The notes under the pieces were generated by a model. That model was not told the DNA's origin. It did not search any database and was given only the letters and a program-made list of their open reading frames with translations. Positions 1 to 38,171 of a stretch of 38,171 bases of DNA are shown piece by piece (position 1 is the first letter of the stretch; each line of letters starts with the position of its first letter). The translations under genes and the position numbers were made by a program. Source of the stretch: Elusimicrobiota bacterium. Lineage in GTDB: Bacteria; Elusimicrobiota; Elusimicrobia; UBA1565; UBA9628. The stretch lies in assembly GCA_023700845.1 (NCBI GenBank), contig JAMPYD010000003.1:1-38171 (forward strand), in the 5' to 3' direction.

Positions 1-186
1 CAGGAGATCGGCGCCGACTTCATGCTCAGCGGCGCGCTGAACCAGATCGTGGACCAGGAAGGCGGCAAGGCGGTGGTCTTCTATCAGACGAACCTCAAGA
101 TGCTCGACCTCAAGACGAACCGCATCGTCTGGAACGGCCAGAAGAAGCTCAAGAAGTTCGTCAAGCGTTCCAAGGCCGGCTGGTAG
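1..186 (+). CDS. C-terminal fragment of LpoB-like penicillin-binding protein activator lipoprotein (5' truncated by window)
   Basis: Open frame from base 1: QEIGADFMLSGALNQIVDQEGGKAVVFYQTNLKMLDLKTNRIVWNGQKKLKKFVKRSKAGW*; LpoB-like C-terminal pattern and lipoprotein neighbours. Confidence 0.65.
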   Translation, partial: QEIGADFMLSGALNQIVDQEGGKAVVFYQTNLKMLDLKTNRIVWNGQKKLKKFVKRSKAGW

Positions 187-194
187 GCTGAGCG

Positions 195-1544
195 ATGGGC
201 GTTGACCGGCCCCGCCTTTCTCCCAAGAGAGGCGGGGCCGTCCTTTTTCTGCCGCTGCTGGCGCTGCTCGCGGCGTGCGGCGGCCCGTCCGGCTCGATGC
301 GCAAGGACGTCAACGGCCTGATCGCCGCCCGGAACTACGACGGGGCTCTGGCCCGCGTCGAGAAGGCCAAGGAAGGCTCCTACGGGAAGAAGAACCAGGT
401 CCTCTATTACCTGGACCTCGGCGCGGTCCAGCACGACGCGGGCCGGTTCAAGGACAGCGACGAGAGCCTCGACAAGGCCGAACGGCGCATGGAGGAGCTC
501 TACACGAAGAGCGTGACCAAGGCCGCCGGGACCTTGCTCCTCAACGACAACACGACCGAGTACGCGGGCGAGCGCTTCGAGCGCGCGATGGTCAACGCCT
601 ACCGCGCGCTCAATTACGTGTTTCTCTCCGATCTGGAGAACGCACTCGTCGAGGTGCGCAAGCTCTCCCGCCTCCTGCAGGAGTACGCGGACACATTGCA
701 GGGCAAGAAGACGGCGTACAAGGAAGACGCCTTCGCCCAGTTCCTCGCCAGCCTGCTGTACGAGGACGACGGGCGCGCCGACGACGCGCGCATCGCCCGG
801 GAGAAGTCCCGGGCCGCCTACAAGCTCTACGCCTCCGCCTACGGCCTGCCCTCCCCCTCCCTGGAGCCCGTGGGCGCCAAGAACGGCGGGGAGCTCGTGT
901 TCCTCCATTATAACGGCGTCGCCCCCCGCAAGGTCAGCAAGTCCTTCTCCGTGGCCTGGAAGGACGCGGCGGTCGCCCTCGACGCCTCGCAGGACGACGA
1001 GGCCGAGGCCGCCAGGGCCAAGAACGCCATCCGCGGGGGCTTGCTCGGCAAGTCCATCACGGTCTCCTACCCTGATTACGTCCAGGACCCGTTCCAGATC
1101 GCGGGCTCGGCCGTCGAGGCGGCCGGCGTGACGGCCCCGACGGAGCTCGCCCAGGACCTCGCGGCGATCGCGCGCAAGGACCTGGCCGAGCGGCAGGCCG
1201 TCATCCGCACGCGCGCCATCGCGCGAGCGACGGTCAAGTTCGTCCTGGCCAAGGCCGTCTCCGACGAGGTCTCCAAGAAGTACGGCAAGAACTCCTGGCA
1301 GCACCTCCTCGCCCAGGCCGGCGGGGCCGCCACGTCGGCCGCCACCGAGGGCGCCGACACCCGCGCCTGGGCCACCTTGCCCGCGCAGTTCCGCGTCGCC
1401 CGCCTGCGCCTGCCCCCCGGCACCCACGACGTCGTCGTGAGGTACGTGGGCGCGTCGGGCGCCGAGCTTTCGAGCCGCACCTTCGAAGACGTCGTCATCC
1501 GCAAAGGACGGCGAACCTACCTCCACGACAGGACCGCTCTATGA
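195..1544 (+). CDS. COG3014-like lipoprotein
   Basis: 449 aa ORF, lipobox LLAAC, helical repeat-like N-terminal half; follows the LpoB-like gene and overlaps the next gene by 4 bp (ATGA). Confidence 0.75.
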   Translation: MGVDRPRLSPKRGGAVLFLPLLALLAACGGPSGSMRKDVNGLIAARNYDGALARVEKAKEGSYGKKNQVLYYLDLGAVQHDAGRFKDSDESLDKAERRMEELYTKSVTKAAGTLLLNDNTTEYAGERFERAMVNAYRALNYVFLSDLENALVEVRKLSRLLQEYADTLQGKKTAYKEDAFAQFLASLLYEDDGRADDARIAREKSRAAYKLYASAYGLPSPSLEPVGAKNGGELVFLHYNGVAPRKVSKSFSVAWKDAAVALDASQDDEAEAARAKNAIRGGLLGKSITVSYPDYVQDPFQIAGSAVEAAGVTAPTELAQDLAAIARKDLAERQAVIRTRAIARATVKFVLAKAVSDEVSKKYGKNSWQHLLAQAGGAATSAATEGADTRAWATLPAQFRVARLRLPPGTHDVVVRYVGASGAELSSRTFEDVVIRKGRRTYLHDRTAL

Positions 1545-2584
1545 AAAACATGATGCTCGTCGTCCTCGCCGCCGCCGTGCCCCTGCTGTCCGCGTGCGGA
1601 GGCGGCGCCGCCCGCAAGTCCTCCTCCGGCGGGCCGCGGCCCGCCTGGGTGGAGGCCGAGAGCCCGAAGTGGACGCGCGCCCAGAACGTGCTCGGCGTCG
1701 GCAGCGGCGACGACGAGGAGTCCGCCGCCGACCGCGCCCGCGGCGAGATCTCGCGCGTGTTCTCGAGCGCCGTCACCGTGGACACCTCCGTCGACGAGAC
1801 CGAGACCAACCTGACGCAGGGCGGGGCGACGAACTCCTCCTTCTCCCAGGTCGTGGCGCAGAACGTCAAGACCGCGTCGAAGAAGATGCTGGAAGGCGTG
1901 GAGGTCGTCGAGCGCTGGAAGGACGGCGCGACGAACCGCTACTACGCGCTCGCGGTCCTGAACAAGGGCAAGGCCATGGCCGCCGTCGCCGAGCGGACCT
2001 CCGCGCTCGACGCGGACGCGTCCCTCTGGAAGGGGCGCCTCGACGCGTCCACCGACCGCTTCGAACGCGCCAAGGCCGGAGCGAAACTCGCCGCCTTGCT
2101 CAAGGGCCGCCTCGACCTCGAGAACGACCGCCGCGTGCTGGGCGGCGGCGCGCTCGCGTCCACGGTCGAGGTCTCCGCCGCGAAGGCCGCGGCGGCCCGC
2201 GCCCTCGAGGCGCTCGACGTCGTCGTCATCGCGACGGGCGAGCACTCGGAGGAGCTCGAAACGGGGATCGTCTCCGGCCTCGCCGCCTCGGGGCTCACGG
2301 CCAAGCGAGGCGACTCAGGCGCCGCCGGGGATCTCATCGTCGAGTCCGTCTCGGGGGCCCAGGCCGTCGAGGGCGGCGACGCCCGGTGGAAATGGTCCCG
2401 CGGGTCGGCGACGATCACCCTCAAGGACGGCCGCGCGGGCAAGTCCTTCGCCCGCTTCGAGGTGAGCGAGCGCCAGGCCTCCGCCGACGCCGGAGAGGCC
2501 CGCCGCCGCGCCGCCGCCGGCCTGGCCAAGAAGGCCGCCGAGCAGACCGCCGCGGCCATCGCCGCCTTCTTCGAGAACCAGTAG
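1541..2584 (+). CDS. LPP20-family-like lipoprotein
   Basis: 347 aa, signal peptide with lipobox LLSAC, PAWVE...GVGSGDDEESAADRARGEISRVFSS pattern typical of LPP20-like proteins. Confidence 0.7.
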   Translation: MKNMMLVVLAAAVPLLSACGGGAARKSSSGGPRPAWVEAESPKWTRAQNVLGVGSGDDEESAADRARGEISRVFSSAVTVDTSVDETETNLTQGGATNSSFSQVVAQNVKTASKKMLEGVEVVERWKDGATNRYYALAVLNKGKAMAAVAERTSALDADASLWKGRLDASTDRFERAKAGAKLAALLKGRLDLENDRRVLGGGALASTVEVSAAKAAAARALEALDVVVIATGEHSEELETGIVSGLAASGLTAKRGDSGAAGDLIVESVSGAQAVEGGDARWKWSRGSATITLKDGRAGKSFARFEVSERQASADAGEARRRAAAGLAKKAAEQTAAAIAAFFENQ

Positions 2585-2590
2585 CCCCGG

Positions 2591-5350
2591 CTAGCGCCGG
2601 AGGAGGCCTTCGATCAGGTTCTTGCCGGCGTTCTCGAGGAGCTTGCCGACCTTGACCTTGGTCTTGGGGGTCGTCACGGTGCCGGTCACCGCCACGTCGA
2701 CGGCGGGCAGGTTGCCGACCTGGGCGGTCACGGTGAGGTCCAGCGCCTCGGCGGGCAGGTCGATGGTGCCGAGCGCGGAGAGCTGGGCGGCGGTCGAGTC
2801 CATCTCCGACTGGCGAAGGGTCATCACCCCGTCCTTGAAGAGATAGTCGCCGGAGATGCGGCGGACGGTGATGTCGTTGAGGTTCACGCCGAGGCTGAGC
2901 TTCTGGAAGATCAGGATCGGGAAGATCAGGACCTTCACGACCGGCGACTGCAGGGCCATGTCGCCTACGGCGTGGAGCTTCCCCTCGCCGGTGCCGATCT
3001 TGGCGTCGCCGCTGAGCTTCTTCATGTCGGGCGTCACGCCGTAGAGCTCCCAGGACGCCGTGACCGCCTGGAGCCGGGCGTTCGGGTGGAGCAGCGCGCC
3101 GATCTCCACCTTGCCGCGCGTGCGGATCGGAGTCGCGGGCTCGGCCGCGGCGGGCTTGCCGGCCGTCGCGGCCTGGGCGGTCTTCGCGTCGGCCTCGAGC
3201 TTCTTCTTGGCGGCGAGGTAGCGGCCCAGGTCGAAGCGGTCGAGCGAGGCCTCGACCTGGATCTCCGGGACCTTGGCGTAGTCCTTGACCGTCAGGTCCA
3301 TCGTCAAGGTCCCGTCGGCGACCTTGCCCTTGAGGTTCGGCACGTCGATGCGCCGCTCGTCGAAGGAGGCGGTGCCGGTGAAGTCCGCGAGCGCGAGGTC
3401 CGCGACGGTGGCGCCGAGGCCGTTGAACTGCAGCTTGCCGCCGAACAGGGGTTTCTCCTTGGTCCCGGTGACCGACAGCGCGAAGAAGCCCGAGCCCGCC
3501 AGCTTCAGGTCTCGGGTCCGCGGCGTCAGGCGCGTCAGCTCCTCGAGGACGAAGCGGCGGCATTTGACCAGCAGGTCGAAGGCGCCGCGCCCGGTGGGGT
3601 CGGAGACGCCGCCTTCGACGGAGAGCTCGTTGCTCGCGATCTTCACGGCGAAGCGCCGCAGGCGGATGGCGCGCGGGGTGTAGGAGAGGTCCGCGTCCCA
3701 GCGCGAGGGCGGCAGCTCGAGGCCCGGCGGCACGCCGGGGAAGGGAAGGTCCTTGTCGGTCAGCGCCGGGAGGTCGAGGTCGGCGACGACCTCGAGCGCC
3801 GGCTCGGGCGTCCCCGCCAGGGCCTTGGCGACGACGCCGTCGAGGCGCAAGGTCCCGCTCCTGCCCTTGATCACGGCCTTCTCGAAGACGAGGTCGTCGC
3901 CTTTCACGCGCGCGCCGCCGTCGAGGCGCACCGCGGGCACGACGAAGCCCGGCGGCAGCGCGGTCACGGCGACGGGCAGCTCGGAGATCTTGAAGGCGGG
4001 CACGTCCACGGCGAATCGCAGGGCCAGGTCCGGGACGAGCTTGGCCCCGCCCAGCCCGCGCACGACGCCGGAGGCCGACGCCGTCCCTTGCTTGAACTTC
4101 GCCTCGAGGGCCGCGAGCTTCACCTCGCCGCCGGAGCTCGAGGCCTCGCCGTCGAGGCGCATGGCGGGGATGTAGGCCTTGGGCGGGAGCTTGAGCCAGG
4201 GATAGCTGCCGGCGCGGATCTCGGGCACGTCGACGCCGAACTTGGCGCGTCCCTCATAGACCGGAGCCGGCCCGCCGAGGCCCCGGGCGGAGCCGGAGCC
4301 CGAGATCGTCCCCTCGGCCCAGCTGACGCGGAAGGCCTTGAGCGAGGCGGTGGTCCCGTCATAACGCCCCTCGAGCGAGGCGCTCCCGGCGGGGATGCTC
4401 ACGGCCGGGACGCCGGCCGACGGCAGCCACTTCGCGAGCAAGACCGTGTCGAGCCCGGACGTCTTGAGCTCGAGGTCCGCGCCGATGACGGAGGGCGAGG
4501 AGACGGCGATCCGCCCTTTCGCGTCGAGCACAGTCTTCCCCGCCGCGGTCAACGTCGCGTCGAGCTCGGCGACGGGGGCCTCGAGGCCGGAGATCTTGCC
4601 CTTCGCGGTGAAAGCGAGCCCGTCCTGGGCGGCGCTGAGGCGGCGGACGTCCACCTTGAACTTCGCCCGGTCGCCGCGCGCGGGGTGGATGGTGCCCTCG
4701 AAGGCCAGCGCGGCGTCGATGGGCCGCTCGCCCGCCTTGCCTTTGACGCGCGCCGACGCCTCGAGGTCGAAGGGCTCGGCGAGGCTGAAGTCGTCGAGGC
4801 GCAACGTCAGACCGGAGGCCGACCAGACCGCGCCCGAGGCCTTGTCGACATAAGCTGCCGCCCCCCGGGCAACGCGCAGGTGCCGCACGTTGAACTCGGC
4901 CGGGGCTTCCTCGGATGGTTTCTCGGCGGGCGCCGCGGCCGCGGGGGCGGAGGAAGCGAGGGTGTCGTAGTTGAAGGACCCGTCGGCGTTGCGCACTATG
5001 CTCAGCACCAGCCCGTCGGCCGAGGCGGAGGCGATCACGAGCTTGCGCCGCAGCAGGGCCTTCCAGCTCGGGCGCAGGCTGAACGTCTCGACGCTCACGA
5101 AGGTCCCCGCGGCGAAGTCCGGGAGCTCGGAGACCTCGAGGCCCTGCAGGTGCAGGCCCGTCAGGCCGGCGTCGATGCGCGCCAGGCGCACCTCGCGGCC
5201 GAGCTGCTTGCGGGCCTTCTCCAGCACGAAGGCACGGGCCTTCGGCTCCGGGAAGAAGGCCTTGAGCGCGAGCACCGCCGCTCCCGCCGCGAGGACGGCG
5301 AGCAGAGCGAGCGAGACCGAGACCTTGAGCCAGAGCCGGGCGCGTGCCAT
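2591..5350 (-). CDS. AsmA family protein
   Basis: 919 aa, N-terminal TM, LPSWKALLRRKLVIASASADGLVLSIVRNADGSFNYDTL and repeated AsmA-like beta segments, C-terminal GTVTTPKTKV. Confidence 0.85.
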   Translation of the reverse strand: MARARLWLKVSVSLALLAVLAAGAAVLALKAFFPEPKARAFVLEKARKQLGREVRLARIDAGLTGLHLQGLEVSELPDFAAGTFVSVETFSLRPSWKALLRRKLVIASASADGLVLSIVRNADGSFNYDTLASSAPAAAAPAEKPSEEAPAEFNVRHLRVARGAAAYVDKASGAVWSASGLTLRLDDFSLAEPFDLEASARVKGKAGERPIDAALAFEGTIHPARGDRAKFKVDVRRLSAAQDGLAFTAKGKISGLEAPVAELDATLTAAGKTVLDAKGRIAVSSPSVIGADLELKTSGLDTVLLAKWLPSAGVPAVSIPAGSASLEGRYDGTTASLKAFRVSWAEGTISGSGSARGLGGPAPVYEGRAKFGVDVPEIRAGSYPWLKLPPKAYIPAMRLDGEASSSGGEVKLAALEAKFKQGTASASGVVRGLGGAKLVPDLALRFAVDVPAFKISELPVAVTALPPGFVVPAVRLDGGARVKGDDLVFEKAVIKGRSGTLRLDGVVAKALAGTPEPALEVVADLDLPALTDKDLPFPGVPPGLELPPSRWDADLSYTPRAIRLRRFAVKIASNELSVEGGVSDPTGRGAFDLLVKCRRFVLEELTRLTPRTRDLKLAGSGFFALSVTGTKEKPLFGGKLQFNGLGATVADLALADFTGTASFDERRIDVPNLKGKVADGTLTMDLTVKDYAKVPEIQVEASLDRFDLGRYLAAKKKLEADAKTAQAATAGKPAAAEPATPIRTRGKVEIGALLHPNARLQAVTASWELYGVTPDMKKLSGDAKIGTGEGKLHAVGDMALQSPVVKVLIFPILIFQKLSLGVNLNDITVRRISGDYLFKDGVMTLRQSEMDSTAAQLSALGTIDLPAEALDLTVTAQVGNLPAVDVAVTGTVTTPKTKVKVGKLLENAGKNLIEGLLRR

Positions 5351-5417
5351 GCGGCGATTTTATCACACTTCTCCGTTGCCGCTATGCAATGAAGAGGAAC
5401 CGCCGCCAGGCGGGCAT

Positions 5418-5435
5418 GTTTATCTTGAGATAAAC
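5418..5435. repeat. Palindrome GTTTATCTTGAGATAAAC, copy 1 (candidate operator)
   Basis: 8-bp perfect arms around TG centre; the 22-bp string GTTTATCTTRAGATAAACGTGC recurs at 27397. Confidence 0.8.
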
Positions 5436-5460
5436 GTGCGGCCGAGGCTTATCCGTCGCC

Positions 5461-5489
5461 TTGACAAGGCGTCCCAGGGGGGCCATAAT
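5461..5489 (+). promoter_or_regulatory. Sigma70-type promoter TTGACA-N17-CATAAT; start codon 6 nt after -10
   Basis: TTGACA 5461-5466, spacer 17, CATAAT 5484-5489, ATG at 5496. Confidence 0.75.
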
Positions 5490-5495
5490 CGCTTC

Positions 5496-7229
5496 ATGCG
5501 CCACCTCCTCGTCGCCGCCATCCTGGCCGCCGCTCTGCCCTCCGTCGCGGCAGAATCCTCCTCCTTCTCCTCCTTGCTCAAGCGCGTCTCCTCTTATCTT
5601 GGCGCGCCAGCGGTCCGCGACGCGCGCCGCCATGCCGCGGTCGCGGCCGTGCGCGGCGGCATCCCGACCGACCAGGGCGAGGACCTCGACCTGCTCCTGC
5701 TCGACCGCGCGGGCGCCCTGCGCGCGGCGCTGCGCCGTCCCGACGCGTCGGCCGCCGACGAGGCCGCCCTGCGTCCGGTCTACGACGGTCTGGCCGCCTC
5801 GCAGTACGTGCAGGCGCTCTCCATCGTCGGCGCCCCCGAGGTCCGCGGCGAGGCCGCCGCCGCCCTCGAGGCCTGGACGAAGGAGCCGCGCACGCCCGCC
5901 CCGGCCCCCGCCGTGCTGACTTTCCTCGCCGGCCCCGCCGCGCGCATCGACGACCAGGAGCTCGTGAGGGCCGGCTGGGGCGCCTACGCCCGCCGCCTGG
6001 CCGCCTCCTCCTCCCCCGCCCGCTCCGCCGCCCCCGGCTGGACCTCCGGCGCGGACGCCGCCAAGCTCGACGAGACCCTCAAGGGCCTCTCCGACTCCTG
6101 GCTGCAGAAGAAATTGACTCCTGAGGCGGAAGCCAAGGCCCATCTCCTCGCCGGCTATGTCTACGCGGCGTTGGCGAAGGCCGATTTGAAAGGCCGCGCC
6201 CCCGCCTCCGCCGCCCCCGCCGTCCTCGCCAAGGACGACGCCGCCCCGGCCGCGCCCGAGGCCGCCGTCGCCTTCGAGCCCAAGGCCGTCTATCAGAAAG
6301 CGGCGAAGTCCGTCGTCCTCATCCTCTGCTCCGCCTCGGGCGGCTCCGGCGAGCTCGGCACCGGCTCCGTCGTCGACGCCGCGCGCCGCCGCATCCTGAC
6401 CAACGCCCACGTCGTCATCGCCGACTCCACGCGCAAGCCCTGGGAGCGCGTCAACGTCTACTTCAAGCCCGCCAAGCTCACGGGCAGCGCCCAGCGCGAC
6501 CTCGTCGAGCCCGTCTCCGCCAAGGTCCTCGCCTGGGACTCCGGCCTCGACCTCGCCTTGCTCGAGGTCGAGCGCCTTCCCGCGGGCACGCCGGCCATCG
6601 CCTTCGGCCATCCCGACACCGTCTCCGTCGGCGACCGCGTCGCCGCCATCGGCCATCCCGAGCAGGGCGGCCTGTGGACGCTCACGACGGGCGTCATCAG
6701 CACCGTCCAGGCCGACCTCGGCGGGGTCAAGGGCAAGGACGCCTACCAGACCGACGCCTCCATCAACCGCGGCAACTCCGGCGGCCCCCTGCTCGACGCC
6801 TCCGCCCGCCTCGTCGGCGTCAATACCCTCATGTCGCGCAAGGCCGCCGACGGGCTGGCGATCACCTCGGTCAACTTCGCGGTCAAGTCCGACATCGCCA
6901 AGCGCTGGCTCGCCGCCCAAGGCGCGGCGCTGGCCTACGGCGGCGCCTCCGCCCCGGTCCTCACCGCGAGCGTCCCCGCTCCCGTCGCCGCCCCTCCGGC
7001 CGCCGGGCTCAAGCTCGTCGCGGCCGCGCCCTCGGTGTCCGGGACGCTCTCCGCCTCGCCCGCCCCCGCGCCGCGCGTCCTCACCGTCGCCAAGCCGGCC
7101 GCGCCGCGCGTCATGATCACCGAGAGCAAGCCGTTCAAGACCGCGAGCCTCATCGAGGCCGAGATCTCTAAAATGGAAGACCTCGGCGACGAGATGCGCG
7201 ACGAGATCAGGAGCAAGCTCAAACGATGA
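5496..7229 (+). CDS. Trypsin-like (S1C) serine protease with signal peptide
   Basis: Catalytic motifs [43 protein letters not shown] signal peptide supports ATG at 5496, not the 4971 ORF start. Confidence 0.9.
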
Positions 7230-8503
7230 ACATCTCCCCCGTCCTCCTCGCCCTCCTCCTCGCCGTCCCCGCCTCCGCCCAGCCTCGCAAGAACGTGCTC
7301 GAGACCTTGAGCGAGGCCCTCGACTCCGACAAGGGCTACGAGCCCGCCGAGCGCGCCGCCCTCATGTCCGCCATCAAGGACCGCTTCGCCGACTACGGCG
7401 TGCAGGTCGTCAACCCTCAGCGCGCGAAGGCCATCCCCGTCGTCCTCCACATCCTCACCGAGGGCTCCTTCGACCAGGCTCCCCCCGAGCGCGTCGCCGA
7501 CGTCGCCTTCGCCGCCTATCAGGCCATGTCGCGCGGCGCCGATCCCGAGGTCGTGGAGGGCGTCGCCCTGTACGGCTACCGCAAGAAGGTCTCCGCCGAC
7601 ACCCTCTCCACCTGGGCCAACGGCTACAAGCAGCTCGTCGACGGCAAGGTCCCCGGCGACGTCGCCGCCGACCTCGTGCGCGTCTCCATGGAAAAGAACC
7701 TTCCGGACTCGGACTTCAACACGTTAAAATGGTCGCTCGTCGACGGTGTTAAAAATGGTTTTGATCCAAAGGACTACGCCAGCTATCTGTTCGGCACCTT
7801 GCTGGAAGGAAAGAAAGGCCCCGGCCGCATCAGCGCCGACGCCAAGGCGGTCTTTTTGAAAGCCCGTCGAGCCAAGGCCAAGCCCGTCATCCCCGACTAC
7901 AAGGGCGTCTTCACCAAGGCGCTGCCCCCGCCCCCGGTCTACGTCCCCCCCGCGGTGAAGTCCGTGATCGCCGAGGTCCCCGTCGTCAAAGAGGTCCAGA
8001 AAAAGACCACCGACGCCCTGGGCCGCCTCGGCCTGGGCATCCCGCAGATGCCGCGCGTCACCGCCCCCAAGCCCGGCCGCCCCGCCCCGCCGCCCGCCGA
8101 GGAAGCTCCCGTCGCACTCTCCCCGGGCATCCAGAAGCTATGGCCCGGCCTCGACGCCTCCGCGCGTTCCTATCTGGGCACTCCCTACGTCTGGGGCGGC
8201 ACCACGCATCAGGGCATCGACTGCTCCGCCCTCACGCAGAACACCTTCGGCGAGAACCGGGTCAAGATCCCGCGCGTCAGCCGCGATCAGTGGAAGACGG
8301 GAGACAAGACCGAGACTCTCCGCGAGGGCGACCTCATCTTCTTCAACACCATGGGCGCCGGCGTCTCCCACGTGGGCATGGTCACCGACCCCAAGACCAA
8401 GAAGTTCATCCACGCCTCTTCCTCAAAAGGCGTGATGGTCGCCGACCTGAACAACAAGTGGTTCGGCCAGCGCTACCTAGGCGCGCGCCGCGTCGTTCCT
8501 TAG
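7226..8503 (+). CDS. NlpC/P60 family cell-wall peptidase
   Basis: [28 protein letters not shown]...SHVGMV, FIHASS; ATGA overlap with upstream protease. Confidence 0.92.
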
Positions 8504-9682
8504 CGCGAACCGCAGGCACGGCCACGCGGCCAAGGTGCCCGCCGTGCCGACGAGGGACAGGATCACCATCGCGGCATACGCGCCGTGCGAGGCGCTGAGG
8601 CTCTCGTACAGGCGCCCGCCCAAAGTGTTCGACGCCGACGCGGCGATATTGAACACCGCCATGTACGCCGCGAACACCGTCGCCTCGGCCCCCTCGGGGC
8701 AGGACTTCGCCGCGAGATCCATCCACGCCAGGCGGAACACGACGCCCGTCAGGCTGAACAGCAACGTCAGGATCAGGATCGAGAGAGGTCCCCGGTAGAA
8801 CAGATACAGCAAGGTCAGGGGCGCGCCGAGCCAGATCGACGCCCGCGCCACCTTCTCCGTCCCCCCCGCCGTGAGCCGCCCGAACAGCGCCGCTCCCGCC
8901 AAGCCGGCGAAGCCCCCCGCCGTGGACAAGCCTCCGATGAAGATCGGCGACAGCTTGAGCGCCTCGCTCTGATAATAGAATTGCGCCGTTCCGAGGAAAG
9001 GGCAAAAGCTCCATAAAAAGATACCCAGCGCGACGGCCCATGCCTTCGGGTCCCGGAACATGCCGGTCAAGCCGCTCCAGCCCCGCGCGGCCGTCTCCTT
9101 CACGTCTCCGACGCCCGACTCGTCGAGCCATCGGGCCGACCACGCCGTCATCAACGGGAAAACAGCCGTCAGTATGAACACCCAGCGATAAGGCGCGTGC
9201 TGCGACAGCCAGCCTCCGCCGAACCCCGTCACGATCAAGGTCCCATACAAGGTCCCGATCGACACGGCCTGATAGATACCGGTCTTCCCTCGCTCCTTGC
9301 CGCGCTCCACCATGACGCCGTCGCACACGACGTCGGACAGCACGAAGCCGACATTCACCAGGATCAGGAGCGTGAGGGCGGCGAGGTAATTGGGCTCCTT
9401 GAGCCCGGCCAACAGCAGCCAGCCCACCGAGGTCAGCAGCGAGACGGCGATCAGGTGCGGCGCGCGCCTTTTCCCCGCCCACGGCAAAAAGTCGGTCAGC
9501 ACGCCGAACAGGGGCTTGATGGTGAGCGGCAAGGTCATCCATGCGACGAACAGCGCGGCCTGGCCGGAACCGAGCTGGAGGGCATCCTTCAGGTAATACG
9601 ACACCGGCTCGTAGGCGAGCCCGCCCATGCCCTGGGCGAAATAGTTCACCGCGAAGAACAGGTAGATCTTGTCGCGCTTCAC
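8477..9682 (-). CDS. MFS transporter (BT1/AmpG-like)
   Basis: About 12 hydrophobic segments, [25 protein letters not shown] motif; GTG start. Confidence 0.82.
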
Positions 9683-9692
9683 GCGGTCAACC

Positions 9693-10085
9693 TCAGCCGC
9701 AGGACGACGAGCTTTGGTCTTCTTTGCCCGGGAACCAGGGCATCACGATCACGTCCACGCCCATGTCCTTGACCGCCTTCTCCGTCTCCGGGTCGGGCAG
9801 CTTCTGGTCGTAGCCGAGCACGAGGATGTCCGGATTCTCCTTGCGCATCGTCTCGGCGAAGCTCTTGGCGTTGCCGATCACCACCTTGTCGGCGATGCCC
9901 AGGGCCTCCACCCACTTCTTCCTCTGCTTGGCGGGGACGGCGTTGGGCTTGCGGTTGTGGGAGTCGTTGGACAGCACCACGACGAGGGTGTCGCCCAGGA
10001 CGCGGGCGGAGCGCAGCAGGCGGATATGCGCGGCGTGGACGCGGTTGAAGCAGCCTGCGGCGAAGACGATGACGGGCTTGTTCAG
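9693..10085 (-). CDS. Cytidylyltransferase-like / RfaE-C-like nucleotidyltransferase
   Basis: VIVFAAGCFNRVHAAHIRLLRSAR...VVVLSNDSHNRKPNAVPAKQRKKWVEALG; no in-frame ATG/GTG/TTG near the tatA stop, CTG at 10085 overlaps the tatA TGA. Confidence 0.75.
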   Translation of the reverse strand: MNKPVIVFAAGCFNRVHAAHIRLLRSARVLGDTLVVVLSNDSHNRKPNAVPAKQRKKWVEALGIADKVVIGNAKSFAETMRKENPDILVLGYDQKLPDPETEKAVKDMGVDVIVMPWFPGKEDQSSSSCG

Positions 10086-10267
10086 GGTTTCTTGGCCGGG
10101 TCGTCTTGCTTGGGGGCATCGTCGTCGATGCCTTCCTTCAGGCCCTTCTTGAACATGTTCATGGCGCGGCCGCACTGCTTGGCGAATTCAGGGATCTTGC
10201 TGGGTCCGAAAAGGATGAGCGCGACGACGGCGATGATGACGATTTCCGTTGTTCCGAGACCGCCCAT
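10082..10267 (-). CDS. tatA: Sec-independent translocase TatA/TatE-like protein
   Basis: MGGLGTTEIVIIAVVALILFGPSKIPEFAKQCGRAMNMFKKGLKEG; GGAGG Shine-Dalgarno before ATG 10267. Confidence 0.9.
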   Translation of the reverse strand: MGGLGTTEIVIIAVVALILFGPSKIPEFAKQCGRAMNMFKKGLKEGIDDDAPKQDDPAKKP

Positions 10268-10291
10268 AACGTTCCTCCAGGGTACAGTCAC

Positions 10292-10300
10292 ATTTTATCA
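10292..10300 (-). promoter_or_regulatory. Extended -10 TGATAAAAT for tatA operon
   Basis: Reverse complement TGATAAAATGTGACTGTACCCTGGAGGAACGTTATG; same 9-mer as the AsmA promoter. Confidence 0.5.
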
Positions 10301-10393
10301 TTATTCGGGTTGGGGTGGATTGGGACGATGTGATGCGGTGATGCCTATCACGTCTAAAAAGGAGTCAGGTTTTAGTGGCAAATTGATGGAATT

Positions 10394-10461
10394 CGCTCTA
10401 CAATCCGGGGATAGGCTGATTCGGACCGGAATTAAGCTGGTCAGCCTAATAGGCGTTAGCG
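10394..10461. other. Candidate degenerate attC-like site
   Basis: TAGGCTGA (10412-10419) / TCAGCCTA (10441-10448) arms, followed by GGCGTTAGCG; 5' outer arm CGCTCTAC only partly complementary. Confidence 0.35.
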
Positions 10462-10493
10462 TGCCACTAGGCATGACCACTGGCAAGACCTTA

Positions 10494-10512
10494 TATAGTG
10501 TGTTACACTATA
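10494..10512. promoter_or_regulatory. Inverted repeat TATAGTGT-GTT-ACACTATA overlapping -10 TATACT
   Basis: Perfect 8-bp arms; TATACT at 10509-10514; ATG of small ORF 6 nt after. Confidence 0.7.
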
Positions 10513-10520
10513 CTATCTGA

Positions 10521-10631
10521 ATGGCCAAGTTTAAATTCGTCGCCAGAAACGGGAAAGTCAGACCTATCAGCACCCGACCCGCTCACAAGAAGGAGAGAGA
10601 ACTCTATGAAGCCTACTTACGCGAAATCTGA
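10521..10631 (+). CDS. Small ORF (36 aa), unknown; possible partner of downstream CopG-type antitoxin
   Basis: MAKFKFVARNGKVRPISTRPAHKKERELYEAYLREI*; placed directly behind promoter/operator; overlaps next start. Confidence 0.4.
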   Translation: MAKFKFVARNGKVRPISTRPAHKKERELYEAYLREI

Positions 10632-10854
10632 AAAGGCATACGCAAGCACTTCCGTATTCGAAAGGAAGAAGATCCTTGCGTCCGCCAAACGGCTGAAGAA
10701 GAGCCGCAAACTGCCCACGAGCATCGCGCTCGAGGAAAGCACCATCACTGAGCTAAAGGCTCTTGCTGAGTGGCGAGGCGTGCCCTACCAGGTTCTTATG
10801 CGCATGTTCATTCTGGATGGCCTTCACAAGTCGCAGGCAGCAGTCGCACGCTAA
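10606..10854 (+). CDS. CopG/RHH-like antitoxin
   Basis: PTSIALEESTITELKALAEWRGVPYQVLMRMFILDGLHK; AGGAGAG Shine-Dalgarno before ATG 10606. Confidence 0.75.
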   Translation: MKPTYAKSEKAYASTSVFERKKILASAKRLKKSRKLPTSIALEESTITELKALAEWRGVPYQVLMRMFILDGLHKSQAAVAR

Positions 10855-10928
10855 CCATTGGCTAGACCAGCCGGCGGCCTCGTTTGGTTGGACTGTTGAA
10901 GCGCCGCTGGTCAGCCCCTGCGTTATGC
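10849..10928. other. Candidate attC-like recombination site
   Basis: CGCTAAC...GTTATGCG outer arms (one bulged T) and GACCAGCcGGCG...CGCCGCTGGTC inner arms with one extra base; antitoxin stop codon lies inside the 5' outer arm. Confidence 0.5.
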
Positions 10929-10958
10929 GCACATTAACATCGGAGGGCGCTAAAACGA

Positions 10959-11234
10959 ATGGCTAATCCGAAGCTTATCTTTGGATTTATTGCATACGGT
11001 GTGGGATCGCTTTTCCTCCTTGTCTCCATCCTTGCTGCCGGATACAGATGGAAAACGGGGTTTTACAGCTCCGGCGTGAACATCGTCCCAACAGTGGCGG
11101 CGCTGCTCGGCAGTCTAAACGGGGTTCCCTGGAAGGCCTTTTTTGTGTTTGCAGTTCTCGACATTGTGAGTTTCTTTATCGGATCGGGCGCAAAGCATTT
11201 ATCGATTGAGCAGAGGAATCCGAACGACGCATGA
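10959..11234 (+). CDS. Small membrane protein, unknown
   Basis: 91 aa, hydrophobic segments FIAYGVGSLFLLVSILAAGY and AFFVFAVLDIVSFFIGSG; lower GC than surroundings. Confidence 0.65.
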   Translation: MANPKLIFGFIAYGVGSLFLLVSILAAGYRWKTGFYSSGVNIVPTVAALLGSLNGVPWKAFFVFAVLDIVSFFIGSGAKHLSIEQRNPNDA

Positions 11235-11320
11235 GTGCCTCGGTCCGGTGAGGAATAGCCGCCGCCATTCATCCAGACGCGACGAGACCGCTTCCGGCGT
11301 GAGACGTCGAATGGAGTACT

Positions 11321-11593
11321 ATGGTCGCGGCTTCCAAGGTCATAGTGAAACGCAAAATCACCCGCGCCGCCGCCCATCGCCCGCCCTCGGATCTCCGCAA
11401 AGCGATCGCGTCCGACGCCGCCGCGAGGACCGTTTGGGCCGATATCACGCCGTTGGCGCGCAATGAGTGGATCTGCTGGGTCACATCCGCCAAGAAAGCC
11501 GAGACTCGGACGCACCGTATAGCCGTCGGCCTCGATAAGATGCGCAAAGGCATGCGCCGGCCGTGCTGCTGGCCGGGCTGCCCCCACAGGTGA
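11321..11593 (+). CDS. YdeI/OmpD-associated (OmdA-like) domain protein
   Basis: DLRKAIASDAAARTVWADITPLARNEWICWVTSAKKAETRTHRI...RRPCCWPGCPHR. Confidence 0.85.
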   Translation: MVAASKVIVKRKITRAAAHRPPSDLRKAIASDAAARTVWADITPLARNEWICWVTSAKKAETRTHRIAVGLDKMRKGMRRPCCWPGCPHR

Positions 11594-11627
11594 AGGTCCC
11601 CGACTCTCATCCCGACGGAGGAGCGCC

Positions 11628-12113
11628 ATGAGCAAGATCGCGAAGAACACCATCTGCCTCTGGTACGAACGCGACGCCGAGGAGGCGGCGAAGTTCTACG
11701 CCAAGACCTTCCCGGATTCATCGGTCGGCGCCGTGCATCGCGCGCCGGGAGATTTCCCCTCGGGCAAGCAGGGCGACGCGCTGACCGTCGAGTTCACCGT
11801 GCTGGGCATCCCCTGCCTCGGGCTCAACGGCGGGCCCGCGTTCCAGCCCAGCGAGGCGTTCTCGTTCCAGGTCGCGACCGAGGATCAGGCCGAGACCGAC
11901 CGCTATTGGAACGCGATCGTCGGCAACGGCGGCCAAGAGAGCGAATGCGGCTGGTGCAAGGACAAGTGGGGCATCTCCTGGCAGATCACGCCGGTCGCGC
12001 TGACCAAGGCGTATACCAGCCCCGATCGCGCCGTCGCCAAGCGGGCCTTCGACGCGATGATGACGATGAAGAAGATCGACGTCGCCAAGATCGAGGCCGC
12101 GGTCCGCGGCTAG
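11628..12113 (+). CDS. VOC family / PhnB-like (3-demethylubiquinone methyltransferase-like) protein
   Basis: ITICLWYERDAEEAAKFYAKTFPDSSVG-type start, GLNGGPAFQPSEAFSF, CGWCKDKWGISWQITP. Confidence 0.9.
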   Translation: MSKIAKNTICLWYERDAEEAAKFYAKTFPDSSVGAVHRAPGDFPSGKQGDALTVEFTVLGIPCLGLNGGPAFQPSEAFSFQVATEDQAETDRYWNAIVGNGGQESECGWCKDKWGISWQITPVALTKAYTSPDRAVAKRAFDAMMTMKKIDVAKIEAAVRG

Positions 12114-12147
12114 CGCCCGGCCGTTTTTAGGTAGACTGTCGGCCGCA

Positions 12148-12166
12148 ACTCGGTCCTGGACCGAGT
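12148..12166. repeat. Palindrome ACTCGGTCC-T-GGACCGAGT, copy 1
   Basis: Perfect 9-bp arms; 18-bp core repeated at 27336. Confidence 0.8.
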
Positions 12167-12177
12167 CCGGCTGACCC

Positions 12178-12951
12178 TTGAACTACCTGATCATCTGCGC
12201 CGTCGCTTTGGTCGCCTCGGGCCTGACCTTCTTCTCCGGGTTCGGCCTCGGGACCTTGCTCCTGCCCGCCTTCTCGCTGTTCTTCCCCGTCAGCGAGGCC
12301 GTGGCCTTGACCGCCGTCGTGCACGGGCTCAACAACCTCTTCAAGCTCTTCCTGGTCGGACGTCACGCGAACCGGAAGGTCCTCCTGACCTTCGGGCTTC
12401 CCGCCATCGCCGCGTCCTTCGCCGGCGCCGCCTTGCTCCTGTGGCTCTCGGCCATCCCCCCCGTCGCCAGCTACGAGGCCTTCGGCCGGCTCTGGCTCGT
12501 CATGCCCGTCAAGCTCGTCATCGGCTTCCTGCTGCTCGTGTTCGCCGCCATCGAGGTGGTCCCGAGCCTGTCGTCCCTGACATTCGGCCCGCGCTACATG
12601 GCCCTGGGCGGAGCGCTCAGCGGGTTCTTCGGGGGCCTCTCGGGCATGCAGGGAGCCCTGCGCTCGGCGTTCCTGGTGCGGGCCGGATTGGCGAAGGAGG
12701 AGTTCATCGCCACCGGGGTCGTCATCGCCTGCCTGATCGACGCCTCGCGCATCGGCGTCTACGCGCGCTCCGGAGCCTTCGCCGACGGCGGGCGCGACCA
12801 CGGCCTGCTGGCCGCCGCCGTCCTGTCCGCCTTCGCCGGAGCGTACCTGGGCAACCGCTATCTCAAGAAGCTCACGATGCAGGGCATCCAGAGGCTCGTG
12901 GCCGCGATGCTCGCGGCGCTGGCGGTTGGTTTGATGGCCGGAATCCTGTAA
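12178..12951 (+). CDS. Sulfite exporter TauE/SafE family permease
   Basis: FFSGFGLGTLLLPAF...FGPRYMALGGALSGFFGGLSGMQGALRSAFLV; TTG start. Confidence 0.88.
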   Translation: MNYLIICAVALVASGLTFFSGFGLGTLLLPAFSLFFPVSEAVALTAVVHGLNNLFKLFLVGRHANRKVLLTFGLPAIAASFAGAALLLWLSAIPPVASYEAFGRLWLVMPVKLVIGFLLLVFAAIEVVPSLSSLTFGPRYMALGGALSGFFGGLSGMQGALRSAFLVRAGLAKEEFIATGVVIACLIDASRIGVYARSGAFADGGRDHGLLAAAVLSAFAGAYLGNRYLKKLTMQGIQRLVAAMLAALAVGLMAGIL

Positions 12952-13084
12952 ATCCACGGAACAAATCGGGCCCCTCGATCGTATGTATAGTGATGAGGAA
13001 TCCCCGAACCCCGCCGCCCTCCCGCCCCTTTCGATGGGCCCCGCCCATTGAATTGTATAGACATTCGTATTACACTATATCGAG

Positions 13085-13345
13085 ATGACCGATCTGCGCT
13101 GGTCATCGTCGAAGAGCGAGGAGCTCAAGTCCGAGCGAGGCGTCTCCTTTGAAGAGATCATTCTCGCGAGGCTTGTCGGGGCGAAGGACCATCCGAGCCG
13201 CCCGAACCAGAGCATCCTTCTCTTCGAGCTCCAAGGGTACATATGGGTCGTGCCTTACGTTATCCGCGACGACGAAATATTCCTGAAGACGCTGTTTCCC
13301 AGCCGGAAATACACGAAGCTCTGGAAGCAGGGAGACCTCGAATGA
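13085..13345 (+). CDS. BrnT-like toxin
   Basis: LRWSSSKSEELKSERGVSFEEII...EIFLKTLFPSRKYTKLW; paired with CopG-like gene, ATGA overlap. Confidence 0.78.
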   Translation: MTDLRWSSSKSEELKSERGVSFEEIILARLVGAKDHPSRPNQSILLFELQGYIWVVPYVIRDDEIFLKTLFPSRKYTKLWKQGDLE

Positions 13346-13590
13346 AGAAGTCCGCATTGAGCCGTTCCGAGAAAACCATCGAGAACGCGCTGTTGCGCGG
13401 CGAGTACCGCCCCGCCAAGCCCGCCGACCTGTCCGCCATCGCGGAGGCCATCGCGCGGCGGAAGAAGAACGCCGTGCTCAATATCCGGGTCAACCGTGAG
13501 GACCTCGAAAGCATCAAGCGCAAGGCCAAGCACCTCGGCATCCCCTATCAGACCCTCATCTCCGAGCTGATCCATCACCACGCGATCTGA
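13342..13590 (+). CDS. CopG family antitoxin
   Basis: NAVLNIRVNREDLESIKRKAKHLGIPYQTLISELIHHH. Confidence 0.82.
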   Translation: MKKSALSRSEKTIENALLRGEYRPAKPADLSAIAEAIARRKKNAVLNIRVNREDLESIKRKAKHLGIPYQTLISELIHHHAI

Positions 13591-13598
13591 CGCCGGCC

Positions 13599-13627
13599 TT
13601 GCCCCCGGGCGCGTACAACGCTAGAAT
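13599..13627 (+). promoter_or_regulatory. Promoter TTGCCC-N17-TAGAAT
   Basis: -10 at 13622-13627, ATG 6 nt downstream at 13634. Confidence 0.55.
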
Positions 13628-13633
13628 CGCGTC

Positions 13634-14314
13634 ATGAAACGCTTCCTCCCCCTATATCTCCTCCTCGCCGCCGCCTGCAACCAGACCGCCGCCTCCGGCC
13701 CCGCCGCGGGCAAGGCCATGTTCAACCAGGCCGGCTGCGCGTCCTGCCATAAGGTCGGAGAGCTGGGCAGCGCCGTCGGCCCGGACCTGACCATGGTGGG
13801 CCTGCGCCACAGCCCCGAGTGGCTCGAGCTGTACATCAAGGATCCCCAGGCCTGGAAGAAGGATACCTTGATGCCCAACCGGCGCATGTCCGACGAGGCG
13901 CGCAAGGCCATCGTCGAGTACATGGCCATGCTCAAGGGCCAGGACTGGGGCAAGGGCGAGCGGCCCTGGGATAAGCCTTCACTATTAAAGGATCCGGTCG
14001 CGCGCGGCCGCGTGCTCTACAACCGCGCCGGGTGCGTGGGCTGCCACGGCGCCGACGCCGCGGGCGGCTATCCTAATAATAACGTGAAGGGCGGCCTGAT
14101 CCCCCCGCTGAACAAGGCCGTCGAGGGCTTCACCAAGGCGGAGCTGATCAAGAAGATCAAGTCGGGCGTGCCGGAGACCCAGAAGGAAGACCCGAAGGGG
14201 CCGGCGCCGATGATCCGCATGCCCGCGTGGGGCGAGGTCCTCGACGAGAGCGAGCTCGACGCCGTGGCGAGCTACCTGCTGAGCCTGAAGTCGGGCGAAA
14301 AAGCCGACTTTTAG
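13634..14314 (+). CDS. Diheme c-type cytochrome lipoprotein
   Basis: Lipobox LAAAC; CASCHK and CVGCHG heme motifs; paralog of the 21904 gene. Confidence 0.92.
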   Translation: MKRFLPLYLLLAAACNQTAASGPAAGKAMFNQAGCASCHKVGELGSAVGPDLTMVGLRHSPEWLELYIKDPQAWKKDTLMPNRRMSDEARKAIVEYMAMLKGQDWGKGERPWDKPSLLKDPVARGRVLYNRAGCVGCHGADAAGGYPNNNVKGGLIPPLNKAVEGFTKAELIKKIKSGVPETQKEDPKGPAPMIRMPAWGEVLDESELDAVASYLLSLKSGEKADF

Positions 14315-14364
14315 TCACGCGGCGGCTATGCCCAGGGACGGGGTCCGGTCGCTAGAATGCGGCC

Positions 14365-15183
14365 ATGCCGTGCGCCCTCGCCGCGGTCCTGCTGACCTTC
14401 GCCGCGAACGCCGCGGCGGCGCCGGTCGTCGACGTGTTCCCCCGCGCGGACCAGGTGTTCCAGGAGCTGAAGGCGGACCCCCGCGCGATCCGGCTCGGCG
14501 CGTCGTATTATCGTCTGGAAGGCCTGGACCGCTCCGACATCGCCCTCGGGCATAGCTGGGGCATGACGCGATGGCGTTCGAGCTCGGATGAATGGACCTG
14601 GCAGTGGAACATCGAGGCGATGGCCTACTCGAGGTTCACGCTCAGCGGGGAGCTGAACTCCTTCGAGACCGTGGACTTCTTCGGGAACCTGCCGCTCGCG
14701 GCGAGGCGCGGGAAGCTCTCGGCGCGCGCGATGCTCTTCCATGAGAGCTCCCACCTCGGCGACGATTACATACGACGGACGAACGATCAGGGCTTCCGCT
14801 ATTCCATCGACGGCCTGAGGCTGACCTTAGCCCATGATCTGACGGGCTGGGCGCGCGTCTACGGCGGCGGGACGTACCTGCTTCATTCGGTGCCGGACCC
14901 AGCGCGAAAGGCGGCGCAGGCGGGCGTGGAGCTGACGTCGGGGAAGCTGGGGTGGTCCAAGATGTATCCGCTGCGGCTTTTCGCGGCCCAGGACCTGCAG
15001 TATCGGGAAGCCACCGGCTACCGGACGAACTCCCGCACCGTGGTCGGAGCGATCATCGGCTTCGACAGCGTGCCGCGCTCGATGAGGATCTACGGCGGGC
15101 GGTATGACGGATACTCCGCCTTCGGCCAGCTTTACCGGAGGAAGGAGAGCTTCACCGATATCGGCATCAGCCTTCATTTTTAG
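14365..15183 (+). CDS. DUF1207 family protein
   Basis: FPRADQVFQELKADPRAIRLGASYYR...LFHESSHLGDDYIRR. Confidence 0.85.
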   Translation: MPCALAAVLLTFAANAAAAPVVDVFPRADQVFQELKADPRAIRLGASYYRLEGLDRSDIALGHSWGMTRWRSSSDEWTWQWNIEAMAYSRFTLSGELNSFETVDFFGNLPLAARRGKLSARAMLFHESSHLGDDYIRRTNDQGFRYSIDGLRLTLAHDLTGWARVYGGGTYLLHSVPDPARKAAQAGVELTSGKLGWSKMYPLRLFAAQDLQYREATGYRTNSRTVVGAIIGFDSVPRSMRIYGGRYDGYSAFGQLYRRKESFTDIGISLHF

Positions 15184-15995
15184 AAGTAGGCGTGGAGGCC
15201 GAGCCCGGCCTCCTCGACGATGTCGGCGAAGAACTGGCCGTTCGGGTCGCGCCCGCGGTAGTATTGAAGGAGGAGCTGGAGACGGCGCGTGCGCAGCTGG
15301 AGGTTCTCCATCTGCACGCCGGCGCGCAGCGAGACGCCGGTGGTCTGCCAGCCGTGCTGCTGCCATTTCTGAAGATCCGCCGCCGCGATCGGACGCAGTA
15401 GGCCGCGGAGGAACTTAGGTCCGGCCGCCTCGCCGCCGAGCTGGAAGAAGAGCGGCTTGATCTCCGGGGGGTGCTTGCGGATCATGGAGCCGGCGCCGCC
15501 GTAGGCGCGCAGGCCGCGGTCGAAGTCGTAGGAGAGCTTCGCGTCGACGGCCTCGTAGCTGAGGTTGACTCGCGCGATGTCCCGGTTGGCGATGACGAAC
15601 TCGTCGCCGAGGTGGGTGCTGACGTGGAAGAGGCGGTACATCCCCGTCCAGCGGCCGCGGCGCCAGGTGTAGGGGAAGCCGACGATGAAGTCGGTGTTGA
15701 TGAGCTCCTGGGACTCGGTCTGCACGTCCCAGATGGTGAACACCGCGGCCTGCAGGCCGAACTGCCAGCGGTCGCTGCCGCGGCTGCCGGCGAACGGGAA
15801 GGACTCCCCGAAGGTCGCCGCCCACAGCACGCGCGAGCCGGGACGGCGGAAATATTTCTGCATGGCCCCGGAGAACGCGGGCCAGCGCGGGTCGGCGGAG
15901 AGCGGCTCGAAGATGAGAGTGCGCGGGAAGGCCTCGGCCGCCTGGGCGGGAGCGCCGGCGCAAAGAAGGAGCAGAGGCAAAAGAATGCGGAGCAT
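15180..15995 (-). CDS. DUF1207 family protein (second paralog)
   Basis: FPRTLIFEPLSADPRWPAFSGAMQKYF...LFHVSTHLGDEFVIAN; signal peptide supports start at 15995. Confidence 0.85.
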   Translation of the reverse strand: MLRILLPLLLLCAGAPAQAAEAFPRTLIFEPLSADPRWPAFSGAMQKYFRRPGSRVLWAATFGESFPFAGSRGSDRWQFGLQAAVFTIWDVQTESQELINTDFIVGFPYTWRRGRWTGMYRLFHVSTHLGDEFVIANRDIARVNLSYEAVDAKLSYDFDRGLRAYGGAGSMIRKHPPEIKPLFFQLGGEAAGPKFLRGLLRPIAAADLQKWQQHGWQTTGVSLRAGVQMENLQLRTRRLQLLLQYYRGRDPNGQFFADIVEEAGLGLHAYF

Positions 15996-16153
15996 CGGCG
16001 CTAGGATAGCAACGCCCATATTGCCGCCGGACGTTATTTTCGTCACTTTTGGTTGAAATTGACGCGAATTGGACTTTTTGTTGCATGTCTTTGCGCCCTT
16101 CGCGTCCTCTTTGATAGAATCATGCCGCGCAGATTTTTCTCTGAGAGGATCGA

Positions 16154-17011
16154 ATGGGACAATACGGATGGTCGCTGCCGGTCGCCGCTTCCAGCTACGC
16201 CGGCAAGATCGACTTCGGCATCTGGCTGATCCACGCGGCGATGCTCGGCATCTTCGTGCTGTGGGGCGCCTTCTTCATCTATCTGCTCGTGAAGTTCCGC
16301 GCGCGCCCCGGCCACCGCGCCGAGCGCGAGGACCATGACGAGACGCCGGCGCATATCTCGGTGCCCGACTCGCTCTCCAAGTTCCCCTTCGCCCAGCTGC
16401 TGTACAAGAACAAGGGCGAGCTGAAGTCGCTGATCCCCGACATGGTCATCATGAGCTTCGAGGTCGCGCTGATCGTGTTCTACGCCATCCCCGTGTGGAG
16501 CAGCATCAAGATGGGCGTGCCCGACGTGAAGGACCCGGTGGTCATGGAGATCGTCTCCGAGCAGTTCGGCTGGAACATCCACTACGCCGGGCCCGACGGC
16601 AAGCTCGGCAAGCGCAAGATGCCGCTCGTGCACTTCAGCAACCCGATCGGCCTCGACCGCGAGGACCCGGCGTCGGCCGACGACGTGGTCATGGGCAACG
16701 AGCTGCGGCTGCCGGTGGACCGGACCGCGGTCATCGACCTGCTGTCCAAGGACGTCATCCACAGCTTCTTCATCCCCGAGTTCCGAATCAAGCAGGACGC
16801 GGTGCCGGGGCTCAGCATCCCGGTCTGGGTCACGCCGACCAAGGTCGGCAAATACGAGATCACCTGCGCCCAGCTGTGCGGCTTCGCCCACAGCCTGATG
16901 CGCGGCGACGTGTACGTGCAGACCCAGGAGGAGTTCGACGCCTGGTACCAGAGCCGTCTTTCGGCCAACCCCGCCGCGCCGGCGGCGTCCAACCCCGCGG
17001 AGGAGTTCTAG
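16154..17011 (+). CDS. coxB: Cytochrome c oxidase subunit II
   Basis: CuA motif CAQLCGFAHSLM, HSFFIPEFRIKQDAVPG. Confidence 0.96.
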   Translation: MGQYGWSLPVAASSYAGKIDFGIWLIHAAMLGIFVLWGAFFIYLLVKFRARPGHRAEREDHDETPAHISVPDSLSKFPFAQLLYKNKGELKSLIPDMVIMSFEVALIVFYAIPVWSSIKMGVPDVKDPVVMEIVSEQFGWNIHYAGPDGKLGKRKMPLVHFSNPIGLDREDPASADDVVMGNELRLPVDRTAVIDLLSKDVIHSFFIPEFRIKQDAVPGLSIPVWVTPTKVGKYEITCAQLCGFAHSLMRGDVYVQTQEEFDAWYQSRLSANPAAPAASNPAEEF

Positions 17012-18745
17012 ATGAGCCACGATCCCCATGGCAGCGCCGAGCACCACCCCCTGACGTTCTGGGAGCGCTACGTCTTCTCCGTCGACCACAAGGTCATCGG
17101 CCTGCAGTACCTGATCACCTCGTTCATCTTCCTGCTCGTGGGCTTCGCCCTGATGGGGCTGATGCGCTGGCAGCTCGCGTGGCCGGGCACGCCGATCCCG
17201 TTTTTCGGCGGCCTGTTCCCCGCCGACCTGGCGCCGAATGGGGTCATGAGCGGTGAATTTTATAACTCGCTCGGCGCGATGCACGGCACCATCATGGTGT
17301 TCCTCGGGGTCGTGCCGCTCGCGGTCGGCGCCTACGGCAACTACGTCCTTCCGCTCCAGATCGGAGCGCCGGACATGGCGTTCCCGCGCATGAACATGAT
17401 GTCTTACTGGACCTACCTGCCCGGCGGCATCCTGATGCTGGCGTCGTTCCTGATGCCCGGCGGCGCGGCCCAGTCCGGCTGGACCTCCTACCCGCCCCTG
17501 TCCATCATCAACCCCGGCCAGACGGTGTGGCTGCTGTCGATGGTCATCCTGATCACCTCCTCGCTGCTCGGCGCGATCAACTTCCTGGTCACGACGATCA
17601 ACATGCGCGCGCCCGGGATGAGCCTTTGGCGCATGCCGGTGTTCGTGTGGGCGCAGTTCGTCACGTCGGTCCTGCTCCTGCTCGCGTTCCCCCCGCTCGA
17701 GGCGGCCTCGATCCTGCAGCTGATGGACCGGGTGTTCCACACGAGCTTCTACATGCCCAAGGACCTCGTCATCCTCGGCCAGGCGTACGCGGGCTCCGGC
17801 GGCGGGCAGCCCCTGCTGTGGCAGCACCTGTTCTGGTTCCTGGCGCACCCCGAGGTCTACGTCCTCGTGCTGCCGCCCATGGGCATCGTCGCCGAGATCA
17901 TCGCCAACAACACGCGCAAGCCGCTGCACGGCTACAAGACCCTGGTGCTCTCGATGGTCGCCATCGGCGTGATGAGCTTCATGGTCTGGGCCCACCACAT
18001 GTTCATCTCCGGCATGAGCGCCTCGCTGAGCAACTTCTTCCTGGTGACCACGATGATCATCTCCGTGCCGTCGGTCGCGATCCTGACCTGCCTCATCTTC
18101 TCGCTGAAGGGCGGCGCGATCCGCTACAACGTCCCGATGGCGTTCGCGCTCGCGTTCCTGCCGCTGTTCGGCATCGGCGGCCTGACGGGGCTGCCGCTGG
18201 GCCTGACCGTGACGGACATCTACCTGCACGACACCTATTACGTGATCGGCCACTTCCACTTCGTCGTCGTCACGGGCTCGATCATCGCGCTGATGGGCGG
18301 GACCTACTACTGGTTCCCGAAGTGGTACGGGCGCAAGATGAACGACAAGCTCGGGTGGATCCACTTCTGGGGCTCGGTGATCACGATGTGCGGCATCTTC
18401 GGACCGATGCTGTTCATGGGAATGGGCGGCGCGTCGCGCCGGCTGTACGACCCGACGGCGCAGCTGCACAACCTCCCGGTGCAGGGCTGGAACGTGGTGG
18501 CGACCTATTCGGCCTACCTCCTGGCGGCCTTCCAGCTTCCGTTCATCTACAACTTCTTCAACAGCATGTGGCGCGGCGAGAAGACGCCGGAGAACCCGTG
18601 GCAGGCCACGACCCTCGAGTGGGCGTGCCCGTCGCCGCCCCCGCACGGCAACTTCGAGAAGACGCCGACGGTATACCGCGGCCCGTACGAGTATTCCGTC
18701 CCCGGACGCAAGGACGACTTCTGGATGCAGTCGGACAAGAACTAA
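17012..18745 (+). CDS. coxA: Cytochrome c oxidase subunit I
   Basis: FWFLAHPEVYVLVLPPMG, WAHHMFISGM, HDTYYVIGHFHFV. Confidence 0.98.
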   Translation: MSHDPHGSAEHHPLTFWERYVFSVDHKVIGLQYLITSFIFLLVGFALMGLMRWQLAWPGTPIPFFGGLFPADLAPNGVMSGEFYNSLGAMHGTIMVFLGVVPLAVGAYGNYVLPLQIGAPDMAFPRMNMMSYWTYLPGGILMLASFLMPGGAAQSGWTSYPPLSIINPGQTVWLLSMVILITSSLLGAINFLVTTINMRAPGMSLWRMPVFVWAQFVTSVLLLLAFPPLEAASILQLMDRVFHTSFYMPKDLVILGQAYAGSGGGQPLLWQHLFWFLAHPEVYVLVLPPMGIVAEIIANNTRKPLHGYKTLVLSMVAIGVMSFMVWAHHMFISGMSASLSNFFLVTTMIISVPSVAILTCLIFSLKGGAIRYNVPMAFALAFLPLFGIGGLTGLPLGLTVTDIYLHDTYYVIGHFHFVVVTGSIIALMGGTYYWFPKWYGRKMNDKLGWIHFWGSVITMCGIFGPMLFMGMGGASRRLYDPTAQLHNLPVQGWNVVATYSAYLLAAFQLPFIYNFFNSMWRGEKTPENPWQATTLEWACPSPPPHGNFEKTPTVYRGPYEYSVPGRKDDFWMQSDKN

Positions 18746-18746
18746 C

Positions 18747-19352
18747 ATGAGCCAAGCCCAAAACCCCGCCGCGATCATGAACAATCAGGACACGCACAGC
18801 GGCGTCACGAACGCGAAGCTCGGAGTGTGGCTGTTCCTCGCCTCCGAGATCATGCTGTTCGCGACGCTGTTCACGAGCTACATCGTCCTGCGCATGGCCT
18901 CGACCTCCTGGCCGTGGGGCTGGGACGTGCTCAACGTGCCTCTGGCCACGCTGAACACCGTCATCCTCATCTCCTCGTCGGTGACCATCGTGATGGCCTA
19001 CGCGAAGGCCTACGACAAGGACAAGGGCGGCTTCCAGAAATGGATGGCGGCGACCATCCTGCTGTCGCTGGGGTTCCTCGTCGTCAAGGGCTTCGAGTAC
19101 GGCCACGAGTTCGGGCTCGGCATCGGGCCGCACACGAGCGTCTTTTACGCGATATACTTCACGATGACGGGCCTGCACGGCATCCACATCCTCGGGGGCA
19201 TCGCGGTCAACGCCGGGCTGCTGTACATGAGCACGGTGGACGGCCATTGGAGGAACCCGCTGTTCCTCGGACGCGTCGAAGGAGCCGGCCTGTACTGGCA
19301 CTTCGTCGACATCGTCTGGATATTCCTGTTCCCGGCGCTGTACCTGCTCTAG
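18747..19352 (+). CDS. coxC: Cytochrome c oxidase subunit III
   Basis: KLGVWLFLASEIMLFATLFTSYIVLR, TGLHGIHILGG, YWHFVDIVWIFLFPALYLL. Confidence 0.97.
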   Translation: MSQAQNPAAIMNNQDTHSGVTNAKLGVWLFLASEIMLFATLFTSYIVLRMASTSWPWGWDVLNVPLATLNTVILISSSVTIVMAYAKAYDKDKGGFQKWMAATILLSLGFLVVKGFEYGHEFGLGIGPHTSVFYAIYFTMTGLHGIHILGGIAVNAGLLYMSTVDGHWRNPLFLGRVEGAGLYWHFVDIVWIFLFPALYLL

Positions 19353-19360
19353 GAGGAGAC

Positions 19361-19771
19361 ATGTCCGCTGATACCGACGCCGCCAAGCACGACGAGCACC
19401 GCCCGAACGTGGCGCTGTACGTCAAGGTCTTCGCCGCGCTGATGGTGCTCACCTTGGTCACCGTCGCGATCTCGAAGATCCATCTCCCCCCCGCCCAGGC
19501 GGTCGCCCTAGGGCTGTTCGTGGCCCTGATCAAGGCGGGCCTCGTCGGCGCGCTGTTCATGCACCTGTGGGGCGAGAACAAGCTCATCCATAAGGCGCTG
19601 TGGATCACCGTCGGCTTCGCGGTGGTCCTGATCCTGCCCATCATCGACTTCGTCCTGATCTCCGGACGCAGCACGAGCCCGATGGCGGTCGCCGACCAGC
19701 ATCCCGCCGGCCACGACACCGACAAGGACAAGGCCGGCGAAGCGGCCGAGCCGATGAAGGCGGGGCACTGA
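19361..19771 (+). CDS. Cytochrome c oxidase subunit IV family protein
   Basis: KVFAALMVLTLVTVAIS...ALIKAGLVGALFMHLWGE; GGAGGAG before ATG 19361. Confidence 0.88.
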   Translation: MSADTDAAKHDEHRPNVALYVKVFAALMVLTLVTVAISKIHLPPAQAVALGLFVALIKAGLVGALFMHLWGENKLIHKALWITVGFAVVLILPIIDFVLISGRSTSPMAVADQHPAGHDTDKDKAGEAAEPMKAGH

Positions 19772-19772
19772 T

Positions 19773-19967
19773 ATGTCGCTCAAGATCTTCCACCGGTTCT
19801 TCGTCGTGCTGTGCCTGTTCCTGTTCGCCTTCACCGGCTACTGGGCCGCGGGCGGCAACGCGACGGCGCTCGTGACGCCCTGGCTCGTGTGGGCCAGCGC
19901 CGCCGGCGCGGCCGCCGTCACGGGCTACTTCGTCTGGCACGTCCGCAGGGTCCGCCTGCCCGCATGA
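19773..19967 (+). CDS. Small two-TM protein in cox operon, unknown
   Basis: 64 aa, two hydrophobic segments, tight operon spacing (ATGA overlap with next gene). Confidence 0.65.
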   Translation: MSLKIFHRFFVVLCLFLFAFTGYWAAGGNATALVTPWLVWASAAGAAAVTGYFVWHVRRVRLPA

Positions 19968-20185
19968 GAGCTCTCGGGGCCGCCTCCTTGCTCGCCGCGC
20001 TGCCCGGCTCGGCCGCGGCCTGCGCGGTGTGCTTCGGCGGCTCCGCCGCGAACAAGGGCCTCCTCGACGGCATCTGGTGGGGCATCGTCGTGCTCCTGAC
20101 GGTCACGATGTTCATGGTCGGCGGCATCGGCTGGCTCCTGTACAAGGTCGAGAAGGACCGCCCCGCGGACGAGCACGGAGGATGA
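19964..20185 (+). CDS. Small CxxC membrane protein in cox operon
   Basis: MRALGAASLLAALPGSAAACAVCFGGSAANKGLLDGIWWGIVVLLTVTMFMVGGIGWLLYKVEKD. Confidence 0.75.
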   Translation: MRALGAASLLAALPGSAAACAVCFGGSAANKGLLDGIWWGIVVLLTVTMFMVGGIGWLLYKVEKDRPADEHGG

Positions 20186-21066
20186 ACACCTTGGCCGCGC
20201 GACCGGCTCGCCTGACCGCACGCCCCGCCTCGGGAGACGCGCCGTTCACCTCATGGTCCAAGGCCACGGCCGCCTCCGCTTTCTTCCTGTTGTTCGCGGG
20301 CGGGATGGTGACCTCGACGGGCTCCGGCCTCGCGGTCCCCGACTGGCCCCTCTCCTTCGGCGGCATGAACCCGCCCATGGTCGGCGGCATCTTCTACGAG
20401 CACGGCCACCGGCTGATCGCCGGCGCCGTTGCCGTCATGACGTTGATATCGCTGGGGCTCTCTCGCCGTCCCGGTGTGCCCTCGGGCGCCCGGACCGCGA
20501 CGTTCATCGCCTCGGGCGGGATACTCCTCCAAGCCCTCCTCGGGGGCTTGACGGTCCTGCTCAAGCTCCCGCCGGCCGTTTCTATCTCCCACGCCTGCCT
20601 CGGCCAGGCCGTCTTCCTCGTACTGCTGTCCGCCGTCGTCCTCTCGGTTCCCGGGACGACGTTCGGGCCCGGCTATTCCCGCGTCTTCAAGTTCGCCGTT
20701 CTGGGCCTCGGCGCCGCCTATCTCCAGCTGGCGCTCGGCGCGCTCGTCAAGCACACCGGCCAGGGCCTGGGCTGGCATATCCTGTGGGCAAGCACCGTTG
20801 CCGTTCTGGCCGTACTGGCCTGCTTCACCGCTTTCCGTTCCCGCGCCGCGGTCCTCAAAGGTCCTGCGCTTCTCCTCGCCGTCGCCGTGCCTCTGCAGGT
20901 AGCCCTGGGGCTTTTCGCCATGCTCGTGCGCGTGGACTCGACCGTCGTCCTCGGCTTCCGGGAGGCCGCCCTGTGGCGCACCGCCCATCTCTCCGGCGGC
21001 GCGCTGACCATGGCCGCCTTCCTGCTCCTGGCCCTGCGTTCGCGCCGGACCGCGGAGGCGCCGTGA
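20182..21066 (+). CDS. ctaA: Heme A synthase (COX15/CtaA family)
   Basis: GGMVTSTGSGLAVPDWPLSFGG...EHGHRLIAGAVAV; four conserved-looking His regions, position before ctaB. Confidence 0.92.
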   Translation: MNTLAARPARLTARPASGDAPFTSWSKATAASAFFLLFAGGMVTSTGSGLAVPDWPLSFGGMNPPMVGGIFYEHGHRLIAGAVAVMTLISLGLSRRPGVPSGARTATFIASGGILLQALLGGLTVLLKLPPAVSISHACLGQAVFLVLLSAVVLSVPGTTFGPGYSRVFKFAVLGLGAAYLQLALGALVKHTGQGLGWHILWASTVAVLAVLACFTAFRSRAAVLKGPALLLAVAVPLQVALGLFAMLVRVDSTVVLGFREAALWRTAHLSGGALTMAAFLLLALRSRRTAEAP

Positions 21067-21902
21067 AGGATTACCTCCAGCTGGCCAAGCCCCGCATCGC
21101 CTTGATGGTGGCCTTGACCGTCTGGCTCGGCTGGGCGCTGGCCGGAGGCGAGGCGACGCTGTCCCTCCTCCTCGTCGCCGTCGGTTCGTCGTTGGCGGCC
21201 GCCGCCTGCGGGGCGCTCAACCAGCGCCTGGAGATCGTCGAGGACGGGCTGATGAACCGCACCCGCAACCGCCCCCTGCCGACGGGGAGGGTCTCCCCTC
21301 GCGCCGCCCTCGTCTTCGGCCTCGTCCTCGCCGCGGCCGGCCCGGCGTTGGTCTGGGCCGCGGGCGGAGCCCTGGCGGGCGCGCTCACGATCGCCACCAT
21401 CGTCCTCTACGTCCTCGTCTACACCCCGCTCAAGAAGGTCACGCCGCAGACCACCTGGATCGGCGCCGCCGCGGGCGCCACCTCTCCTCTCATCGGCTGG
21501 GTGGCCGCGGGCGGCCCGCTCGACGCGCGCGCCTTCACCTTGTTCGCGATCCAATTCCTGTGGCAGATCCCGCATTTCCTCGCGCTGTTCTGGATCTACC
21601 GCGAGGACTACGCGCGCGCCGGCTTCAAGGTGATGCCCGTCGTGCACCCGAGCGGCGGCACCACCGCCATCCAGATCGCCGTCCACTCCTTCACCTTGCT
21701 GCCGGCCACCATCGCGCCCTCTCTCGTCGGCCTGGCGGGACCGGGCTACGCGATCGGCGCCTTCGCCGTCTCCGGCTCCTTCCTCCTGCTCGGCCTGCGC
21801 GCGAGCTGGACGATGACCGTCGCCGACAACCGCCGGCTGTTCCTGGCCTCTCTCGCTTTTCTTCCTCTCATCTTCGGCATGATGCTCTTCGGAGGCGTCT
21901 GA
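21063..21902 (+). CDS. ctaB: Protoheme IX farnesyltransferase
   Basis: YLQLAKPRIALMV, NQRLEIVEDGLMNRTRNRPLPTGRV, YTPLKKVTPQTTWIGAAAGATSPLIGW; GTG start. Confidence 0.95.
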   Translation: MKDYLQLAKPRIALMVALTVWLGWALAGGEATLSLLLVAVGSSLAAAACGALNQRLEIVEDGLMNRTRNRPLPTGRVSPRAALVFGLVLAAAGPALVWAAGGALAGALTIATIVLYVLVYTPLKKVTPQTTWIGAAAGATSPLIGWVAAGGPLDARAFTLFAIQFLWQIPHFLALFWIYREDYARAGFKVMPVVHPSGGTTAIQIAVHSFTLLPATIAPSLVGLAGPGYAIGAFAVSGSFLLLGLRASWTMTVADNRRLFLASLAFLPLIFGMMLFGGV

Positions 21903-21903
21903 C

Positions 21904-22602
21904 ATGAACCGCTGGCTTATACCCGCCCTGCTCCTCTGCCTCGCCGCCTGCTCCCCGCAGGCCGACCTCGCCGACCCCGTCGCCCGCGGCGAGCGGGACT
22001 TCAACGGCCTCGGCTGCGTGAAATGCCACGTCGTCGGCGACGTCGGCAACGACTGGGGCCCCGACCTCACCAACCTCGGCTTCCGCAAGTCCGCGGACTG
22101 GATCGATCATTGGCTCAAGGACCCTCACGCCTGGAACCCGAAGACGGTCATGCCAAACTTCAACCTGAAGGACAAGACCCGCGCCGACCTCGTCGCCTAT
22201 CTGTCCGCGCAGAAGGGACAGGCCTGGAAGGTCAAGCCGTGGGAGACCGAGGCCGCGAAGGCCCTGCCCGCGCCCGAGCGCGGCCGCATCCTCTTCAACT
22301 CCGTCGGCTGCGTGTCCTGCCACGCGAAGGACGGCTACGGCGGCTACCCGAACAACAACGTGGCCGGCGGCCTGATCAGCTCGCTGAGCAAGGTCACCGA
22401 GGGCTACAGCAAGACCGAGCTGCACGACAAGATCAAGCACGGCGCGGTGCCCATCCCGAGCGACTCGAAGGCGCCGGCGCCCATGCTCCAGATGCCGAAG
22501 TGGGGCGACCAGCTCAGCGCCAAGGAGATCGACCTCGTCGTCGAGTATCTGTACTCCTTGGCCCCGAAGAGCACGGGCCCGGCCTCCAAGGACGACTTCT
22601 AG
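21904..22602 (+). CDS. Diheme c-type cytochrome lipoprotein
   Basis: Lipobox LAAC; CVKCHV and CVSCHA; GGYPNNNVAGGL shared with 13634 gene. Confidence 0.92.
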   Translation: MNRWLIPALLLCLAACSPQADLADPVARGERDFNGLGCVKCHVVGDVGNDWGPDLTNLGFRKSADWIDHWLKDPHAWNPKTVMPNFNLKDKTRADLVAYLSAQKGQAWKVKPWETEAAKALPAPERGRILFNSVGCVSCHAKDGYGGYPNNNVAGGLISSLSKVTEGYSKTELHDKIKHGAVPIPSDSKAPAPMLQMPKWGDQLSAKEIDLVVEYLYSLAPKSTGPASKDDF

Positions 22603-22618
22603 CCAAGCCCAGGAAGGA

Positions 22619-22650
22619 CCCCGCCCCTCATATGAGGGGCGGGGTTTTTT
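22619..22650 (+). terminator. Intrinsic terminator of cox operon
   Basis: Perfect 26-bp palindrome CCCCGCCCCTCATATGAGGGGCGGGG followed by TTTTTT. Confidence 0.93.
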
Positions 22651-23869
22651 ATTTGGCGAGGCGCTTGCGCAGGGCGTCGACGTAGGCGTTGGGCCCCAGG
22701 GCCCGCAGCGCGGGCGTGTCCTGGCGCGCGAACACCTTGCGCGCGCGCGCGGCGCGGCCGGCGGCGAGCTCGGCCTCGATGACGGCCCACTGATCGCTCG
22801 GCCAGTCCTCGAGGCCTCCCGGCGAGCGCAGGACCTTCCCGTCGCGCACGAAACGCGTCCAGATGAAGTCGAGGGTGCGGCGCGCGTGGGCCTTCTGCGC
22901 GGGCGTGGCCGCCGGCGAGAGCAGGACGGCGCGGGCCATGTCGGCGTTGGGCCCCGAGAACAGGCGCCGGTCGACCTCGGGCAGGCCCGACGCGCGGCGT
23001 CCGGCGTCGTCCTTGGCGAAGTAGGAGGCCCCCTCCTCGACGCGCCCATCGGCCAGGGCGACCTCGCCCATGACCGAGGAGGCGTAGCCGCCGCCGGGCA
23101 AAGACATGAAGGCCTCCACGAAGCGCAGGACGGACGCGGCGCGCGCGGCGTCCGTGGACAGGACGACGGCCGCCTGATCGGCGAGCGTCTTGGCGTGCTC
23201 CGCCGGGGAACGGTGGACTCCGCCCCACACCGCGTCGTCGGGGCCCGGCGCGGGCTCGGGCCGCCGCCGGACGGCCTCGAGCCGCCGCCGGGCGTCGGCC
23301 GCGAACCCGTCGGCCTTGGCGGGGTCCTCCTTCACCGTGCGCGCGATCAGGCTCGCCCACGGCAGCAGCAGCTTGGACGTCAGACGCGCCGCGCCCGCCA
23401 GCTCCCGCCCGTCGGGATGGACCAAGGCCGTCGTCGGCCAGGCCCCCACGCCGTACATGAAGGCCAGGTCGGGCCGCTCGTCGACGTCGGCCCGCGTCGC
23501 CACCAGGTTCTCGGCGATCCACTTCGCCGTCTTCGGGTCCGCGTAGGCCGTCTCCTCCATGACCCGCGCCTCCCGCGACCACACGGGAGCCAGGTGAAGC
23601 AGCACGAGCCTGTCCTGAGCCTTCGCCCGCGCCAGCGCGCCGGGGTAGAACTCGGAGAATTCCACGAGCATCCGCGACGGCGTCCTGTACGCGGGCGCAT
23701 TACCGCGCCCCCACCCCCCCGTCATCCATGAAGGGAAAACGCCGGGGCTGATCGCGATGAGACCGGCGGCCAACGCGCAGACGGACATGATCGCGCCGAG
23801 GATCATCATGACAAGCGCATGAGTGCGTTTGGATTTGAGTTTTTGTTCTTCCGTTCGGTTGTCGGCCAT
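22649..23869 (-). CDS. Membrane-anchored thioredoxin-like (DUF255-like) protein lacking CxxC
   Basis: N-terminal TM; ALARAKAQDRLVLLHLAPVWSREARVMEETAYADPKTAKWIAENLVATRADVDERPDLAFMYGVGAWPTTALVHPDG aligns by eye with the neighbouring YyaL N-terminal domain. Confidence 0.7.
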   Translation of the reverse strand: MADNRTEEQKLKSKRTHALVMMILGAIMSVCALAAGLIAISPGVFPSWMTGGWGRGNAPAYRTPSRMLVEFSEFYPGALARAKAQDRLVLLHLAPVWSREARVMEETAYADPKTAKWIAENLVATRADVDERPDLAFMYGVGAWPTTALVHPDGRELAGAARLTSKLLLPWASLIARTVKEDPAKADGFAADARRRLEAVRRRPEPAPGPDDAVWGGVHRSPAEHAKTLADQAAVVLSTDAARAASVLRFVEAFMSLPGGGYASSVMGEVALADGRVEEGASYFAKDDAGRRASGLPEVDRRLFSGPNADMARAVLLSPAATPAQKAHARRTLDFIWTRFVRDGKVLRSPGGLEDWPSDQWAVIEAELAAGRAARARKVFARQDTPALRALGPNAYVDALRKRLAK

Positions 23870-23872
23870 GAA

Positions 23873-25936
23873 TCAGTCCATCCTCCGGCGCAATTCCTGG
23901 GGGTCTTCGATAGGAAGCCCGCACGCGTGTTCCACGCATAGGTAGGCTCGTGCTTTGGTCCCTTCAGCGAACTCCTTGACGATCGGTACGATCGTCGATA
24001 ACGCCGCCTTATCGGCTCGTCGATAGGCGGCGAAAACGAGTCCCGGTCCAAGCTTCTCCCGGGCGACGCCGACAAGTTCCTTTCCCCCGGGCAGATCCAT
24101 GTCGGAGATGATCAAAGTCGTCTTCTTCCCGACCGCTCTGTCCCAAGCGGCCAAAAGAAAGGGCATCGCGAGCGGCCGCGAAGTTAAGGAAGCCCCGAAC
24201 CGTTCCAATGTCTCGTCCGCGAAGCGCCGAAACTCCTCGCGGCCCGTCAGATCATAAAGCCGCAAGCAAACGTCGGCCATCACCGAGCTCGGCGCCGGTT
24301 CCACTCCGTCGTGATCCTCTATCGCCCGCGTGAAAAGTTCGCCGCCGTCATTCTGTCCCGTCTGAAAGAGCCCCCCGCCGTCCGCCGCGAAGCGGCGAAT
24401 GGTTTCCATCGCGAGGTCGTTCGCCCAAACGAGATGGCCGGGCTTGAACGAGGCCTCGTACAGCCCCAGCATCCCGTACGCCATGTTCGCATAATCATCC
24501 GCCATGCCGTTGACCGCTTTCTCCCCGTCGCGCCATCGTCGCCATAAGGCTTTCCCGTCGGGCGACGATAATTCGCGGCGGACGAAGTCCGCGGCGCCCT
24601 CGGCGAGCGCCAGATACGTTCCGTTGCCGGTCGCGCCGAAGGCGCGAGCCAGCCCCGCGATCGCGAGCCCGTTCCACGAAGTCAATATCTTGTCGTCCAG
24701 CGAAGGCCGCGGCCGCTTCGCCCGTTCCTCGAACAGCTTGGCCCGCATGACGCCCGCCGTCTTTTCGTCGAGCGCCCCCGGATCCTTCTCGTACAGCACG
24801 CACTTCCCCTCGAACTCCCCATGCGGGTCCGCGATCGCGTTCGAGCCCTCGACCACGCCGTACCTCGCGCAGACCCCCCCCGCGCCGTTCCCCAAGATCG
24901 CCTCGATCTCGGCCTTCCGCCAAAGATAGAACGCCCCCTCCTTCTTATGCCCATGCGGCTCGTCGTACGGCAGGCTGTCCGCGTCTTCCGCGGACCAGAA
25001 CCCCCCGCCCGGGGCCCTCAGGTCCCTCTCGAGATACCCGATCGTGCGCTCCAAGGCTCGTAAAAGCTCCCCGTCCTTCGACACGTTCACCGCGTCGGCC
25101 AGATTCTCGACCAGCTGCGCGTTGTCGTACAGCATCTTCTCGAAATGCGGCACCCGCCACGCGTGGTCCGTCGAGTACCTCGCGTACCCGCCCCCGAGCT
25201 GATCGAACAGGCCTCCCCGCGTCATCGCCCGCAAGGTCTCCACCGCCATGGTCCGCAGGTCGACGTCCCCGGTCCGCGCGTGACGGCGCAGCAGGAAGCG
25301 GACGTTCGCCGGCATCGGGAACTTGGGCGCCTCGCCGAAGCCGCCGTGCTCCGCGTCGAAGGAAGCGCGCAGGGCGGATTCCGCCGCCTCGAGCGCTCCT
25401 TCCTCCGGGCGCCCGCGCGCCGCGTCCGACGCGGAGGCGTACGCCGTCACCGCGCGCGCGAGCCCCGCGGCGTCGTTCTCGATGTCGGCGCGCCGCTCCT
25501 TCCAGAGCGACGCCAGCCTCTCGAGCAGGCTCGTCCACGACGGGCGCCCGTACCGCGAATCCGGCGGGAAGTAGGTGCCCCCATAGAACGGCTTGAGGTC
25601 CGGCGTGAGGAACACGTTCAGCGGCCAGCCGCCCTGACCCGACATCGCCTGCACAGCGGTCATGTACACCTTGTCGACGTCGGGGCGCTCCTCGCGGTCG
25701 AGCTTCACGCAGACGAAATGCCGGTTCATCACCTCGGCGACGGCGGGGACGGAGAAGCTCTCGTGCTCCATGACGTGGCACCAATGGCAGGTCGAGTAGC
25801 CGACCGACAGCAGGATGGGCTTGTCCTCGGCCTTCGCCCGGGCGAAGGCCTCCGGCCCCCACGGGTACCAGTCGACGGGGTTGTCCTTGTGCTGGAGCAG
25901 GTAAGGGCTCTTCTCGGCGGCGAGGCGGTTGGCCAT
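23873..25936 (-). CDS. YyaL/SSP411-type thioredoxin-domain (DUF255) protein
   Basis: [61 protein letters not shown]. Confidence 0.95.
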
Positions 25937-26307
25937 CAGCGCCCGCCCAGGACCGCGCCGGCCCGGAACAGGGCCAGGCCCGCCGCGACGCTGAACAGGA
26001 CGTAGCCCCCGGCGCGCAGGGGCGCGACGCGCAGGAGGACGTCGAGCTCCAGGATCAAAGCGGAGAAGGTGGTGTAGGCGCCGCAGAAGCCAGTCATGAG
26101 CAGCAGGCGGCCGTTGGGCCCGCCGAAGCCCCGCTTGGCGGCGGCGGCGTCGATGAACCCGATGAGAAGGCAGCCGCTGAGGTTGACGGCCAAGGTCCCC
26201 CACGGCAGCCAGCCCCCGAAAAGGCCGAACAGCCCCGCCGACAGCGCCCACCGCGCCAGCACGCCCGCGGTCCCGCCGGCCAGAAGGGCGCCTATGCTCT
26301 CGATCAT
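25936..26307 (-). CDS. crcB: Fluoride ion transporter CrcB
   Basis: [13 protein letters not shown]...[15 protein letters not shown]...[15 protein letters not shown]. Confidence 0.95.
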
Positions 26308-26313
26308 GGAGCC

Positions 26314-26347
26314 ATTCTATCATCCCCCGACGGGCCAATGATATAAT
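26314..26347. promoter_or_regulatory. Divergent extended -10 promoters for crcB (-) and radical SAM gene (+)
   Basis: Minus strand TGATAGAAT then GGCTCC-ATG; plus strand TGATATAAT then CGCCC-ATG; start codons only 45 bp apart. Confidence 0.65.
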
Positions 26348-26352
26348 CGCCC

Positions 26353-27327
26353 ATGGCCGTCGACAAAAGGTTCGTCCTCACCGGCGCGAAGAGGGTCCTG
26401 GACTCGCGCCCCATGTACGCGCAGGTCGTCGTCACCGACGACTGCAACCTGACCTGCTCCTACTGCGACGAGTACACCCCGGGCGCGCCGATCATCCCGC
26501 TCGAGACGATGAAGGCAAGAATCGATAAGTTGGATGAGCTCGGCGTCCTCGTCTACGATTTCCTGGGCGGCGAGACGATGATGCATCCGGACATCGCTGA
26601 GCTGGTGCGCCACGTCAAATCCAAGCGCGGCGGCTCGAACCTCGCGACCATCATCACCAACGGGTTCTTGCTCACGAAGAAGAACATCCTCGACCTGAAC
26701 GAAGCCGGTCTCGATTTCATGCAGGTCTCGGTCGACACTCTCCATCCCACCGACTGGTCGGACAAATCGCTGAAATCCGTCCTGCCGAAATTGAAGCTGC
26801 TCGCCGAAACCGCAAAATTCCAAGTGGAAATCCAGTCGGTGCTCAACGAAGAGAACCTCAACAACTACGACGAATTCCGGGCCACTTTGAAAGACCTGCC
26901 TTTCGCATTCGGATTTTCAATTATGCATGGCAAAGGCGGCCAGATCGCCATCAAAGGCGAGAAATATCTGGCGCTGCTCGACAAGTACGGCGTCTTCGAG
27001 GGCGTGAACTTCTACGGCGAGCACCTCAAGGAGATGCTCGCGGGCGATTTCTCCCGCCCGTGGAAGTGCCTCGGCGGCTTCAAGTTCCTCTACGTGACCG
27101 CCGCGGGCTCCATCCAGTGGTGCGCCCAGCAGCGCGGCGTCTCCTTCGACCTGATGAGCGCGACCCCGGAGCGCCTGAGGACGAACAATGTCCACAAGCC
27201 CTGCGAGGCCGGCTGCTCCCTGGGCTGCGTGCGCATGGTCTCCCACACCTTGGGCGAGCCGCTGAAGACCTTCGGCGCCAGCGTCAAGCTCGCGATCGGC
27301 ATGAGCCGGCCCAAGTCTCGTCATTGA
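26353..27327 (+). CDS. Radical SAM protein
   Basis: [14 protein letters not shown] (CxxxCxxC), [12 protein letters not shown]-terminal [19 protein letters not shown] and CEAGCSLGC cysteines. Confidence 0.92.
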
Positions 27328-27335
27328 ATCCGCGG

Positions 27336-27352
27336 CTCGGTCCTGGACCGAG
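27336..27352. repeat. Palindrome CTCGGTCC-T-GGACCGAG, copy 2
   Basis: Identical to the core at 12149-12165. Confidence 0.8.
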
Positions 27353-27396
27353 TTCTTGATGGATGGCGCCGCGTCGCGCTCGAGCCCGGGAGACAG

Positions 27397-27414
27397 GTTT
27401 ATCTTAAGATAAAC
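27397..27414. repeat. Palindrome GTTTATCTTAAGATAAAC, copy 2 (candidate operator)
   Basis: 18-bp perfect palindrome, followed by GTGC as in copy 1. Confidence 0.85.
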
Positions 27415-27495
27415 GTGCCGGAGCTGACCAACACCGGGAACGGGAAGTGAAATACCCCTGGCGAAAATCAGGTCGACCTGTTAGACTGTTCTCCC

Positions 27496-28368
27496 ATGAT
27501 ATTGGCGCTCGCCGCCGTCCTGCTGTCCGCGCCGGCCGCCGCGAACCCGGCGTTCGCGCCGTATCCGCGCTACGGGACCCCCGAGGCGCGCACGGAGGAC
27601 TTCCCGCCGAACGCCAAGCTCCTGGGCGAGGCCGAGGATCCGCTCGCGGCGTTGACCGCCGAGGACGACGACCTGCGCGATGCGCTGAACTCCCCGCCCT
27701 CCCCGGCGTGGCTGATGGGCGGCCTGCGCGCGGGGAACCCGGCCGACCGCCTCGCGGCGGTCAATTCCGCGGCGGTGCCCCGCCACGTCTCCGCGGTCCC
27801 GCCGCTCTCGGCCGTCATGCTCCGTCTCGATGAGCTCCCCGAGATCCGCGCCGCCGCGGCCACGGCCTTGGGACGCATCGGCGACGCGGTCGCCGCCCCC
27901 GCCCTCGGGGAGGCCCTCAGCGATCCCTCGACCGACGTCCGCTACGCCGCCGCTCTGGCCTTGGGCCGCATCCCCGCCGACGGGGCCTCCACCCGCCTGA
28001 CGCGCGCCTTGCGCACCGACAGCTCCTGGTGGGTCCGCTACGCGGCCGTCCTGGCGCTGGGCCGGACCAAGAAAGGCTTCGTCGTGGGCGCGCTCGAGGA
28101 CACCTTGCGCCTCGAGCCGAAGTGGCAGATCCGCATGCTCGCCGTGCGCTCCCTGCAGGACGTGGGCACCCCCCGCGCCGCCGAGGCCGTCGTCCTCGCC
28201 CTACGCGACCGCGACAGCGGCGTGCGCACCGCCGCCGCGCTCGCCCTGGCCGACATCGGCGCGGAAGCCGACCTCCCCTTCCTGAGCGAGGCCCTCAAGG
28301 CCGAGACCGACCTCTCCGCCCGCTCGGCCCAGTCCGCCGCCTTCCGCCGCATCCTCGCCAAGCCCTAG
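27496..28368 (+). CDS. HEAT-repeat protein with signal peptide
   Basis: Repeated LPEIRAAAATALGRIGDAVAAPALGEALSDPSTDVRYAAALALGRI units. Confidence 0.88.
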   Translation: MILALAAVLLSAPAAANPAFAPYPRYGTPEARTEDFPPNAKLLGEAEDPLAALTAEDDDLRDALNSPPSPAWLMGGLRAGNPADRLAAVNSAAVPRHVSAVPPLSAVMLRLDELPEIRAAAATALGRIGDAVAAPALGEALSDPSTDVRYAAALALGRIPADGASTRLTRALRTDSSWWVRYAAVLALGRTKKGFVVGALEDTLRLEPKWQIRMLAVRSLQDVGTPRAAEAVVLALRDRDSGVRTAAALALADIGAEADLPFLSEALKAETDLSARSAQSAAFRRILAKP

Positions 28369-29195
28369 TCGAGGACGCGGTCGAGCCAGCCTAGGAGCGG
28401 GGGCCGGTATTGGGAAGCCCGGGAGTAGAGGGCCTCGGTGTGGCCGGCGCTGTCGAGCTTCCAGAACTCCTTGGGGCCGGGGGCCAGGTCGAAGAGCCTG
28501 CGGCCCTGGGCGTAGGGGACGATGGGATCGTTCACGGCGTGGAGCATCAGCAGCGGCACCGGCTTGCGGCAGGCGATGAGGCGCTTGGGAGCCCAGCGGT
28601 CGGAGATCAGCAGGGCCGACAGCGGGTACTGGAAGAGCCAGGTCGGCCAGACGCTCCCCAGCTTGATCCGGGCGGTCTCCCGGTAGGACGCGAAGGTCGA
28701 GTCCAGGATCACGCCGCGCACACCTTCCCCCCCGTCGCGGTCGAGAGCGGCGAGCGCGAGCGCGCCCCCGAGGCTTTGGCCCAGGACGATGAGGCGGTCG
28801 CTGGAGCCGCCGGCGCGGGCGCGGGCGAGGCGCAGGGCGGCGACGGAGTCCGACACCGAGCCGGTCAGGGACTTCTTGCCCCCCGAGCCGCCGTAGCCCC
28901 GGTAGTCGAAGGTGAACACGTCGTAGCCCTCGCCCGCGAGCCAATACACGAACAGGTAGTGGCTCGTCATGTTCTCGCCGTTGCCGTGGAAGTGGACGAT
29001 CACGCCCTTCGAGGGCGTCTTGCGGGCGTTGAACCAGATGCCCAGCAGCTCGGTGCCGTCCTCGGACTTGAACCTCGCCTCCTGCCAGTTCCCCTCCTCG
29101 CGCGTCGGGAGGTAGCGGTGGACCTGATCGGGCTGAAGGAAGATGTTCGTGCACCCGGACAAGGCCAGCGCGCAGAGGAGGATCAGCCGTTTCAT
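28365..29195 (-). CDS. Alpha/beta hydrolase lipoprotein
   Basis: Lipobox LSGC; VIVHFHGNGENMTSH, YRGYGGSGG, VLGQSLGGALAL nucleophile elbow. Confidence 0.9.
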   Translation of the reverse strand: MKRLILLCALALSGCTNIFLQPDQVHRYLPTREEGNWQEARFKSEDGTELLGIWFNARKTPSKGVIVHFHGNGENMTSHYLFVYWLAGEGYDVFTFDYRGYGGSGGKKSLTGSVSDSVAALRLARARAGGSSDRLIVLGQSLGGALALAALDRDGGEGVRGVILDSTFASYRETARIKLGSVWPTWLFQYPLSALLISDRWAPKRLIACRKPVPLLMLHAVNDPIVPYAQGRRLFDLAPGPKEFWKLDSAGHTEALYSRASQYRPPLLGWLDRVLD

Positions 29196-31123
29196 CAGAA
29201 GAAGTAGAAGAACATCCCGCCCGCCTCCTCGTCGGGCACGCGGCGGTCGAGGGTGACGCGGAACTCCGTGTTGCGCGTCAGCCGCACGGAGCTCGTCAGG
29301 CGCAGCCTTTGGCGCGGGGCGGAGCGCTGCGCGTACTCGATATACGTCGCCTCCCCGAGGACGCGCCAGCGCGCCGTCAGGTCCACGATCACGCCCGCGG
29401 TGCCGCCCGCCCCGGCGCGCCAATCCTGGGGCAGGATCGGGCCGAAGCCGAGGTCCGCCTCGGCCAGGACGTAGTACAGCTCGCGCCGCAGCAGGCGGCT
29501 CTGCGCCGAGACGCCCATGCCGCCGTTGAGGGCGTAGTACATGCAGGCGGCGCCCGAGCAGCCGAGCTCCTTGGCCTGGTCCACCCCGGTGGAGAGCTTC
29601 CAGGAGGGCTTGCGCACCCACGGGTCGAGCGGCGAGAGCGAGACGATGCTCGCGATGTCGAGCCGCTCGACGTACAGCTGGCGGTCGGCGTGGTCTATGC
29701 GCAGCCGGCCGGCGCCCATCTCGAGCTGGCTGTCGGGGATATAGCCCTCGTCGACGGAGGAGAGGTCGTGCAGCGAGGGCCTCCAGGCCACCTCGGTGAA
29801 CGACCCGCTGCGCGCGACGCCCGCGCCGACGCCCGCGCGCGCGGTGTCGTGGCCCGCCTCGAGCGGGGTGGGCCGCTCGACGGGGGCCGGGGCGGGCGGC
29901 AGCCCCAGGCGTCCGCGGGCCCGCAGCAAGGTATGGATGGCCGTGAACGTCTCGGTGCTCTGCTGCAGGTAGTAGCCTTTGCGGTAGCGCAGGTAATCGT
30001 TGGCCGACTCAAGGATCAGGGCTTGGCGCTCCTTCGGGTAGAAGGCGACGCGCTTGAGATCCTCGTCCGTGACCTCGCGGCCCAGCCGGGTGGCGAGGGC
30101 CAGCTCATCGCCGGTCTGCCGGGCGCGCCGCGCCTTGATCTCGGTGACGAACGAAGGACGGAAGAGAGGCGCCTCGACGAAGCCGGGACGAGCCTGCAGC
30201 ACCCGGACGGTGTCGCCCGGGATGACGCCCCAGAAGAAGCCGGAGCTGACGTCGAGGGTCTCGTCGGCCGCCTCGAGCAAGGTCAGGAGCTGATAGGAGC
30301 AGTTCTTAGTGAAGAAGTAGTAGTTGAAATGGGTGCTGCCCATCTCCCAGCCGTGGCGTATCAGGTCGTCGATCTGGGAGGGCGTCAGGTTCAGGCGATA
30401 GTCCCAAAGATCGCGCATCTCGAGGCTGCCGTACTCCTGCGTCTTCATGTAAAAAGGAAGGAGCGAGTACTCGCCCTTGAAGGAGCCGTTGAGCCCCTTG
30501 AGCGTGTACATCAGGGCGTTGCTCGTGTCCGGGGTCGCCGCGAAGTTGATCGTGTAGTCGAGCAAGGCGTCCCCGCCCCCGCGGCGGTGCAGGCGCAGGA
30601 AGGTGTGGCCGTACATCGAGGCGGGGTTATTGAGGAAGGCGCTCGCGAAGACCACGGACACGGCCTCCGCGTCGATGGCCCCTCTCCAGGCCTCGAAATC
30701 AGGACAGGCCCGCTCGGGGAGGCGCGCGGGATCGAAGGCGAGCCGTTCCTTGAGCCAACGGTACCTGGCGGGAAAGCGGCATTGCGGATGCTGGCCCTTG
30801 GGGGGCTCGGGCGCGAAGAAGGCCGCGAGGTCCGCCTCGAGCTCGGCCGCCGGGTCCGTGCGTCCCTCCGGGGCGAGGAAGAAGCCTCCGCCGTCGGCCT
30901 CCGAGCGCCAGCCCTTGCCCTTGGGACGGTAATGGAGGAGCTTGAGCCACTTCGTCTCCCCGGCGAGGCGCGCCTCGCGCGCGCGGGCGGTCAACTCCGC
31001 CGCGTACGCCCCGTCGGGCGCGGCGGAGGCGCCGAGGGGCGCCAGGAGCAAGGCGAGCGCCAGGAGGAGGCGCGGGGTGTTCACGCGGGAAATGAAGCGG
31101 GCGGGACGCCGAGGGCGCCCCAC
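29195..31123 (-). CDS. DUF4105 (Lnb N-terminal periplasmic-like) protein
   Basis: VVFASAFLNNPASMYGHTFLRLHR...FTKNCSYQLLTLLEAA; signal peptide suggests the true start may be GTG at 31084. Confidence 0.85.
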   Translation of the reverse strand: MGRPRRPARFISRVNTPRLLLALALLLAPLGASAAPDGAYAAELTARAREARLAGETKWLKLLHYRPKGKGWRSEADGGGFFLAPEGRTDPAAELEADLAAFFAPEPPKGQHPQCRFPARYRWLKERLAFDPARLPERACPDFEAWRGAIDAEAVSVVFASAFLNNPASMYGHTFLRLHRRGGGDALLDYTINFAATPDTSNALMYTLKGLNGSFKGEYSLLPFYMKTQEYGSLEMRDLWDYRLNLTPSQIDDLIRHGWEMGSTHFNYYFFTKNCSYQLLTLLEAADETLDVSSGFFWGVIPGDTVRVLQARPGFVEAPLFRPSFVTEIKARRARQTGDELALATRLGREVTDEDLKRVAFYPKERQALILESANDYLRYRKGYYLQQSTETFTAIHTLLRARGRLGLPPAPAPVERPTPLEAGHDTARAGVGAGVARSGSFTEVAWRPSLHDLSSVDEGYIPDSQLEMGAGRLRIDHADRQLYVERLDIASIVSLSPLDPWVRKPSWKLSTGVDQAKELGCSGAACMYYALNGGMGVSAQSRLLRRELYYVLAEADLGFGPILPQDWRAGAGGTAGVIVDLTARWRVLGEATYIEYAQRSAPRQRLRLTSSVRLTRNTEFRVTLDRRVPDEEAGGMFFYFF

Positions 31124-31146
31124 CCGCTGATCATGAGTCGTCTCGC

Positions 31147-31638
31147 TTAGAGCGTCGCGAGCTTGGGGTTGACGGCCATCTCCGCGCGCAGGTTGCGCAG
31201 CATGGTCGCCGAGTCCGTGTTCGCCGTAGGGAACAGGGTCTCGTATTTCTCCTGGGTCAGGGAGATGAAGGCCTTCTTGGAGGCATCATCGTTGGCGCCC
31301 ATGAGCGAGGCGAAGGCGTTGAGGTACTCGCCGCCGCCCTGAGCCATCTCGGTGGAGAGCTTCTGCAGGTTGACTTCCGCGTACGCGGCCTGCTTCTTCT
31401 CGTTGCGCACCCAGCCGCCCTTGACGTTGCAGCCCGCGGTCTCGGAGCTGATGCCGAAGGTCTGAGTGTAGGTCCCGTTGGTCGTCCCGCCGAGGAGCGC
31501 GAAGACCTTCTTGTCGAGCTTGCCCGCGAACAGCTCGGTGCCGAGTCCGCAGCCGATGTTCGGATCGCTGCCGCCCGCCGCGTGAGCCGCGGAAACGAAA
31601 GACGTCAGAACCAACATCGCCAACAGTGCTTTTTTCAT
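31147..31638 (-). CDS. DUF3015 family protein
   Basis: IGCGLGTELFAG...TFGISSETAGCNV...EYLNAFASLMG; signal peptide; SD AGGAG. Confidence 0.85.
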   Translation of the reverse strand: MKKALLAMLVLTSFVSAAHAAGGSDPNIGCGLGTELFAGKLDKKVFALLGGTTNGTYTQTFGISSETAGCNVKGGWVRNEKKQAAYAEVNLQKLSTEMAQGGGEYLNAFASLMGANDDASKKAFISLTQEKYETLFPTANTDSATMLRNLRAEMAVNPKLATL

Positions 31639-31679
31639 GTTTTCTCCTGTTTTACGGCCACGACACGTGCGCCGGGGTT

Positions 31680-31708
31680 AGTCTAGCCCCGGCGTTCCGG
31701 CTTGTCAA
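31680..31708 (-). promoter_or_regulatory. Promoter TTGACA-N17-TAGACT for DUF3015 gene
   Basis: -35 31703-31708, -10 31680-31685 on minus strand; -10 enclosed by GCCGGGG/CCCCGGC dyad 31671-31693. Confidence 0.75.
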
Positions 31709-31719
31709 GTGCGGCCAGG

Positions 31720-32313
31720 TCACTTCTTGGCGGGAGCCTTCAGCACGGCCTCGATGTCGAGGGAGATCGCGACGTCGTCGCCGAGCATGACCCCGCCGGT
31801 GTCGAGAGCCTTGTTCCAGACGATGCCGAAGTCCTTGCGATCGATCGTGCCCGTGGCCGAGAAGCCCGCGCGGATGTTCCCCCACGGGTCCTTGGTCGTG
31901 CCGCCGAGCTCGAGGTCGAGCACCACGGGCTTGGTCACGCCGTGCATGGTGAGCTCGCCGTGGAGCTTGGCGGTGTCGCCCTTGACGTTCGTCACCTTGG
32001 TGGACTTGAAGGACATCTCGGGGTACTTCGCGACGTCGAAGAAATCCGGGGCCTTGAGGTGGCCGTCGCGCTTCTCGTTGTCGGTGTTGATGGACGCCGG
32101 GTCGATCGTCGCGTCGACCTTCCACGACTTCGGCTGCCCGGGCGTGTACTCGACCGTGCCGGAGAACTTCGTGAATCGGCCCGGGACCTTCCCGACGAGA
32201 TGGCGGATGCGGAAGCCGACCTGGGAATGCGACGCGTCGATCTCGTAGGTATCGGCGTGGACGGCGGGAGCGGCGACGGCGAGCACGGCGGCGAGGGCGA
32301 GGATCTTGCGCAT
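31720..32313 (-). CDS. YceI family periplasmic protein
   Basis: DTYEIDASHSQVGFRIRHLVGKVPGRFTKFSGTVEY; signal peptide supports start at 32313; SD GGAGG. Confidence 0.93.
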   Translation of the reverse strand: MRKILALAAVLAVAAPAVHADTYEIDASHSQVGFRIRHLVGKVPGRFTKFSGTVEYTPGQPKSWKVDATIDPASINTDNEKRDGHLKAPDFFDVAKYPEMSFKSTKVTNVKGDTAKLHGELTMHGVTKPVVLDLELGGTTKDPWGNIRAGFSATGTIDRKDFGIVWNKALDTGGVMLGDDVAISLDIEAVLKAPAKK

Positions 32314-32341
32314 GGTGTAGCCTCCTGTGACGATGCGGCAT

Positions 32342-32370
32342 ATGTAACAGGAATGATTACATCTTGTCAA
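32342..32370 (-). promoter_or_regulatory. yceI-like gene promoter with dyad ATGTAA-N9-TTACAT
   Basis: Minus strand TTGACA (32365-32370); dyad 32342-32362 occupies the spacer to the TTACAT/TACATA -10 region. Confidence 0.6.
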
Positions 32371-33635
32371 GAGGGGCGGGGATGAGAATACGGGCGCGCG
32401 CAGGCGCGCAGGACGAACCCCGCCGCCAGCACGACGGCGCACGCGGCGACCTGCAGCCAGCCGCCCTGGGCGCTGAGCCAGAGGGTGGCCGCGATGCCGG
32501 CGAGCGGGACCGCCGCGCCGAGCAGCGCGCGCGGGCCCCTTCCGGAGCGGCGCAGGCGGCGGCTGAGGACGACGGCGCAGGTGGACAGGAACTGGGCGCC
32601 GATGACGACGTTGGAGAAGTCCACGAGACCGTCGAAATCGAGCAGGAGCGCGGCGGCCAAGGCGCAGCCGGTCGACCAGACGATCGACGCCGAGGGCGTG
32701 CCGAATCGGGGATGGGGCGCCGCGAGGGCTTTGGGAAGATGCCCCTCCTCGGCCAGCGCCACGAGGTAGCGCGGGCCGCCCAGGGCGGAGCCCGCCACGA
32801 AGCCGGTCATCGAGACCACGGCCCCCGCCATGACGAAGGTCCCGCCCCAGGGACCCATCAGCGCCGCCGCGGCGTCCGCCAACGGGCGCTCGGAGACGGC
32901 CAGCCCCGGAACGAGCGACAGCGCGGCGATCTGCACGAGGACGTAAAGGACCGCGGCCCCGATGAGCGCCGACAGCACCGCGAAGGGCACGTCGCGCTTG
33001 GGGTCGCGGGCCTCGCCCGCGGGGACGGGGACGGTCTCGAAGCCCTGAAAAGCGAAGTAGGCGAGGAAGCAGGCGGCTCCGAGGGGCCCCCAGCCCTCCG
33101 CCGGCGCCTGCGGCCGCCAGGCGGGCAGCGCGTGCAGCCCGGCCAGGGCGATCAGGCCGATCGGGATGAGCTTGGCGACGGTGAAGAGGTCCGTGGTCGT
33201 CGCGCCGAGGCGCAGGCCGCGCAGGTTCATGGCCCCGAAGCCTCCGATCGCGAGGCAGGCGATGGCCTTTCCGATCTCCGGGCGTCCCGCCGCCCACGGC
33301 AGATAGGACGCGATGCCGTTGGCGACGGCGGCCCAGGCCACGATCATCGTGACCCAGCACAGCCAGCCGATGGCGAAGCCCCAGCCGGGCCCGAACTCGG
33401 TGTGCGCGTACAGCGCGGGCCCGCCGGCGCGGTCGTGCTCCGAGGCGGCCTCGGCGAAGCACAGCGCCACGGGCGCCAGCAGCAAGGCGGTCAGGGCGTA
33501 GGCGAAGGGCGAGGCCGAGCCGAGGTGCCCGGCGAGACGTCCCGGGAAGAGGAAGACGCTGGAGCCGACCACGGCGTTGATCCCGAGGCAGACCAGGTCG
33601 AAGCGCGTCAGCTGGCGATGGGCCGGAGCGCTCAC
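32367..33635 (-). CDS. APC family amino acid permease
   Basis: LTRFDLVCLGINAVVGSSVFLFPG; about 12 TM segments; GTG start overlapping the upstream stop. Confidence 0.9.
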   Translation of the reverse strand: MSAPAHRQLTRFDLVCLGINAVVGSSVFLFPGRLAGHLGSASPFAYALTALLLAPVALCFAEAASEHDRAGGPALYAHTEFGPGWGFAIGWLCWVTMIVAWAAVANGIASYLPWAAGRPEIGKAIACLAIGGFGAMNLRGLRLGATTTDLFTVAKLIPIGLIALAGLHALPAWRPQAPAEGWGPLGAACFLAYFAFQGFETVPVPAGEARDPKRDVPFAVLSALIGAAVLYVLVQIAALSLVPGLAVSERPLADAAAALMGPWGGTFVMAGAVVSMTGFVAGSALGGPRYLVALAEEGHLPKALAAPHPRFGTPSASIVWSTGCALAAALLLDFDGLVDFSNVVIGAQFLSTCAVVLSRRLRRSGRGPRALLGAAVPLAGIAATLWLSAQGGWLQVAACAVVLAAGFVLRACARPYSHPRPS

Positions 33636-34411
33636 TTTCCCCCCGGGGACAGCAGTATCCTGGTGCCGACGAAGCTGCGGCCATAGAGCCTCGCGGCGAC
33701 CGCGCGCGGCAGGGAAAGACACAGGTGCGGGAACGCCTCGTGCTCGAGCGCCTTGAGCGGAGGCCCGTGCAGCACGAGGCCCTCCTTCGTGAACAGCACG
33801 AACTCGCCCAAGGCGTTGGCGCGCACGGAGGTCCCGGCCTGGGGCGGCTCCCACTGCAGCAGGCCGCCGACCTGGGCGGACTTCGGGCGCTCGGTCCCGG
33901 CGAAGCGCTCCTTGCTGATGATGGCCGCGGACCGGGGCAGGGGGCGCGCCGGCTCGCCCACGGCGCGCGCCCGCGCGCCGCCGAGGAGCAGGGACTCGGC
34001 GGCCTGGTCCCCGCTCATGAGGTGCATCCGGTCGGCGCTCTCGTCGAGCTGGACCCAGAAGGACATGATCTCGAGCTGCTTCTCGAGCAGGCGCTTCTCC
34101 TCGGACAGCGCCAGCCCCCCCTCGAACATCGCCTTGCGCGCCCGCGACAGCGTCGCGGCGCTGGCCTTCGCGCGCGCGAAATCGCGGCTGACGAGGGCGC
34201 TGAGGGCCTGCCGCTCCCCGAGGTCCAGCTCGAGGTCTTCTCGCGCGACGGTCAGCGCGGCGCGGTCGCCGGCGGCGCGCTCGACGTGAGCCGAGACCCA
34301 GCGGCCCGTGAGCCACAGCCCGGAGAGCACCGCGGCCCCGGCGGCCGCCAGCCTCAGGGCCCCGACGCGGCGGTCGCAGGCGTTCAGGGCGCGCGCCAGG
34401 TCGATGCTCAT
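33632..34411 (-). CDS. Membrane-anchored protein with divergent YkuD-like C-terminus
   Basis: EFVLFTKEGLVLHGPPLKALEHEAFPHLCLSLPRAVAARLYGRSFVGTRILL resembles the neighbouring YkuD C-terminus. Confidence 0.6.
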   Translation of the reverse strand: MSIDLARALNACDRRVGALRLAAAGAAVLSGLWLTGRWVSAHVERAAGDRAALTVAREDLELDLGERQALSALVSRDFARAKASAATLSRARKAMFEGGLALSEEKRLLEKQLEIMSFWVQLDESADRMHLMSGDQAAESLLLGGARARAVGEPARPLPRSAAIISKERFAGTERPKSAQVGGLLQWEPPQAGTSVRANALGEFVLFTKEGLVLHGPPLKALEHEAFPHLCLSLPRAVAARLYGRSFVGTRILLSPGGK

Positions 34412-35184
34412 TCGAAGATGAACACCCGCGTCCCGTTCGGCGCGGACGCATACAGCTTCTCGAGGTCCGCGGCGCCGACGCGCACGCAGCCGTGCGAGGC
34501 GGGGCGCCCGAGAAGCTCCTCGCGCTTGGTCCCGTGGATCAGGTAGCCGTCGCCGAGGTTGAGGACGAACGCGCCGAGCTCGCCCGACACCATGCGCGAG
34601 GGGTCTCCCGGCGGCGGCACCGGCTCGCCGGCTTCCACGTACGCCCAGTCGGGCTTGCGCCACATCGGGTTGACCGCCTTGCCGATCACGCGGAACTCGC
34701 CGCGCGGCGTGACGAACTCCCACTTCCGCCCGCTCTTGGCGTCCTTGAGGACGCCGCCCCGTCCCACGGAGACGTCGGCCTGCCAGAGGAGCTGTGAGCC
34801 CTTCTTGACGTAGAGCTTGTTGGCCTTCGCGTCGATGACGAGGTGGGGCGCGCCCTTGAGCCTCTTGGCCAGCTTCGCGCGCAGCAGCCGGACCTCTCCC
34901 TCGATGGCCTTCTGGGTTCTCAGATACCCCTTGTCCTCGGGCAGAATATTCGGGATGTCCTGCAGGAACCTCGCGTCCCCCGCCCGCTCGCCCGACGCCC
35001 GCACCAGCTCGCCCAGCCGGCGCGCGCCCACGTCGAGCGCGGCGGCCTCGTCCTCGAGGCGGCCCGCCTCGCGCGCCAGCTCGGCCCCGTCCCGGGAGAG
35101 CGCGCACGCCATCCAGCCGAACGCGCCGGTCCACAGGATCAGGGCCAGGGGATAGAGCGTGCGTCCGAAAGGGACCTCGCTCAC
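34408..35184 (-). CDS. L,D-transpeptidase (YkuD domain)
   Basis: HLVIDAKANKLYVKKG, YLIHGTKREELLGRPASHGCVRVGAADLEKLY; GTG start. Confidence 0.93.
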   Translation of the reverse strand: MSEVPFGRTLYPLALILWTGAFGWMACALSRDGAELAREAGRLEDEAAALDVGARRLGELVRASGERAGDARFLQDIPNILPEDKGYLRTQKAIEGEVRLLRAKLAKRLKGAPHLVIDAKANKLYVKKGSQLLWQADVSVGRGGVLKDAKSGRKWEFVTPRGEFRVIGKAVNPMWRKPDWAYVEAGEPVPPPGDPSRMVSGELGAFVLNLGDGYLIHGTKREELLGRPASHGCVRVGAADLEKLYASAPNGTRVFIFE

Positions 35185-35717
35185 GGCAGAGGGAGCTCGT
35201 CGGCGGGCGCGTCGGAGCGGGTGGCGCGAGGCGTTCGGCGCTCGGTGGCCAGCGAGGAGAGGGCTCGGGCCGCGGCCTCGGCGACCTCCGCGGCGTCGGA
35301 GAAGGCGTCCCCGCGAGGGTGGGCCGCGGAGCGCAGGACGGCGTCGCCGGAGCGCGCGTCGAGCGCGGAGACCTCGAGGGAGCGCCATGACGGGTCGAGG
35401 GACAGGAAGACGACCGCGTCGGCGCCGGTCGCGCGGCGGATCTCGTCGAGCAGCCGCGGGTTGCGCGCCGCCTCGAGCCCGATCGCCGAGCCGGCCAGGA
35501 CGCTGTCGGATTCCTCGAGCGCCGAGGCCTTGAGGCCTAGGCCCTCGAGGCGGGCGACGAGGTCGCGCGAGATCTGCACGCCCTTGCCGCGCGCGCCGCG
35601 CGTGGCGGCGACGGCGATGGTCCGGGCCCGGAAGGACGGCGCGCGGGAGAGCTCCTCGCGGCGGTCGCCGGTGCCGCAGCCGGCCAGCAGGAGAAGCGGC
35701 AGGAGCAACCGCCTCAT
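35181..35717 (-). CDS. Lipoprotein, unknown (possible CsgG/LpoB-like fold)
   Basis: Lipobox LLAGC; ATGADAVVFLSLDPSWRSLEVSALDARSGD. Confidence 0.65.
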   Translation of the reverse strand: MRRLLLPLLLLAGCGTGDRREELSRAPSFRARTIAVAATRGARGKGVQISRDLVARLEGLGLKASALEESDSVLAGSAIGLEAARNPRLLDEIRRATGADAVVFLSLDPSWRSLEVSALDARSGDAVLRSAAHPRGDAFSDAAEVAEAAARALSSLATERRTPRATRSDAPADELPLP

Positions 35718-35724
35718 GCGGGCT

Positions 35725-36234
35725 CTACCAGCCGTCGTTGTCGTCGTCTTCGTGGCCTTTGCCCTTCTTGCCGCCCTTGCCGCCGAAGCCGCCTTTCTTC
35801 TCGAAGCCCTCGCCGCGGGGCTTCTTCTTGTTGTCGTAGCGGTTCTTGCGGTCGGAGAAGGCCTTGCTGTCCGCGCCGAAGTTGGGGTTGCGCTCGCCGA
35901 AGCCGCCGGCGGGCCGGGGCGCGCCGCCGCCGGGGGCGCCGCCTCCGAAGGCGGGCCGGGGAGGGTAGCCGCCGGCGGGCCGGGGCTCCATCGGACGCGC
36001 CTCGTTGACCATGATGCGGCGCGCGCCCAACGTGAAATTGTTGTACTTCAGGAGGGCGGCCTGGGCCTGCTCGTCCGTGGACATCTCGACGAAGCCGAAG
36101 CCCTTCGAGCGGTTGGTCAGCTTGTCGATGATCACCTTCGCGCTCACCACTGCCCCGCACGCCGCGAACAGCTCCTTCAGTTGGGCGTCATTCGTCTCGT
36201 ACGGCAGGCCGCCCACGAACAGCTTCTTACCCAT
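35725..36234 (-). CDS. RRM-type RNA-binding protein with Gly/Arg/Lys-rich tail
   Basis: RNP2 KLFVGGLPYE and RNP1 KGFGFVEM; tail GGYPPRPAFGGGAPGGGAPRPAGG...GGFGGKGGKKGKGHEDDDNDGW. Confidence 0.95.
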   Translation of the reverse strand: MGKKLFVGGLPYETNDAQLKELFAACGAVVSAKVIIDKLTNRSKGFGFVEMSTDEQAQAALLKYNNFTLGARRIMVNEARPMEPRPAGGYPPRPAFGGGAPGGGAPRPAGGFGERNPNFGADSKAFSDRKNRYDNKKKPRGEGFEKKGGFGGKGGKKGKGHEDDDNDGW

Positions 36235-36281
36235 TATCGGTTACTCTCCTTGCGTTTTGACCGTCTATAAATTATACACCA

Positions 36282-36608
36282 TCATCCGCGCCCAAGGGCC
36301 ATCCAACCGACGACGGCCAGGGCCTGGGACAGGGCCGTGCCGTACAGCGGCACGTAAGCGATCCAGGCACGGTCCCCGCTCTTCATCCAGGCCCGGGCCC
36401 AGCGGGTCGAGGGCACCTTGTCGATCCAGGCCGCCCCCCTCCTGATCTCGGGCTCCCCATAACGGGCGATGAGGAAGCACGACAGCCCGACCGCGGCCTT
36501 GCCCAGGAACAGCGCGGGGACGATCCCGATGCGCGCCATCAGCGCCCGCATGACGGGGTTGCCCTCGAGCGACAGGTCCCCGCCCATCCCGGCCACGGTC
36601 CAGCGCAT
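36282..36608 (-). CDS. Integral membrane protein, unknown
   Basis: SLEGNPVMRALMARIGIVPALFLGKAAVGLSCFLIARYG; the frame continues upstream with a hydrophobic segment, so the true start is uncertain. Confidence 0.55.
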   Translation of the reverse strand: MRWTVAGMGGDLSLEGNPVMRALMARIGIVPALFLGKAAVGLSCFLIARYGEPEIRRGAAWIDKVPSTRWARAWMKSGDRAWIAYVPLYGTALSQALAVVGWMALGRG

Positions 36609-36687
36609 GTCGGCCAGCGCGGCGGCGCAGTAGAAGACGGCGCCGAAGGTCAGGGCTTTGCGGTCGATGGCGATCCCGGGTGGGCGG

Positions 36688-37140
36688 CTACTTCGGGCTC
36701 ATGAGCCCCGGGACGACGGGGTTCTGCTTGCCGAACAGCTCGAGGACGGCGGGGTCTTCCTTCGGGGCCTTGTTCACGAAGCCGCGCAGCTCCTCGGGGA
36801 CGAGCTCGGGCGACTGGAAGACGGCGTGGTCGTGGGTGAGCTGGGAGTCGAGGGAGGTCTGGTCCATCGCGACCGTGGGCGTGGGCACCATCCTGATGGT
36901 GTCCCAGGGGCAGTCCTTCGCGCACAGGTTGCAGCCGATGCAGATGTCGTAGTTGACGTAGACGCCCTTGGCGGCGGGCACGTCGTCGCCGAATTTTTCA
37001 ATACACGACGGAACCGGGCAGACGGCGATGCAGACCTCGCAGCCGGTGCAGGCGTCGAGGTTGATGAGCGCCTTGATCTTGGCCTTGGACGCGCCCTTGA
37101 CGAGGGCGGCGCGGCGAGAGTCGTTCTGGGGAGCGGGCAT
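36688..37140 (-). CDS. 4Fe-4S dicluster ferredoxin-like protein
   Basis: CTGCEVCIAVCP and CIGCNLCAKDCP motifs. Confidence 0.92.
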   Translation of the reverse strand: MPAPQNDSRRAALVKGASKAKIKALINLDACTGCEVCIAVCPVPSCIEKFGDDVPAAKGVYVNYDICIGCNLCAKDCPWDTIRMVPTPTVAMDQTSLDSQLTHDHAVFQSPELVPEELRGFVNKAPKEDPAVLELFGKQNPVVPGLMSPK

Positions 37141-37620
37141 TTAGACGGCCTCCAGGATGGCTTCGGCGTGGCCGGCGACGGACACCTTGCGCGCCGCCTG
37201 CACGATCCGGCCCGTGGGCCCGATCACGAAGGTGGAGCGCACGACGCCCATGAACTTGCGGCCGTAAAGGGACTTCTCCTGCCAGACGCCGTAGGCCCGG
37301 CATATGTCCTTCTCCTCGTCGACGAGCAAGGGGAAGGGCAGGCCGTGCTTGGCCTTGAAGCCGGCATGGGACTTGGCCGCGTCCGGGCTCACGCCGAGGA
37401 TGCGCGCGCCTTTCTTGACGAAGGCGTCGTACCGGTCGCGGAAGTCGCAGGCCTCGGTCGTGCAGCCGGAGGTGTTGTCCTTCGGATAGAAGTAGAGCAC
37501 CACGGTCTTGCCTTTGAGCGCCTTGAGCGACCACGTGCGGCCGGTCTCGTCCTGCGCGGAGAAATTGGGAGCCTTGTCGCCGGCGGCGACGGGCTTCTTG
37601 GTGGCGGGCATCGCGTTCAT
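37141..37620 (-). CDS. bcp: Peroxiredoxin, thiol peroxidase Bcp family
   Basis: VVLYFYPKDNTSGCTTEACDFRD; promoter position suggests the real start may be ATG at 37611. Confidence 0.94.
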   Translation of the reverse strand: MNAMPATKKPVAAGDKAPNFSAQDETGRTWSLKALKGKTVVLYFYPKDNTSGCTTEACDFRDRYDAFVKKGARILGVSPDAAKSHAGFKAKHGLPFPLLVDEEKDICRAYGVWQEKSLYGRKFMGVVRSTFVIGPTGRIVQAARKVSVAGHAEAILEAV

Positions 37621-37653
37621 TGTAACAGGTATCGCCGGGGATGGTCAAACGTA

Positions 37654-38171
37654 CTATGAGAGGAGGCGGCGCACGGCCTGTCGAAGCTCATCGATGTCGA
37701 AGGGCTTGGGCAGGAACTCGGACTTGGTCCGGGAGAGGAACTCGAGCACCTTGGGGTTCAGGATATCCCCGGTCACGAAGAGCAGCCTGGCGCTCGAGCC
37801 GTTCGAGGACAGGCGCTCGTAGATGTCGGAGCCTTTGACCCCCTCCATCTCCATGTCGCTGATGACCAGGTCGAACGTCCCCGTCTCGAGGAGCTTGAGG
37901 GCCTCGGCGCCCCCGTGGGCGAGGACCGCCTCGTCGCCGTCCTCGCGCAGCAGGCGGGCGATCACCTCGGCGATGTCGGCCTCGTCGTCGGCGACCAGGA
38001 CGCGCTTGCCCGGCACGGCGGGGTGCCGCAGCCGCTCCTCCACGGCCTCGAGACTCTCGAAATCCTCCTCGCGGCCCTCGGGCAGGTCGAGCGTGAACGC
38101 GCAGCCGAGACCCGGGCGGTTCTCGAGGATCACGTCCCCCCCGTGCTCGCGGGCGATCTGCCGGCAGATCG
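37654..38171 (-). CDS. Hybrid sensor histidine kinase, C-terminal part (HATPase end plus REC domain), truncated by window
   Basis: ICRQIAREHGGDVILENRPGLGCAFTLDLP then RVLVADDEADIAEVIARLL...DLVISDMEM...LPKPFD. Confidence 0.9.
   Translation of the reverse strand, partial: ICRQIAREHGGDVILENRPGLGCAFTLDLPEGREEDFESLEAVEERLRHPAVPGKRVLVADDEADIAEVIARLLREDGDEAVLAHGGAEALKLLETGTFDLVISDMEMEGVKGSDIYERLSSNGSSARLLFVTGDILNPKVLEFLSRTKSEFLPKPFDIDELRQAVRRLLS

Follow-up and report, generated by a model that had tools for sequence, protein, structure and literature searches.

A probable integron platform without its own integrase at the tatA locus of an Elusimicrobiota bacterium

The window analysed here, a stretch of 38,171 nucleotides from an Elusimicrobiota genome, carries a hairpin at positions 10849-10928 that an initial annotation had proposed as a possible integron attC site with no integrase beside it. 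Is this hairpin a genuine recombination site and, if it is, what is such a site doing in a chromosome? Judged from its sequence, the hairpin is a genuine gene-cassette recombination site (attC) with no integrase gene adjoining it. Furthermore, we consider it probable (about 0.85) that the segment from 10329 to ~11240 constitutes a small integron platform lacking an integrase of its own. Its parts are an attI-like site, for which a promoter is possible, one complete cassette ending in a genuine attC, and the first portion of another. The initial attC reading is supported and withstood all three of the refuting checks proposed with it (covariance score, further attCs in the genome, synteny); the attI-like site directly upstream (10391-10455), which was overlooked there, makes the window site more than a stray attC. 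Genomes, contigs and loci are referred to by G, C and L handles, G000 being the genome of the window. The features are as follows.

10329..10390, + strand: upstream part of the conserved attI unit, with motif CTATCACG and a possible -35 hexamer GTGGCA (10375-10380)
10391..10455, + strand: attI-like site, found with profile R3 and an alignment of 13 attIs; TACAAT (10399-10404) is conserved in the family, crossover after G10455
10456..10922, + strand: gene cassette 1, 467 bp, from TTAGCG to ...CTGCG; R''/R' complementary at 10/10, copy in G009
10521..10631, + strand: brnT toxin remnant, 36 aa, with a 234-bp in-frame internal deletion seen in the alignment with G009; matches PF04365 positions 58-77 with E 0.0054, below cut-off
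10606..10854, + strand: BrnA/CopG-type antitoxin gene, 82 aa, overlapping the brnT remnant, stop codon in R''; PF12441 E 3.9e-5, just under the curated cut-off
10849..10928, + strand: attC site (R'' 10849-10855, R' 10922-10928); the bottom strand is the expected recombining strand
10923..11240, + strand: front part of cassette 2, attC lost, right end approximate; assigned from homologues in cassettes, with no second attC in the window
10959-11234, + strand: 91-aa ORF of cassette 2, with homologues in G001, G036 and G013

The attC site and its cassettes

The R'' box, CGCTAAC at 10849-10855, contains the TAA stop of the antitoxin gene, and 66 nt past it lies R', GTTATGC at 10922-10928. They form the RYYYAAC ... 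GTTRRRY-like pair that bounds the imperfect palindrome of an attC; the coordinates first given for the boxes proved exact, with the inner arms as described. The T said to be bulged in the outer arm is present and can be explained: all of R' but its first base is part of the cassette that follows. Once the cassette is circular, R' would read GTTAGCG, which is fully complementary to R''. As single-stranded DNA, the bottom strand, the folding of which had been suggested as a check, forms one long stem (-21.2 kcal/mol, z -2.25), with 5 of 200 shuffles equally good. By itself the fold is only moderately unusual, and the case rests on other evidence. The local drop in GC that had been pointed out is also there, from about 0.64 outside to 0.50-0.57 across 10200-11400.

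A covariance model built from nine aligned attCs of class 1 integrons in public plasmid records (R1) ranked 10850-10928 first in the window, at 20.8 bits and an E-value, roughly calibrated, of 0.0023; the next site, which is not an attC, scored 14.6 bits (E 0.13). A BLAST search with the window attC against its own genome gave two relatives, around which we found six attCs on contigs C362 and C395, three on each. All six can be aligned with the window site, and 10 of the 17 stem pairs show two-sided changes that preserve pairing. The consensus folds have the extrahelical bases and the unpaired spacer between stems that characterize attC: two unpaired bases in the 5' arm, six pairs apart, appear both in the local set and in the known one. 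A second model (R2) was made from the local attCs, the window site being a training member that itself scores 81.1 bits. Scanning the genome with R2 detected nine attCs in total, eight of them beyond the window on four other contigs, C362 (3), C395 (3), C471 and C203 (48.7-91.9 bits), and no second one within the window. With one detectable attC, the window falls below the default threshold of IntegronFinder 2 for a CALIN (a cluster of attCs lacking an integron integrase), which is at least two attCs without intI. An Rfam search of the window returned no family at threshold, so Rfam neither supports nor excludes an attC; matches to a loose degenerate DNA stem pattern were at chance level, not above the reversed control.

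The borders of the cassette were read from the boxes. The sequence GTTAGCGTGC (10455-10464) pairs at 10/10 with the R'' region GCACGCTAAC (10846-10855), and the cassette-end 10-mer has two copies in the window, precisely at these places, versus 0.05 expected by chance. As the R' of a circular cassette is read at its other end, this pairing defines cassette 1 as 10456-10922, 467 bp. The same cassette, which the initial annotation had suggested looking for elsewhere, is present in the congener G009: the counterpart is 702 bp long, is 92.7% identical over the aligned part and ends at both G|TT crossovers, while outside the two copies only 15/80 positions on the left and 30/100 on the right match. 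The copies thus constitute a discrete unit with G|TT borders in different contexts, as expected of a gene cassette. G011 has a third copy, with a body at 89%; the match stops before the attC, hence its attC differs.

GC-rich DNA yields many weak hairpins and, given the modest z value, one may ask whether the hairpin arose by chance or is an ordinary terminator downstream of the CopG gene. However, homologous sites occur in the genome and the genus, the stem covaries, the cassette borders are exact and the region has no T-run terminator. We regard this explanation as extremely improbable; the border analysis refutes a chance hairpin.

The G009 copy encodes a full-length BrnT (PF04365 E 2.8e-18) with the antitoxin downstream, i.e. 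a BrnT/BrnA type II toxin-antitoxin pair. In the window no intact BrnT is found: 234 bp were lost in frame, so the antitoxin was kept and the toxin is gone. The next ORF, initially said to start as in cassettes, has homologues in G001 and G036 that do sit inside cassettes, with the same G|TTATGCG start as in the window and an attC at the end; in G013 a homologue occupies the first position behind an attI. The 91-aa ORF is the gene of a second cassette, the attC of which is gone.

The attI-like site at the tatA locus

To locate cassette starts across the genus, R'' was matched to upstream GTT sites, mostly with 9-10 of 10 positions. Before the first cassettes we observed a conserved sequence, TTTTC...CTACAATNCG followed after ~35 nt by GACCAGCATAATCACAAG|TT. 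A profile (R3) was built from eight such attI sites, five of them beside a true intI and all from the same genus; no training sequence came from the genome of the window or from the tatA locus of another species. In the window R3 matched 10391-10459 with 24.8 bits and E 6.9e-7 (E-values are roughly calibrated), the other matches being just a partial one on the reverse strand inside the same site and one at E 9.5. The site lies directly before the first cassette and belongs to a sequence family found beside intI, as an attI should; it is among the weaker scorers (24.8 bits versus 30-55 for intI-linked attIs). In 151 genomes drawn from the phylum, R3 scored nothing outside this genus.

Conservation extends ~60-70 bp upstream of attI, a stretch common to non-orthologous attI loci, and in the window its left edge falls about where synteny with G018 stops, at 10328. 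A promoter scan upstream of and at the window attI gave a weak 9 of 12. In about 40 loci a TATACTGACC-like word also occurs a second time, some 70 bp upstream of the attI core; the arrangement recalls attI1, where additional direct repeats are bound by the integrase.

It is known that cassettes can be integrated into non-classical genomic (attG) sites with no integron platform, as passages of PMC12901181 and PMC12444791 describe, and in G005 a cassette begins just past the tatA region without a recognisable attI ahead of it. In the window, on the other hand, the left flank matches an attI profile derived from other loci and recurs at the orthologous sites in G006 and G016; a conserved 65-nt attI is not expected at attG sites. 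The attI match largely refutes a plain attG insertion, which we take to be very unlikely here.

The initial annotation held that conservation of the segment in relatives would speak against a cassette. In G018, the most similar congener at this locus, the segment is absent, with tatA and tauE about 50 bp apart, and locus content varies among congeners; as synteny anchors, the left cytidyltransferase gene was informative and the right VOC gene useless. We did not accept the empty site of G018 as proof of a recent insertion: its flanks are ~90% similar, yet the more distant G006 and G016 carry the attI. Loss of attI and cassettes in G018 is at least as likely as recent insertion in the genome of the window.

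Two observations concern the neighbouring genes. An OmdA/YdeI-like gene and a 3-dmu-9 (VOC) gene (11321-12113) lie inside the segment absent from G018; they have host-like GC and no attC and are probably not cassettes. The cytidyltransferase-like gene beside tatA (8900-10120) has a second copy, ~85% identical, at a contig end (G000:C410 5500-6568, L081); it may be a paralogue, or else the contig may derive from a related strain and have strayed into the assembly.

Integrase genes and dispersed attI sites in the genus

An integrase-model search found no intI in the assembled genome, an absence that is provisional because the assembly, in 476 contigs, is 71% complete. Two weak matches (NF011946, TIGR02249) were rejected as IntI; they are XerC beside topA and XerD beside recA. 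Nor was intI found within the >10 kb upstream of the window attI, which leaves the locus short of a complete integron.

The intI of this locus, or of a neighbouring array, could be hidden by contig breaks or by missing assembly. The fragmented and incomplete assembly would allow this, and contig C362 begins 20 bp before its attI, with the upstream side outside the contig. The window attI, however, lies about 120 bp from tatA and has more than 10 kb of ordinary chromosomal sequence upstream on the same contig; a split integron is possible for other contigs, not here, and on the whole we find it unlikely.

Genuine integrases do occur in the family. Matches to TIGR02249 far above cut-off were observed in 12 of 44 genomes, whose IntIs have in common the stretch KYPNA.KEWGWQWVFP, which we take to be the IntI-specific insertion. 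Wherever intI and attC share a contig in family genomes, intI is transcribed toward attI, an orientation also reported, in the available text of PMC3607928, for Treponema. In most family IntIs (L036-L046) the integrase N-terminal domain is preceded by an extension of ~100 residues, in which a motif without a Pfam match, LPYSPERLAKIKTVPGRRWH..EKYWSVP, is conserved. In L037, L038 and L039 (G003, G018, G005) a BrnT-like frame lies between intI and attI, just downstream of intI; possibly it belongs to a toxin-antitoxin pair stabilising the platform. The sole IntI of G013 (G013:C1:2960333-2961256, L045) ends early after HVLNRGGGGS, behind all conserved catalytic positions, and may be active, truncated or a sequencing error.

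Across 19 congeneric genomes R3 found about 50 attIs, up to eight per genome. An attC was detected downstream on the same strand for 39 of the 50 (31 of 42 without the eight training sites) and never in the opposed orientation; intI lay upstream of just seven of the 50. A few cases are limited by contig ends. G013 has five attIs and one intI on a single contig, which rules out fragmentation as the cause of the scarcity there. A gene-less-looking cassette of about 250-294 bp with the perfect palindrome AACTGTTTCCGGAAACAGTT was seen in two arrays of the window genome and in G005, G006 and G018 (L034 1441-1734, L072, L075 near 8555, L077 near 1308, L084 near 3901).

The intI-less attIs are most likely either satellite platforms filled in trans or relics that have lost their intI. 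If the window is a relic, a complete integron once stood at the tatA locus, the intI between tatA and attI was deleted, and attI and cassettes are inert; such a history is quite conceivable, though we would give it less than even odds. Tails of intI remain upstream of three more attIs (G015:C138, G015:C418 and, weakly, G011:C90); these remnants show that some intI-less attIs came about by loss of a local intI. The window toxin is gutted and the second attC is lost, and T. phagedenis, in passages of PMC3607928, is a published case of attC sites remaining after loss of intI. Against this, several intI-less attI loci are orthologous between species, as judged by upstream homology, and at the tatA locus G000, G006 and G016 show no trace of intI, yet have three different first cassettes; relics frozen in place would be expected to have their cassettes in common, short of an independent loss of intI in every lineage. 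G009 and G013 likewise differ in their first cassettes at a shared attI locus. Such differences at orthologous attIs imply either exchange without a resident intI or repeated loss of intI after exchange. The fact that G016, G009 and G015 have several attIs with no intI detected fits relics as well as service in trans.

Following established integron biology, the cassette would have arrived as a circle with its attC bottom strand folded; IntI would have brought this strand together with attI, cleavage falling between G and TT. As chromosomes of the genus carry several attIs, most without an adjoining intI, we infer that an IntI encoded elsewhere in the genome could act on them in trans, which would be the simplest reading for the dispersed attIs. 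We tentatively suggest, well short of certainty, that the genus runs a distributed integron, in which one or a few IntI per cell would serve several attIs at fixed chromosomal sites, each with a promoter and a short array; the window would be one satellite platform among these. The window platform looks aged, with a diverged attI, a gutted toxin gene and a lost second attC, and it may be inactive.

Comparison with known integrons

In the integron paradigm one integrase serves one attI and one array, with the first cassettes best expressed. If many intI-less attIs per chromosome are real, the picture of cassette storage and expression is altered: some CALINs would be working satellite platforms, not debris, and a distributed integron would hold many cassettes in the expressed first position at once. 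According to passages by the authors of IntegronFinder 2 (PMC9024848), there is typically one attI, close to the integrase, and attIs outside class 1 are not detected; standard annotation would miss the multi-attI pattern since such attIs are not searched for.

The window resembles a CALIN in having attC-bounded cassettes with no neighbouring intI, and a CALIN with a single attC can be a true positive, as noted in part of PMC9024848. It differs in having one detectable attC, the default threshold being two, and an attI-like site at the head of the array, which is outside the CALIN definition. Closer is the attI-headed CALIN of the Shewanella prophage M16-3, where, according to excerpts of PMC9892861, a complete integron and an intI-less array of the same genome begin with the same type of attI sequence; that is one array, in a prophage, whereas this genus has up to eight attIs per chromosome, at sites orthologous across species. 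The Xanthomonas CALINs outside the ilvD locus are likewise several intI-less cassette clusters at conserved chromosomal positions; the available text of PMC12444791 mentions no attI for those loci, whereas attI heads most of the arrays here. For Treponema chromosomal integrons, attC relics without intI are known in T. phagedenis; the sections of PMC3607928 at hand, however, state one attI per integron, describe a reliance on attC sites and do not report dispersed attIs.

With class 1 integrons the window shares the attC architecture (two unpaired 5'-arm bases with six pairs between them) and the G|TT crossover; it differs in an attI that is unrelated by eye, in the reversed intI of its relatives and in the lack of resistance cargo. 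Already reported, then, are attC sites, cassettes, an attI-headed intI-less array, multiple CALINs at conserved sites and a reversed intI. In the open-access literature our searches turned up no description of chromosomes with many intI-less attIs. The parts are known and the dispersed multi-attI variant is apparently new; with it comes an attI family defined by sequence, in a lineage that has been little studied, on which the action of IntI in trans could be tested.
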